This document shows positions 1 to 44,089 of a stretch of 44,089 bases of DNA, one piece after another. Origin of the DNA: Candidatus Nitrosopumilus sp. (GTDB lineage Archaea; Thermoproteota; Nitrososphaeria; Nitrososphaerales; Nitrosopumilaceae); contig JAOTTS010000018.1 in NCBI GenBank assembly GCA_029864335.1, positions 1 through 44,089 on the forward strand. The letters are read 5' to 3'. A program made the translations under genes and the position numbers. Numbering within the stretch: position 1 is the first letter of the stretch; the number at the start of each line of letters is the position of its first letter. The notes beneath the pieces are model-generated. The model searched no databases. It worked only from the letters and a program-made list of their open reading frames with translations, and was not told where the DNA came from.

Positions 1-313
1 TTAAGATTTTTTCTTTTTTCATCTCAGGTGCAGCATATTTTACTACATCCATTGAACTTCCACCACCGAGTCCAATTAGGACAGATGGATCTTTGTCTTT
101 GAATTGTGAAATCACAGTATTGACATCATCAATTGATGGTTCAGGTTTCACTTGATCATACAAGAGATAATCCTTGATTCCCATTTTTGCCAACCATTTA
201 TCAGAAAGTTCTGGTGGAACGGTTGTTACAACTAGGGCATTTTTTGGATACTCTGTTTCACCAAGTGCGTTTTCTCCAAAATTGATAACTTTTGGAATAC
301 GTACCGTGTGCAT
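1..313 (-). CDS. Iron-containing alcohol dehydrogenase, N-terminal part (cut by window edge)
   Basis: The first 104 residues are present; the gene runs out of the window at base 1. The family reduces aldehydes or oxidises alcohols with NAD(P)(H) and a bound metal. The N-terminal half is a Rossmann-like nucleotide-binding domain, and the signature GLGGGSSMDVVK is visible at about residues 82-93. The start ATG at 311-313 opens with MHTVRIPKVINFGENAL, typical of the family. Members in Nitrosopumilus have been proposed as semialdehyde reductases of the 3-hydroxypropionate/4-hydroxybutyrate carbon fixation cycle. That role is possible here but cannot be decided, because the metal-binding half is missing. 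It is divergent from the glycerate kinase gene, with 52 bases between the starts. Confidence 0.85.
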   Translation of the reverse strand, partial: MHTVRIPKVINFGENALGETEYPKNALVVTTVPPELSDKWLAKMGIKDYLLYDQVKPEPSIDDVNTVISQFKDKDPSVLIGLGGGSSMDVVKYAAPEMKKEKIL

Positions 314-365
314 AAATCATAGGCATCATTGATTATTATTATATCTTGCATTCTTGAGTTTTGGT

Positions 366-1643
366 ATGATAATTCAAAATTTCAAAGAGTTGGCAACTAC
401 AGAAAAGAAGAAAAAATGCCTTGAAATTTTAGAGGCAGGTCTCCAAGCAGCAGATCCTCAAAATATCATTCCAAAGTATGTTTCACCTAATGAAATTAAG
501 ATAAATAATAAAGTGTTCAATATTGGAAAATTTTCAAACATCTATTCTGTGGCTTTTGGGAAAGCAGGTGATTCTATGACAAGGGCATTAAACGCAATAG
601 TGCCCATAAAAAGTGGAATCATAGTAATTCCTAAAGGAACCAAATCAAAAATCAAAGGAAAAAAATTCCAGATTTTCAATTCCAGGCATCCTCAACCTGA
701 TAAAACAAGCGTGAAAGCGGCAAAAGAAGTAATGAAATTTGTCCAAAATAAGCGAAGTGATGAATTAATCATTTTTCTTGTCTCAGGAGGAGGATCCTCA
801 CTTCTTGCAATGCCTGATGAAATTACTCTAGATGACAAAGTACATGTTACAAAATTACTTTTAAAAACTGGCGTAACAATTCAAGAGTTCAATTGTATTA
901 GAAAACACCTATCAAAAATCAAAGGTGGGAAATTAATCGAAAATATGAAATGCCACGGTGTAAGTCTGGTAATGTCAGATGTAGAAGGAGATGATCTTTC
1001 ATCTATTGCATCAGGTACAACATACATGGATAATACAACATATGCAGATGCATTAGAAATTATTGATAAATACAAAATACGATGGAAGATACCAACCGAG
1101 GTTCTACAGATTCTAGAAAAGGGATTAAATGAAAAAATCAATGAAACTCCAAGAAAAGCACAAATTGAAAATTATATTATTGCAAATAACACAAATTGTT
1201 TAGAAGCAATGCAAAATAAAGCTGAAGATATTGGATACAAAGTATCTATAATACAAATTTTTGGTGACATTAAAGAGGTAGTACCAAAAATACTTAAAAA
1301 TATTTCAGATAATCAAAACACGTGTCTAATTTTTGGGGGTGAAACAACAGTGAGAGTTTTGGGAAAAGGGGTGGGAGGTAGAAATCAAGAATTAGTTTTA
1401 AGAATTTTAAAAAATACTCAAAAATCAAAAAAAATGATTATTGCATCAATGGGAACAGATGGAATAGATGGAAATTCTAGGTTTGCAGGTGCAATTACGG
1501 AAAATATTAAAATAGATTTGAATGTGATGAAAGAATTTCTTAAAAATAGTGATTCAGGCAGATTCTTTCAAAAGCAAAAAGGGAATATTATCACAGATTT
1601 TACACACACAAATCTAATGGACATAGGCGTGATTTTAAGATAA
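366..1643 (+). CDS. Glycerate kinase, MOFRL family (glycerate 2-kinase)
   Basis: A cytoplasmic enzyme of about 425 residues, the usual length for the class II (MOFRL) glycerate kinases that phosphorylate D-glycerate to 2-phosphoglycerate with ATP. The N-terminal domain carries the glycine-rich VSGGGSSLL motif at about residues 139-147. The C-terminal MOFRL domain carries GGRNQEL (about 337-343) and GTDGIDG (about 363-369). I place the start at ATG 366 rather than the in-frame TTG at 354. A TATA-like ATTATTATATCTT at about 334-346 puts the transcription start on the ATG, as for leaderless archaeal mRNAs. It links serine/glycerate or photorespiration-like salvage to glycolysis. The neighbouring dehydrogenase is divergent, so a functional link is only a guess. 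Confidence 0.88.
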   Translation: MIIQNFKELATTEKKKKCLEILEAGLQAADPQNIIPKYVSPNEIKINNKVFNIGKFSNIYSVAFGKAGDSMTRALNAIVPIKSGIIVIPKGTKSKIKGKKFQIFNSRHPQPDKTSVKAAKEVMKFVQNKRSDELIIFLVSGGGSSLLAMPDEITLDDKVHVTKLLLKTGVTIQEFNCIRKHLSKIKGGKLIENMKCHGVSLVMSDVEGDDLSSIASGTTYMDNTTYADALEIIDKYKIRWKIPTEVLQILEKGLNEKINETPRKAQIENYIIANNTNCLEAMQNKAEDIGYKVSIIQIFGDIKEVVPKILKNISDNQNTCLIFGGETTVRVLGKGVGGRNQELVLRILKNTQKSKKMIIASMGTDGIDGNSRFAGAITENIKIDLNVMKEFLKNSDSGRFFQKQKGNIITDFTHTNLMDIGVILR

Positions 1644-1662
1644 ATGAGTAAAATTTAAAATT

Positions 1663-1770
1663 TCATTTATGACAATCACAACTACAGCTGTTTGGCACAC
1701 ATCTATGAGCAATACAATCTTTGCAACCTTTACTTCTTCCACTTTTTACTCGTAACCACTCTTTATCCAA
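1663..1770 (-). CDS. Tiny cysteine-rich protein (35 aa)
   Basis: A short frame opening with TTG, preceded in frame by a stop. It encodes about 35 residues ending in CKDCIAHRCVPNSCSCDCHK. Six cysteines plus two histidines in 20 residues suggest a zinc- or copper-binding knuckle. The codons are clean and the gene sits between two others with room for its own promoter. No family is recognised. It could be spurious given its length and weak start codon. Confidence 0.45.
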   Translation of the reverse strand: MDKEWLRVKSGRSKGCKDCIAHRCVPNSCSCDCHK

Positions 1771-1833
1771 TTATATCACTAAAGATTCGTAATTTTTATT
1801 CAAGATAAACTATAGTAAATTAAAGTTGAGAAA

Positions 1834-2040
1834 CTATCGCGATTTTTCATAATAATCTATAGGATGAGAGAATTGTCTATTATAGTCAACTTCCTGCCAG
1901 AATTTTTCTTCATCAATCTCTTTTCCCTCTTCAATCCACACACTTAGAATTTTTTGCATAAACATTTTAGTATCATCAATTTGTGGTCTAATACCAGTTT
2001 CTTTTTCTATTCTATTTCTTTTTTCTTTGAATTTTTTCAA
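1834..2040 (-). CDS. Small charged hypothetical protein (68 aa)
   Basis: A hydrophilic protein starting MKKFKEKRNRIEKETGIRP and containing KFWQEVDYNR near the C-terminal third. It is rich in Lys/Glu, with a likely helical first half, no cysteines and no membrane segment. The ATG start and the amino-acid composition look like a real cytoplasmic protein, but no family is recognised. It lies upstream of the small Cys-rich gene on the same strand, 63 bases away, so the two may be co-transcribed. Confidence 0.5.
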   Translation of the reverse strand: MKKFKEKRNRIEKETGIRPQIDDTKMFMQKILSVWIEEGKEIDEEKFWQEVDYNRQFSHPIDYYEKSR

Positions 2041-2168
2041 CAGACCTTTAAGATTTTTTCCATTAATTTGGGCTGCTTTTTTTCTTTTTTGAGTTTGTAA
2101 ATCTTTTCTGAAATTCGATAAAAACCCATAGGGATATTGTTAGTTTGGTTTAAAAAAGAGTTTAGAAT

Positions 2169-2303
2169 TTAATCCTCAGAATCATCATATTTTTCATCCT
2201 GAACATAGTTATCTTGTAGTTCAAGTTAATAATCTTCTTCCTTCATTTCTTCATGCTCTAGTTTCTTCCACTCTTTTGCGATTTCATCATCCCTACCACT
2301 CAT
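2169..2303 (-). pseudogene. Small acidic protein with one in-frame TAA
   Basis: ATG at 2301-2303 opens a frame of 25 codons (MSGRDDEIAKEWKKLE...), stops at TAA 2226-2228, and continues in the same frame for 18 codons of equally acidic sequence (ending EKYDDSED) to a second TAA at 2169-2171. The composition is the same on both sides of the stop, so a single CAA-to-TAA change in a 44-codon gene is the simplest reading. Alternatively the functional product is only the 25-residue peptide. Confidence 0.4.
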
Positions 2304-2562
2304 AAAATAAATTATAAATCATCATATATTAACAGAGTCATTATTTTCAAGTTGATAGTGTTAATTTTCATTGGGGAAATTCTCAAATTTTCTTGATTTT
2401 ACCTATGCATGAATTTTCTTATCATTTTTTAAACAGAATTACAAATATGAGAAGACAGATGTTCAAATCATATAAACATAGGAGTTTTGGAAAAAATTAC
2501 CTTCACATGATCTTTTAATAGAAGTGCCAATATGACAAAGAAAAAAGTGCTTGAAAAACAAT

Positions 2563-2763
2563 TTAATTTTTGTGGTTTAAGTGGGATTTCATTTGTTCTT
2601 TGCTCCCAAATAAGGTTCGGATTGTTTTATGAGAAGTGTTAGGATTAATTTCGCATGAAATTATAAAAAAATGGTAATCAGTTAAGGATAGAATTATGTA
2701 AAGCCTCAACTGCACATTTTGTTGAACATACCCTTTTGTTGAATATGTCTTCAAAGTCACCAT
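2563..2763 (-). pseudogene. Possible remnant of a C2H2 zinc-finger gene
   Basis: The last residues of this frame (LFGSKEQMKSHLNHKN) have the spacing of the second half of a C2H2 finger (F-x5-[LM]-x2-H-x2-H), but the cysteine pair that should precede it is absent. The DNA around 2606-2640 (CAAATAAGGTTCGGATTG then TTTTATGAGAAGTGTT) resembles 3945-3985, which suggests a decayed repeat. The rest of the frame is not protein-like. Low confidence. The surrounding 2304-2829 stretch otherwise shows no gene. Confidence 0.2.
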
Positions 2764-2829
2764 TACAGTGAATGCATTTTGTAAAAACCATTGAAATGGC
2801 TACATAATTATCTCTTTTAAGTGAATCGA

Positions 2830-3078
2830 TTATAATTGATCAATAATCTTCATTCTAAATTCTTTCAATCTTTTCAGTACCAACCTTATTGCAGCTCGGT
2901 ATCCAAGTTTTTGCAGTTGTGAATCAAGATATTATCCCTATTTGTATGCAGAGTTTTCAAGTGTTGTATCGTCATTGATGTTTAGCATCTCATAGACCAT
3001 AGTTGCAGTATATTCTTTTTGTATTGATTCAAGTTTGGAAGAGTGTCTGTATTCCTGCTGGACTTCTCTTTCGCCCAT
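2830..3078 (-). pseudogene. Hypothetical 82-codon gene with two adjacent in-frame stops
   Basis: Starting at ATG 3076-3078 the frame reads MGEREVQQEYRHSSKLES..., reaches TAG, one Gly codon, then TAA (around 2932-2940). It continues with clearly protein-like sequence (YLDSQLQKLGYRAAIRLV, then LKRLKEFRMKII) to a TAA at 2830-2832. Both halves are charged and helical with amphipathic spacing. Two stops within three codons make readthrough implausible, so I call it a decayed gene. The family is not recognised. Confidence 0.4.
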
Positions 3079-3181
3079 CTAAATTATATCTCCTGATAAA
3101 ATCAAAGTTGTTTTCAGATTCAGAGTAATTCTTCTTCATAATCATAATTACGATTTCTAGAGTATATCCTTTGTGTTATTA

Positions 3182-3196
3182 TTGTTAACAAGGATA
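3182..3196. promoter_or_regulatory. Palindromic promoter element, TTGTTAACAAGGATA type
   Basis: TTGTTAACAA is followed by GGATAACACAGAG, then a TATA-like CCTATAAGG, then ATG at 3234. It resembles the TTAACAnTGTTAA elements at 28-33 kb and shares GTTAACAAnGnTAnCACAGAG with the copy at 4054. The spacing to the start codon (about 38 bp) matches the other copies. Confidence 0.4.
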
Positions 3197-3233
3197 ACAC
3201 AGAGCCTATAAGGAACGAATCATTACATTAATC

Positions 3234-3308
3234 ATGAAACAAACAAGAAAAGAAAACTTTGACAGAGAAACTCGTATGATGGGTAACCAAGACACATTTC
3301 AAAACTAA
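3234..3308 (+). CDS. Possible 24-residue peptide behind the palindromic element
   Basis: A short ATG frame (MKQTRKENFDRETRMMGNQ...) sits at the expected distance from a TATA-like box and the upstream palindrome, and is followed by a T-rich stretch (3309-3316) that could terminate transcription. It is highly polar. Only its position relative to the regulatory element argues for expression. It may instead be the start of a non-coding transcript. Confidence 0.25.
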   Translation: MKQTRKENFDRETRMMGNQDTFQN

Positions 3309-3426
3309 ATTTTTTTCTACTTAACATTATTCTTTATTTCAGTTACACATCCTCTCCATAATCCCCATGCTGAAAATATCTGTCAAAGAGTCACATGCTT
3401 TTATCTACCAATTGTGAATCTAATAC

Positions 3427-3759
3427 ATGTCACTAATTCCAGAGGTCATAGATGATAGAAAATTATGGGTGATCATTAGTTCGAGAAAAAAAGAATGTGA
3501 AGAAAAAGAACTTGAGATCATAAAACCTCTAGTTGAGAAACTAAATGAGAGATGGTTTGAAAAGGGATCTTTTATCTGGACTGGAGCATTTGATGATGAT
3601 AAAACTAGTATGAGTATTTTTGAGGCTACAAGAGAAAAAGCAGAAAAATATTTTGAAGACTTTTGTAAAGTCTGTGTAAATTCACTAGACAATAGTCTCT
3701 ATCAATGGGATGCACTTCCTTTGTTTACAATTCTTGAAAGAATACAAGGTAAAATTTAA
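3427..3759 (+). CDS. Conserved-looking hypothetical protein (110 aa)
   Basis: A soluble 110-residue protein starting MSLIPEVIDDRKLWVIISS, with a charged helical middle and the segment WFEKGSFIWTGAFDDDKTSM around residues 43-62. It has three aromatic-rich patches and cysteines near residues 23, 80 and 82. It looks like a compact alpha/beta cytoplasmic protein with a clean ATG and normal codon use. I do not recognise a family. It stands alone, with decayed sequence on both sides. Confidence 0.6.
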   Translation: MSLIPEVIDDRKLWVIISSRKKECEEKELEIIKPLVEKLNERWFEKGSFIWTGAFDDDKTSMSIFEATREKAEKYFEDFCKVCVNSLDNSLYQWDALPLFTILERIQGKI

Positions 3760-4590
3760 TTTTTCACTAGAAATATCTACATATCCTCACCACACTCTCC
3801 ATCTCTGCGAACATTCTGATTGAATCTCCTTTGAAATACGAATCCTCTCTTGCTAGGGTCTGGTCTTTGAATGTCAGAATAGGTCTTTGGTTTGGGAAGT
3901 AAGATGGTGGAAATATTTTTCTTTGGTTTCTTTGTTGGTGGCAAATAAGATTTGAATTGTTTTTTGTTTTATGAGAAGTGTTTAGAAAAAAGAAAGCAAA
4001 ATCACACATTGAATCATATAGACATTAAGATGCCCCTACAAATTGTTACAAAAGTTAACAATGTTATCACAGAGACCATTCCAAAGAATTTCTAAGTTCG
4101 ATCAAGAACAAGAGCTGACGTATCCATATATTCTCCCCTAATGTAATGAGAACGTGCAGTTCTTTGTTCCTATTTGAAGAAAAAATTTCCGGTAATCTAA
4201 TTGATACAACTTAACTTTTGGTTCGATCTGAGTCAAGAAATTCTGCAAATTAAAATGCAACTTGGATAATAAAGAACAATGACCGCATAGATTGGAATTA
4301 TAATGATTGATGGAATAATTAAGGGACACAAGATAGGAATGCAGAAGATTACAAAAATATCAAAAGATAGTAAAGTGGAATTAGACTCTAAGGCCATTAA
4401 GAGTCTGATGATGGATTTCAAACATACAATCCACCTGTTAATTATTATTCGGAAAGGAATCCTCTTGGAATCCAATGATCCCAAGGCTATGGGAAATTTA
4501 CTTGAAATGGAATCTATTCCCCAATCCTCAGAGTCTACTAAAGCGAGACGAAAGTATTAAACCAACAGTAGAAACAATTTTTGATGCATA
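3760..4590. other. Gene-poor stretch with decayed sequence
   Basis: No convincing gene. It holds a TTTTATGAGAAGTGTT repeat (about 3968-3985) related to 2625-2640, a palindrome-like element at 4054-4068, and recurring GGTTCGATCT-type strings (about 4219 and 4738). The longest open frame (4303-4560, plus) lacks recognisable features and could be a shadow. Confidence 0.4.
4054..4068. promoter_or_regulatory. GTTAACAATGTTATC element
   Basis: A near-palindrome of the TTAACAnTGTTAA type, followed by ACAGAG as in the copy at 3182. No gene start lies at the usual distance downstream, so this copy may be orphaned in decayed DNA. Confidence 0.3.
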
Positions 4591-4701
4591 ATGGATAAAA
4601 GAGATATTTTGGTTTTAGCTGGAATTGTAGTAGGAACTAGTGTGCCCATAGTATTAGTTGCTCTAGTAGCAAATGGAATTGTCAGTAATCCAATCCCATA
4701 A
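4591..4701 (+). CDS. Single-pass membrane miniprotein (36 aa)
   Basis: MDKRDILVLAGIVVGTSVPIVL begins a 36-residue protein. A charged N-terminus is followed by one hydrophobic segment (about residues 6-30) and a short polar tail. Such membrane miniproteins recur in this window (11499-11627, 33524-33634). The ATG follows AT-rich DNA. Function unknown. Confidence 0.4.
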   Translation: MDKRDILVLAGIVVGTSVPIVLVALVANGIVSNPIP

Positions 4702-4822
4702 TTAGATTCAAGGTTCTAAAATTTTTGTTAAGAATTGGTTCGATCTAGGTTAAGATTTTTTTAGATATCATTTTCTAGGGGTAAGACGTATAATTCAGAA
4801 AATAAAGATCACATAACTTTTC

Positions 4823-5115
4823 ATGAAGATTATGACAAATAGGGAAAAATCAGTAAAAGAGATTACACAAATTTAAGGAATGACACTATTGAGTGGAGGA
4901 AGAAACGGTCAGATTACTGGAAAATTATTTCCAAAGGGGGAGAGGAAGATAGATCTGAAAGGGCTTCGTTTGCATTAGATCTTTTGCATCTTACAACTTA
5001 TAATTTATGGATAGAAGAATTTTGTTCTGAAAAATTAGAAAAGGAACTAGAAAAATACAAATCAAAAGAAAAGACTAAAAGAATAAAAAATAATCACATA
5101 GTAGTAAATCTTTAA
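4823..5115 (+). pseudogene. Hypothetical gene with an N-terminal frameshift
   Basis: ATG AAG ATT ATG ACA opens a frame that reads MTNREKSVKE and stops at TAA after about 17 codons. The overlapping frame carries a clear protein, DYTNLRNDTIEWRKKRSDYW..., which continues through FALDLLHLTTYNLWIEEF to TAA 5113-5115, and has no start codon of its own after an upstream TAG. Joining the frames by one base shift near 4860-4870 gives a 95-residue charged protein with a lysine-rich tail. The family is not recognised. Confidence 0.4.
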
Positions 5116-5295
5116 TGTAATATCACCACAGTTCATATAGAATCTAGGGTAATCAGAATAGGGTTTATCAGAAACTCACGATGCTAACGGGTTTTATTAT
5201 AAAATTTCTAGTTGTCGCCTTTTCTTATAATTTTAAAATTCTTTCCAGCATCCTGATAGAAAATTTTTATTCTAACATCATTCAATGATTCCATC

Positions 5296-5958
5296 ATGAA
5301 ATTTCCTTCTTGGTCTAAATTCAAAGAAAAGACATCTGAATTTGAGAAAAAGACAGCGAATGCAACTGATGAGATAAAATCAGAGGATTACAAGGCATGG
5401 TATAATCGTGGAATATTTCAAAGTAAACAGGGAAAGTATGATGAAGCTGTCAAAAGCTATGACAAAGCAATTGAGATAAAACCTGACTATTATGAGGCAT
5501 GGAGTAATCGTGGAAACGCATTGAGCAAACTTGGAAAACTGCGTAGATCTGTCAAAAGCTATGACAAAGCAATTGAGATAAAACCTGATGATTATTTGTC
5601 ATGGGCAGGCAGAGGAAAATCTCTAAGCAAACTTGAAAAATACGATAGTTCTGTCAAAAGCTATGACAAAGCAATTGAGATAAAACCTGACTATTATGAG
5701 GCATGGTATAACCGAGGTAATTCTCTCAATGGATGTAGAAGATACAATGATGCAATTGCAAGTTATGACAAAGTAATTGAGATAAAACCAGATAGATATG
5801 AAATCTGGTCAGGTCGTGCATGGTCACTGTATAAGCTTAGAAAATATGAAGAATCCAATGAAAATTACAATAAAGTGTTAGAGCTTAAACCAGACTTCCA
5901 AGTGGCAAAGCACAATCAAGAAATTGTCAAGAAAAAATTAGTAGAATCCAAGAAATAA
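5296..5958 (+). CDS. TPR-repeat protein (220 aa)
   Basis: After a charged 30-residue leader (MKFPSWSKFKEKTSEFEKK) the protein is built of about five 34-residue tetratricopeptide repeats. Each has the W/Y-x-x-x-G ... A/S-x-x-x-Y-x-x-A pattern ending in SYDKAIEIKPD. It has no signal peptide. TPR arrays are protein-protein interaction scaffolds, and the partner cannot be told. Repeats 1-3 are nearly identical at DNA level (102-base period), so they arose by recent duplication or gene conversion. It stands alone in an accessory region. Confidence 0.85.
   Translation: MKFPSWSKFKEKTSEFEKKTANATDEIKSEDYKAWYNRGIFQSKQGKYDEAVKSYDKAIEIKPDYYEAWSNRGNALSKLGKLRRSVKSYDKAIEIKPDDYLSWAGRGKSLSKLEKYDSSVKSYDKAIEIKPDYYEAWYNRGNSLNGCRRYNDAIASYDKVIEIKPDRYEIWSGRAWSLYKLRKYEESNENYNKVLELKPDFQVAKHNQEIVKKKLVESKK
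5446..5695 (+). repeat. 102-base tandem DNA repeat inside the TPR gene
   Basis: The string GTCAAAAGCTATGACAAAGC followed by AATTGAGATAAAACCTGA occurs three times, at about 5449, 5551 and 5653, with a period of 102 bases (34 codons). Identity at silent positions shows recent duplication or homogenisation. Confidence 0.8.
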
Positions 5959-6487
5959 GTTTTTTGCATAGTATGATGATCATAATTTGGGAGTTCGTTT
6001 TATTAATTTTAAGTAAATCAAATTTCATTTAAGATTTCAAAGGGTCTTTGTATTCTCTATTTGAGCAAGAGAGTCAAAGTCCTGGATTTTGAAATATTCC
6101 AGAAACTTTCCGAGATGATGAAGATAGATCTTTCTGATCTGAGGCGGTTTTATTGAATTTAAGCAACAGCATGCTTCTTTGCATATTCTTTTTAAGAAAT
6201 AAGTGTCTTATAACCATAGATTCCATTGCTTGAAAAACAATTCAAGAGTCATAAAGTCTGGTTTGAATAAGAATAATCTACAGCTAAACAAACCGCTCAA
6301 GGATCCGTTAAATCTCAAAGTCACACAGTCAAAGCCTTGCGAGAGATTACAATTAGGATAAAGGATCAGGACTAGGATTTCCAAACAGTAGCCGAGAACT
6401 CCGGATTGAGAGTGGATGAGAAGACATCTAAAATAATCCAGCATCATATTATCATAGAGCGGAATCGCAAGAAATTCTCAAGGCAAC
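5959..6487. other. Gene-poor stretch
   Basis: No gene I can support. On the plus strand around 6280-6510 a frame reads protein-like (TVKALREITIRIKDQD, stop, DFQTVAENSGLRVDEKTS), which may be another decayed gene. The minus-strand frame over 6208-6447 looks like a shadow. Confidence 0.35.
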
Positions 6488-6655
6488 TCAAGCTAACGCC
6501 TGAACCTTGATGTTAGTGTCCTCTGCCGTAATGAACACTTGTATTTGAATCATATTTTTTAATGTCAAAAAATTCCTCATATCCGTTCATTATTGGCATT
6601 CGAATATCTAAAAATATTAGTCTATGACTGACCAAATCAAAGGATCTTAGTAAAA
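6488..6655 (-). pseudogene. Remnant of a response-regulator receiver domain
   Basis: The minus strand reads FDLVSHRLIFLDIRMPIMNG then YEEFFDIKKYDSNTS, which matches the receiver-domain core around the phospho-acceptor aspartate (LDIRMPxMNGYE). One base later, in a shifted frame, it continues VFITAEDTNIKVQALA and stops at 6488-6490; this matches the strand and Thr/Ser after the acceptor (ITAxD). No acidic N-terminal DD pair or start is visible upstream. So it is a truncated, frameshifted CheY-like fragment. Confidence 0.55.
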
Positions 6656-6679
6656 TGATCAATTTTGTTCATTAATTTC

Positions 6680-6697
6680 AACTTAGTTAACTAAGTT
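6680..6697. promoter_or_regulatory. Perfect 18-bp palindrome in the CdvB-like promoter
   Basis: AACTTAGTTAACTAAGTT is its own reverse complement. It ends 23 bases before the ATG at 6721, so it covers the expected TATA/initiation region of a leaderless gene. A repressor bound there would block TBP/TFB. It shares the GTTAAC core with the elements at 28-33 kb but has a different flank and position. Confidence 0.6.
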
Positions 6698-6720
6698 AAA
6701 AATTTCACATTACCCCCATA

Positions 6721-7359
6721 ATGGCAAATTTTGGACAAGCATGGAACAGACCTCCATCTGATGGTGTTTCAGATAAAATTTCAAGTATGTTCAAAAAAGA
6801 AACACCTCTGAAACCTCGTGTAGAGCACGCAATCAGAGACCTAAACAGACCATTATCTAAACTAGATAACACATCAAATCAGCTAAATCAAAAAGAAACT
6901 AAATTATTTAATAGAATCGTTCAAGCCCAACAAAACAAGGACATACGTACAAGCAGAGCTTTGGCAAACGAATTAGCACAAATCAGAAAGACAAACAATG
7001 TGGTAAGAAACATGAGGACTTCTGTAGACCGGACTCAACTTAGATTATCGACTGTAAACGCCATAGGGGATACGATTGTATCGATGCAGCCTGCAATGCA
7101 TACAATGAAGGCAGTAATTCCAGCAATGAATAGTGTAATGCCACAAGCAAGCGCAGAGCTAGAATCAATGGGCAATATGCTAGGTGATCTAATGCCAGGA
7201 TCTATTAATGAAGATTCATTTGCAGGCTCAGGGTTTTCTTCACAAGAAACAGATTCTATTCTAACGGAAGCTGCTGCAGTGGCACAAACTCAGATAGGAG
7301 ACAAATTCCCATCAGCCCCCTCAAATACTGGCAAGTCAATGAATTCGATAGAATACTAA
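6721..7359 (+). CDS. CdvB/ESCRT-III-like (Snf7) protein, CdvB paralogue
   Basis: A 212-residue protein with a basic N-terminal helix (WNRPPSDGVSDKISSMFKK), a long coiled helical region (about 40-130, with RPLSKLDNTSNQLNQKETKL and NNVVRNMRTSVDRTQLRL), and an acidic Ser/Gly-rich C-terminus. This is the ESCRT-III arrangement. Thaumarchaeota have several CdvB paralogues of about this length, while the main CdvB sits with CdvC elsewhere. ESCRT-III filaments remodel membrane at division or budding. No CdvA or CdvC gene is adjacent, so this is a stand-alone paralogue whose job may differ from division. The operator-like palindrome in its promoter suggests tight control. Confidence 0.78.
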   Translation: MANFGQAWNRPPSDGVSDKISSMFKKETPLKPRVEHAIRDLNRPLSKLDNTSNQLNQKETKLFNRIVQAQQNKDIRTSRALANELAQIRKTNNVVRNMRTSVDRTQLRLSTVNAIGDTIVSMQPAMHTMKAVIPAMNSVMPQASAELESMGNMLGDLMPGSINEDSFAGSGFSSQETDSILTEAAAVAQTQIGDKFPSAPSNTGKSMNSIEY

Positions 7360-7439
7360 CATATTTGAAAATAAGTGGAAGGTTATTATGTTGTCATCGC
7401 ATCGGCCTGACGACCTCCACTGTGAAATACTAATCCCAA

Positions 7440-7577
7440 CTAAACAACTCTAGTCCACCCATCAAGTCCCCGTGGCGTTTCTCTCTTTGACTTCCAGTTA
7501 TGTTCGATTTGCAGGCGAATCTCCAGCTTGTGTGGTGTGTCCATTATTTCATCACAGAACAGACAGCGGTATGACAT
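7440..7577 (-). CDS. Small CxxC protein ending in GWTRVV (45 aa)
   Basis: The ATG at 7575-7577 opens MSYRCLFCDEIMDTPHKLEI with one CxxC pair. The C-terminus reads DGWTRVV, closely like KGWTKVV in the small protein at 40717-40887. That similarity and the normal codon use support a real gene of a small metal-binding type. It has only two cysteines plus histidines, so it may be half a zinc site or dimerise. The family is not recognised. Confidence 0.45.
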   Translation of the reverse strand: MSYRCLFCDEIMDTPHKLEIRLQIEHNWKSKRETPRGLDGWTRVV

Positions 7578-7680
7578 GGGATTGAAGTTAGTTGATTTTG
7601 GCTAAGATGTCGGTTATTGTGATCTAGTTTCCAGAAATCTAATCTATCAAAATTTGAAGATTTGGTTCAAATTTGGTTGG

Positions 7681-7736
7681 AAGTACAACGCGCATGGGGA
7701 TATAGTTAAGGTTATGTTTAATGGACCCACGTGGAA
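7681..7736 (+). repeat. Copy A of a dispersed element ending GACCCACGTGGAA
   Basis: ACAAC, then ATGGGGATATAGTTAAGG, then 13 bases later GACCCACGTGGAA (7724-7736). The same order and spacing occur twice, in opposite orientations, at 33760-33860. GATATAGTTA could be a TATA box with the 13-mer at the transcription start, or the whole could be a small mobile-element end. Confidence 0.5.
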
Positions 7737-7851
7737 CTTAATTTTGAATAATTATGAACCTTAGACATATGTCAATGCTGAAACAATCGAACTAACTACC
7801 ATCTACGTTGAAACGTACTTTATTCAACAAATAAAAAATAAAAAAGAATGT

Positions 7852-8010
7852 CTATTGCGAACCGTGTTGTTTTGACATGTATTCTTCGGCAGCCTTGTGC
7901 ATTTCTTCAGGAGACAGGTCTTTTTTGTGGGTTGATACCATCCATGAGTGTCCAAATGGATCAATGACGCTTCCGCATCTGTCACCCCAAAATGCATCCA
8001 TTATTGGCAT
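7852..8010 (-). pseudogene. C-terminal fragment of a PhnB-like VOC/glyoxalase protein
   Basis: The frame reads FWGDRCGSVIDPFGHSWMVS followed by THKKDLSPEEM and stops at 7852-7854. This is the conserved end of PhnB-like VOC proteins (FWGDRYGxxxDPFGHxW). The usual 90 or so upstream residues are missing and replaced by the start of a DoxX-like gene in another frame. The fragment could be translated from an internal ATG but would lack half the fold. Confidence 0.6.
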
Positions 8011-8162
8011 TGCAGGTTTGGCCCCTGCTTTGTGAGAAACCCTGCAAACCCAGGATCAAACTTTCCAAGAGAATGCATGATGAATATCAAACCAATGGTT
8101 ATGCGTACACCAAAATGCGCAACATCGTGAAGTATGGTTTGTCGGATTAACATCTCAGCCAT
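8001..8162 (-). pseudogene. N-terminal fragment of a DoxX-like membrane protein
   Basis: ATG at 8160-8162 (or 8151-8153) begins MAEMLIRQTILHDVAHFGVR followed by ITIGLIFIMHSLGKFDPGFAGFL, the first membrane helix and GKFDPGF signature of DoxX-type proteins. The frame then runs into PhnB-derived DNA and stops after 53 codons, where an intact gene would have about 130-150. The junction lies at about 8025-8035. Confidence 0.6.
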
Positions 8163-8252
8163 TAGTTACTAAAATTACAATTCGCAACATAAAACCCATT
8201 TGGTACATTCATGAATAATCCTTAAATTCAAAGATGGCGTAGTTTGTTGCAG

Positions 8253-8450
8253 ATGAACAAGACAACTATGGCTTTTACCGTACTTGTATTGGCAGCAGTA
8301 TTTGCACTTGTAACTCCGATGGATGTGGCAGTTGCTCAGACCAGTAATGCCGTGCCAGATGGTGACGGAGAATACAAAAACGGGGAACATGAAGGAAAGT
8401 CATGTCCAAGTAAGGAAGGAAAGATGCAGAATACGGAACAGATGACATAA
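8253..8450 (+). CDS. Small secreted protein (65 aa)
   Basis: From ATG 8253 the product starts MNKTTMAFTVLVLAAVFALV, a clear signal peptide ending near DVAVAQ. About 35 polar residues with a single Cys (GKSCPSKEGKMQ) follow. The in-frame TTG codons at 8244 and 8247 are less likely starts: an AT-rich box (CTTAAATTC, about 8221-8229) fits leaderless initiation at 8253. It is exported; function unknown. Confidence 0.55.
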   Translation: MNKTTMAFTVLVLAAVFALVTPMDVAVAQTSNAVPDGDGEYKNGEHEGKSCPSKEGKMQNTEQMT

Positions 8451-8510
8451 ATTTTGTAGAATTTTTCTGTGCTTCTCTCTTTCATGCATATTGAGGTATT
8501 TTAATACGAC

Positions 8511-9452
8511 ATGAAAATTTTAGATGTAATCAAAGGGAAATTTTTGTGGATTATTCTTGGAACCACATTTTTCTATGTTCTATTAATTTTAGTATCAGAT
8601 GTTGAAAAGATATCTGAGTATTTTCTGCAAATTAGAGTGGAGTTTCTATTTTTGATATTTGTCCTCGGGTTTTTAGCTCATGTGATCAAAAGCTTTCGCC
8701 AAAGGGACATGACCAGTGAAAGGCCTGACATGTAGATTATCATATTTTGAGTTAATGGAATATTTTCCTCTAGCATTCCAAGCAGCACTCATGGAAGCAT
8801 AGGCACTTTCATCAAGTCGATTTATTTAAAAAAAATATTCAACATACCTACTGAGAAATCAATTGCCGTTATTTTTCTTGAAAGATACCATGATTTACTT
8901 GCAGGAACATCCATAATTCTCATCACTCTGTCAATTCACTTTGGTTTGGTATCCGTATCCTTAATTGTTATTTCGTCAATTCTGCTTGGATGTCTATATC
9001 TTGTAATTAAAAGTCAGAAAATTTCCTTGGCATTTTATTCCAAAATCCTAAAAATAAATTTTATATCAAAAAATTTTCCAAACATCGGACCTAGTGAATC
9101 CTTTTCAATTTTAACAAAACTCAAAAACATGACCCGTGGATGGCTACTCAGTATTTTAGGCTGGAGTGTGGATTCTTTTGCAGTTTATGTGGTTTTTCTC
9201 GCGTTAAATATCGACTTGGGATACCTTTTGACCTCTCAAATTTATCTTACATCGTTAGGCTATGGCATCTTGTCTCTTTTGCCAGGTGGTATAGGGGTCA
9301 GTGAAGGGGTTGCAGATTTTCTCTTGGTAAGGCAAGGATTGGATCTTTCTGTTGCATCCTCACTTGTAATACTTATGAGATTGTCTACTCTGTGGTTTGC
9401 TACAATCACAGGGATTATTTTTACTCGTATTGTGTTGAAACAAAAAATTTAA
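8511..9452 (+). pseudogene. Broken flippase-like membrane protein (UPF0104 / LPG synthase TM-like)
   Basis: The first part (MKILDVIKGKFLWIILGTTF...) encodes two membrane helices up to HVIKSFRQR and then goes out of frame, stopping at 8733-8735. From about 8770 another frame resumes with the family's middle (PSSTHGSIGTFIKS, then FLERYHDLLAG) and runs intact to the end, including the C-terminal LLPGGIGVSEGVADFLL motif. The lesion lies between about 8697 and 8765 and looks like a small deletion plus frameshift. Intact homologues are polytopic and about 310-330 residues long, and are thought to act in lipid or glycolipid transfer. Confidence 0.65.
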
Positions 9453-9550
9453 TTATAAACAATATTTTGAAATTGCCATTTTATCAAAAAAATTCTTGTG
9501 TTGCATTATGTTGCTACCAAGTTAAATAAAAAAAGATGAAGACACAATCG

Positions 9551-9687
9551 ATGAATCAAGATAGAAGAAAAACCATTAAGAAATTAGAGGAAACATCTCA
9601 CTGAAAGAATGGATAAAGCTTGGTGCAGTAATCTCGATTCCCACAATGGTTGTTGCAACCATCTTGTGTACCTCCAGATGCCTCTGA
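9551..9687 (+). pseudogene. Small membrane protein, apparently frameshifted
   Basis: ATG AAT CAA at 9551 reads MNQDRRKTIKKLEETSH and stops. One base away the frame reads LKEWIKLGAVISIPTMVV then ATILCTSRCL to TGA 9685-9687. Joined, they give a charged N-terminus with one membrane segment, like other miniproteins here. A TATA-like GTTAAATAAA at 9520-9530 fits leaderless initiation at 9551. An unrelated overlap cannot be excluded. Confidence 0.3.
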
Positions 9688-9696
9688 TGCCATAGG

Positions 9697-9837
9697 TCAC
9701 AAAATATTTAAAAAGTAGTTAATCAAACTCATTTCAATATTTGTAATTGTCTCGCTTCGTTTCTGCAGTTGCCTTATTAGCCAGTATAACCCATATCCTC
9801 CTGCAACTATTGCAGATACAATCAAAATTGGAATCAA
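9697..9837 (-). CDS. Possible membrane miniprotein (46 aa, TTG start)
   Basis: The frame from TTG 9835-9837 encodes LIPILIVSAIVAGGYGLYWL followed by IRQLQKRSETITNIE. This is one hydrophobic helix followed by a positively charged region, the arrangement expected of a single-pass protein. An in-frame stop directly precedes the TTG, so no longer version exists. It lies downstream of the VOC gene on the same strand. Confidence 0.35.
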   Translation of the reverse strand: MIPILIVSAIVAGGYGLYWLIRQLQKRSETITNIEMSLINYFLNIL

Positions 9838-9857
9838 TCACTTCGGTTATCTGACAA

Positions 9858-10253
9858 TCAGAGAGGTTTTGCAATAGCAATTTGGTGATTATCTGGATCT
9901 CTTATATAGAAAAATCTCTCACCCCAACTTGCATCAGTTGGCATTGTCTCAATTCTATTAGAGAATGGAGATTGCTTTAGATGATGGTATGTTTTGTCAA
10001 CATCTTCGACGTGGAAAATTATCCTTCCAAAATCACATGTTCCATTTTGATTATACTCCAAGTTAAGAAATTGGTCTTCTATCTTGAAAGTAACAAATGA
10101 AGTTTCAGAATTACCATATACAAGCTCAAACCCAGGAATGTTTGAATAAAATTTTACTGCCAAATCCATATTTTTTACAAAAAAAGTTACTGCGGATATT
10201 TTCAATTGTTTACACGAATGATTTTTTAGGTATTTTAGTAAATACTTTGGCAT
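9858..10253 (-). CDS. VOC-family (glyoxalase/dioxygenase fold) protein, 131 aa
   Basis: A single-domain vicinal oxygen chelate protein. After an unusual basic leader (MPKYLLKYLKNHSCKQLK) it has the first half-fold ISAVTFFVKNMDLAVKFYSN and the second half-fold IIFHVEDVDKTYHHL, ending in the typical FFYIRDPDNHQIAIAKPL. VOC proteins bind a metal through His/Glu residues on these strands and catalyse isomerisation, epimerisation or ring cleavage; the substrate cannot be told here. Unlike the PhnB-like fragment at 7852 it is complete. A shorter start inside the leader is possible. Confidence 0.75.
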   Translation of the reverse strand: MPKYLLKYLKNHSCKQLKISAVTFFVKNMDLAVKFYSNIPGFELVYGNSETSFVTFKIEDQFLNLEYNQNGTCDFGRIIFHVEDVDKTYHHLKQSPFSNRIETMPTDASWGERFFYIRDPDNHQIAIAKPL

Positions 10254-10316
10254 AATTTTGGATCCACTTTTATTATGCTCAAATTAGTTTCTTGCCTTAT
10301 TCATAACAGGTTTGGT

Positions 10317-10889
10317 CTAAGGCGTAAAAATAACAAAGTCAAATTCCGAATATTTTATTCCATCTCTTTCATCCATCTTCAAAATCAAAGAAGGCTTCAC
10401 GAGAAAATCAAGATGCTCATCTCCCTCAAAGTAAACCTGTGTAGTATGTGATGATAAACCGGGAGCAGAAATCTTTAGATGAATATGTGCGGGACGAGTA
10501 GCCCCAGATTCGGAGTATTTGCCCGGAAATACAGTCTCAATTTTATATTGACCGCTATTGTCTGCGGTAATCTGTCCTCTGAGCGTAAAGTCTTCAAAAT
10601 AATAATTTCCGTTTGAATCTGTTTGCCAAACATCAATTATTGCATTAGATACGGGATTGCAATCTTGATTCAAGACATTCCCTGAAATGATTAGCCTCTG
10701 CCCCGATATCAGTTCCCCAAGTTTCTCTTTGTACGGAGCCCCTGGAATGTAATAAGGGCCTTGAGGGTTGGTTTCAGTCAGAGAGCAAGCAAAGCTTGAA
10801 TTTTGTATTGTAGAATTGAGCCATACAGAAATTCCCAGAATTCCCATAGTTATAATTATGAGGACCAAAACAGCAATCGGTTTTTTCAC
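10317..10889 (-). CDS. Membrane-anchored/exported intradiol-dioxygenase-like protein
   Basis: A 190-residue protein with an N-terminal signal or anchor helix (MKKPIAVLVLIIITMGILGI) and a domain of the intradiol ring-cleavage dioxygenase/transthyretin-like type. Visible motifs are GPYYIPGAPYKEKLGE (first Fe-ligand Tyr region), DVWQTDSNGNYYF (about 88-100), and PGKYSESGATRPAHIHLKIS with the HIH iron ligands. Classical enzymes of this fold open catechol or protocatechuate with Fe(III). Exported versions are common but poorly characterised. An ammonia oxidiser is not expected to degrade aromatics, so a role on extracellular phenolics or in defence against them is only a guess. It is monocistronic. 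Confidence 0.8.
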   Translation of the reverse strand: MKKPIAVLVLIIITMGILGISVWLNSTIQNSSFACSLTETNPQGPYYIPGAPYKEKLGELISGQRLIISGNVLNQDCNPVSNAIIDVWQTDSNGNYYFEDFTLRGQITADNSGQYKIETVFPGKYSESGATRPAHIHLKISAPGLSSHTTQVYFEGDEHLDFLVKPSLILKMDERDGIKYSEFDFVIFTP

Positions 10890-10962
10890 AGAACTCCTTA
10901 GCTTTTATCTAGTTTAAGGTCTATCTCAATAATTTAAGAATGTATAATGTCTTTCTTGATAC

Positions 10963-11322
10963 TCAAAAACAAATTTTCATGTTGTCTAAATTATCAATTT
11001 TAAGTTTGATCAAAAGGCGAGAATTGATCTTTTTTCGTCTTGAATGAAAGTGAACAGTTCCGTTTGAAATCAAATAGCTTTCTTTAACATTTTCATCTTC
11101 GGGTAAAAATTCATACCCAAAATTACCCTCTCTTAGATTCTCCATAATTTTTTCCTTGATTATGATTCCTGATTTATCAAGATCAATTTTTTTCCGCCCT
11201 TGTAAAATAATTCTAGGATAATAATCCATCTTAAATTTTTCATAAACGTATTGTTTTAGAGACTCTTCGTCAGCTCGTACCTTAATCCATCACTTTGGAG
11301 AAACATCCATGAAAAACTCCAT
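10963..11322 (-). pseudogene. Hypothetical protein with an in-frame TGA near the N-terminus
   Basis: ATG at 11320-11322 opens MEFFMDVSPK, then TGA (11290-11292), then the same frame continues WIKVRADEESLKQYVYEKFK into the 88-codon frame that starts at ATG 11227-11229 (MDYYPRIILQGRKKID). The upstream part reads as protein and probably belonged to the gene before a CGA-to-TGA change. Translation could still start at 11229 to give the 88-residue product ending IDNLDNMKICF. The family is not recognised. Confidence 0.45.
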
Positions 11323-11498
11323 CTACAATTCTAATTAGCAACCATAGATTTAACATCCATGTTTTTCTAAACTCTGAAATTATTTAGGGCATATCACGTT
11401 TTTCGTGCATACTAATCTGGTAATTAGATTCCAAATTTTTTTTACCACTAATCACCTAATGAGAATCAATTGATATGCTCTAATTAAAAATTTCAATC

Positions 11499-11627
11499 AT
11501 GGTGATGAAACTTGATGAGAAAAAAACTTTGTTTGTAGGATTATTAATTACACTTGGAATTACAATACTTGGAGGAATCATTCTAACTACATTTCTAATG
11601 CCAGAATGCAGGGATATAGTAATCTAA
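11499..11627 (+). CDS. Single-pass membrane miniprotein (42 aa)
   Basis: MVMKLDEKKTLFVGLLITLG begins a 42-residue protein with one long hydrophobic helix (about residues 11-32) and a short polar tail (PECRDIVI). The charged N-terminus suggests a type II orientation or a signal anchor. The same design occurs at 4591-4701. An opposing minus-strand frame of 49 codons (11595-11744) overlaps it and is less convincing. Confidence 0.5.
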   Translation: MVMKLDEKKTLFVGLLITLGITILGGIILTTFLMPECRDIVI

Positions 11628-11874
11628 TAATAGAATTTTTTTAATTGACCAGATATCTCCAATTGAAGTAGCCAAACCATCATTATTTAGATGTGCAAAA
11701 GTATTTCTGGCAGTTTTAATACTATTTGAAATTGAAAATACCATTTTCTATTTTAGTACTAAACCAAATACATAATCTTTACATTTTGTATTTATCGTTG
11801 ATAAGAATAATCATCTTGACGAGGTAAAAAGCTAAATAGGAGTTCATCTAAAATTACAACAGGTAAAATAATTC

Positions 11875-12708
11875 ATGGCAGCCAATTCATCAATTGAATG
11901 GACGGAGGCTAGATGGAATCCAACTACAGGATGTTCTAAAATTTCTCTTGGATGCAAGAATTGTTACGCTGAAAAACTCTCAAAACGACTAAATGCTATG
12001 GGCGTTCAAAAATACAAAAACGATTTTAAATTTACTGAATAACCACAAGATTTGGAACTTCCTTTAACCTGGAAAAAACCAAAGAAAGTTTTTGTCAATA
12101 GCATGTCTGATCTTTTTCATGAAAATGTCAGAATGGAATATGTTGGGAGTTGTTTTAACACCATGCTAAAAGGAAATCATCATGTTTATCAAATTTTAAC
12201 AAAGCGTCCTGAAACAATGGCTGATTTTTCAAAACTCTTTAAAAATTACTTTGGCGATGTAATACCTCCGCATATTTGGATGGGTACAAGTGTTGAAAAC
12301 GCAGATTTCAAATGGAGGATTGATGCATTAAGACAAGTAAAATGTTATACTCGATTCCTAAGTATTGAACCCCTTTTAGGACACATGGGAAAATTGGATC
12401 TGACTGATATAGATTGGGTGATTATTGGCGGTGAGAGTGGAGCTAATTTCAGACCTGTTAACAAAGAATGGATTACGGACATAATAAAACAATGCAAAAA
12501 ACAAAGTGTTGCTATTTTCTTTAAACAATGGGGAGGACTTAGGCCTAAATCCGGAGGTAGAACACTGGATGGCAAAACGTATGATCAATATCCTAAGATT
12601 CAAAATGTAGAAAATGTTTTGAAAGAGGTAGAGTATGACGAAAAAGAATTTGCCAAGTTTTCAAAACTGAAAATTAAACAAAAAACACGTCAAATTTTAG
12701 AAATATAA
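11875..12708 (+). pseudogene. Phage Gp37/Gp68-family (DUF5131) protein with an in-frame TAA
   Basis: ATG at 11875 gives [20 protein letters not shown] then [15 protein letters not shown], the family's characteristic start with the CxxxxxxCxxCYA cysteine motif. At codon 56 there is TAA (12040-12042), after which the same frame continues PQDLELPLTWKKPKKVFVNS (conserved MSDLFH follows), FLSIEPLLG, WVIIGGESG and KQCKKQSVAIFFKQWGG. All family blocks are present and only one codon is lethal, so this is a recent nonsense mutation in a 277-codon gene. The family is frequent in phages and integrated elements, and its cysteine motif resembles radical-SAM proteins. It belongs to the decayed island ending at tRNA-Val. 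Confidence 0.8.
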
Positions 12709-12804
12709 TTGATTTAGGCTCAAAGTAATTTGAATTTATTACCTTTGATACTTTAGATGCGATAAGTCTGTCTGTCTTTTTATGCAAATCAATGCTTGAA
12801 ATGT

Positions 12805-13169
12805 ATGAAATTGGAATCGAATATTATCAAAGATGAACTTGAAAAATTAGAACACATTACTGGAATAAATACTGGATACAAAATAGTTTGGACTCCTAAA
12901 ATGGAATCTAAAAAAGAGGGAGAAGTACTAGGAGAAACAATCTATATTTATTCATGCAATTGGAAGATGCTATCCATACATTACAACATGAGTTTTTTGA
13001 TATTCTAATTTGCAGAACCAACAAGCCATACGTTGAGGTCATCAATACATTGCTATCTGTAATATCTGAAAAGACATATCAGGAAAAAGAAAAAATTGTA
13101 GAGATTCTAGTTCGATTAACCCGATGCTCTGATTTGATTTCTGCAAAGAATGATCTTACCATTGCTTAG
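12805..13169 (+). pseudogene. Frameshifted small gene with an HEF motif
   Basis: The first frame (MKLESNIIKDELEKLEHITG ... GEVLGETIYIYS) loses coding character near 12950. The adjacent frame picks up at once with QLEDAIHTLQHEFFDILI then KPYVEVINTLLSVISEK and stops at 13167-13169. Together they form one protein of about 120 residues with a zinc-protease-like TLxHEFxD motif, seen in small archaeal proteins often near mobile elements. A one-base loss or gain around 12945-12960 explains it. Confidence 0.55.
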
Positions 13170-13193
13170 TTCCTTTACTATATTCCAACCATT

Positions 13194-14596
13194 CTAAACA
13201 TAGGATAACAATTCCTCTTCATCACTTGCGATTTTGCTTTCATATTCTATGATTGGTTTTATCTCGGTATCTGCTCTGTTTTTTCTTATTATGTTATGAA
13301 TTGTAGTCTTGATGGCATCAATCTCATTGTCAGTTGATGTCTTTGAAATAACATTTGTATTTTTGACTATTCTTTGCTTTTCTATCTTGATTTTCATCGG
13401 ATCAATCCCATAGAGTTTTGCCTGCTCTCTCCACGTCTCCAGGAATAGTTCTTTTTTGTCCTTCTCGTTTGCTGTTTCATTGTTCTCTTCAAATGGAATA
13501 AGAAAAGACTGACTTCTCTCATATGCCTCTTTCATGTCTGCAATCAGGTGTTCTGGAAGTCTGTGCTTGTTTGTGGTATATTTTGCCTGTGTTCCCCTTG
13601 TGGCCCATGAAAAACTGCCTGTATGCGTGTGTTATCTTGCCCTTGGATTCGGCCAAAAGTAGCTGCGTATCAAAGTATGCTCTGAGGACATAGGGCCGCT
13701 CTTTTATGATTATTCCAAATGCTGTACGTATGTTGTTGGAGACTGTTTGTTGCCAAAAAGAACGCTCTTCGCTGTTGTGTGCCCCTTTTTACTCGCTCTA
13801 TTTTATATCCTTTCAGGATAGTTATGACCGGAGAGTCTGCGTTGATTCTTTCACCATTGGATATTCTCTCTCTGAGATATCCTTGCAAGAACCTGCATCC
13901 AATCTCTGGAAGATATGTAAAGTATTGATTGCCTGTCTTGCTTAGATTTGGCCTTACCATTATCCTTGCAGGAATATCAGCAAAGACAATGTCTGCACCA
14001 TCAGGTTTTATCTCCAAACCCTTGATGTCTGATAGTTTCAATCCGTCACTGGAATCATATTTTCCAAGAACTTGAGGGTGAAGCCCTGCAAATGCAATAA
14101 ATGATATCATTACTCTTTGTCTGGCCGATGCAGAATCCAGCACATCTCTTAGCTTTGACTTTGTTGGAATTTCCTCATTTTCCAAAGTTATCGGAATGTC
14201 TGCATTTTTTATTTTTATTTTTCGCATTAGCCTGACGTAGTTAAATGAAAGCCACGAACGTAGTGCCTTGAGAATGTCTTCAATATATGATGGTGCATAT
14301 CCTGATTTCTCCAAAAAGAAAACATAATACAGTAGAGCATCCTCTACATTTTTGACGCTATCAATCCCTATCTGTGCAAGTTCCTTGGGAGTCGTTTTTG
14401 TCCTCTCACAATAAACACTGAGTCTCCGCAGTCTGACGTCAGCTGTCATGGTACTTCCTCTTGCAATGTTTTGGTACCATCTCTTGACATCAGGATCAGC
14501 AAGCAATTCCTTGTGTCTGCTTTTGGTTGGCTTTTCATGTGTTTGATTTACTATGTACATTTTATCATTCTCCTGTAAAATAATGACGATTTGCAT
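13194..14596 (-). pseudogene. Thaumarchaeal-type tyrosine recombinase with two frameshifts
   Basis: The start is ATG 14594-14596, or more likely 14561-14563 (MYIVNQ). The frame carries the SAM-like N-terminal domain (LADPDVKRWYQNIARGST; LRRLSVYCERTKTTPKELAQ) and enters the catalytic domain. The first frameshift is near 13745-13755, where ATNSLQQH replaces a frame reading VSNNIRTAFGIIIKERPYVL. The second is near 13595-13605, after FFMGHKGNTG, where the frame should continue AKYTTNKHRLPEHLIADMKE; it contains the likely nucleophilic Tyr. The last 113 codons (13194-13535) continue in that frame. The box I position reads AFAGLHPQVLG where active relatives have GLRP, so the catalytic Arg is also lost. 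It is inactive on three counts and abuts tRNA-Val. Confidence 0.8.
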
Positions 14597-14603
14597 AAAA
14601 GGG

Positions 14604-14674
14604 AAAACAGGTATTCATCCCTTGGAGATGATGGACCTGAAAAATCGGTATCCATTACTTGGAGATAATGGACC
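14604..14674. repeat. Imperfect tandem repeat including the tRNA-Val 3' end (att-like)
   Basis: Two copies of about 34 bases with a 37-base period: 14604-14637 and 14641-14674. Both contain TTGGAGAT[A/G]ATGGACC, and the second includes the last five bases of tRNA-Val. A copy of a tRNA 3' end and flank beside an integrase gene is the usual scar of site-specific integration. No further copy marking the other end is visible in the window. Confidence 0.55.
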
Positions 14675-14763
14675 GGATGGGATTTGAACCCACGACCTTT
14701 GCGGGAAATAATTTCCTTACGCAGTGTGAGTGCGTCATCCAAACCAAACTAGACGACCGGTCC
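14670..14763 (-). tRNA. tRNA-Val (anticodon CAC) with a probable 20-base intron
   Basis: Acceptor GGACCGG/CCGGTCC, D arm GTCT...GGAT, anticodon stem ACGCA/TGCGT with loop CTCACAC (anticodon CAC), and T arm GTGGG-TTCAAAT-CCCAT all pair. CCA is not encoded. Between the anticodon stem and the T stem there are 25 bases instead of about 5. The extra 20 include a hairpin GGAAA-TTA-TTTCC. Thaumarchaeal tRNAs often carry introns at non-canonical positions, so an intron near position 43-45 is the best reading. A long variable arm is not expected for tRNA-Val. Confidence 0.85.
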
Positions 14764-14859
14764 AACGATTCTACTAAAAGACGAGTTTTTTTGTCTTTAG
14801 GTTATATGATTATACTGTTATTACCTTGACCTTTTCTACTGATTCTGAAAATACTAGAC

Positions 14860-15108
14860 GTGTCTCTGCAAGAATTTGATGTATTAATTGATAGAATGAA
14901 ATTGGCATATGAGTATGCTGAAAATCTGGGACAATATGTGGAGGCAGCCAAAGTCCTTTACCAAATGAATGATCAATTACCTGATGATCTTCAACTAGTC
15001 CTAGAAGATTTGGAAAATCCAGAATCTGCAAAATCTTTTATCATAAAATACAATAATGAATTAAAATCTGCAATTGTAAATTATCGACAAAGATTGATGA
15101 ATTTTTAA
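14860..15108 (+). CDS. Hypothetical helical protein (82 aa)
   Basis: A GTG start at 14860 gives MSLQEFDVLIDRMKLAYEYA and an all-helical, acidic protein ending VNYRQRLMNF. A TATA-like TTATATGATTATA at about 14802-14814 lies roughly 50 bases upstream, so there may be a short leader or a different non-ATG start. It has no cysteines or membrane segment. It is convergent with the L40e gene (3 bases between stops). The intact frame and composition look conserved, but no family is recognised. Confidence 0.6.
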   Translation: MSLQEFDVLIDRMKLAYEYAENLGQYVEAAKVLYQMNDQLPDDLQLVLEDLENPESAKSFIIKYNNELKSAIVNYRQRLMNF

Positions 15109-15110
15109 TT

Positions 15111-15278
15111 TTATTTCTTAACGCCTAGTGTTCTGTTCTTTAATCTCAAGTATGGGTTTCTGCATTTTCTGCATCGTGATGCACCAATATCATTTCTGCA
15201 TCCACATTTGAAGCAAATCCTCATTACAAGACGTGCTTGCTGTGCAATTCGTTTCTTTTCTGGATCTGTGATAGGCAT
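15111..15278 (-). CDS. rpl40e: Ribosomal protein L40e
   Basis: A 55-residue zinc-ribbon ribosomal protein of the large subunit: MPITDPEKKRIAQQARLVMR, then ICFKCGCRNDIGASRCRKCR with two CxxC-type pairs, then NPYLRLKNRTLGVKK. In archaea it is free rather than fused to ubiquitin. Length and motifs fit the archaeal family exactly. It starts 31 bases downstream of the sucD stop on the same strand, so co-transcription with sucCD is possible. Confidence 0.93.
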   Translation of the reverse strand: MPITDPEKKRIAQQARLVMRICFKCGCRNDIGASRCRKCRNPYLRLKNRTLGVKK

Positions 15279-15309
15279 TTAATTGACTCCCATATACCTC
15301 TCTTTTATT

Positions 15310-16227
15310 CTAATCGGATTTTTCCATTTTTCCGGCTAATAATACTGGCACTTCAGCAGGTCTTTTTGCTACGGGGATGTTTGCCTTGTTAAACATTGAA
15401 ATTTTAGATTCTGCAGAGCCATAATTTCCCATAACAATTGCCCCTGCGTGTCCCATTCTCTTTTCTTTGGGAGCTGCTCTGCCTGCAATATATGCTACAG
15501 TAGGCTTGTTAAATCCACTATCAATGATTCTTTGAGCTAATATTTCTTCTGAATCTCCGCCTATTTCACCGACTACTACCATTCCTTCCAAATCTGGGAT
15601 ATCCTTTACCATCTCAAATGCATCAATCAGTCTTGTACCGTTTATTGGGTCTCCTCCAATTCCAATGGTGATTGATTGACCAAATCCTGCATTGGTTAAT
15701 GCATCAGAAATTTCATAGAGTAATGTTCCACTTTTTGATAAGACTGCAATTTTTCCTGCCTTGAAGGGCATTGGTGGCATGATTCCAACTTTAATTAATT
15801 CTGGAATCATAATTCCTGGCGTATTTGGTCCAATTATTACAGCCCCTTTTTTGTTTGCTAATTCTAATGTCTCCATAGTGTCTCTAACTGGAACATGCTC
15901 CGGAATTGCAACTAACAGTTTGATTCCTGCCTCTAACGCTTCTTTTGCAGCTCCGAGGAAGAATTTTGCTGGAACAAAAATAATTGAGATTTTTGCATTT
16001 GTGGCATCCACTGCCTCTTGCATGGTATTGTAAATTGGCACACTGTCATTCCATGTTTGGCCTCCTTTGCCTGGAGTGACTCCTGCTACTAAGTTGGTTC
16101 CGTAAGATAACATGTTAGCAGCATGCAATGATCCATATGATCCGGTAATTCCCTGAACGATTACTCCTTTCTTTTCATAATCTGGTTCTCCTGGTTTTCC
16201 TTTCAGTAATCCAAAAATGTCAGTCAT
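15310..16227 (-). CDS. sucD: Succinyl-CoA ligase (ADP-forming) alpha subunit
   Basis: A 305-residue subunit that binds CoA and carries the phosphohistidine. The N-terminal CoA-binding domain reads GVIVQGITGSYGSLHAANML and GVTPGKGG. The catalytic histidine is in KRMGHAGAIVMGNYG (about residue 257), and GIGGDPINGT is the conserved loop before it. It interconverts succinyl-CoA and succinate with substrate-level ATP formation. In these archaea succinyl-CoA is also an intermediate of the carbon fixation cycle. It overlaps the sucC stop by 4 bases (ATGA-type), so the two are translationally coupled. Confidence 0.96.
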   Translation of the reverse strand: MTDIFGLLKGKPGEPDYEKKGVIVQGITGSYGSLHAANMLSYGTNLVAGVTPGKGGQTWNDSVPIYNTMQEAVDATNAKISIIFVPAKFFLGAAKEALEAGIKLLVAIPEHVPVRDTMETLELANKKGAVIIGPNTPGIMIPELIKVGIMPPMPFKAGKIAVLSKSGTLLYEISDALTNAGFGQSITIGIGGDPINGTRLIDAFEMVKDIPDLEGMVVVGEIGGDSEEILAQRIIDSGFNKPTVAYIAGRAAPKEKRMGHAGAIVMGNYGSAESKISMFNKANIPVAKRPAEVPVLLAGKMEKSD

Positions 16228-17330
16228 TTCTTTACTCCCATTACTGCTGCATTGATTGCCTCCTCTACTGAATCAAATATGTTAGTTCTAGAGTCTTGCA
16301 ACATTTCTTTTGCTTTAACTGATTCTGTTCCTTTTAATCTTGCAAATACTGGCAAGTCAATTAAATTATCTTCATATGCTTTTAGAAATGCTTCTGCAAC
16401 TACTGTTGTTTTTACAATTCCACCGTAGAGATTAACTAGAATTCCTTTCACTCTATCTAATTTACTAATCAAAGTTAATGCTTCATAAACTGATTCTGTA
16501 GTTGCACCGCCTCCAACATCTAAGAAACATGCTGGCTTTCCACCATTATCTGATAACATATCTAGTGTAGACATTACTAGTCCTGCACCATTTCCTACCA
16601 CTGCAATGTCCCCATCCAACTCTACTAATGAAAATCCACTTTTTTCAGCTTGCTCTTCAATCTCTGTCTTTTCTTGATATTTTTGTAATTCTGGGTGTCT
16701 AAAGTTACTGTTATCATCTGTTACGAATTTACCATCAAGTGCCATGATTGAATCATCTTGCATGATTGCAAGTGGGTTGATCTCTACAAGCTCTGCCTCT
16801 TTTTCAATAGTAAGTTTTGATAATTTTTTCAAAGTATCTACAAATTGTTCTGCTGTATTCCCTTCCAATTCCATCTCTTTTGCAACTTCTTTTGCAAGTT
16901 CATCTGAAACTTCTCCCAATCCAACTTCTTTGATAATCTGATTTTTTACTGACTCAATTTCTACTCCCCCCTCAGCAGATGCAATTATTGTATAGCATCT
17001 TTTTGAACGATTCAAAAATATTGACAAATACAACTCTTTTTTGATATCTGCCATTTTTTCAAGTAAGATTGCTCTAGCTTTTTCTCCCTTGATTATCAAA
17101 TCCATAACTTGAGGGTATTTTAATTCAAATTCATCATCATTTTGGCATTTTTGAATTCCCCCGGCTTTTCCTCTACCGCCAACTGGCACCTGGATTTTAA
17201 TTACAAATGGATACCCTAATTCTTTTGCATGCTTTCGTCCTTCCTTGATATCTGTTGATGATATGCTCTTCAGTAGATTAATCCCATATTCTCGAAATAG
17301 TTCCTTAGCCTGAAATTCTAGTAATTGCAT
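16224..17330 (-). CDS. sucC: Succinyl-CoA ligase (ADP-forming) beta subunit
   Basis: A 368-residue beta subunit with an N-terminal ATP-grasp domain (LLEFQAKELFREYGI; KIQVPVGGRGKAGGIQ; EINPLAIM around 204-211) and a C-terminal flavodoxin-like ligase domain (VVGNGAGLVMSTLDM; FLDVGGGATTESVYEALTLI; NLYGGIVKTTVVA). It supplies the nucleotide and succinate sites for the SucC/SucD heteromer. It is first gene of a sucCD operon. A TATA-like ATAGTTAATAAAG lies just upstream of the start. Confidence 0.96.
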   Translation of the reverse strand: MQLLEFQAKELFREYGINLLKSISSTDIKEGRKHAKELGYPFVIKIQVPVGGRGKAGGIQKCQNDDEFELKYPQVMDLIIKGEKARAILLEKMADIKKELYLSIFLNRSKRCYTIIASAEGGVEIESVKNQIIKEVGLGEVSDELAKEVAKEMELEGNTAEQFVDTLKKLSKLTIEKEAELVEINPLAIMQDDSIMALDGKFVTDDNSNFRHPELQKYQEKTEIEEQAEKSGFSLVELDGDIAVVGNGAGLVMSTLDMLSDNGGKPACFLDVGGGATTESVYEALTLISKLDRVKGILVNLYGGIVKTTVVAEAFLKAYEDNLIDLPVFARLKGTESVKAKEMLQDSRTNIFDSVEEAINAAVMGVKK

Positions 17331-17370
17331 GTAAGAATCATGAAATTTAGGGTCTTTATTAACTATGATA

Positions 17371-17700
17371 CTATTTTAATTGCTCTTCAAGAAAATCAAT
17401 CATTTCTAAAAAGCGATCTTTACTTTTTCGCAATAATTCTTCAGGATACTCTCCAATTGTGAATACTAATTGTTGATGAAAGCTTGGAACTAAAACACCG
17501 CCTGATGTAACCATCTGTTCAATGACATATCCATTGGTAAGAGTACATACAATTTCTTCATAGGACTCTTCTTCTTCTTCAAGAGTTTGTCTGTAGAGAA
17601 CGATTGGTCTGTTTGTCTTTACAACAATGTTTGAACCCTTTTCTAACAGATCTGATAGCTGCTGAATTTGCCAAGCATCTAAGCTAATCTGTTTTACCAT
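17371..17700 (-). CDS. Conserved hypothetical protein (109 aa)
   Basis: A soluble, acidic protein: MVKQISLDAWQIQQLSDLLE, then VVKTNRPIVLYRQTLEEEEE, and a C-terminal helix (EELLRKSKDRFLEMIDFLEE). It has predicted alternating beta strands in the middle and helical ends, with one Cys. It sits 40 bases upstream of sucC on the same strand and has its own ATG start. It looks intact and chromosomal (core region), but no function can be named. Confidence 0.7.
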   Translation of the reverse strand: MVKQISLDAWQIQQLSDLLEKGSNIVVKTNRPIVLYRQTLEEEEESYEEIVCTLTNGYVIEQMVTSGGVLVPSFHQQLVFTIGEYPEELLRKSKDRFLEMIDFLEEQLK

Positions 17701-17810
17701 ATTTTTTATGAGGTATTTTTCTATTTAACAGTGATAAAACAACACATCTTCACAACTTATTGTCAATAAAATCACAAAATTTGTAATCTAAAAAAGAAAT
17801 TGATTTGGCC

Positions 17811-18398
17811 TTAAGCCATATCAAGTGCTCTAGAGTGTTTTCTAGTATGTGGTCTTTCACCAGAATATTTTCTTCTCATGTGTCCTGATGGTCTTCCATA
17901 GATTAACTCTAAGAACCAAGACTCATGCTCAATCTCTTCAGCTAAGATGTCTTTTGCAATATCATATGTGGCAGGATCTTTGCCTAAAGTCATTTTGCAA
18001 ATTTTATCCCAATTGACAATTGCTCCTTGCTCTGCTTTGAGACATTTCTCTAGAATTGTTTTATGATCTGTTGGATTTGGTGGGAGTTGTAAGAATTCAC
18101 AACCAGAAATTTTGATAAATTCTGTTGCGTCATTTGGGAGGGAACCTCCTAATTGGTAGATTCTCTCAAGACATGATTCAAAGTGGCTAAGATCTTCTAA
18201 TCTTGCATCTTCGATAATTCCTTTGAGTCCTTCTCCTTCCATGCCTGTACAATGTGCTCTGAGATTGGTAAAGTAATAGTATGCAGTAAATTCAACTGCT
18301 GCATTTTTGATTAATTCTTTTACCAATTCATCCACATCAAGGCCATTTTGTTTTAGAATATTAATTCCAACAACATTTGGTGTTTTTGATTCGGACAT
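17811..18398 (-). CDS. Ferritin-like Dps/DPSL family protein
   Basis: A 195-residue four-helix-bundle protein. Helix 1 contains AAVEFTAYYYFTNLRAHCTG, helix 2 EDARLEDLSHFESCLERIYQ, helix 3 EKCLKAEQGAIVNWDKICK and helix 4 ILAEEIEHESWFLELIYG. These supply the Glu/His/Asp residues of a di-iron ferroxidase site. Archaeal Dps-like proteins detoxify peroxide and store iron. The basic C-terminal tail (HMRRKYSGERPHTRKHSR) could bind DNA or act in assembly. It is monocistronic, between ileS and a hypothetical gene. The exact subfamily is not certain. Confidence 0.88.
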   Translation of the reverse strand: MSESKTPNVVGINILKQNGLDVDELVKELIKNAAVEFTAYYYFTNLRAHCTGMEGEGLKGIIEDARLEDLSHFESCLERIYQLGGSLPNDATEFIKISGCEFLQLPPNPTDHKTILEKCLKAEQGAIVNWDKICKMTLGKDPATYDIAKDILAEEIEHESWFLELIYGRPSGHMRRKYSGERPHTRKHSRALDMA

Positions 18399-18450
18399 TT
18401 GATTTTATAATTTATGATTGTAATAAAAATATTACATTAAATTTCAATAT

Positions 18451-21400
18451 CTATTCTACAGATATTCTAATTTTTTGTCCGTCAATATCATCATCTTTGT
18501 ATTCTTTGCAGGATTCTGTAAAATTCACCTGTTTTACTCTGACCAAAAATGCCAAGTCTTCTGCTTTGTCTTGAATCATTTCAAGTGACTCTTTGTCCAA
18601 ATCAAGAATTGATGCAATCTCTAAAACATCTGTAGGGTTGTATCCTCTCTCTTTTCTAAGCGTTTGGAGTCTTCTTGCAACATCTTTAATCAAACCTTTT
18701 GCCATCATTTCTTTGTTTCGTAATGTTGAAATGAATACAACATATTTGTCTCTTTTAGATACTGCAAAATTTTCAGTTGCGTCAAAATTGACAATATAAT
18801 CTTCTTTATCTAATGAAATGATTTCTTCATCAATATCAAAGTCATATTTTGAATTATCTTGTAATGATGAAATAATTTCTTCAGGATTTGTTTCTGCAAA
18901 TTTTGAAACTAGTTTTCCCATGTGTTGTTTTGCTTTGGGTCCAATTCTTTTTCTTTCCAGTTCAATTATAGGTTTTACTGGTAATCCTGCCCGCTTTAAT
19001 TCTAAAATTTGTTCTAAACCTGAATCTGTATCAGTCTCTACAATGGAGAATTTTTCTACATTTAATTGAGATTGCAATAAATCTGATAATGATTCAAGTT
19101 TAATCTTTTGACCTTTTTTGACACAAATTTTTGCTTCATTTAATGGCCATCTTCTTTTTAATTTTCCTTTCATCCTTGCTGCAGATGATATGGAAACAAC
19201 ATCTTTCATAATATCAAATGATTCTTCAATCTCTTCGTTCACAAGTGATTTTTCATACTGAGGCCATTTGTCAAGTAGGATGCTTTGTTCTCCGTGAAAT
19301 ACAGTCTGATATAGATACTCACTGGTGAATGGACAAAATGGATGAATTAAAATATCCAGAGTTTTGAGTACTTCGCTTAGTACTGCATAAATTGACAATC
19401 TTCTATTTTTCTTGTCTTCATCTTCATCCCATAATTCTCCTCTAGTAATTGGAATGTAACTTTGACTAAGATAATTTATAATAAAATCATCAATTGCTTT
19501 TGCACTTTCATGGAATTTACATGTCTGATTTTTTGCTGTAATTTTTTGGATTAGTTTTTGCAGTTTTGATAGTAGCCATATGTCTGGTGATGTAAGTAAA
19601 TCATTTTGTTTTGCCCATGCAATTGTGTTTGACTGATCAAAATTATCGTATTGGCTATTTTGTTTAAAATATAGGTGGAGATTGAATAATGTATTTATTA
19701 CCTGATATGGCCTCGACATCAATTCATCTGTACTGAAACTAAGTGGTTCAATTGGACTTGCCTTCCACATAAAATAGAATCTTATCAAATCAACTGGGTA
19801 TTTTTGCAATAATTCTGCACCTTCCAAAACATTTCCTTTACTTTTGCTCATTTTACCACCATTCTCATCAAGTACATGTCCTTGAAACAAAAATGACTTG
19901 TAGGGAGGAGTAGGACCATTGTTTAAGATTACATTTTCTATTAGCAGGGTATATGCCCATCCTCTTGTTTGATCAATTCCTTCAGTGAAAAATGGAGCTG
20001 GAATCTCATTGTCGTATTCCTCATCAGTCAACGATGAGTATGGCGCAGAACCACTATTGTGCCATGTATCTAAAACATATTCATCTCTTTTTGTTTTTGA
20101 GCTTCCGCATTTTTTACACTTTATTGTAATGTCGTCAATCCATGGTCTGTGCAATTCAAAGTCAGGACCATCAGGCAAGTTATCTGCCGCATCAACTATT
20201 TCCTTTCTTGAAAAAAACCAGTTTTTCTCACCACAATCCTCGCAGCCCCAAACAGGTAATGGACATCCCCATATTCTTTCTCTTGAAATACACCATGGAT
20301 GTCTTTCCTTGATAATTCCCAAGAATCTGTTTTTTGGTTGCTCAAAAAAGTATTCTACACTTTCTGCTGCATCAATTGCTTTGTTGCCTAGTCTGTCTAG
20401 CTTGTAAAACCATCCTCTTCTTGCAAGCCATACGATTGGATGATGTGATCTCCAACAAAGAGGATACTTGTGTTTTATTTTTCCAATTTTTACTAGTGCA
20501 TTACATTCTTTTAGATCTTCTACGATAACTCTATCTGCATCTCTAACAAACATTCCGTGATATTTTCCAGATTCTTTGGTAAATTTTACTTCGTCATCAA
20601 TAGGACTAAAAATTTTTACATTTCTTTTATTAGCTATTTTGATATCTTCTTCTCCATTTGCTGGTGATAAATGAACTAGACCACTTCCTGTACTTGCATC
20701 AACAAATGTCTCTGAAACTGCAACATGAAAATTGTTTGATTTTGAGCATTCATTTAACTCTGGAATTAGATCAAGTAATGGGTGGATGTATTTTTTTCCT
20801 TCAAATTCAGAACCTTTCAAAGTTTTTTCAATTATATAATTTTCAATTTTCATCTCTATCATGAATTTTTCAAGTCTTGTTTTTCCAACAACCCATGTTT
20901 CGTTTTCTACTTTGACATATGCATAGTATTCTTCAGGTTGAAAACCGACCATTGCATCAGTAACCAGAGTAAATGGCATGGTGGTCCATACTATCAAAAA
21001 CGCATCTTCATCAACTAGTTTTACTTTATAGTATAACGAAGGATCTTTTACTTCTTCATACCCTTGATTTACTTCTGCATGACTAAGCGATGTCTGGCAA
21101 CTAGGACAATATGCAATTACTGTGAAATCTTCTTCTAAAATACCATTTTCATGTGCTTTTTTTAGCACTTGCCATTCTCTTTCAATAAATTCATCCCTAA
21201 AAGTCCAATATGCTTTATCGTGATTAAATGACATGCCAAGCTGCTCATCAACTTTTACCCATGATTTGTTGTATTTTTTTACAACTTTTTTACATTCAGT
21301 GACAATTCTCTCAATTCCAAATTGTTTTATCGCTTCAGTTTTTCCGCCAGAAACTCCTAATTCTTTTTCCACCTGCAATTCTACTGGAAGACCTTGTGTA

Positions 21401-21648
21401 TCCCATCCTCCATTAAATTCAATTTTTTTTCCTTGTAATGTATTGAATCTGTACCACAAATCTTTGATGACTCTGCCTCTTAGATGTCCTGCGTGTGGAA
21501 TACCGTTCATTGTTGGTGGTCCTTCAATGAATCTAATTTTTTCAGGTTTGTCTGATGCAAAAATCTGTTTCTCTAAATCAATAGATTTGATGTATTCTTT
21601 TACTTGAGTCTCTATTGATTTTGCATCAAACTTTGTAGAAAGTTCCAT
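18451..21648 (-). CDS. ileS: Isoleucyl-tRNA synthetase
   Basis: A 1065-residue class I synthetase of the archaeal/eukaryotic-type length. The HIGH-type motif is in PPTMNGIPHAGHLRGR (about 44-59) and KMSKSKGN at about 600. The CP1 editing domain lies between them. Zinc-type cysteine pairs occur (WGCEDCGEKNWF; CKKCGSSK). The C-terminal anticodon-binding and tail domains are complete. It charges tRNA-Ile and hydrolyses misactivated valine. No lesion is seen over 3.2 kb, which is a useful control against the many lesions in the accessory genes. Confidence 0.97.
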   Translation of the reverse strand: MELSTKFDAKSIETQVKEYIKSIDLEKQIFASDKPEKIRFIEGPPTMNGIPHAGHLRGRVIKDLWYRFNTLQGKKIEFNGGWDTQGLPVELQVEKELGVSGGKTEAIKQFGIERIVTECKKVVKKYNKSWVKVDEQLGMSFNHDKAYWTFRDEFIEREWQVLKKAHENGILEEDFTVIAYCPSCQTSLSHAEVNQGYEEVKDPSLYYKVKLVDEDAFLIVWTTMPFTLVTDAMVGFQPEEYYAYVKVENETWVVGKTRLEKFMIEMKIENYIIEKTLKGSEFEGKKYIHPLLDLIPELNECSKSNNFHVAVSETFVDASTGSGLVHLSPANGEEDIKIANKRNVKIFSPIDDEVKFTKESGKYHGMFVRDADRVIVEDLKECNALVKIGKIKHKYPLCWRSHHPIVWLARRGWFYKLDRLGNKAIDAAESVEYFFEQPKNRFLGIIKERHPWCISRERIWGCPLPVWGCEDCGEKNWFFSRKEIVDAADNLPDGPDFELHRPWIDDITIKCKKCGSSKTKRDEYVLDTWHNSGSAPYSSLTDEEYDNEIPAPFFTEGIDQTRGWAYTLLIENVILNNGPTPPYKSFLFQGHVLDENGGKMSKSKGNVLEGAELLQKYPVDLIRFYFMWKASPIEPLSFSTDELMSRPYQVINTLFNLHLYFKQNSQYDNFDQSNTIAWAKQNDLLTSPDIWLLSKLQKLIQKITAKNQTCKFHESAKAIDDFIINYLSQSYIPITRGELWDEDEDKKNRRLSIYAVLSEVLKTLDILIHPFCPFTSEYLYQTVFHGEQSILLDKWPQYEKSLVNEEIEESFDIMKDVVSISSAARMKGKLKRRWPLNEAKICVKKGQKIKLESLSDLLQSQLNVEKFSIVETDTDSGLEQILELKRAGLPVKPIIELERKRIGPKAKQHMGKLVSKFAETNPEEIISSLQDNSKYDFDIDEEIISLDKEDYIVNFDATENFAVSKRDKYVVFISTLRNKEMMAKGLIKDVARRLQTLRKERGYNPTDVLEIASILDLDKESLEMIQDKAEDLAFLVRVKQVNFTESCKEYKDDDIDGQKIRISVE

Positions 21649-21817
21649 CTGGATAGAGTTTATTACGTTATTTTATGACTGTTATGATACTTTTATGGTG
21701 TCATAGGGGTAGAGGATCGTTCCAAAAAGAGACATCCCAATCTAATCTTTTCTTTTTTATTTAGAATGAATAATCTTAAATTGGATTATGAAATAATTTG
21801 TATACACACAAACGCTT

Positions 21818-21967
21818 ATGGGCTTGCCTCCATCTTCTATAGAAAAAGCTCTGCGAAAAATCAAAAATGAAAACTTGCTAGATTTAATCCCTCTAGTTAT
21901 GGCACCTAAAACACTGATCTGGATTTTGATATATATGTGGCATTATAAGGCTAAATTGATCTTTTGA
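21818..21967 (+). CDS. Possible small membrane protein (49 aa)
   Basis: ATG at 21818 reads MGLPPSSIEKALRKIKNENL, then LDLIPLVMAPKTLIWILIYM and a basic end (WHYKAKLIF). An amphipathic basic first half followed by a hydrophobic helix is plausible for a peripheral or single-pass membrane protein. A TATA-like TTTGTATACA lies about 22 bases upstream. It is located between ileS and purD; no family is recognised. Confidence 0.4.
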   Translation: MGLPPSSIEKALRKIKNENLLDLIPLVMAPKTLIWILIYMWHYKAKLIF

Positions 21968-22001
21968 GACTTGGATTATATAATTGAGCGAAAGATGATT
22001 T

Positions 22002-23267
22002 TTGTTGGTAAATATCCTAGTAGTAGGCTCCGGAGGAAGAGAGCATGCATTATCATGGAAATTATCTCAAAGCGATAAAGTTGAAACAGTTTTTACAGCT
22101 CCTGGAAATGGTGGTACTAAAAACAATGTCTCAATTGATGCCAATAATTTGGATGAATTATCTGATTTTGCTCAAAAAAATAATTGTTTTACAGTAGTTG
22201 GTCCTGAGGATCCTTTAGCTGCAGGAATTGTTGATAAATTTAATCAGCAAAATCTCAAAGTTTTTGGCCCTTCTCAAATGGCTGCACAACTCGAATCAAG
22301 TAAGATTTGGGCTAAGAATTTCATGAAGCGTAATAATATCCCAACAGCTAGATTTGAAATATTTGATGATGACCATAAAGCCCAGGACTATGTGAAGTCG
22401 CTTGATTACAAGGTGGTGGTAAAAGCTGATGGCCTTGCTGCAGGAAAAGGAGTCATTGTTTGTAATAGTGCAAAAGAAGCAGTAGATGCGATTCAAACAA
22501 TTCTTGTCAAAAAAACATTTGGTGAGGCTGGAAATCGAATTATTGTAGAGGAGAGAATTGATGGTGTTGAGGCATCATACATTGCACTTAGTGATGGAGA
22601 AATAGCCATACCAATGGCTTCTAGTCAAGATCATAAGAGAATTTTTGATAATGATAAAGGTCCTAACACTGGTGGAATGGGAGCATATTCTCCTACACCC
22701 ATTATCACAGATGTATTAGCAGAAAAAATACAAAAAAAAATTATTGATAAAACTATACAATCTATGAAAAATGAAGGTATTCTGTTCAAGGGTTTTTTGT
22801 ATGCTGGAATTATGATTAGAGATAATGAACCATATGTTCTAGAATACAATGTTAGGATGGGTGATCCTGAATGCCAGCCCATTGTAATGCGAATGGATTT
22901 TGATTTGTATGATTATTTTGTTGCAAGCATTGAAGGTAAATTATCTGACCTGCCTTTTCCAACTTGGAAAAATCAATATGCTGTATGTGTTGTTTTGGCA
23001 TCAAAAGGGTATCCGGAGTCATATGCTAAAGATGAAGAGATTTCAGGTTTTGATTTTATTCCAAATGAATCCTATGTTTTTCATGCTGGTACAAAAAAAG
23101 TAAATGGGAAAATTCTTTCAAATGGTGGACGCGTTTTAGGAGTTACAGCTTTGGGTGATAGTTTAGAAGATGCAATTAGCAATGCATATGCTGCATCTGA
23201 TAAAATATCTTGGAAAAATAAATATTGCAGAAAAGATATTGGTAAAAAAGGATTATCCTATCTCTGA
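22002..23267 (+). CDS. purD: Phosphoribosylamine-glycine ligase
   Basis: A 421-residue ATP-grasp enzyme joining glycine to phosphoribosylamine in purine synthesis. Motifs: ILVVGSGGREHALSWKL at the start, KADGLAAGKGVIVC (about 142-155), DHKRIFDNDKGPNTGGMGAY (about 213-232) and EYNVRMGDPECQ (about 277-288). The start is a TTG at 22002 or the next TTG at 22005. TATA-like GGATTATATAATTG at about 21973-21986 supports leaderless initiation there. It is convergent with, and overlaps by 10 bases, the formyl-THF cyclo-ligase gene. purN lies 2 kb away. Confidence 0.96.
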   Translation: MLVNILVVGSGGREHALSWKLSQSDKVETVFTAPGNGGTKNNVSIDANNLDELSDFAQKNNCFTVVGPEDPLAAGIVDKFNQQNLKVFGPSQMAAQLESSKIWAKNFMKRNNIPTARFEIFDDDHKAQDYVKSLDYKVVVKADGLAAGKGVIVCNSAKEAVDAIQTILVKKTFGEAGNRIIVEERIDGVEASYIALSDGEIAIPMASSQDHKRIFDNDKGPNTGGMGAYSPTPIITDVLAEKIQKKIIDKTIQSMKNEGILFKGFLYAGIMIRDNEPYVLEYNVRMGDPECQPIVMRMDFDLYDYFVASIEGKLSDLPFPTWKNQYAVCVVLASKGYPESYAKDEEISGFDFIPNESYVFHAGTKKVNGKILSNGGRVLGVTALGDSLEDAISNAYAASDKISWKNKYCRKDIGKKGLSYL

Positions 23268-23821
23268 GTCTGAAAAAATCTATCTTCTGTTACAATCCAA
23301 TTAATAATTATATCATGATCTGATTTTGGAATATTTTTCACAATTTGTTTTTCCAAAGTTAAGGCAATTGCTGTTATGTTATTTTCTGCTAGAAACTTAT
23401 CGTAAAATCCATGACCGTATCCTAATCTTACTCCGTCTGGAGAAATGCCAACAGTTGGGATTAAAATTACATCTAGATTATTATCTGTTGGACAGTCATC
23501 TTTGGGCTCCATGATGTCAAATCTCCCCTTTTCTAGGCTCGAAAAATCCTTTATTTTCTTAAAATCCATCTTCTCCCCAATTACTTTTGGTAAAAATACT
23601 TCTTTTCCATCACTGATTAATTCTTGAATGATGTCTTGTGTGAAAATTTCACTTTGAATTGGGTAATATGCTCCAATTTTTTTAGCATTTTTGAATGCAT
23701 AGATCTTTTTTAATTTTTTTTGCATCTTTTCACTTGCAATCTTCAATAGATCAAAAGATGTGTTGTCTCTTTTTTCTAAAAGAAGATTTCTGAGTGAATC
23801 TTTTTTAGGATTGCCTTCCAA
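23258..23821 (-). CDS. 5-formyltetrahydrofolate cyclo-ligase family protein
   Basis: A 187-residue enzyme converting 5-formyl-THF to 5,10-methenyl-THF with ATP. The N-terminal LRNLLLEKRDNTSFD helix and the C-terminal signature GVRLGYGHGFYDKFLAENN (about 131-149) are clear. It overlaps the folD stop by 17 bases on the same strand, forming a one-carbon operon folD-cyclo-ligase. Its 3' end overlaps that of purD, which is convergent. Confidence 0.92.
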   Translation of the reverse strand: MEGNPKKDSLRNLLLEKRDNTSFDLLKIASEKMQKKLKKIYAFKNAKKIGAYYPIQSEIFTQDIIQELISDGKEVFLPKVIGEKMDFKKIKDFSSLEKGRFDIMEPKDDCPTDNNLDVILIPTVGISPDGVRLGYGHGFYDKFLAENNITAIALTLEKQIVKNIPKSDHDIIINWIVTEDRFFQTQR

Positions 23822-24674
23822 TTTGACTACTCAGTGACGCTGCTGTGATTGTATTTTTTAATAACATGGCAACTGTCATGGGGCCAACTCCCCCTGGAAC
23901 TGGTGTTGCAAAAGATGCTTTTTTAATAATTTGTTCATAATCTGAATCCCCTACCAGTTTTTCTTGAAATCGTGATATTGCGACATCGATAACTATTGTA
24001 CCCTCTTTAATCATCTCTGGCGTCAATGTAAATTTGTTTCTATCCCCTACTGCTGTTATTATAATATCTGCAGATTTACAAAACTCAGTTAGATTCTTTG
24101 TTTTAGAATGACATGTAATCACAGTTGCATTCTTTTCTAATAATAAGTGATAAAGCGGCTTTCCTACAAGATTGCTTCTATTAATTAGAACAATATTTTT
24201 TCCTTCTAAATCAATTTTATGATATTCAAACATCTCCATTACTCCAGATGGCGTACATGCAACAAGTGCTGCTTTTTTCATAGCTAACAATCCTACATTA
24301 TATGGAGTCAACCCATCTACATCTTTTAGTGGTGAGATTCTTGATGTAGTTGTAAATTCATCTAGATGTTCTGACAATGGCAGTTGAACTAAAATTCCGT
24401 GTATCGAACTATCTATGTTTAGATTATCGATGATTTTATTCAGTTCCATTTGAGAAATATCTGAATCAAGTTTGTGATCCTTTGTTACAATTCCCACCTC
24501 TTCACATGCAATGTGCTTGTTTCTCACATACGTTGCAGATGCTGAATTGTCTCCAATCAAAATCGTGGCTAAACAAGGGCTAATTCCTTGGGTTTTGAGT
24601 TCTACTACTGCCTTTTTAACACTATCTTTGACTGATTGAGCAATTACTTTACCGTCAATCTTGATGCCTGTCAT
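23805..24674 (-). CDS. folD: Methylene-THF dehydrogenase / methenyl-THF cyclohydrolase
   Basis: A 289-residue bifunctional FolD. The catalytic Tyr-Lys segment is YVRNKHIACEEVGI (about 51-64). The substrate loop reads GILVQLPLSEHL, and the Rossmann part contains IVLINRSNLVGKPLYHLLLE and TPVPGGVGPMTVAMLL near the C-terminus. It produces 10-formyl-THF for purine synthesis. It is first gene of a two-gene one-carbon operon and is divergent from the ABM-domain gene, with overlapping promoter space (about 45 bases). Confidence 0.95.
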   Translation of the reverse strand: MTGIKIDGKVIAQSVKDSVKKAVVELKTQGISPCLATILIGDNSASATYVRNKHIACEEVGIVTKDHKLDSDISQMELNKIIDNLNIDSSIHGILVQLPLSEHLDEFTTTSRISPLKDVDGLTPYNVGLLAMKKAALVACTPSGVMEMFEYHKIDLEGKNIVLINRSNLVGKPLYHLLLEKNATVITCHSKTKNLTEFCKSADIIITAVGDRNKFTLTPEMIKEGTIVIDVAISRFQEKLVGDSDYEQIIKKASFATPVPGGVGPMTVAMLLKNTITAASLSSQIGRQS

Positions 24675-24718
24675 ATTCTGATTTTGATTTGTATATATTT
24701 AATTCTTGGAATTCTTTG

Positions 24719-25051
24719 ATGAAAATCTTAGCAAAGAAATTTAATGGTGATATTTGTAGTCATAACATGTTTGTAATGATGGCAGATGTTCAACTCAAAG
24801 ACGGTGCTGAAGATGATTTCAAAAAATGGTTTTCAGAATCAAACAAAGTACTGGCAAACTTTCCAGGGTTTATCTCTAGACGCTTTCTAAAAGCTAATGA
24901 TGGAAGCTATAGGATTATTGTTGAGCATGAAAGCAAAGAAACTTTCATCCAGATGCATAATAGCCCCGAACATGATAAACTTCATCCTGAGGGACATTCT
25001 TACATGAGTTCGCCGCCTGCAAGAAAAACATTTTCAATTGTTGCTGAATAA
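24719..25051 (+). CDS. Antibiotic-biosynthesis-monooxygenase (ABM) domain protein
   Basis: A protein of about 110 residues with the ferredoxin-like ABM fold: MFVMMADVQLKDGAEDDFKK, then FPGFISRRFLKANDGSYRII and EHESKETFIQMHNSPEHDKL. Such proteins are small oxygenases or haem-binding proteins of varied function. I choose ATG 24719 because TATATATTTAA at 24691-24701 puts the transcription start on it. ATG 24767 (MFVMMADV) is an alternative. The stop overlaps the cupin gene by 14 bases, so the two are coupled. Confidence 0.78.
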   Translation: MKILAKKFNGDICSHNMFVMMADVQLKDGAEDDFKKWFSESNKVLANFPGFISRRFLKANDGSYRIIVEHESKETFIQMHNSPEHDKLHPEGHSYMSSPPARKTFSIVAE

Positions 25052-25373
25052 CTTGAAACTTGATTATGACTTAAATTCATATCTTGAAAAAATTAAAAAA
25101 AGCAATTCTTATTTCCACACTTTTATTAATCGAGATAGTCTTGCTGCAGGTATTTTGGTTTTACAGCCAGGCGAGGAAGACACTCAAGAACCACATGATA
25201 GTGATGAGGTATACTATGTCATTTCAGGTGATGGTTTTTTGAAAATTAATGGCAATGATTACGCAGTTTCAAAAGATAAATTATTTTTTGTTGCAAAGGA
25301 TGTGGAGCATTTTTTTCATGGTAACTCAAAAGAGCTTAAAATTCTGTATTTTTTTGGTTCACCTGATTCTTAA
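25038..25373 (+). CDS. Cupin-domain protein (111 aa)
   Basis: A single small cupin: GILVLQPGEEDTQEPHDSDE and VYYVISGDGFLKING form motif 1, with the metal-binding His/Glu in PHDSDEVYYV. Motif 2 is LFFVAKDVEHFFHGN. It binds a metal; the reaction is unknown. The TTG start at 25038 overlaps the ABM gene, and its stop overlaps that of purN by 4 bases (convergent). Two overlapping small oxygenase-like folds suggest a joint function. Confidence 0.82.
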   Translation: MLLNNLKLDYDLNSYLEKIKKSNSYFHTFINRDSLAAGILVLQPGEEDTQEPHDSDEVYYVISGDGFLKINGNDYAVSKDKLFFVAKDVEHFFHGNSKELKILYFFGSPDS

Positions 25374-25987
25374 CTTATGATGATTCTTCTTCCAGAAACT
25401 TTGACTCTATTCCTTGCAATTAAATTTACAGCTTCGGGATAGATTTTGTGTTCTTCTTTTAGAATTCTTTTTGATAATGACTCTTCTGTATCATTTTCTT
25501 TGATTTTGACAACTGCTTGGATAATTATTGGCCCTGTATCCATTCCTGCATCAACAAAATGAACTGTACATCCTGAATACTTTGCACCATATTCTAATGC
25601 CTGCTTTTGTGCATTTAGCCCTGTAAAACTTGGTAGCAATGCTGGATGAATGTTGATTATTCTATTTTTGAATTTTTTTACAAATTGTGGACTGATTATT
25701 CTCATAAATCCTGCAAGACATACAAGGCCATTTTCTGGTGTAACTCCATATTTTTTTAGGCTTGAGATAATTTTTTTGTCGTAATCTACTCTACTTCCTT
25801 CAAAACCTTTACTCTCAATAATCTCTGTTTTTATTCCTAATTTCTCTGCAATTTTTAGGCCTCTTGCTTCGGTTCTGTTTGAAATGACTACTGCTGGATT
25901 AATTGGGATCTTTTTATTTTTAATTGACTTTAGAATATTCTCCATGTTGCTCCCACGACCAGAGATTAGAATTCCTAGATTTAGCAA
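25370..25987 (-). CDS. purN: Phosphoribosylglycinamide formyltransferase
   Basis: A 205-residue PurN that formylates GAR with 10-formyl-THF in purine synthesis. It has GILISGRGSNMENILKSI at the N-terminus, the catalytic block IINIHPALLPSFTGLNAQKQ with Asn/His (about 106-125), and HFVDAGMDTGPIIIQAVVKI with the catalytic Asp. It completes a purine/one-carbon neighbourhood with purD, folD and the cyclo-ligase. Confidence 0.95.
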   Translation of the reverse strand: MLNLGILISGRGSNMENILKSIKNKKIPINPAVVISNRTEARGLKIAEKLGIKTEIIESKGFEGSRVDYDKKIISSLKKYGVTPENGLVCLAGFMRIISPQFVKKFKNRIINIHPALLPSFTGLNAQKQALEYGAKYSGCTVHFVDAGMDTGPIIIQAVVKIKENDTEESLSKRILKEEHKIYPEAVNLIARNRVKVSGRRIIIS

Positions 25988-26045
25988 CTAGTCAATACTG
26001 GATCAACCCTGCAATTTATATCAAATCCAATTATTCTGATTTTCA

Positions 26046-27026
26046 TTGCCTAGAAAAGTCAGGATGAGTAAAAATGGAATCCTGTGCGAGGTTAATGAAA
26101 AACGTGTTTACTTGGATCCTAAAAACAGTGATACAGACGGAATCAATTTTGTATCTCATGCTCACTCTGATCATCTTCCAACTAAAAACGGTGGCACCAT
26201 TTTATCATCAATTGAGACAAATGAAATAGCTAATCTTCGAGGCTTCAAAATGGAAAACCATGTAGAATCATTGAATGATTTTTCTCTAATTGACAGTGGT
26301 CATATTCTTGGTGCCAAGGGTTTGCTTTTTCATGATATCTTCTATACTGGAGATATCTGTACAAGAGATAGAGGTTTTCTAAAAGGTGCAAAAATCCCAA
26401 AATGTAAAACATTGATCACTGAATGTACCTTTGGATTGCCTGAATTTGTTTTTCCAAAAATGGAGGAAATTCAAAAACAAGTAAATGAATTAATTTCCGA
26501 ACTTTATGGTAAAGGCATACCTATAATCTTAATGGGATATCAATTGGGCAAAGCACAAACCATTACACAACTATTTGGTCATTGGGCCCCCCTTTACTTT
26601 CATGATTCCGTTAAAGACATGAATTCACTTCATCAAAAATTTGGAGTTTCATTAAAGGATGGGATTGGTCATTCAGATGCTGAAAAGAATGGATTGCTTG
26701 AAAAAAAACCTTGGGTGATGGTGGCACCAATGATGTCAAGTAAAAATAAATTTATTCAAGATATGAAATCAAAATATGGAGCAGTAACAATTGGGTTTAG
26801 TGGATGGGCCCAATCTTCTAGATTTTCTTTTGGAAGAAGGACTGATTATTCAATTCCAATGAGTGATCATTGTGATAATGATGAACTTGTAGAAATGGTC
26901 ATAAAATCAGAAGCAGAACAAGTTTACACAATTCATGGTTTTGTAGATGAGTTTGCCCAACAATTACGAAGGATTGGCATAAATGCTCAACCGCTAATGG
27001 GAAATTCTTTAGATGATTTTACTTAG
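26046..27026 (+). CDS. Metallo-beta-lactamase-fold nuclease-like protein
   Basis: A 326-residue protein with the MBL signature VSHAHSDHLPT (about 36-46) and DSGHILGAKGLLFHDI, FYTGDICTRDRG, SDHCDNDEL and IHGFVDEFAQQLRRIG as further metal and fold motifs. This pattern is that of the Artemis/SNM1/CPSF-like (beta-CASP-related) exonucleases and of archaeal mRNA 3'-end-processing-like exonucleases. The start is the TTG at 26046 (MPRKVRMSKN) or ATG 26064. TTTATATCAAAT at about 26010-26022 is a good TATA for the TTG. Substrate, RNA or DNA, is undecided. Confidence 0.83.
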   Translation: MPRKVRMSKNGILCEVNEKRVYLDPKNSDTDGINFVSHAHSDHLPTKNGGTILSSIETNEIANLRGFKMENHVESLNDFSLIDSGHILGAKGLLFHDIFYTGDICTRDRGFLKGAKIPKCKTLITECTFGLPEFVFPKMEEIQKQVNELISELYGKGIPIILMGYQLGKAQTITQLFGHWAPLYFHDSVKDMNSLHQKFGVSLKDGIGHSDAEKNGLLEKKPWVMVAPMMSSKNKFIQDMKSKYGAVTIGFSGWAQSSRFSFGRRTDYSIPMSDHCDNDELVEMVIKSEAEQVYTIHGFVDEFAQQLRRIGINAQPLMGNSLDDFT

Positions 27027-27258
27027 TTGAAAATTTCCTGCACTCACAATTCTCAACTAGACATGTTTCAGTATTTCTAATATGATCATGTGAAAAATGC
27101 TTGCATTTTTTGTTTTTACATACCCTCCTTTGAGATTCCTTTTGTACCACTGATTGGGCAATTGCGTTTGCCTTTTCTTTTGAATAACCTTTCTTATCCA
27201 TGTAAAAATGAACAATACTGTTGTACAGCAAATCTGGATTGAATTGTTTTTCTAACAA
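27019..27258 (-). CDS. Small Cys-rich protein, possible zinc ribbon (79 aa)
   Basis: The N-terminal half is helical (YNSIVHFYMDKKGYSKEKAN). The C-terminal half has CKNKKCKHFSHDHIRNTETC then LVENCECRKF, that is Cx4C, His pairs and CxxxxxCxC, suitable for one zinc ion. It starts with TTG and is convergent with the MBL nuclease gene (8-base overlap). It looks intact; function unknown. Confidence 0.65.
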   Translation of the reverse strand: MLEKQFNPDLLYNSIVHFYMDKKGYSKEKANAIAQSVVQKESQRRVCKNKKCKHFSHDHIRNTETCLVENCECRKFSTK

Positions 27259-27316
27259 GGCAATGTCTGGTTAAAATACGTGTTTCTCGTATTAAAATTA
27301 CATGATCCAACGTAGT

Positions 27317-27451
27317 ATGTTGATTTTTGAGAATTCAATTAAATCTCCTGAAACTAGAAAAACATATCTTTATCATCTGAATAAATTTCTGAAATTCTTT
27401 CACATAAAGGATTATGATTCACTGGCAGGAATTGAAACTCCAAAGATGTAG
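27317..27451 (+). pseudogene. N-terminal remnant of a tyrosine recombinase
   Basis: ATG at 27317 encodes 44 residues, IFENSIKSPETRKTYLYHLN then KFLKFFHIKDYDSLAG, followed by TAG. This matches the SAM-like core-binding domain found at the start of phage-type integrases (xFxxSIxSxxTRxxYxxxLxxFxxF). Nothing of the catalytic domain follows. It is a second, older integration trace besides the one at tRNA-Val. Confidence 0.5.
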
Positions 27452-27905
27452 GTTATGGTGGAGGATTAGACAGAAGAAAAGCGATGATGGAAAAAGAAAA
27501 TATCGAAAAGAAAAATCTGTTTGACGGTTTCATGATTTTAATTGTTTTATCTTAATTATTAATCGTGTCATTGGACATTTTGCCTGGGTTAACTTTGTTA
27601 ATTAACCAATTAATACGAACTTGAGTATGCTGTAGTGATAATTGACGTAAGTTTAATGCATTCAAAAATACGGTGGTAACAAATAATTGATACAAACGCA
27701 CAAGTGCAAAGGAAAAAATGGCATGTGAGTAATCTTTGACTGGACTTTTAACAAGGGAATATGTCCATGGTGCAAGGAATACAAAAAACTATGAGTATGT
27801 ACTAATTTTATATCTTATAGAAATACCTCTAAAAAATCCTGTTTGCAAGTCATTATAGTCTCTGGACATGCATAAGGCCTCATGCAATATGAAACATTCA
27901 ACATG
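27452..27905. other. Intergenic stretch with recombinase debris and one palindrome
   Basis: After the integrase remnant a plus frame reads YGGGLDRRKAMMEKENIEKK up to about 27555 and has no recognisable start. At about 27750-27792 a plus frame reads GICPWCKEYKKL, with one CxxC pair and an upstream in-frame stop, a possible broken zinc-ribbon gene. No intact gene is supported. Confidence 0.35.
27587..27608. promoter_or_regulatory. GTTAAC...GTTAATTAAC palindromic cluster
   Basis: GGGTTAACTTTGTTAATTAACC contains two overlapping GTTAA(C) arms like the other elements. No gene starts at the usual distance on either side, so it may be a leftover of a lost promoter. Confidence 0.35.
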
Positions 27906-28334
27906 CTAACTTTGAATTAATAGTGATGATTTATCATGAGTCTTTGATTCCAGAACTTGCACATCGACCTGTTTTAAAATTTCAAGTATCTCAAATGGAA
28001 TTTTGTTCAAATCAAAGTCTTTTTCAGCAGAGACATACACCGTTTCATTTCCTAATGGAAACTCCATTGTGATTACGTTTTTTCGGTAATATATGGAAAA
28101 ATTCATCGGTCCAAGAGAGAAGTCAAACTCCAGCAACATTCTTGTGCGCATAGCAGCTTCCATGAACAGCATCTCACGATCCCTCTCATCGACATAAAAC
28201 TGGATGTTATCTTTGGCTGCTCCCGTGATCAGGCGTCCGTTATCGTTTATGATTCCTGCAAATCTGATGTTACCATTAACGTCTCTGATTTTTTTGCACA
28301 GTTCCTTGTAAGGGAATTGAGCTGTTTGCATCAT
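27906..28334 (-). CDS. Thaumarchaeal family protein (DUF6659-like), intact copy
   Basis: About 142 residues from ATG 28332-28334: FPYKELCKKIRDVNGNIRFA, then GIINDNGRLITGAAKDNIQF, REMLFMEAAMRTRMLLEFDF, and the C-terminal IPFEILEILKQV. The order (helix, IRFxGIIN-xxGRL strand pair, long helix, four strands, helix) is shared with the broken genes at 32978-33433 and 41932-42310. The fold looks Roadblock/profilin-like, and I believe the family is DUF6659, from memory only. The start follows the stop of the upstream gene by 2 bases, so they form an operon. A longer frame upstream (to 28427) overlaps that gene and is unlikely. Confidence 0.65.
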   Translation of the reverse strand: MMQTAQFPYKELCKKIRDVNGNIRFAGIINDNGRLITGAAKDNIQFYVDERDREMLFMEAAMRTRMLLEFDFSLGPMNFSIYYRKNVITMEFPLGNETVYVSAEKDFDLNKIPFEILEILKQVDVQVLESKTHDKSSLLIQS

Positions 28335-28336
28335 TT

Positions 28337-28804
28337 CTATTTTGCACCTTTCACTTGAGTTCTCTGAAGAAACTCTGACCATGATTTTGCATACGTGTTT
28401 ACACATGCATGCTGATATTTGTCCCAAGAATCAATTTGTGACAGCTTGAACTGAATGTACATTTTTACGAAATTAGCGTATAGATCAATCTGAGATTCAA
28501 AAATATTTGCTGTAGAATTTAGGTAACCATCATAAACATTTAGAGTGTTTTGATCAACTTCCATTTTATCAAAATATTGCTTTTCAACCAAACTGCACGT
28601 TCCAAAAATGTCCTGTATCGAATGCAAGTACCTTGTGTACAAATCAGAATATTCTTGAAAGAGAGAAGGTATTTCAGACTCTAGCTTTTGTATTACATTT
28701 AATGTGCTGTCCTTCATAACTCCACAAACAGATTTTTTTTGGGATTCGCTATTTTTCTTAATTACATGTACTTGACTTGAATTTTCGTTAATTGTTTTTT
28801 CCAT
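28337..28804 (-). CDS. Helical coiled-coil protein, phasin-like in appearance (155 aa)
   Basis: After a polar leader (MEKTINENSSQVHVIKKNSE) the protein is one run of amphipathic helices (IQKLESEIPSLFQEYSDLYT; FESQIDLYANFVKMYIQFKL). Such long, aromatic-dotted helices resemble phasins or PHA-synthase PhaE-like accessory proteins, and some relatives of this archaeon make polyhydroxyalkanoate. There is no sequence motif to prove it. It is first gene of a two-gene operon under the palindrome at 28838-28854. Confidence 0.55.
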   Translation of the reverse strand: MEKTINENSSQVHVIKKNSESQKKSVCGVMKDSTLNVIQKLESEIPSLFQEYSDLYTRYLHSIQDIFGTCSLVEKQYFDKMEVDQNTLNVYDGYLNSTANIFESQIDLYANFVKMYIQFKLSQIDSWDKYQHACVNTYAKSWSEFLQRTQVKGAK

Positions 28805-28837
28805 GTAATGATTGTGTGTGTTTTGCTAATAACCTTC

Positions 28838-28854
28838 GATTAACATAGTTAATC
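28838..28854. promoter_or_regulatory. Palindromic element between divergent genes (GATTAAC-ATA-GTTAATC)
   Basis: A 17-bp inverted repeat lies between the helical-protein operon (start 28804, minus) and the C2H2 gene (start 28891, plus), about 35 bp from both starts. TATA-like boxes lie on each side (CCTTATATCC toward plus; GGTTATTAGC toward minus), so one bound factor could control both. Confidence 0.65.
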
Positions 28855-28890
28855 CATCCTTATATCCTGATTTTGGCATACTATACCAAT

Positions 28891-29178
28891 ATGAAAAATC
28901 CGTTTAGTAAAAGGAACAATTGTACACAGTGTGAATCAAAATTCTCAAACCATGATGATTTGGTAGTTCATGTAAGACACGAACATCATAAAACCATTCT
29001 AAAATGTGAGAAATGTGGTGCAGAATTCATTCATGAAAAAGATAGACTCCACCACGCAAGAAAGGAACGCGAGGAGGAGTTGCGAGAAAGATCCCACAGG
29101 GATTCATATCCGGAAGAATCTGGAAATACACAAGACAGGGTAACTAGGCATACCAGTCATTTTGATGACAAGTTATAG
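28891..29178 (+). CDS. Two-finger C2H2 zinc-finger protein (95 aa)
   Basis: Finger 1: CTQCESKFSNHDDLVVHVRH then EHH (C-x2-C-x12-H-x3-H-type). Finger 2: CEKCGAEFIHEKDRLHHARK, with a His pair that is less regular. An acidic/basic tail follows (REEELRERSHRDSYPEESGN). I start at ATG 28891 because TATATCC at about 28860-28867 is about 25 bases upstream; the in-frame TTG at 28873 would lie too close to it. Probable DNA- or RNA-binding protein. It shares its regulatory palindrome with the divergent operon. Confidence 0.75.
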   Translation: MKNPFSKRNNCTQCESKFSNHDDLVVHVRHEHHKTILKCEKCGAEFIHEKDRLHHARKEREEELRERSHRDSYPEESGNTQDRVTRHTSHFDDKL

Positions 29179-29241
29179 TTTAGTAAGAATTTTTGGAACT
29201 AGTTCAATCCATTAAAAAAATTATTTGTTTAGAATTTCACA

Positions 29242-29780
29242 CTAAAAATTAATTATCCCTTCAGACCACCACTTTGGATTATTATGAATCCAATCTGGAA
29301 TAAAGACGGGTTCATTAATTTTCTTGAGGTTTTCCTCTACTTTTTCTGGGTAAAACGTAACCTTAAACTCTCCACCATTTATCGTACCATACACGTCAAT
29401 TTTTGTCCTACCTGGCTCTTGCGGTGTGAATTCTCCATAGTATATTCCTGGAATTTCAGGATCTTCATTCAAAGTCTTTTCTTCATCTCTAATCTTGACG
29501 TATACCTCCAAGTCATCTGCAATACCTGTAATGTCACTTTCACTTGCAGGAGAAGACGACTCAAAGTATACCACATCAGATCTTTGCTTGTCAAAGTCAC
29601 TTGCAACGGTAATGACTACTATGGCATTTGGTTCATTAGCATTGGAGGTTCTGTCTTCCATCCGACATCGACTTTGTAGTCCCCTACAATCTGGGCTTTG
29701 TGTGCATATATTGGAATAATTTCAATCATTATCACGTTAATTGTAAATACCAATAATACAATTGCAAAAATTTTTCATAA
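29242..29780 (-). pseudogene. Exported protein with two frameshifts
   Basis: Three frames make one protein. ATG at about 29778-29780 gives MKN then shifts within an A5T5 tract. The next frame gives a signal-peptide core (IFAIVLLVFTINVIMIEIIP) and AHKAQIVGDYKVDVGWKTEP. A second shift near 29640-29665 leads to NEPNAIVVITVASDFDKQRS and on to the end (FIPDWIHNNPKWWSEGIINF). The VGDYxxxVGWxxEPP block is a recurrent feature of exported thaumarchaeal proteins with Ig-like domains. Both lesions are 1-2 base events. Confidence 0.5.
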
Positions 29781-29887
29781 ATCTCATTTGTTTATTATAG
29801 TCAAAATTCTTAGAAAAGGCGTTTGGCACAAGAGTAGAATTTAAGTTCATTGTCTGAAATTTCATGCTGCAGATCAAATCTATGAAA

Positions 29888-30370
29888 TTAGTTTTCAGGA
29901 TGGAATATTCCACTTCCAAAAATATATTCGTCATGTTTTTTTATCCATGCTGACTCTGGTAGGAGTTTCTTATTTACGGGATCTTCTGAAACATATTCTA
30001 TCCACGTTCCATCATCAGTTGCTAAATTATGAATAATTTCTTCAATGTTTTTTCCATCGATTTCAATAATTGCATCTATATTTTTTCCAATTAATGATTT
30101 ATCCTCACCATGTGCTACTACAACCCCATCGCTATCTCTAATTACATATACGTAGAGTTCCATCCCGTGGAATTCAGGATCAACATCAATCCTTGGGAAT
30201 GATTCTGTACCTATGTCATCATAAAGATCTATCGCGTCATTTACAAGACTAACTGCCATATCAGGAGTCTCTGAAAAACTATCCACAGGTTTAAGCTCGA
30301 TGACTCCTGCAACAATTATTAAAATTACGATAGCGGTAAGAGATATTCCAAAAAACATTAACTTTTTCAT
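29888..30370 (-). CDS. Stand-alone Cache-domain sensor, membrane anchored
   Basis: 160 residues: a signal anchor (FFGISLTAIVILIIVAGVIE) followed by one extracytoplasmic Cache-type domain with LYVYVIRDSDGVVVAHGEDK, SLIGKNIDAI and DGTWIEYVSEDPVNKKLLPE, ending YIFGSGIFHPEN. Cache domains bind small ligands outside the cell, normally fused to kinases or chemoreceptors; here there is no output domain. It may be exported as a binding protein or act with a partner. It lies just downstream of the C2H2 gene at 30389 on the same strand (18 bases), so the two are likely co-transcribed. Confidence 0.75.
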   Translation of the reverse strand: MKKLMFFGISLTAIVILIIVAGVIELKPVDSFSETPDMAVSLVNDAIDLYDDIGTESFPRIDVDPEFHGMELYVYVIRDSDGVVVAHGEDKSLIGKNIDAIIEIDGKNIEEIIHNLATDDGTWIEYVSEDPVNKKLLPESAWIKKHDEYIFGSGIFHPEN

Positions 30371-30388
30371 AATACTCAGTTCATTCCT

Positions 30389-30553
30389 TTATTTTTCACG
30401 CTTTGGTTTTGAATGTGCTTTTATCATATGTTTTTTTGTTCTTTCTGGATCAGTAAATGCCATATTGCAAATTCTACATGTGTTTGAAAAGACAGTTTCT
30501 CTCTTTAGAATATTTTTTACCATATTCCTATTGAAAGGTAAATTTGTTTTCAT
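30389..30553 (-). CDS. Single C2H2 zinc-finger protein (54 aa)
   Basis: A complete classical finger lies in the second half: CRICNMAFTDPERTKKHMIK then AH (C-x2-C-x12-H-x4-H), with basic flanks (MKTNLPFNRNMVKNILKRET; SKPKREK). It starts at ATG 30551-30553 behind a TATA-like CTTATAATG and the palindrome at 30589-30601. Likely a small DNA/RNA-binding protein. It is divergent from the winged-helix gene. Confidence 0.75.
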   Translation of the reverse strand: MKTNLPFNRNMVKNILKRETVFSNTCRICNMAFTDPERTKKHMIKAHSKPKREK

Positions 30554-30588
30554 ATCAAAATTAATCATTCAACATTATAAGGCGTTGC

Positions 30589-30601
30589 TTAACATTGTTA
30601 A
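30589..30601. promoter_or_regulatory. TTAACATTGTTAA palindrome, divergent promoter
   Basis: A near-perfect 13-bp palindrome lies 36 bp from the C2H2 start (minus) and 52 bp from the winged-helix start (plus). It sits just upstream of the minus-strand TATA box. Being in front of a regulator gene makes that regulator a candidate binder. Confidence 0.65.
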
Positions 30602-30652
30602 TTACACAGATTTACAACAATAGTTAAAGTCCCATTAATACTATCGTCAACA

Positions 30653-30988
30653 TTGGCAGAATCTAAAAAATACAGAGATAGAATTTACATTGTAAAAGAC
30701 ATCATTCTTACTCTTTCAGAATATGGCGAGCTGAATCAAACTTCCTTGTTTAGTTTTTGCGGATTAAATATTACCAAACACAAAGAGATTCTGGATAATT
30801 TAGAACAAAATGACATTATACAAAGAATAGAGACTGTTGAAGGAAAAAGAACCATAACAATTTTTAAAGTTACTCATAAAGGAATGAATTTTTGTCATGA
30901 GATACTAGAGCCATATGAGCAATTGTTCCCAAGGGGTGGAAAATCTTCACATTCTTCAGTAAATCTTGGATGTTTATTCTTTGTCTAA
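30653..30988 (+). CDS. Winged-helix transcriptional regulator (111 aa)
   Basis: TTG start. YRDRIYIVKDIILTLSEYGE, then LNQTSLFSFCGLNITKHKEI with recognition helix, and LDNLEQNDIIQRIETVEGKR with ITIFKVTHKGMNFC as the wing. This is the archaeal wHTH pattern of thaumarchaeal 'predicted transcriptional regulators'. There is no ligand domain. The last 15 residues (GKSSHSSVNLGCLFFV) overlap the convergent membrane gene and look less conserved. It is the only classical regulator in the palindrome-rich region, so it could be the factor that reads it. Confidence 0.75.
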   Translation: MAESKKYRDRIYIVKDIILTLSEYGELNQTSLFSFCGLNITKHKEILDNLEQNDIIQRIETVEGKRTITIFKVTHKGMNFCHEILEPYEQLFPRGGKSSHSSVNLGCLFFV

Positions 30989-31339
30989 ATGAAATTTAGA
31001 TGTGATGTCCTTATCCAAATCCTCACGTTTCTTCATATAATTGTTGTATCTTTTATTCCATGTACTAAGAGATCTAAATTGTTGCACTCCTGCAACTAAC
31101 CAAATTCCAGAAGTGACCAAAACGGCAGTCAGTAAAACAGTCAATAATATTGCAAATTCAGCCTCATTTTCTACCAAATGAAGGAATTTTGGGTGTGTCA
31201 GCAGGTATAGTGATATTCCTATTGCAAGGGGGGCCAAAATAAGTGCAGAGAATGAAACTCCCAACATCAATCCCTTTAGTTGCTGAATTTTTTCAATGAA
31301 AAGATCCATTGAACTTAAGATGTTATTGTTATCTGACAA
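30974..31339 (-). CDS. Two-helix membrane protein (121 aa)
   Basis: A cytosolic N-terminal helix (MDLFIEKIQQLKGLMLGVSF), two membrane segments (about 30-48, ALILAPLAIGISLYLL; about 63-85, FAILLTVLLTAVLVTSGIWL) and a charged C-terminal helix (WNKRYNNYMKKREDLDKDI). It may be a membrane scaffold. It overlaps the winged-helix gene tail-to-tail by 15 bases. Family not recognised. Confidence 0.6.
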   Translation of the reverse strand: MSDNNNILSSMDLFIEKIQQLKGLMLGVSFSALILAPLAIGISLYLLTHPKFLHLVENEAEFAILLTVLLTAVLVTSGIWLVAGVQQFRSLSTWNKRYNNYMKKREDLDKDITSKFHLDKE

Positions 31340-31468
31340 ATTCTTCCTCTCTCATATTTAGAAAATTTTGTTTTATGTGTTTTAAATTTATCATGATTAA
31401 TGAGAGTGTAAATCTTTCAAATAACCTCATTTCTAATATATTATCTATTTGTAGTATATAGCGAATAC

Positions 31469-31481
31469 TTAACAATGTTAA
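31469..31481. promoter_or_regulatory. TTAACAATGTTAA palindrome
   Basis: A 13-bp palindrome 35 bp before the start of the miniprotein at 31516, with TATA-like CTTATTAAAAA between them. The arrangement matches the other copies. Confidence 0.65.
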
Positions 31482-31515
31482 TTCAGTCTTATTAAAAATT
31501 AAACTAACTACAATT

Positions 31516-31617
31516 ATGAAGAAAAAAGTAGATGAAGACGATGATAATTTGGATAAAAGAAATGAAGATTGGTGGAGATTAGAAAAGTTTGAGATAGGAC
31601 GGAGGAGATTTTGTTAA
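31516..31617 (+). CDS. Charged miniprotein (33 aa), leader of a zinc-protein operon
   Basis: MKKKVDEDDDNLDKRNEDWW followed by RLEKFEIGRRRFC. It is highly charged with a single terminal Cys. It lies at the standard distance behind the palindrome and TATA and ends 2 bases before the ATG of the zinc-ribbon gene, so the two form an operon. Function unknown. Confidence 0.45.
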   Translation: MKKKVDEDDDNLDKRNEDWWRLEKFEIGRRRFC

Positions 31618-31619
31618 AT

Positions 31620-31811
31620 ATGACCTTTTGTTGTAAGGGAATATGCGATGACTTGGAGATAACCACAGTTTCAAATTCTCTACGTTATCAAGTAGGACAG
31701 AAAAGATGTACAATGTGTTCGATTTTTGTTGAAACAGAAAATCTAAAATGTCCTTGCTGTGGTGTACGTCTTAGAACTAAATCAAGAAATAGAAAACATG
31801 CAGTGAAATGA
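31620..31811 (+). CDS. Zinc-ribbon protein (63 aa)
   Basis: MTFCCKGICDDLEITTVSNS, then YQVGQKRCTMCSIFVETENL and KCPCCGVRLRTKSRNRK. It has CCxxxC near the start, then CxxC and CxCC pairs, making at least one zinc site, and ends in a basic tail. This type of small protein recurs in ammonia-oxidising archaea. ATG 31620 is preferred over the TTG at 31611. Probable nucleic-acid-binding or transcription-associated protein. Confidence 0.75.
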   Translation: MTFCCKGICDDLEITTVSNSLRYQVGQKRCTMCSIFVETENLKCPCCGVRLRTKSRNRKHAVK

Positions 31812-31819
31812 TTATTCCA

Positions 31820-31832
31820 GTAACATTGTTAA
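31820..31832. promoter_or_regulatory. GTAACATTGTTAA palindrome with a downstream conserved box
   Basis: A palindrome followed by GCATTATCTAAATAG. The copy at 32583 has the same palindrome followed by GGATTATCTAAATAG, so TGTTAAGnATTATCTAAATAG is shared over 21 positions. It lies 37 bp before the ATG at 31869. Confidence 0.6.
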
Positions 31833-31868
31833 GCATTATCTAAATAGCAATCTATCAATTAATGATTA

Positions 31869-31964
31869 ATGCAGAAGCAATTACTCCAAATGGGAAATAA
31901 TAATTGTACTGCAATCCTAGATACATGTACTAGTTTTGATTTTATGCCTCAAGACACATGGTAA
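31869..31964 (+). CDS. Possible miniprotein (31 aa) behind the palindrome
   Basis: MQKQLLQMGNNNCTAILDTC followed by TSFDFMPQDTW. It has two cysteines and is otherwise polar. Support comes only from its position relative to the palindrome/TATA unit. A second ATG at 31862 gives a 12-codon frame instead, and a non-coding transcript is also possible. Confidence 0.3.
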   Translation: MQKQLLQMGNNNCTAILDTCTSFDFMPQDTW

Positions 31965-32014
31965 AAAGTCCCAACTTGCTTCTGCATTATACTTTTAATT
32001 TCAATTTGAAGTAT

Positions 32015-32170
32015 CTAATCATCACTTCTAAAAGACCATTTTAATTCGCCACTATTTTTGACAAATTCTTCTGGTCGAAGTTTGTTGTGATCACTTTTGA
32101 TATGAGACATGTAAGTTTCAAGTGAAATAAAGTCTTGTTTGCAGATGGGACATATCTTACTAAAAGTCAT
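32015..32170 (-). CDS. C2H2-type zinc-finger protein (51 aa)
   Basis: MTFSKICPICKQDFISLETY then MSHIKSDHNKLRPEEF: C-x2-C-x12-H-x4-H, a single classical finger, followed by an acidic/aromatic tail (NSGELKWSFRSDD). ATG at 32168-32170, 36 bp from the palindrome at 32206. It is the third small C2H2 gene with this promoter type in 4 kb. Confidence 0.72.
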   Translation of the reverse strand: MTFSKICPICKQDFISLETYMSHIKSDHNKLRPEEFVKNSGELKWSFRSDD

Positions 32171-32205
32171 AAAGAATATAGGAGAAAATCGTTTTTAGTG
32201 GTTCC

Positions 32206-32218
32206 TTAACAATGTTAA
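32206..32218. promoter_or_regulatory. TTAACAATGTTAA palindrome
   Basis: The same 13-mer as at 31469, here serving the minus-strand C2H2 gene starting at 32170. CACTAAAAACG lies between it and the start as the weak TATA candidate. Confidence 0.6.
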
Positions 32219-32310
32219 TTATTTGATATATGTACCAAAATTATTTCTCGACATTTAATACAAAAAGAAAAATTTAAGCAGGAACCGTTCCACTGTTCTT
32301 GCTTTTGTGA

Positions 32311-32496
32311 CTAGATGGTACCTCTTCCAGTAATTCTCGTCATTCCTTCCGTTGATACTCTTGGTCTTGGAATGTCTTCTAATCTGGAGGTGCGTATGCC
32401 TCTCCCCAGATGCACTGTAAGGTTTTTCTTGACTGATTCAAGACTGGTTTGTTGGAATTTTCTGTAAGCATCTCCTGCCCAGTTCTGTTCATCCAC
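32311..32496 (-). CDS. Small basic hypothetical protein, possibly truncated
   Basis: The frame opens with GTG at 32494-32496 (DEQNWAGDAYRKFQQTSLES, then RTSRLEDIPRPRVSTEGMTR). The same open frame extends about 19 codons upstream (RHIKNRGTASEESDV) without an ATG, up to a TAA, so the true N-terminus may be lost. Basic and Arg/Ser-rich. The codons look coding. Family not recognised. Confidence 0.4.
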   Translation of the reverse strand: MDEQNWAGDAYRKFQQTSLESVKKNLTVHLGRGIRTSRLEDIPRPRVSTEGMTRITGRGTI

Positions 32497-32582
32497 ATCA
32501 CTCTCTTCTGATGCGGTTCCGCGATTTTTGATATGTCGTATTTACATATCTGAACTAGGTATGCTTTTCTTTTAGGTGTGGA

Positions 32583-32595
32583 TAAACAATGTTAA
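32583..32595. promoter_or_regulatory. TAAACAATGTTAA palindrome with the conserved downstream box
   Basis: Followed by GGATTATCTAAATAG (see the copy at 31820) and the start ATG 38 bp later at 32633. Confidence 0.6.
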
Positions 32596-32632
32596 GGATT
32601 ATCTAAATAGAATTTTAGTGTAATACAGACAT

Positions 32633-32842
32633 ATGAAAACAACACAAACTATTAGAAAATACAATGATATAACAAAAGAAGAATTTATTGAAGCAACACA
32701 AGAAATACATGAAAGTGAAACCAAACCGATTAAAATAATAGGTGATGAAGGAGCACCAACAATTCGTGAAGTGATCAGCAACCAAAAAAGACTTGCAACC
32801 ATGATGGAGTATTTGATTCAAAAAACAGAGCAAAACATGTGA
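32633..32842 (+). CDS. Hypothetical protein (69 aa) behind the palindrome
   Basis: MKTTQTIRKYNDITKEEFIE, then SETKPIKIIGDEGAPTIREV and a C-terminal helix (ISNQKRLATMMEYLIQK). Soluble, alpha/beta, with no cysteines. A clean ATG gene with a well-formed promoter of the repeated type. Family not recognised. Confidence 0.6.
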   Translation: MKTTQTIRKYNDITKEEFIEATQEIHESETKPIKIIGDEGAPTIREVISNQKRLATMMEYLIQKTEQNM

Positions 32843-32865
32843 TTGTCAGAAAAATAACAAAATTA

Positions 32866-32973
32866 ATCAGTATTTCCTTTGTGGTTTTTTACTGCCAAAA
32901 TGTTTTCGGCATCTTGCCCCTCCTGCAAAATCAAGAGAGTCTCAAAATCATTTTTAGCAGATTCATTTTTCAT
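32866..32973 (-). CDS. Possible miniprotein (about 35 aa)
   Basis: ATG at 32971-32973 gives MKNESAKNDFETLLILQEGQ, then DAENILAVKN and a short end; my reading of the last few codons is uncertain. It starts 5 bases after the stop of the DUF6659-like gene on the same strand, so it would be the second gene of that operon. Confidence 0.3.
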
Positions 32974-32977
32974 GGGG

Positions 32978-33433
32978 TTATCTGGATTGTACAACTTTCT
33001 TTATTTTAGTATCCTGTTGACTTGTATGTTTATCTGAAAAAATGTCACACTCTCCAAATGAATGTGTCACATAGTCGACAATCTTTCTTACGTTTACAAT
33101 TCTTTCTGCAGATATCAGAAAATGATACTGCTGGTTTTTTAATGGTATGCTGATTATGACTACATTGTCCCGATAAGTCACAACATGGTTGATGCATCCC
33201 AGGTTTTCATCAAACTCTCCTTTCATAGATATCTCTAATCTTGATTGGATGTACAGCATCTGCCTTTGTTGATCATTGTCCAACGGTTGTATGGAATCCT
33301 TGAAGCTTCCTGCAACCAACCTTCCCATGGAATTTATGATGCCGCAAAACCTGATCTTTGGTTTGTCACATATAGACTAGCAAAGAGTGTCAAGAAAACT
33401 GAATTGCTCAAAAGTTGAAGGTGTTGCAGTCAT
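32978..33433 (-). pseudogene. DUF6659-like family protein with an early in-frame TAG
   Basis: ATG at 33431-33433 reads MTATPSTFEQFSFLDTLC, then TAG (33377-33379), then in the same frame SICDKPKIRFCGIINSMGRL, VAGSFKDSIQPLDNDQQRQM and on to ISAERIVNVRKIVDYVTHSF. Aligned by eye with the intact copy at 27906-28334, the stop replaces a residue in the first helix (probably Lys, AAG to TAG). Restart at ATG 33326-33328 (MGRLVAG) would lose the first strand. The promoter retains its palindrome (33474-33488). Confidence 0.6.
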
Positions 33434-33473
33434 GTGTTCACTATGCTTAGTTTGTTTTGAATATAATTAATTG

Positions 33474-33488
33474 CTGAACATTGTTCAG
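33474..33488. promoter_or_regulatory. CTGAACATTGTTCAG palindrome, divergent promoter
   Basis: A 15-bp variant of the repeated element with GAAC arms. It is 41 bp from the DUF6659-like start (minus; TATA-like TTATATTC between) and 36 bp from the miniprotein start at 33524 (plus; TATA-like GATTTTAAAG between). Confidence 0.6.
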
Positions 33489-33523
33489 TTTGATTTTAAA
33501 GCAATTTCATCCATTATGATTTC

Positions 33524-33634
33524 ATGATACCAACACCGTTATTGATGGCAATTTCTGTCATGAGTGGAAGCATAGGATCCGCAATAGCCGCAGGATTGTA
33601 TTTCTCAATTAGACACAACAAAATGGGAAATTAA
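33524..33634 (+). CDS. Membrane miniprotein (36 aa)
   Basis: MIPTPLLMAISVMSGSIGSA followed by IAAGLYFSIRHNKMGN: one Gly/Ser/Ala-rich hydrophobic helix and a short basic tail. It is placed exactly as expected behind the divergent palindrome. Similar in design to the miniproteins at 4591 and 11499. Confidence 0.45.
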   Translation: MIPTPLLMAISVMSGSIGSAIAAGLYFSIRHNKMGN

Positions 33635-33759
33635 ATCATTATTTCTTATTTTTAATCAGCAATAAAATCGCATTTGATACAAATATGTTGTAATAATTGA
33701 CGATGTAAAATAATTCATTATAACATAAAAATTATCCTTTCAACTATTCATGCATTCTA

Positions 33760-33860
33760 CTTCCACGTGGGTCTTTTTTCTATGGTCCTAACTATATCCC
33801 CAGCACAACATGTATGGGGGTGTATAAGGTTAAGGGGGTTATTCAAGACCCACGTGGAAG
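33760..33860. repeat. 101-bp element bounded by perfect 14-bp inverted repeats
   Basis: CTTCCACGTGGGTC (33760-33773) and GACCCACGTGGAAG (33847-33860) are perfect inverted copies. Inside each arm lies a G-rich/TATA-like block (minus: GGGGATATAGTTA at 33789-33801; plus: GGGGGTGTATAAGGTTAAGG at about 33816-33835). The single arm at 7681-7736 matches both. This is either a MITE-like element or a pair of divergent promoters whose transcripts begin with the same sequence. Confidence 0.55.
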
Positions 33861-34025
33861 TTTATCATGGAATATTTTATCTAAATTCAAAAAAAAGACT
33901 CTATTGAGAAATCATATTTACTGTTATTCTACAAGTGATTTTTCTTCTTCAAATTTTATTCTCAATGATTCATTTGTACGAATTAAAATGAAATCCAATC
34001 TATTTTCAATTATTGTATAATACAA

Positions 34026-34934
34026 CTAGTCTCTCTTGTTTGTTGCAATTAGATCATACGATTCTAAATCATAAGTCATTTTGTATACTTCCTGAAAACC
34101 TCCAGAAGAGTATCCTCCAACATAGATTATTTTGTTGGAGTGATCAAGAGCAAAGCTTGTGACTGTCAAATCTATATCTGGAATATTTTCCCACGATCCT
34201 CCAATGTCATCTGACTTGACCAGTCCGAATGTGTCAACAGAACCAAACAGTGTTCCTTGTTCGTCAAAAGACAGAGCAAATACGTTCAATCCCTTGTATG
34301 AAACATGACTCCAAGTTTTTCCTCCATCATTTGTTTTGTAGATTCCATTTGCAGTCCCCGCAAAAATAATGCTAGAATCATGAGGTGAAATTGCCAAGGC
34401 AGAAATGTATTCAGGATAGTCTATCGTAATCCACGTTTTTCCAGCATCAGTTGTTTTGAATAATCCTCTGTTTCCACTATCAAATCCCATGATCAAATTT
34501 GGATCAATTTTACCAACTGCCATGGCATGAAAATCTACGGGCGGTTCCAACACTGTTGCGACTTGCTGCCAAGTAATTCCGCCATCCGAACTTTTTATCA
34601 GGCCTGTGTTGCCTCCAGTTGAAGGATGTCCACTTGCATACAATGGAGCATCTTTATCATATGGAGCACTAAATGCCATGTAATCTGCCCTTATCTTGTC
34701 AACTTTAACAGGTGGACTGCCATTTCTGCTGTGATAAAAGTCTCCATGTGTTGCTATGAATAGAAGATTCGAGTCATTTGGATCTAACCCTAAACCGTGG
34801 ATGTGTCTCCACTCCATCACTCTTGGATTTGGGACATCTTGCTCTTGATCTGTTCCTGAAGATAATGCAAAAACAACCATTATCCCTGTTAAGACCACAA
34901 TCGGTATTGTAAATTTTTTCTTGAATTTTACCAT
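34026..34934 (-). CDS. Exported beta-propeller protein (BNR/sortilin-like, F510_1955-type)
   Basis: 302 residues with a signal or anchor helix (FTIPIVVLTGIMVVFALSSG) and a beta-propeller marked by Asp-box repeats S-x-D-x-G-x-x-W: KSSDGGITW, KTTDAGKTW, KTNDGGKTW, KSDDIGGSW. The N-terminal HIHGLGLDPNDSNLLFIATH is typical of the 'F510_1955 family glycosylhydrolase' group, despite which no catalytic acids are evident. It is extracellular, perhaps binding glycan or protein. It is divergent from the multicopper oxidase gene (118 bases between starts), so they may share control. Confidence 0.8.
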   Translation of the reverse strand: MVKFKKKFTIPIVVLTGIMVVFALSSGTDQEQDVPNPRVMEWRHIHGLGLDPNDSNLLFIATHGDFYHSRNGSPPVKVDKIRADYMAFSAPYDKDAPLYASGHPSTGGNTGLIKSSDGGITWQQVATVLEPPVDFHAMAVGKIDPNLIMGFDSGNRGLFKTTDAGKTWITIDYPEYISALAISPHDSSIIFAGTANGIYKTNDGGKTWSHVSYKGLNVFALSFDEQGTLFGSVDTFGLVKSDDIGGSWENIPDIDLTVTSFALDHSNKIIYVGGYSSGGFQEVYKMTYDLESYDLIATNKRD

Positions 34935-35052
34935 TCGTATGTTGCTAAATTTGCCAATATTAAAAATCAGTGTCTTATCATAGTAAAAAAGAGAATTAGA
35001 AAATTACAAATGGTTTTTTATACAAAACATAGCATAGAATTACGAGCCGTAC

Positions 35053-36708
35053 ATGAAAATTCAAATTTCTTTGATTTTGTTTGCCTTGTTTTCAATCATG
35101 CTATTTGCTGGCAATATTGATTATGCTGATGCACTAAAAGCGCAAGGTTCATGGTTATCTCCAAAGAGTTTTGGCAAAGCAACATCAGATGTTGTTTGTG
35201 GTGATAAATTGTGCTCTGAAATACCCTCACAAGATATAGAAAAAATATCCAAAAATAACTATCCCAAGTTAATATCTAAAACTTCCGTTGAGACGCTTTC
35301 CAATAATGATACGTTTGTACTGTCAGCAGATTTCATTACAAAAACAATCGATGGAAAAAACCTAGAGATGTATGGGTATAATGGTCAAACCCCTGGACCG
35401 TTAATCAAAGTAAAACAAGATGACACAGTTACAGTACAATTTACAAACAATATTGATTTTCCTACAACGGTTCATTGGCATGGATTAAGACTGGATTATA
35501 CAAGTGATGGCGTACCAGGAATTACACAAGATCCGATTCAGCCCGGGGACACGTTTGAGTATAATCTCAAATTTCCAGACGAGGGCATTTTTTTGTATCA
35601 TCCTCATGTGAGAACAGAGATGCAGATGGAAAAGGGATTTTATGGTAATATCTTGGTTGAATCAGACAAATCTCCTCAAGTGGATTATGAGATACCTTTG
35701 ATTTTGGATGATGTTTCAATAATTGATGGCAGTCTTGAGAAATTCGAGCCAAGTAAAGTCACCAAAACGCTCATGGGGAGATTTGGAAATACCATGCTGA
35801 TAAACGGAAAATCTGATTACTCCTTGGAGGTAAAACAAGGAGATATTTCCAGATTTTATCTTACCAATACTGCAAACACTCGAACATTTGAATTTGGAAT
35901 TGAACAGCACAAGATGAAACTCGTTGGAGATGATGTAAGTCATTATGAAAAAGAAACGTTTTCAGATTCTGTAATTATCGCATCATCTGAAAGAAGAACT
36001 GTGGATGTTCTGTTTGACAATGCAGGAGAATTCAACATAATTCACAATACACCTGAAAAAACATACTTCCTTGGCAGAGTCATTGTTTCTCCTTCCGTAA
36101 TAGAAGAAAATAACTCTGATTTTTACAAAACTGTAAAGAATCTGGCAATAATACAAGAGATAGATCCATTTAGAAAGTTCTTTTCTGAAGATCCTGACTT
36201 GGAACTTGAATTTGATTTGAAGACAACTACCACTGCCATGCAAAGTAACCATCCAGAAATGTCTGATAATGATGCCATGGCAATGGACAAACATGAACCA
36301 CGATTTGAGCCAATAGAGTGGGAGGATGAGATGCCAGAAATGAATGCGATGTCTGATGATGAGAATACACGTTGGATACTCCGTGACGTTAAATCTGGAA
36401 AGGGGGGTTTTGATATTGATTACCATGCAAATGTTGGAGACGTAAAAAAAATCCGACTCGTAAACAGTCCTGATTCTGCTCACCCTATGCAGCACCCAAT
36501 ACATCTGCATGGCCAGAGGTTCTTAATTCTAAATGAGAATGGAATTCCAAATGAAAACTTGGCCTGGAAGGATTCGGTACTTGTACCTACTGGAGGCACA
36601 GTGGATATTTTGGTAGAGTTTTCAAATCCTGGCCAGTGGACCATGCATTGCCACATTCTAGAGCATGCAGAAGCTGGAATGATTACTGAAATTATCGTAA
36701 ATCCATAA
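35053..36708 (+). CDS. Extracellular multicopper oxidase with a Met/His-rich insert
   Basis: 551 residues with a signal peptide (MKIQISLILFALFSIMLFAG). All four copper motifs are present: HWHG (141-144), HPH (183-185), HPMQHPIHLHG (477-487) and HCHILEHAEAGM (532-543), the last giving the type 1 site with axial Met. Between domains 2 and 3 (about 395-440) lies a Met/His/Asp-rich stretch (NHPEMSDNDAMAMDKHEP; EDEMPEMNAMSDDE) resembling the Met-rich insert of the cuprous oxidase CueO. It would couple Cu(I) (or organic substrate) oxidation to O2 reduction outside the cell. A nitrite reductase role is less likely, as NirK enzymes are shorter two-domain proteins. A TATA-like TTTTTTATAC lies about 35 bases upstream. 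The genes for DUF302 and the Met-rich protein follow, on the other strand. Confidence 0.9.
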   Translation: MKIQISLILFALFSIMLFAGNIDYADALKAQGSWLSPKSFGKATSDVVCGDKLCSEIPSQDIEKISKNNYPKLISKTSVETLSNNDTFVLSADFITKTIDGKNLEMYGYNGQTPGPLIKVKQDDTVTVQFTNNIDFPTTVHWHGLRLDYTSDGVPGITQDPIQPGDTFEYNLKFPDEGIFLYHPHVRTEMQMEKGFYGNILVESDKSPQVDYEIPLILDDVSIIDGSLEKFEPSKVTKTLMGRFGNTMLINGKSDYSLEVKQGDISRFYLTNTANTRTFEFGIEQHKMKLVGDDVSHYEKETFSDSVIIASSERRTVDVLFDNAGEFNIIHNTPEKTYFLGRVIVSPSVIEENNSDFYKTVKNLAIIQEIDPFRKFFSEDPDLELEFDLKTTTTAMQSNHPEMSDNDAMAMDKHEPRFEPIEWEDEMPEMNAMSDDENTRWILRDVKSGKGGFDIDYHANVGDVKKIRLVNSPDSAHPMQHPIHLHGQRFLILNENGIPNENLAWKDSVLVPTGGTVDILVEFSNPGQWTMHCHILEHAEAGMITEIIVNP

Positions 36709-36931
36709 CCTGAATCAAAAAACAAGTAATGCATCACCAAGGGGTAAATTACAAAAATGAATTTGAAAAAATCACATCGCCAAATTATTTGTCCAAACTG
36801 ATCTAAAACAAACCATCCAAACCAGCAAAACCATCATTATCAAAATAAGACATAGTTTCTTACAATCTTGTTGGTAACAATAGATACAACTTTTTGAACA
36901 TCCAAAATATGGATTTATTTCATATCGTGAA

Positions 36932-37318
36932 TCACTTTGAATTCTTAATTACTTCGATTAGCTTTTCTTCAATCTCTTTTCCCATAGATTCCAACTCTGT
37001 ATTTGATGCAACTGCAAGTAGTACTGTAGGCTTTGCCAAGCTGATGTAATGTTCTCCTTCTTTCTCATAAACTGCTATAGTACATGGGAGCAATAATCCA
37101 ATATTGGGATCTGAATCAAGTGCTTGTTTTGCAGCTATAGGATTACAAACCTCTAATAGTTTGTATTGATTGGGGTATTCAATTCCTTTCTTTGCAAAGA
37201 TTTCCTTAAAGTCTAAGATCCCAAGAACACCAAATTGTATTTCAGAAAGTTTTGATGTAATATCTTGAATTATTTCATCTATACTTTTTTGTGTTTTTAC
37301 CGTATAGTTAAAACTCAT
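36932..37318 (-). CDS. DUF302 protein (128 aa)
   Basis: A single DUF302 domain: MSFNYTVKTQKSIDEIIQDI, then FGVLGILDFKEIFAKKGIEY, YKLLEVCNPIAAKQALDSDP and IGLLLPCTIAVYEKEGEHYI. The conserved CNP and the LPC cysteine are both present, which fits a metal- or redox-linked role. DUF302 proteins often sit near copper, sulfur or respiratory genes; their activity is unknown. It has no signal peptide. It starts 6 bases after the stop of the Met-rich gene, so the two are an operon. Confidence 0.88.
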   Translation of the reverse strand: MSFNYTVKTQKSIDEIIQDITSKLSEIQFGVLGILDFKEIFAKKGIEYPNQYKLLEVCNPIAAKQALDSDPNIGLLLPCTIAVYEKEGEHYISLAKPTVLLAVASNTELESMGKEIEEKLIEVIKNSK

Positions 37319-37324
37319 TTTATC

Positions 37325-38605
37325 TTATTGATTTAACTGCTGCATAAAGTCTTGGTTTTGCATAATGTTACTCATGAATTGTTGATTAGTTATCATTGTA
37401 TCCATCATATGTTGTCGTAGTTCTGAATCATTCATAATTGAACTCATCATTGGTCCCTGCATATTATTCATCATGCCCTTCATATTCCAAGGGTTATTCA
37501 ACATCATTTCATTCATCTGTGCCATTAGTTCCGGATTATCTCTAATCTGACTCATCACATCTTGCATCATCTGAGGATTGTTTACCTTCCAATTATTATT
37601 GACTCCTGATTTCATCATTCCCATCTTGCTCATCATCTGTTTGTTTTTCATCATATCTTGCATCATCTGAGGATTATCCATCATTGTTTTCATCATATCT
37701 TGTCTTACCTGAGGATCATTCATTATGGTACCAATGTTAGCATTAGTCATGGTTGCCATCTTTCCTTGACTTGAATCCATCATGGAATTATCTCTCATTC
37801 CTTGTCCCATCATCCCCTGATTCATTCCAGTCATGTTTCCAGATTTCATCATACCTCCTTGCATCATCTTTCCTTGACCCATGGAATCCATCATTACTTT
37901 TCCTTTCATCTTGCTCATCATCTGTTTGTTTTTCATCATATCGTGCATCATCTGAGGATTATCCATCATTTTATCCATCATTTGCTGTCGTGAATTAGGA
38001 TCACTCATCATGCTATTGATTCCTTGACTTGAATCCATCATGGAATTATCTTTCATCATACTCATTATCTGGTTATTGTCTCTCATGCTTTGCATCATCT
38101 GAGAGTTTTTCATCATGCTATCCACCATCTTTTGTCTCAAGTCAGGATCATTCATCATAAAGTTCATCATCGGGTTCATCTTTTGTGGGTTTTGTCTCAT
38201 TGAAGATGTCATCTGATCAACTACACTTTGTGTGGTATTGGGATTATCTGAAATATCATACCAAAGCTTACTTGTATTTGGATTTTTCATCATGCTATTG
38301 GTTATACCTTGTAATTGTGATGGGTTGTTATTCATCATCATATTCATGTCAAAGATTCCCCATCCTCTATCTGCTAATCGCAAGGAAGTATCTGGATTGA
38401 TACAAACTAGTGAACCAGTAGTACCTCGCATCATCATGACAAAATCGTCCCTACATTGAATTTGATTAGGATCATTTAGCATAGACATTTGTTGCCTTGG
38501 AGACATTGACATATTGCTTTGTGCAAGGACTTGTTCAGAAAGTAATGATAATGAAATAGTTGTAATGGCAAAAACTAGAATTCCGGTTAACAAGTAATTT
38601 TTCAC
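37325..38605 (-). CDS. Exported methionine-rich repeat protein, probable copper binder
   Basis: 426 residues with a clear signal peptide (MKNYLLTGILVFAITTISLS, ending LSEQVLAQ). By hand count about 95 Met (roughly 22%), nearly all as MM or MxxM pairs in degenerate units such as NPQMMQDMMKNKQMMSKM, DNSMMDSSQG and NDPxxRQxMMDxMM. A short N-terminal domain has two cysteines (QIQCRDDFVMMM; SLVCINPDTS). Thioether clusters of this density bind Cu(I) in CopA/PcoC-type proteins and in Met-rich CTR domains. So this is likely an extracellular copper sponge or donor. It is the first gene of an operon with DUF302, downstream of and convergent with the multicopper oxidase. Its TATA-like ACTTAAATTT lies about 25 bases before the ATG. 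Confidence 0.82.
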   Translation of the reverse strand: MKNYLLTGILVFAITTISLSLLSEQVLAQSNMSMSPRQQMSMLNDPNQIQCRDDFVMMMRGTTGSLVCINPDTSLRLADRGWGIFDMNMMMNNNPSQLQGITNSMMKNPNTSKLWYDISDNPNTTQSVVDQMTSSMRQNPQKMNPMMNFMMNDPDLRQKMVDSMMKNSQMMQSMRDNNQIMSMMKDNSMMDSSQGINSMMSDPNSRQQMMDKMMDNPQMMHDMMKNKQMMSKMKGKVMMDSMGQGKMMQGGMMKSGNMTGMNQGMMGQGMRDNSMMDSSQGKMATMTNANIGTIMNDPQVRQDMMKTMMDNPQMMQDMMKNKQMMSKMGMMKSGVNNNWKVNNPQMMQDVMSQIRDNPELMAQMNEMMLNNPWNMKGMMNNMQGPMMSSIMNDSELRQHMMDTMITNQQFMSNIMQNQDFMQQLNQ

Positions 38606-38713
38606 ACAGTTTTGCTGATATTCGTTAAATTTAAGTTATACTACAATCTCATCCTATGGAATTCAGATAGGAGTTTGTGAGTGATAGGGTATCAATATTT
38701 TTAATTTATTTTA

Positions 38714-38773
38714 CAATTGTAAAGATACCAACTTAATTATCCAAGCTGATTTTTTCAATTGTAAAGATATCAA
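38714..38773. repeat. Two direct copies of CAATTGTAAAGATAnCAA, 42 bp apart
   Basis: Copies at about 38714-38731 and 38756-38773 differ at one or two positions. A 42-bp period is four helical turns, as for cooperative binding of a regulator. They lie between the Met-rich gene (start 38605, minus) and the gene at 38878 (plus); CAATTG makes each half partly palindromic. Confidence 0.5.
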
Positions 38774-38877
38774 TCTAAGTACGCCACATTCCTAAATCAA
38801 ACAATGCTGAAAAATCATACCTGTGTAGTTGTGTGTAAAAAATACAACAGTATTTTGTGGGAGGTGATAATGAAATA

Positions 38878-39231
38878 ATGACCGGAAAGATAGAGAATAC
38901 TCCCGGATTGATAGAAGATAGTACCGGATTGATAACCGAAACTAATGACACAAAATACACTGCAAACTGGAGAAGAAAACGAAGCAGAGAAAGAGGCAAA
39001 GACAACAAGCCACGAAACTTCCCACTACATACAATGAAGAACTTGCCGCAGTTTAGAGACAAATCACATCAAGAAGTTAGACAATACATTCTTGAAAAAA
39101 AGGGAGTAGACATTGGAGGCAACTTTAACTTTGGAAGTTTAATGTTGTGTATTCTTGTGATACTTGTTGGTATTGTCGGAGTGATTGGCATTGCAAAATG
39201 GTTGCAACAACTACGAGAAACAAAAAATTAG
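38878..39231 (+). CDS. C-terminally membrane-anchored basic protein (117 aa)
   Basis: ATG 38878 is preceded by GGAGGTGAT (38860-38868), an unusually strong Shine-Dalgarno sequence for this genome, 9 bases upstream; this decides the start over the upstream GTG. The N-terminus holds a small repeat (TPGLIEDSTGLITET), then a very basic segment (NWRRKRSRERGKDNKPRN), then a C-terminal membrane helix (SLMLCILVILVGIVGVIGIA). A tail-anchored topology is likely, with the charged part in the cytosol. Function unknown. A GCCTAATTAGGC palindrome follows the stop. Confidence 0.65.
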   Translation: MTGKIENTPGLIEDSTGLITETNDTKYTANWRRKRSRERGKDNKPRNFPLHTMKNLPQFRDKSHQEVRQYILEKKGVDIGGNFNFGSLMLCILVILVGIVGVIGIAKWLQQLRETKN

Positions 39232-39235
39232 AACG

Positions 39236-39247
39236 GCCTAATTAGGC
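39236..39247. terminator. GCCTAATTAGGC palindrome after the stop codon
   Basis: A perfect 12-bp inverted repeat 4 bases after the stop of the 38878 gene, followed by ATTTCTAATTTT. It could form a short terminator hairpin or be a protein site. Confidence 0.4.
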
Positions 39248-39297
39248 ATTTCTAATTTTCATATTATTTTTAAACCACATTGCACATAATATGCCTC

Positions 39298-39480
39298 ATG
39301 GAAAACAAGTCATGTAAAATTTGCAACTCTAAACTAGAAGTAGAAAAAAGATGCAAATTCTGTAACGAACCAACAAGATTATTCTGTCACACTTGTGGGA
39401 TAATGGCAGAAAAAAGAATGCATCCTGCATGCATGGTAATGGATGTCAATTCTATGTTGGCGCAAATCTATTCCCACTAG
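39298..39480 (+). CDS. Zinc-ribbon protein (60 aa)
   Basis: MENKSCKICNSKLEVEKRCK followed by FCNEPTRLFCHTCGIMAEKR and MHPACMVMD: four CxxC-type pairs (CKIC, CKFC, CHTC and H..C), enough for two zinc ions. Paralogous to the protein at 40422-40595, with the same spacing. ATG 39298 is chosen over the TTG at 39280. Followed by a long T tract. Confidence 0.72.
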   Translation: MENKSCKICNSKLEVEKRCKFCNEPTRLFCHTCGIMAEKRMHPACMVMDVNSMLAQIYSH

Positions 39481-39485
39481 AACCA

Positions 39486-39508
39486 TTTTTTTATTTTTAT
39501 TTTTTTTA
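39486..39508 (+). terminator. T-rich transcription terminator
   Basis: TTTTTTTATTTTTATTTTTT directly after the stop of the zinc-ribbon gene. Oligo-T tracts end transcription in archaea. Confidence 0.6.
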
Positions 39509-39701
39509 AAACTGCTCTTTTGTATTTCATATGATGTCTGAATTCCAAGATGACTAGGATCCACTTTGGCTTGATAAGATATATGGTCTAGATTTCTGAT
39601 CTCTCTATTCACAGATTATGCTACATACATGTAAAAATATGGATAATATGTCCGAAAAAATTATATTATGCAATGTATGTTACATTAATTTAGTGAATAA
39701 C

Positions 39702-40204
39702 ATGTGGTTTGATACCGAATTTGACAAGATGTTTCAAAGATTGTCGGCCGCTTTTTTACTCCGGACGACGTCATTGAAACCCCAGGTAATGGCAAAGTCC
39801 AGACTTTTGGACCCTATTACTATGGCTATCAGATGACTGTAGGTTCTGATGGCAAACCCCAGATAAAAGAATGGGGAAACGTAAGACCAAACACAACTGC
39901 AGCTATTAGTAAATCAGGTACAAAACAACCTGCTGTAGATGAGATACTTGACGAAAAGGCAAAGACACTCAAATTGGTAGCTGAGATGCCAGGAATTGAA
40001 AAATCTGACATCAAGGTAAACATTGCAGATGGTGTCATTGACCTAACTGCAGAACGTGGTGAAAGAAAATATCATTGCAGCGTACCACTCAAGTACAATG
40101 TAGATGAAAACTCTGCCAAAGCAAGCTATGCTAATGGCATTCTTGAGGTACAGCTTAAAGTACCTGAGGAAAAACCAAAGGGGAAAACAATTCCTGTGAT
40201 TTAG
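39702..40204 (+). pseudogene. hsp20: Hsp20/alpha-crystallin small heat-shock protein with a one-base deletion
   Basis: ATG 39702 gives MWFDTEFDKMFQRLS, then the frame breaks at about 39744-39747. The adjacent frame continues FFTPDDVIETPGNGKVQTFG, YYYGYQMTVGSDGKPQIKEW and the alpha-crystallin domain (LKLVAEMPGIEKSDIKVNIA; ILEVQLKVPEEKPKGKTIP). A single lost base in TGTCGGCCGC restores RFFTP after MSG/LSG. The crystallin domain could still be made from ATG 39833 (MTVGSDGKPQ), which would lack the N-terminal oligomerisation arm. It is first gene of a likely operon with 40216 and 40422. Confidence 0.75.
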
Positions 40205-40215
40205 AGTGAAAAGAT

Positions 40216-40419
40216 ATGTCAAGCACTGAACTCAAAAGCAAAACACAAAGTACCTGGAACAAGATGGTGCATGCGCCTTTCAAGAAGGTAGTGGCATTTG
40301 ATCTTCTATGCATGGCAATGGGAATGCCAATTGGTGCAGGAATTCTAGCAGCACTACTTTATGGTGCAAAACCTCTAGAAGAGCCAATACAAATGGCAAT
40401 GAAAGTACTAGGAGGATAG
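40216..40419 (+). CDS. Small membrane-associated protein (67 aa)
   Basis: MSSTELKSKTQSTWNKMVHA, then FKKVVAFDLLCMAMGMPIGA and GILAALLYGAKPLEEPIQMA. A polar basic first third, then one Gly/Ala-rich hydrophobic segment (about 28-50). It lies between the Hsp20 gene (12 bases) and the zinc-ribbon gene (2 bases), so it is one transcription unit. Function unknown. Confidence 0.6.
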   Translation: MSSTELKSKTQSTWNKMVHAPFKKVVAFDLLCMAMGMPIGAGILAALLYGAKPLEEPIQMAMKVLGG

Positions 40420-40421
40420 AA

Positions 40422-40595
40422 ATGCCAGACGAGTCTTGCAGAAAATGTGGGACTGAATTACAAATCAGGAAAAACTGCGATAACTGCAGTTCTCCGGTAT
40501 TATTTTTCTGTCCCAAGTGCATGTATGTACCTGATAAACAAATCCATGTAGATTGCATGCTTGCAAAAAATCAGATTGTAATAATTGGATCTTAA
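40422..40595 (+). CDS. Zinc-ribbon protein (57 aa), paralogue of 39298
   Basis: MPDESCRKCGTELQIRKNCD then NCSSPVLFFCPKCMYVPDKQ and IHVDCML. CxxC, CxxC, CPKC and H..C are in the same order as in the 39298 protein. ATG 40422 follows GGAGGATAGAA, a good ribosome-binding site, and lies 2 bases after the previous stop. Probable two-zinc protein of unknown role. Confidence 0.72.
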   Translation: MPDESCRKCGTELQIRKNCDNCSSPVLFFCPKCMYVPDKQIHVDCMLAKNQIVIIGS

Positions 40596-40716
40596 GACCA
40601 ACAACGATTAGTTACTTGGTGAGAGTTCCAATTGTATATCATTAACCAGAAATAGTATTTAGATCATTCTGAGAAATCATACTATTCTCTTTTAAACAAA
40701 TTCTGTAGTAACCAGT

Positions 40717-40887
40717 TTAGGATTCATGCGGGTAAGAATCATTTAACCGACCATACCGTCCAAGGGGTGGGACAACTTTTGTCCATCCTTTTAAATTATC
40801 TTTTGTTAATTGATACAAATCACCTGGTGAATAAGATGAACAAATCATTCGTTCTTCTTTTATGCAAATTTTGCAAATACGAATCAT
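40717..40887 (-). CDS. Small CxxC protein with GWTKVVPPLGRYGRLND (56 aa)
   Basis: MIRICKICIKEERMICSSYS, then GDLYQLTKDNLKGWTKVVPP and LGRYGRLNDSYPHES. It has one CxxC plus a third Cys. The dense, unusual C-terminal motif looks conserved, and its GWTKVV matches DGWTRVV at 7440-7577. Clean ATG at 40885-40887. Family not recognised. Confidence 0.55.
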   Translation of the reverse strand: MIRICKICIKEERMICSSYSPGDLYQLTKDNLKGWTKVVPPLGRYGRLNDSYPHES

Positions 40888-41023
40888 GAGCAATCAAGAC
40901 AATCAAAACAAATCAAGTTGGGAAGATGACTGAAATTATAGATTATTCTAAAACATCAAATTAATCTAATAAAATATGTTTTCTGTATAGTTATATCAGG
41001 TTAAGCAAACATGACATAGTACT

Positions 41024-41515
41024 TTAGATGCCATTCAGGTTGGAAAGTATCCTTTCAAGATCTTGTTTTTCATATCTCAAACTCTTAACAGTAGAACTAT
41101 CCTACAGAGTCAATGAGAATTTTTTTACCATGATCTTGTTTTCATCAGAAATCTCAGAGGCCATAATTGCATCGTTTAGAGTCTTGGACTGGTGAGCAAG
41201 TTTTCTTGTATCTATTTTTGCATCTGAATTTTTTGCCAAAGAAATCTGATTGGTCAGTTCATCTCCAATTTCATTTAAAATTTCAGTTAGCGGATTTGAT
41301 ACAAGCTACATGCTATGTTATAGTCATTCTAGTTAATTCAGCTGCAACAAAAATTAGATTTACTGGATTGATTTGTGTGATTTTCTCTTGTTGGTTTTTC
41401 TATCCAGTTTTGGTTGCTTTTGGGTTCCCGTCTTTGGTGGAAATTCCTCATCTGTCTTGTTTTCAGTTCTAGATTTTTTCAGATTCTCACTGGTTTTTTC
41501 ATTGATTTTTTCCAT
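41024..41515 (-). pseudogene. Hypothetical gene with several lesions
   Basis: ATG at 41513-41515 reads MEKINEKTSENLKKSRTENK and a Lys-rich linker, shifts frame near 41385-41395 into ITQINPVNLIFVAAELTRMT, shifts or stops again near 41300-41315, then reads LVSNPLTEILNEIGDELTNQ, KLAHQSKTLNDAIMASEISD and MVKKFSLTL. It meets TAG (about 41101), continues in frame SSTVKSLRYEKQDLERILSN and ends at 41024-41026. At least three lesions in a helical protein of about 165 residues. Family not recognised. Confidence 0.5.
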
Positions 41516-41621
41516 GTAGTACAATGTGGCATGTGCCTATCAAACAACCCAAGTTTTGACTTTATACATATCTAAATGACATTTAGATCAAGAATATATC
41601 TTACATTCACCATACTATATC

Positions 41622-41747
41622 ATGACAAAAACAAAAAAGAAGACACCTCAGATAAACAAAAACAACAAGACAACACCTGAGAACTTGATCAAAAAGGAAT
41701 ACGATGAATCGTTGAAGGAATTGAAAAAAGAAATTAAAGAAGACTAA
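41622..41747 (+). CDS. Lysine-rich miniprotein (41 aa)
   Basis: MTKTKKKTPQINKNNKTTPE followed by NLIKKEYDESLKELKKEIKE and D. Basic, disordered N-terminus and a charged C-terminal helix, as in small nucleic-acid-associated proteins. ATG start behind AT-rich DNA (CATACTATATC). No family known. Confidence 0.45.
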   Translation: MTKTKKKTPQINKNNKTTPENLIKKEYDESLKELKKEIKED

Positions 41748-41759
41748 GATTATAATTTT

Positions 41760-41950
41760 TTAGATATTTTCTATATCTATCAATGTAACAGGACAAGTAA
41801 CATTTTCAATAATTCTTCTTTAAACACTACCTAATGACAATAATTTTTTTATTCCCTTCATCTTTCTTCGTTTTGACATTACTATGAGATTCATTTTTTC
41901 TTTTTTAACTAGGTATTGGATATACAATAGGATGACTTCAACTGAAAATT
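41760..41950 (-). pseudogene. C-terminal remnant of a universal stress protein
   Basis: The frame reads VEVILLYIQYLVKKEKMNLI, then VMSKRRKMKGIKKLLSLGSV, then TAA (41820-41822), then in frame RRIIENVTCPVTLIDI to TAA 41760-41762. This is the UspA C-terminal half (DLIVMGxRG..GIKxLxLGSVSxxVxxxxxCPVxxV) with a nonsense codon where Ser (TCA) is expected. The N-terminal half is gone; its place is taken by the plus-strand gene starting at 41932. Confidence 0.6.
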
Positions 41951-42310
41951 TAGAGTAATACTGTAAGAAGGTTTTAGGTCTTCCAAATATTCGCTTTGTT
42001 GGAGTATTAAACAAAAGGGGAGACAAAATTGCAGGGAGTTTTAAAGAAGGAGTGAAGCCTTGGATATCAGATAAAGAAAATCATACGATGTATGTTCAAC
42101 TAGTATTTGAGTATCTAATGAGAAAAGACTTTGATAAAGAACTAGGAACAATTGATCATATTGCTTCAAGGAGAAGTAATGTCACCATGATTAGTAATTC
42201 CAACTAATGAATATCTTGTCTTAATAACTGCTGAAAGAGATGTAAATGTTGAAGATATTATTTTGCAAGTAAATTCCGCATTCACTACACTTCTGGGCAT
42301 AAAACCATAA
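41932..42310 (+). pseudogene. DUF6659-like family protein with an early TAA and a one-base insertion
   Basis: ATG 41932 gives MTSTENLE, then TAA (41956-41958), then in frame YCKKVLGLPNIRFVGVLNKR, GDKIAGSFKEGVKPWISDKE and HIASRRSNVTMIS. One extra A at about 42195 breaks the frame, after which IPTNEYLVLITAERDVNVED and AFTTLLGIKP complete the family pattern to TAA 42308-42310. It is the third member of the family in the window, the second with a stop in the first helix. Confidence 0.55.
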
Positions 42311-42538
42311 TCTGGTTTTACTTCGGTTGCTGTAATTATTATAGTACAGAAGCTAGTATTACAAGATCCCATTTCAAACCCCATTGATACAAAAAATACC
42401 TTTTCCTCTCCAAAAGGGTATCTTAATCAGGATAAGGTGAGAACAGCCATTGCAAGTTTGATTAAAAAATTATCAAAAATGTTCCAACAGAAAACCAGTC
42501 TTACAGGAGGTGATAAAAAAATAAGAACAGTTAATCAA
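42311..42538. other. Open frame without a start (possible gene remnant)
   Basis: The plus strand stays open from 42311 to about 42571 in frame with the preceding TAA (QKLVLQDPISNPIDTKNTFS; NQDKVRTAIASLIKKLSKMF), but there is no ATG/TTG/GTG in a sensible place with a promoter. It may be the tail of a lost gene. No function seen. Confidence 0.25.
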
Positions 42539-43183
42539 TTAACTGCTCTTCATACCAATCAGAGTTTTTAATCCTGACTGTGCAGACTTTATCTGTAGTT
42601 CAAGAAGTTTAGCTTTTTCTTCTAATTGATGAATAATATCATCATAGCCTAATTTCTCGTAGCGATTGATTTTCTGTTCTATTTGCGTTAGACTGCTCTT
42701 CAAATCATGCACTTTGGCATTAAATGAAGAAATCAGGTTATCGATTCCGTTATGTTGGAACAATGTCACATTAACAGATTCAGAATCCAATAGAATCTGG
42801 GTTCCATAAGTGGCACATTTTCCATACTTTATAGAATCAGAATTTATTGGTAATGGAATCACATCCAGATCCGATGTTACAAGTGCGCCTATTGACTCTC
42901 TGCTGTATTTGTTGTGGCAATAGTCAAAGGTTACGACACCAGAATCTTGATTCAAGTCCTGCACTGCAATATTTTTGATACCATTCTTGTCAACTACGCT
43001 TTGTTCATATGCAAATGCAATAGGTAACAATATCATTATTAATATCAACGCAACGACAATTACGTCCAATGCAAAGTTAGCAGATGTTACAAATCTGTAG
43101 GTTGGCATCAAAATCTTTGACTTGGTTTCAACCATATCTTTTGGAACATGCTTTTCAATATCATGTAAAATATGATAAATCAT
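42539..43183 (-). CDS. Membrane protein with an extracytoplasmic domain and C-terminal coiled coil (214 aa)
   Basis: A cytosolic N-terminus (MIYHILHDIEKHVPKDMVET), one membrane helix (about 38-58, LDVIVVALILIMILLPIAFA), then an extracytoplasmic beta domain with two cysteines that could pair (VTFDYCHNKY; YGKCATYG), and a coiled coil (about 150-205, FNAKVHDLKSSLTQIEQKIN; HQLEEKAKLLELQIKSAQSG). The design suggests an oligomeric cell-surface or envelope protein. It is monocistronic. Family not recognised. Confidence 0.65.
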   Translation of the reverse strand: MIYHILHDIEKHVPKDMVETKSKILMPTYRFVTSANFALDVIVVALILIMILLPIAFAYEQSVVDKNGIKNIAVQDLNQDSGVVTFDYCHNKYSRESIGALVTSDLDVIPLPINSDSIKYGKCATYGTQILLDSESVNVTLFQHNGIDNLISSFNAKVHDLKSSLTQIEQKINRYEKLGYDDIIHQLEEKAKLLELQIKSAQSGLKTLIGMKSS

Positions 43184-43463
43184 TTCAATTCACCACTTGT
43201 TTTTTCAAAAACGAAACATTCAGTCAAGAATAAACAACCAAACCAATACCTAAAGTGCTGGTTACAATGTTCCTGCAGTCAGCATGTAGTTATTTTATGA
43301 TTGTTCCTTGTTGATTGTTTCTAGTTTGGATTTTACTTTTCCTCCGCCCCACTATGTGCAATACCTACTATTAAGACACATACCATTTGATTTCATTGTG
43401 TGTGATGACAATTTCCATCTCCCTTAACTGTCAATTCATACTATACATAACGTAGGTAAAAAA

Positions 43464-43673
43464 ATGAACATTTATGATACAAAGACAATTTCCTGCAGAA
43501 GCTGCGGCAAGTCTATTGGTGAGATTGACTATGATGCAGAGGTAATTCGTCCTCAATGTGGCCAATGTGCGAATCCAATGCCTGAAGGGGACAATATTGC
43601 CTACACTGCAAGTTATTTCCAAAATAACCCTCCTCTGAAAAAATCAAAAATGATTGAGCCTTTAATACATTAA
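43464..43673 (+). CDS. Zinc-ribbon protein (69 aa)
   Basis: MNIYDTKTISCRSCGKSIGE, then IDYDAEVIRPQCGQCANPMP and EGDNIAYTASYFQNNPPLKK. Two CxxC pairs 21 residues apart form a complete zinc ribbon, with a basic tail. Probably a small nucleic-acid- or protein-binding module. It is convergent with the zinc-ribbon gene at 43690. Confidence 0.7.
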   Translation: MNIYDTKTISCRSCGKSIGEIDYDAEVIRPQCGQCANPMPEGDNIAYTASYFQNNPPLKKSKMIEPLIH

Positions 43674-43689
43674 GGCTCAATACTTGTGA

Positions 43690-43860
43690 TTAATCTAATT
43701 CATCCAAGTACTCTTCTTCATTTTCTGAAGGGGTGATAATAATTTGCTCAAAACTAATACCATTACACTGTGGGCATTCTGTAATTATTGTGACTCCTGC
43801 CTTTTTAGAAAACACATTCCCGCAGGACTTGCAAAATCTCAATTCATCTAGTGTCGCCAT
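43690..43860 (-). CDS. Zinc-ribbon protein (56 aa)
   Basis: MATLDELRFCKSCGNVFSKK, then AGVTIITECPQCNGISFEQI and an acidic tail (TPSENEEEYLDELD). CxxC pairs (CKSC, CPQC) give one zinc ribbon of the rubredoxin/TFS-like type. Clean ATG at 43858-43860. Upstream is an inverted repeat GTGCA...TGCAC (43871-43890). It is convergent with the 43464 gene, 16 bases between stops. Confidence 0.7.
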   Translation of the reverse strand: MATLDELRFCKSCGNVFSKKAGVTIITECPQCNGISFEQIIITPSENEEEYLDELD

Positions 43861-43870
43861 GAGAGAACAA

Positions 43871-44089
43871 GTGCATAATACTTATTGCACATAATGCAAA
43901 AATCCAACTTTGGTGAATCATAGAAGTTGAGTTGAATGTTTATCATGAAATACTAATTATTCATAGAAAGTAAAAGATGAATTATCCACCAAGTTTAAAT
44001 TTACGAGATCATATGCTGCATTTGCCGTAACAAGGTTTGAAGGCAAAACCTAGTTGGATAATCCCATACGGAAAGAAAAACCTTCAATT
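43871..44089. other. Intergenic end of the window
   Basis: Contains the inverted repeat GTGCATAATA-CTTATTGCAC (43871-43890) just upstream of the zinc-ribbon gene, probably part of its promoter. A plus frame near 44010-44062 (KFKFTRSYAAFAVTRFEGKT, stop) looks like a gene fragment, but nothing can be named. Confidence 0.3.

Follow-up and report, generated by a model that had tools for sequence, protein, structure and literature searches.

The 13-bp palindrome TTAACAWTGTTAA, clustered in a 44,089-nucleotide stretch of DNA from Candidatus Nitrosopumilus sp. (hereafter the window), is probably the operator of a regulon conserved among ammonia-oxidizing archaea (AOA), and a MarR-like winged-helix protein encoded within the cluster is the factor most likely to bind it and activate transcription. 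To our knowledge, few operator-regulator pairs have been defined in AOA, and for the regulon described here, sequence analysis predicts the operator, its spacing, and its targets and offers a candidate for the binder. The conservation of the palindrome across many relatives marks it as part of a real control system, as judged by sequence.

Palindrome cluster and promoter layout

Exact copies of TTAACAWTGTTAA occur three times in the 1.95-Mb genome, according to pattern searches, and all are located within 30.6–32.2 kb of the window (Table 1). The initial annotation had listed seven sites, all of which are present: three are exact, those at 28840, 31820, and 32583 have one mismatch, and the one at 33475 differs from TTAACAWTGTTAA in two positions, yet is itself a perfect TGAACATTGTTCA palindrome. 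Counting up to one mismatch, six copies fall within 3.8 kb (28.8–32.6 kb), against an expectation of 0.05 for this interval (Poisson P = 3e-11). With two mismatches allowed, the window contains 18 matches, compared to 7.3 ± 2.5 in shuffled sequences, and 0 of 100 shuffles reached 18. Among 60 palindromes with permuted half-sites, only TTAACAWTGTTAA occurs in the window. The shuffles and the permuted-palindrome control rule out that the clustering is due to chance or to AT bias. One-mismatch copies elsewhere in the genome are mostly inside long open frames, which rules out a genome-wide regulon in this species; promoter exceptions outside the cluster are few, for example that of a DUF6659 gene on contig 31. 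Therefore, the regulon in this genome is essentially confined to the cluster. The looser copies at 3182 and 4054, previously assigned to the same repeat, have CACAGAG(CCTATA) flanks, which they share with a site on contig 45, and look like a different element.

The analysis confirmed that, as initially proposed, the sites are followed by a TATA-like box and, after about 35 bp, by a start. The promoter profile, derived from sequences selected for a start at 35 bp, consists of the palindrome, a gap of about 8 bp, the TATA box, and the start about 35 bp after the palindrome end. Across gene families, the starts gather at 35 bp from the palindrome, and the TATA box begins about 8 bp after it. The four bases before the TATA box are mixed and pyrimidine-rich. 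The putative operator is located directly upstream of BRE/TATA at a fixed distance, which is the arrangement of the TFB-RF1/EarA promoter class.

Syntenic clusters of exact TTAACAWTGTTAA copies are present in relatives, including those from other genera. The small genes behind the palindrome in these genomes encode C2H2 proteins, a 35-aa protein together with a zinc ribbon, DUF1059, a cupredoxin, and a phasin-like protein. The palindrome precedes the C2H2a, C2H2b, P35, and phasin-like orthologues at all of their loci (Table 1), and is found upstream of DUF1059 orthologues in 17 of 23 loci and of cupredoxin orthologues in 21 of 24, with one genome entered twice in these two counts and two mismatches in three of the cupredoxin sites. 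The cupredoxin gene has no match in the genome studied here at E ≤ 0.001. Two other genomes (G098 and G181) have a promoter that closely resembles the one at 28840, including TTAACATAGTTAA and a TTATAT box, TTAACAATGTTAAGCAACKCMTTATAA-like promoters, as at 30589, recur across many genomes, and a DUF6659 relative in genome G056 (locus L054) has an exact palindrome copy upstream. Sequence comparison thus establishes the conservation, fixed spacing, and target set of the predicted operator. The local enrichment, the fixed promoter position, and the conservation of the palindrome ahead of orthologous genes at more than 20 loci support the earlier proposal of a regulon.

Table 1. Palindrome sites and genes of the cluster, with positions in the window.
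Feature	Position	Strand	Remarks
Phasin-like helical protein	28337..28804	-	Palindrome upstream in 9/9 loci, 27–35 bp from start; no Pfam match
DUF6659 protein	27906..28334	-	Downstream of phasin-like gene; Pfam PF20364, E 1.6e-13
Palindrome TTAACATAGTTAA	28840..28852	bidirectional	Phasin-like gene (-) start 35 bp off; C2H2c gene (+) start 38 bp off
C2H2c zinc-finger protein, 95 aa	28891..29178	+	
C2H2a zinc-finger microprotein	30389..30553	-	Palindrome upstream in 20/20 loci, 17 at 35 bp and 3 at 41 bp
Exact palindrome	30589..30601		Between C2H2a gene (-) and winged-helix gene (+)
MarR-like winged-helix protein, candidate regulator	30653..30988	+	Pfam HTH_45
121-aa hydrophobic (membrane-like) protein	30974..31339	-	Convergent neighbour of winged-helix gene in most loci
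Exact palindrome	31469..31481	+	P35/zinc-ribbon promoter
P35-type charged microprotein	31516..31617	+	Palindrome upstream in 13/13 loci, 31–35 bp before start
Zinc-ribbon microprotein	31620..31811	+	Downstream of P35
Palindrome GTAACATTGTTAA, one mismatch	31820..31832	+	Small-RNA promoter; TATA box TCTAAATA
Structured small-RNA gene (most likely)	31867..31990	+	Fold z-score, architecture in relatives, covariation
C2H2b zinc-finger microprotein	32015..32170	-	Palindrome upstream in 9/9 loci
Exact palindrome	32206..32218		C2H2b gene (-); + strand promoter serves cupredoxin gene in relatives
Palindrome, one mismatch	32583..32595	+	69-aa gene promoter; start 37 bp away
69-aa protein	32633..32842	+	No Pfam match
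DUF6659 gene	32978..33433	-	In-frame TAG after codon 18
Variant palindrome TGAACATTGTTCA	33475..33487		Between DUF6659 gene (-) and 36-aa ORF (+)

Predicted structured small RNA

The unit behind the site at 31820, initially annotated as a miniprotein gene, is most likely a structured RNA gene. Its fold has a z-score of -4.1. Helix P1 is formed by arms 31867–31880 and 31976–31989, and the RNA contains an unpaired stretch of 9–10 nt (UUACUCCAAA) on the 5' side, an inner helix P2, and a conserved loop. Relatives share this architecture, and the pairs of both P1 and P2 covary, G-U wobbles included; P2 was assessed through a helix search and with the GGAAA and UUUCC stretches as anchors, a less formal procedure than a covariance test. 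RNAalifold applied to a MAFFT alignment, in which P2 is misaligned, recovered only P1, with zero double-sided changes. An RNA model built without the promoter has 22 matches in 19 of the 121 family genomes, and every sense match has the palindrome upstream. Rfam contains no relevant match above family thresholds in the window or in relatives, which rules out a known RNA family. This previously undescribed gene most likely represents a structured-RNA family absent from Rfam, which can be sought in existing RNA-seq data.

It is improbable that the unit encodes a leaderless micropeptide (MQKQ...) instead of, or besides, the RNA. Its AUG is positioned at 35–36 bp, like the starts of the coding genes, and 16 of 27 type-A sequences have the conserved inner box in one frame (P 0.005, relatedness not taken into account). 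However, type-B relatives start with AUG-UAG or GUG-UAG, the peptide would be anywhere between 14 and 43 residues long, the 3' arm of P1 is kept past the stop in many sequences, and G-U wobbles are among the covarying pairs. The inverted arms of 9–16 bp flanking about 100–133 bp could also be repeats at the ends of a small mobile element, but the unit is mostly present in a single copy per genome and at the same cluster position in most loci, its promoter is at a fixed distance, and the inner helix covaries, which makes such an origin of the arms highly improbable.

Candidate regulator and origin copy of the palindrome

The winged-helix protein had been put forward as the first candidate for the binder. 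It matches the Pfam family HTH_45 (PF14947) with 26.9 bits (cut-off 25.5; E 4.8e-6), and its AlphaFold monomer model, with a mean pLDDT of 82, has MarR-family structures as the best PDB matches; a sequence search with the winged-helix profile gave no relative whose structure has been solved. Of 63 named Nitrososphaeria loci with the winged-helix gene, 20 have the palindrome TTAACNNNGTTAA at most 150 bp upstream of it, compared to 0.15 expected. These loci include Nitrosocaldus and Nitrososphaeraceae, and invariant residues are spread across the HTH region. Less in keeping with the proposed regulon, the spacing from the palindrome to the start in the gene's own promoter is mostly 49–53 bp, and there is no clear TATA box. 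Palindrome clusters are restricted to genomes that have a close winged-helix orthologue (7/9 vs 0/52, P 8e-8). This linkage, the co-occurrence, and the presence of the palindrome ahead of even distant orthologues indicate that the MarR-like protein probably binds the palindrome. The assignment is tentative, because the palindrome is also conserved at replication origins in some genomes without this protein.

Unexpectedly, the palindrome is also present at the predicted replication origin of many AOA, where it is flanked by a pair of ORB repeats. It adjoins an ORB repeat at constant spacing in 60 of 200 genomes of the class, and the reversed control gave 0. Like the small-RNA gene, the origin copy was absent from the initial annotation. 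Some of the genomes with the origin palindrome do not have the cluster winged-helix gene, so another protein can recognise the palindrome. The binder might be an origin-associated DNA-binding protein, for example the winged-helix protein whose single-copy gene adjoins the origin, and the regulon would therefore be connected with replication or the cell cycle. A conserved ORF with a weak winged-helix (Penicillinase_R) match adjoins the origin in 44 of 44 good genomes, and a precedent is provided by the Orc1 relative Orc1-2, a global DNA-damage-responsive regulator (PMC9738581). Nevertheless, we consider an origin-associated binder unlikely, as promoter clusters track the cluster winged-helix gene and not the universal origin-side one. 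Furthermore, genus g9 (loci L142, L144–L146) has the winged-helix gene without the palindrome and carries GTAATCATTAC at the cupredoxin promoter, but its origin palindrome is exact; since the two palindromes differ, so do their binders in this genus. The presence of the winged-helix gene without the palindrome in g9 also weighs against the main reading, with the cluster protein as the binder. It is more doubtful still that one sequence-specific factor, or a related pair, uses the palindrome at both the origin and the regulon promoters and couples the state of replication to a programme of stress response or dormancy. Should the origin copy be bound by the same factor, replication and gene control in AOA would be connected.

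Many MarR-family proteins are repressors, and the winged-helix protein might likewise silence the small genes until a signal releases it. Its MarR-like fold and the presence of a site ahead of its own gene, in the divergent region, agree with repression, which we nonetheless regard as rather unlikely, because the sites are upstream of BRE and TATA at a fixed spacing and not over the TATA box or the start site. In archaea, repressor sites usually overlap these elements, whereas activators bind upstream of them (PMC5937170). The best reading of the layout, by analogy with TFB-RF1 of Pyrococcus, is that of an activator-type operator. The winged-helix protein, presumably as a dimer, would bind the palindrome just upstream of BRE/TATA and help TFB/TBP onto the promoter. 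This would activate a closely packed group of small, mostly leaderless transcripts, those for zinc-finger microproteins, the zinc-ribbon pair, DUF1059, the phasin-like protein, at least one structured small RNA, and, in relatives, the membrane cupredoxin. Metal or redox status would fit as the signal, because the targets include cupredoxin and zinc proteins. The literature search yielded no usable data for these genes in AOA transcriptomes.

Comparison with known regulators

The small zinc-finger proteins of the cluster resemble, by description, microproteins of Haloferax and Halobacterium that act as regulators or stress factors; the parts of those reports considered here do not mention a shared operator (PMC6562870, PMC2253796). 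Shared promoter motifs near copper genes have been described in another AOA, N. viennensis, under copper limitation (PMC7785015). The sequences of those motifs, TTCSGSMTTTGWACYANT and RATTTAAABATAGATTTAAATAATAAS, are unlike the TTAACAWTGTTAA palindrome, which rules out that it is one of them. EarA of Methanococcus and TFB-RF1, which recognises the palindrome TCTGAANTTCAGA, activate transcription from sites directly upstream of BRE/TATA (PMC5937170, PMC5512572). EarA shares with the putative regulator the activator sites immediately upstream of BRE, but has four 6-bp sites at one promoter and other target genes (PMC5512572). The cluster is distinct from the TFB-RF1 regulon proper, as the palindromes differ in sequence, the targets of TFB-RF1 are a transporter and the regulator's own operon rather than microproteins and an RNA, and activation is proven for TFB-RF1, whereas here it is inferred. 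TFB-RF1 (PF1088) of Thermococcales is similar in its 13-nt palindrome with one variable centre base, its conserved distance just upstream of BRE/TATA, its comparative conservation, and its small regulon, which includes the regulator's own locus (PMC5937170).

Palindrome copies and their conservation

The window is contig 17 of an archaeal genome of 1.95 Mb, the closest named relatives of which are, by sequence, Nitrosopumilus and Nitrosarchaeum. All seven palindrome sites of the initial annotation are present. The exact form, TTAACAWTGTTAA, has three copies genome-wide, at 30589, 31469, and 32206. With up to one mismatch, TTAACANTGTTAA has 33 copies in the whole genome, six of which lie within 28.8–32.6 kb (0.05 expected), and the remaining ones are mostly located within long open frames. 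When the half-site was permuted into 60 palindromes of equal composition, TTAACA alone was present in the window. Looser copies had been assigned to the same element; those at about 3.2 and 4.1 kb have flanks, CACAGAG(CCTATA), in common with a contig-45 site and look like another element.

Towards the gene, the palindrome is followed by about 8 bp, a TATA-like box, about 21 bp, and the start codon. In 62 promoters, selected for a start at 35 bp, the TATA letters occupy positions 8–13 past the palindrome. The layout fits leaderless archaeal transcripts, and the centre of the palindrome would lie near −41 relative to the presumed transcription start.

The palindrome and its small genes are a real, conserved regulon. 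Exact-copy clusters also occur in genomes G003, G014, G025, G030, G032, and G056. Upstream palindromes are found for orthologues of C2H2a (20/20 loci), C2H2b (9/9), the charged microprotein P35 (13/13), the phasin-like protein (9/9), DUF1059 (17/23), and the membrane cupredoxin (21/24, including three sites with two mismatches), mostly at 35 bp from the start; one genome is counted twice among the DUF1059 and cupredoxin sets. Where a DUF1059 locus lacks a site of its own (six loci), the gene is directly behind C2H2a. The cupredoxin, which in relatives matches Pfam Cupredoxin_1 slightly below the cut-off, retains its site down to 30–37% identity, the Nitrososphaera version being TTAACCATGTTAA. 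In the window's genome (95.6% complete) no cupredoxin was matched at E ≤ 0.001, an empty result that by itself carries little weight, and a promoter similar to that of the relatives' cupredoxin persists on the + side of 32206. Promoters much like the bidirectional one at 28840 occur in G098 and G181.

In the cupredoxin promoters of genus g9 (L142, L144, L145, L146), the palindrome GTAATCATTAC lies ahead of the TATA box, which looks like a switch of operator; the cluster winged-helix gene is present in this genus although the promoter carries GTAATCATTAC.

Coordinates of the features in the window, its genome, and loci from relatives
Feature	Location	Description
Origin palindrome	L007:1471-1545; L052 ~9130-9195; L062 ~6190-6250; window genome contig 8:8714	
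Origin-flanking ORF	L062:6409-6792; L031:1688-2080; window genome contig 8:8136-8519	
RNA gene (type A)	window 31867-31990 (+)	arms TAATGCAGAAGCAA and TTGCTTCTGCATTA
Second RNA type (type B)	L050:8895; L067:8846; L193:2660; L194:448	arms TGTAGAAGTC/GACTTCTACA, same architecture, behind palindrome
DUF6659 gene	window 32978-33433 (-)	in-frame TAG after codon 18, conserved domain beyond TAG; either pseudogene or sequencing error
Inverted repeat	window ~33757-33862	CTTCCACGTGGGTCTT ... AAGACCCACGTGGAAG, ~70 bp apart
Promoter-like element	window 3185-3215, 4055-4085; genome contig 45:31062	TTATCACAGAGCCTATA, distinct from palindrome

A probable small-RNA family behind the palindrome

The DNA behind site 31820, previously read as a miniprotein gene, instead has inverted arms and a fold with a z-score of −4.1. 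It most likely belongs to a small-RNA family absent from Rfam, a search of which gave no family match. Relatives share a common plan: helix P1 (9–13 bp, with an interruption in L070), a 5' stretch with (U)ACUCCAA that is unpaired, helix P2, an asymmetric 3' bulge, and a loop of 40–75 nt containing CCUAGnUUUCAUUUnCUGCC. A covariance model made without promoter sequence matched 19/121 family genomes, which represent three genera, as a rule with one match each; sense matches have the palindrome (0–1 mismatch) 32–35 bp upstream.

Among 33 sequences, two being antisense copies, the two sides of P1 covary at pairs 3 (C-G to U-A, four sequences), 6 (A-U to G-C, one), 7 (A-U to G-U, five), 9 (C-G to U-A or U-G, four), and 10 (A-U to C-G, four); these figures are sequence counts, not independent events. 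Two pairs of P2 show exchanges, one A-U/U-A/G-C and the other A-U/G-C. The P1 double changes come mostly from type-B sequences and L079; RNAalifold on a plain MAFFT alignment of 17 type-A sequences recovered P1 alone, with zero double changes.

It is unlikely that type A gives a leaderless micropeptide, even with its loop box in a single frame in 16/27 sequences. The second type (AUGUAGAAGUC...), found beside the first in L067, L193, and L194 and within a second cluster in L050, begins AUG-UAG or GUG-UAG and therefore cannot encode the same peptide.

Candidate binders and the replication origin

The cluster winged-helix gene at 30653 encodes a 111-residue protein with a Pfam HTH_45 match. AlphaFold models this protein with a mean pLDDT of 82; the structures closest to the model belong to the MarR family, with P. 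horikoshii 1ub9 the best match when shorter proteins are considered. The HTH-region residues LNQT..S.CGLN..KH are almost invariant. All motif-cluster genomes contain a close orthologue (7/9 versus 0/52, P 8e-8, an association to which linkage adds). Of 63 named loci, 20 have TTAACNNNGTTAA no more than 150 bp before the gene (0.15 expected; closely related species are included, so the statistic overstates independence), among them Nitrosocaldus (L080) and Nitrososphaeraceae. These associations lean somewhat towards the linked protein as the palindrome binder.

Many relatives carry a single exact copy between cdc6 and a divergent gene, at the midpoint between two ORB-like repeats (GCCTGGAGTGGAAATAAAGGGG). 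In a pattern search, ORB, a near-constant gap, and TTAACNNNGTTAA were found in 60/200 class genomes (reversed control 0), in Nitrosopumilaceae and one other family of the order. These sites are predicted replication origins of many ammonia-oxidizing archaea, and the window's own genome has TTCACAATGTTAA at its predicted origin (L007). The palindrome was not found described at origins in the literature searched, which was not exhaustive. Several origin-palindrome genomes, e.g. G002, G009, G012, G019, G027, and G041, have no cluster winged-helix match at E 1e-15, which argues that another factor can probably bind the origin palindrome. The single-copy ORF divergent from cdc6, present in 44/44 good family genomes, has a weak winged-helix match (Penicillinase_R) under Pfam's cut-off and is a possible candidate for such an origin-binding protein.

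Comparison with archaeal activators

The cupredoxin and the many zinc-finger proteins hint, speculatively, at metal or redox status as the signal. The palindrome-binding factor quite probably activates transcription, because the palindrome holds a fixed position immediately ahead of BRE/TATA, the place of archaeal activators that bring in TFB or TBP (PMC5937170). TFB-RF1 uses a 13-nt palindrome of its own, which keeps a conserved spacing to a weak BRE downstream of it (PMC5937170), and EarA has its own sites directly upstream of BRE (PMC5512572).

Follow-up and report, generated by a model that had tools for sequence, protein, structure and literature searches.

Genes at the locus

The window, a 44,089-nucleotide stretch of DNA from a Candidatus Nitrosopumilus species, contains a gene for a Met-rich exported protein of 426 residues, P0001 (37325..38605, minus strand; GTG start), which is defined by its ORF, its composition, and full-length orthologues in relatives. 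Methionine accounts for 95 of the 426 residues (22.3%), in agreement with the value of about 22% given in the initial annotation, and for 23.6% of the mature part; there are two His and two Cys. This Met content is not a matter of chance, since over the 691 ORFs of the window the runner-up has 5.4% Met and the median is 2.2%. The N-terminus (residues 1-28, 38522..38605, minus strand) resembles a signal peptide when read by eye, ending in LLSEQVLAQ, and its hydrophobic start and AQ site are kept across an alignment of the orthologues. It is followed by a WING-49 domain (residues 36-83, 38357..38500, minus strand; NF058652, E=1.3e-14, over the cut-off), in which C51 and C68 are invariant in the same alignment. 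The Met-rich segment itself (residues 95-426, 37328..38323, minus strand) consists of short helix-like units around DP or NP, with MM pairs at a helical spacing; low-complexity MMGNN expansions of variable length occupy the centre of the protein.

The spacing of Met in P0001 was compared with composition-matched shuffles. MM is enriched (33 versus 21.9, z 3.0) and MxxxM lies slightly above the shuffles (29 versus 21.8), while MxM is strongly depleted (7 versus 21.9, z -4.1); the orthologues show an identical lag pattern. The MM half of the MM/MxxM repeats described earlier is thus borne out, but MxxM shows no enrichment over these shuffles (20 versus 21.8). Scans of Pfam and NCBIfam gave no SilE/PcoE-type family among the matches, and a similarity to STI1/HOP-DP (PF17830) falls under the Pfam gathering threshold (17.8 versus 29.1 bits, E 0.003). 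Structure prediction, which had been proposed as a check, yielded an AlphaFold model (six sequences) of low confidence (pLDDT 43) that is not taken as evidence, and a Foldseek search of the PDB with this model found no match at E <= 0.001.

Six bp downstream of the Met-rich gene lies a gene for a DUF302 protein of 128 aa (36932..37318, minus strand; PF03625, 1.2e-17, 64 bits versus a gathering threshold of 23). The initial annotation placed the two genes in an operon, and they are indeed likely to form one. The DUF302 protein has a relative of solved structure (1q9u, E=9e-18), its CNP and LPC cysteine motifs are kept in 11/11 close relatives, and no signal peptide was seen in it. A gene for an F510_1955-family secreted beta-propeller protein with BNR repeats (34026..34934, minus strand; NF045728, 175.5 bits, over the cut-off of 175) is located 2.4 kb from the Met-rich gene.

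The multicopper oxidase

Convergent to the DUF302 gene is a gene for a three-domain multicopper oxidase (MCO) of 551 aa, P0003 (35053..36708, plus strand), which was characterized with Pfam and NCBIfam and by alignment with CueO and nine orthologues. Its start is signal-peptide-like, and it matches Cu-oxidase_3 (1.5e-33), Cu-oxidase_2 (5.2e-32), and Cu-oxidase (9.3e-14). Each T1 or T2/T3 ligand of CueO is matched by a residue of P0003 (H141, H143, H183, H185, H481, H484, H486, H532, C533, H534, H538, and M543), so the complete set of copper ligands claimed for it is present. The segment MQHPIHLH (M479-H486, 36487..36510, plus strand) supplies T1 His481 and T2/T3 His484 and His486; the segment HCHILEHAEAGM (H532-M543, 36646..36681, plus strand) supplies T1 Cys533, His538, and Met543 together with T3 His532 and His534.

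With its three cupredoxin domains, full ligand set, export, and surroundings of copper genes, P0003 resembles CueO and PcoA-CopA. Judged from the alignment, however, the likeness to CueO is a general one, and the specific Met/His insert is weak. The linker before domain 3 (36229..36312, plus strand) has a modest Met/His content, and the 60 aa preceding that domain hold 4 Met and 2 His in P0003 versus 14 and 7 in CueO; the CueO-like insert of the initial annotation therefore does not stand. The two proteins are 26% identical, and P0003 does not pass the NCBIfam CueO model (E=5.9e-48, 164 bits versus a cut-off of 525). Among the substrate-copper residues of CueO, which we take to be Met355, Asp360, Asp439, and Met441, the last is kept as M479, both Met355 and Asp360 are replaced by Glu, and Asp439 pairs with Asp463 in an alignment that crosses a gap.

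Met-rich proteins across the Nitrosopumilaceae

The block of Met-rich, DUF302, and MCO genes, which had been put forward as a three-gene neighbourhood, is not conserved across the Nitrosopumilaceae. Among genomes with orthologues of P0001, the window is alone in having the DUF302 gene next to the Met-rich gene, and in three of the relatives having both, the MCO and Met-rich genes are 15-24 kb apart. What recurs in the family is an interchangeable Met-rich exported protein found in three settings: with a CDF transporter, with DUF302, and with orthologues of the MCO. A scan of genome contigs with the Met-rich alignment led to five named loci.

In 200 Nitrosopumilaceae genomes there are 13 loci for a CDF subfamily (a TM-only cation transporter), and a Met-rich gene lies beside the CDF gene at 12 of them (11 immediately adjacent, one with only an ArsR gene between), in counts uncorrected for relatedness. 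The Met-rich proteins at these loci are of different types. Some of the loci also carry a CmtR-like ArsR regulator and an F510_1955 propeller protein. In L037, L039, and L172 the F510_1955 gene is directly downstream of the Met-rich gene. (It should be noted that an intact CDF gene is missing from the window genome, and that its Met-rich gene has no CDF beside it as in the ArsR-CDF-Met-rich-F510 group; this conserved partner was consequently invisible to the initial annotation.) A C-x3-C motif and a C-terminal Cys are present in 7/7 distinct copies of the ArsR protein; NF033788 is over its cut-off in both copies scanned, while the CmtR match is below its own. In the CDF protein Phe replaces the usual His of TM5, and for this reason its substrate cannot be named.

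Of about 35 sampled loci, 5 (the window among them) have a Met-rich gene immediately upstream of DUF302, and the pairing is found again in other genera; at one of the five the neighbours are an AsnC-TRASH regulator and a YHS-domain P-type ATPase. In the third setting, two relatives (G041 and G092) have a gene for a Met-rich protein of 200-235 aa (27-30% Met) 9-38 bp upstream of the MCO orthologue, and in two others (G046 and G059) a Met-rich gene lies about 3 kb from it. The MCO region of relatives contains plastocyanins, DsbA/DsbD-like proteins, an AsnC-TRASH regulator, and a two-domain MCO adjoining a ZIP gene. Met-rich paralogues near HSP20 in the window genome had suggested a heat-shock or chaperone link; this was dropped because the paralogue lies within a housekeeping block and other genes intervene.

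Fusions of Met-rich segments to cupredoxins, either plastocyanin-like or CuA-like, occur as well: a C-terminal motif identifies them in 14 of 74 distinct Met-rich ORFs, and several were confirmed by HMM. The attached domain is of the plastocyanin/amicyanin type in L042, L080, and L188 and of the NosZ/CoxB (CuA-like) type in L166, L175, and L043/L044. For the C-terminal helical domain of L172, searches of PDB and NCBIfam gave nothing useful.

Relation to known metal-binding systems

By its features, rather than by direct sequence comparison, the archaeal Met-rich protein would be of the same kind as SilE/PcoE and CinA. CinA is reportedly a Met-rich azurin-like protein, encoded in a cin operon that copper induces in Pseudomonas putida (Quaranta 2007). 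The joining of a Met-rich segment to a cupredoxin in L080, L042, and L166 is reminiscent of CinA, but P0001 is without a cupredoxin and, compared by description, the archaeal architectures differ in anchor and head domain. SilE/PcoE, encoded by the sil and pco operons, is a sponge for Ag(I)/Cu(I) in the periplasm (PMC5008109). Like it, P0001 is exported, Met-rich, and likely disordered or helical, with a proposed high-capacity binding of soft metals; SilE, however, is smaller and has Met/His motifs, whereas P0001 is nearly devoid of His (2) and has MM pairs with DP turns. SilE/PcoE is partnered by an RND pump, whereas the archaeal proteins pair with CDF/ArsR/F510 or with DUF302/MCO. Csp copper storage proteins, one of which is upregulated under copper limitation in N. 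viennensis (PMC7785015), likewise have a proposed bulk storage of Cu(I) by sulfur ligands on helices, but they are Cys-rich four-helix bundles, and P0001, with 2 Cys, would rely on Met. CopM of Synechocystis (PMC4335983), again compared by description, is also an extracytoplasmic copper binder in copper resistance, though the regulator in its operon is a two-component system and not of the ArsR type.

A proposed role in soft-metal buffering

The gene content, the recurrent pairings, the cupredoxin fusions, and the conserved MCO ligands are what the sequences show, and the comparative evidence among these makes an extracytoplasmic role in handling copper or soft metals much more likely than composition alone would. 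The balance tips, if not heavily, towards P0001 being a secreted buffer that would hold Cu(I) and other soft metals of this sort by thioether groups, with the adjacent MCO a likely cuprous oxidase. The copper module of the initial annotation is supported in part: the cupredoxin fusions, the exporter and ArsR neighbours, the Met-rich gene upstream of MCO orthologues in two relatives, and the DUF302 pairing in other genera favour it, while the three-gene unit as such finds no support. The Met composition and helical MM spacing also argue for a buffer. Against it, the CDF partner and CmtR-like ArsR would be compatible with Cu but also with divalent metals such as Cd, Pb, or Zn, the window genome lacks an intact copy of that CDF, the cuprous-oxidase site of CueO appears only partly kept in P0003, and the structure model of P0001 is of low confidence.

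In the proposed mechanism, P0001 would be exported by Sec to the pseudo-periplasm and remain there. Thioether sites on its short helical units would hold monovalent ions of soft metals, Cu(I) being the most probable, with Ag(I) as well if present; each site would be weak and the total capacity high, and detoxification would be served rather than storage. The adjacent MCO would most likely turn Cu(I) into Cu(II), which is less toxic; alternatively, it may maintain the buffered copper as Cu(II), to be taken up and loaded into the many cupredoxins. No export signal was seen in the DUF302 protein, which would work inside the cell within a shared stress or supply response, the genes presumably being co-regulated in this strain. 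In relatives the Met-rich protein would cooperate with the CDF exporter, a thiol-based ArsR/SmtB sensor, and the F510_1955 propeller, and these associations suggest a general scheme in which soft metal is exported or captured on the outside of the membrane. When copper is limiting, Nitrososphaera viennensis upregulates clusters that include genes for MCO4, DsbD, a sialidase family protein, ArsR, and plastocyanin (PMC7785015), which speaks for the proposal; a point against it is that the copper-limitation motif of that organism shows no enrichment in the window (3 matches versus 2.1 expected).

The metal could instead be divalent. P0001 would then capture soft ions such as Cd, Pb, Zn, or Hg exported by the CDF protein, and the MCO of the window would be there by coincidence. 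CDF exporters usually carry divalent ions, the ArsR partner is similar to CmtR (Cd/Pb), and only in the window does the MCO adjoin an orthologue of the P0001 gene. Nevertheless, thioethers favour Cu(I) and Ag(I) over Cd and Zn, fusions to copper domains occur repeatedly, and in four relatives the MCO orthologue has its own Met-rich gene nearby, so that resistance to divalent metals is an unlikely explanation. Surface Met of an exported protein might also serve as a sacrificial antioxidant that absorbs oxidants and is then recycled, as is said of MrpX of Azospira and the periplasmic MsrPQ system. Export and the very high Met content suit such a role, as do a ferric-reductase-like membrane protein (PF01794, the MsrQ fold type) near the MCO in several relatives and the plentiful thioredoxin- and DsbA-like genes there. 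Yet the Met-rich proteins are fused to, or neighboured by, cupredoxins, MCOs, a metal exporter, and a metalloregulator, and no methionine sulfoxide reductase was found among the neighbour families in a scan that covered part of the neighbours; we give this role a low probability. Lower again is that of an extracytoplasmic chaperone, in which a Met-rich helical domain like that of STI1/Sgt2 would hold hydrophobic stretches of membrane proteins or of exported ones. The repeated xDPxxRQQMM units and the weak similarity to STI1/HOP-DP and to the C-terminal region of SGT2 (E 0.006) would be in keeping with it, but this similarity is one of repetitive Met-rich sequence under curated cut-offs, the central MMGNN expansions are of low complexity and variable length, and the partner genes are related to metals rather than to protein export.

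Implications for ammonia-oxidizing archaea

Beyond the buffer role proposed for P0001, it is conceivable, although we hold it with less than even confidence, that an exchangeable Met-rich extracytoplasmic module is the main Cu(I) buffer of the Nitrosopumilaceae, replacing the classical Cop/Cus/Csp systems. Such a module would swap its anchors (a secreted WING-49 form or a membrane-anchored form), its heads (none, plastocyanin, CuA-type, or a helical domain), and its partners (CDF/ArsR/F510, DUF302, or MCO). Ammonia-oxidizing archaea (AOA) depend on copper. In a comparison of marine AOA and AOB, the AOA genomes were said to encode no Cu efflux proteins (PMC9723733). Among the papers that our literature searches covered, none joins a methionine-rich protein, ammonia-oxidizing archaea, and copper, and none names the N. 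maritimus locus tags tried for the corresponding region. The association of Met-rich proteins with a metal exporter, a metal-sensing regulator, and copper-carrier domains suggests that soft metals such as copper are kept outside the cell in a manner that has received little study. The repeated swapping of Met-rich segments between proteins would be an unusual case, in which the conserved functional part would be a composition and not a fold, and the recurrent set of Met-rich protein, CDF, ArsR, F510, DUF302, and MCO makes a direct test possible in cultivable Nitrosopumilus.

The methionine-rich protein and its locus

The 44,089-bp window is contig C17 in a 58-contig genome assembly of 1.95 Mb. 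Between 34026 and 38605 it encodes, in order, a secreted propeller of the F510_1955 family (34026-34934, - strand), a three-domain multicopper oxidase (MCO; 35053-36708, +), a DUF302 protein (36932-37318, -) and an exported Met-rich protein (37325-38605, -). The last two genes are separated by 6 bp and are probably on one transcript. The CNP and LPC cysteine motifs of the DUF302 protein are conserved, and no export signal was seen in it.

The Met content of about 22% given for the 426-residue exported protein in the initial annotation agrees with the computed value (22.3%), and all remaining window ORFs of at least 100 aa have 5.4% Met or less. Its description as MM/MxxM repeats holds for MM, which, like MxxxM, exceeds the expectation from the protein's own composition, but not for MxxM, which shows no excess; MxM lies below expectation. 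The orthologues repeat this lag pattern and add an excess at lag 10. These lags are those of residues lined up on a single side of short helices, unlike the MxM-type copper motif. In working principle SilE/PcoE and CinA are the closest analogues, and assignment as an STI1-domain protein misses Pfam's cut-off. Among the papers searched, none was found to describe a methionine-rich copper protein in ammonia-oxidising archaea.

A WING-49 Met-rich paralogue of ~300 aa (15-17% Met, more His) lies inside a housekeeping gene block (L046:818-1714, L047:6947-7831, L103:9986-10912 in the extracted loci); the window genome has two copies, and most Nitrosopumilus genomes have matches of that size. Elsewhere in the window, an ORF at 13670-14596 (-) resembles, as judged by eye, a tyrosine recombinase/integrase, and 31611-31811 (+) encodes a small zinc-ribbon-like protein (CKGIC...GQKRC; cluster c1 in many loci). 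Small proteins of this kind recur close to Met-rich, CDF, DUF302 and MCO genes across many relatives.

The multicopper oxidase

As had been annotated, every copper ligand is found in the MCO, and the full set is kept in an alignment with nine relatives. The CueO-like Met/His-rich insert also ascribed to it is not borne out: in the window protein, domain 3 is preceded by a short Met/His stretch (a relative at locus L094 has a long one). By this insert, and by the score of the CueO model (164 bits vs a cut-off of 525), the MCO is not CueO. Identity to E. coli CueO is 26%, and the substrate-copper residues of CueO are kept in part only. To judge from its sequence, the protein is a general three-domain laccase/CueO-like enzyme.

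Conservation and recurrent partners

Counts refer to one set of 200 Nitrosopumilaceae genomes; the sampled family around the window includes contigs from MAGs named Nitrosopumilus and Nitrosarchaeum, and genes beyond the window were called with a simple longest-ORF caller. Full-length Met-rich orthologues occur in about ten genomes, MCO orthologues in eleven, and both together in five, the window's counted. This co-occurrence (4/9 vs 10/199 others, hypergeometric 4e-4; about 0.01 when limited to some 60 genomes from the nearest genera) is expressed in values that ignore phylogeny. The two genes share a contig in three of these genomes, at distances of 15, 15 and 24 kb, and close DUF302 orthologues (77-81% identical) are found in genomes other than those with a Met-rich orthologue. 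The three-gene neighbourhood is thus not conserved across these Nitrosopumilaceae, and the block in the window is a local arrangement.

The pairing of a Met-rich gene with DUF302 recurs in at least three genera, where the Met-rich protein is of another type. Of 120 good Nitrosopumilaceae genomes, 67 encode a membrane-anchored Met-rich family. Its genes lie directly upstream of DUF302 (3-31 bp) in genomes G105, G166, G044 and G128 and directly upstream of an MCO orthologue in G092 (38 bp) and G041 (9 bp); in G046 (a complete genome of 1,645,259 bp) and G059 the distance to the MCO orthologue is about 3 kb. Because each genome has a few Met-rich genes, the five Met-rich/DUF302 pairs, the window's included, from a survey of about 35 sampled DUF302 loci, are far above chance, though G166 and G044 have one common arrangement. 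A 25-45 kb region of G046 (about 1.030-1.057 Mb), G059 (about 0.312-0.347 Mb) and G092 (about 0.160-0.205 Mb), sampled as loci L034, L037, L040 and L085-L088, is rich in DsbA-like, plastocyanin, DsbD, HtrA, AsnC-TRASH, DtxR, two-domain MCO and ZIP genes, and looks like a copper gene island common to several genomes of the genus.

In most relatives a 206-aa CDF family transporter, in which the usual C-terminal domain is absent, is encoded directly before the Met-rich orthologue or divergently from it. Searching the 200 genomes for this CDF gave 13 loci, spread over 11 genomes; a Met-rich gene is the immediate neighbour in 11 of the 13 and is separated by an ArsR gene alone in one more. This neighbour is the secreted WING-49 type, as in the window, in some genomes and the membrane-anchored type in others (L194-L199), a pattern that simple inheritance of a single gene pair would not yield. 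Several loci carry, next to the CDF or the Met-rich gene, an ArsR/SmtB regulator that has a C-terminal Cys as well as a CxxxC motif. The F510_1955 gene directly follows the Met-rich gene at L037, L039 and L172, and is nearby at L038, L099 and in the window. (L099, JAJDED010000042.1, is a contig filed under a Planctomycetota MAG; its genes share 40-88% identity with those of Nitrosopumilaceae copper regions, and it is probably a mis-binned archaeal contig.) The CDF search of the window genome gave a single match on a separate contig (L169, G000:C50:23797-23883), where 29 residues of a 59-aa ORF are 66% identical to the CDF N-terminus; this may be what is left of a lost CDF partner, or a chance match.

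Domain fusions

The strongest single link of the Met-rich segments to copper is their fusion to cupredoxins. By a simple motif, 14 of 74 distinct Met-rich ORFs continue into a C-terminal cupredoxin; HMMs identify plastocyanin/amicyanin-type domains at L042, L080 and L188 and NosZ/CoxB-type domains at L166, L175 and L043. Further anchored Met-rich proteins, among them L172:2149-2964, L178:2128-2958 and L185:2056-2970, end in a helical C-terminal domain of about 100 aa (...AYLENYEYVEGAIA...LMEKIEL...), for which Pfam, NCBIfam and PDB gave no useful match; it bears some resemblance to FTR1-type permeases in their extracytoplasmic part. Fusion proteins of about 560 aa (L043:8261-9943, which was scanned, and L044:10531-12204) join a WING-49/Met-His-Cys segment, a NosZ/CoxB-type CuA-like domain and a third domain resembling the heme-b subunit found in enzymes of the type II DMSO reductase family, a predicted electron-transfer architecture that is unusual.

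Proposed function

Under Cu limitation, N. viennensis induces gene clusters that include MCO4, DsbD, sialidase, ArsR and plastocyanin (PMC7785015), which favours a role in supply; the CDF and CmtR-like partners favour export. The system may serve either protection from metal or its storage. In either direction, the exported Met-rich protein would most likely display thioether sulfurs by the dozen on its short helices, sites of a kind that favours Cu(I) and Ag(I), and so keep these ions just outside the membrane. The MCO, through a putative activity, could convert Cu(I) to Cu(II), and in the relatives the CDF transporter and a thiol-type regulator may complete the circuit.
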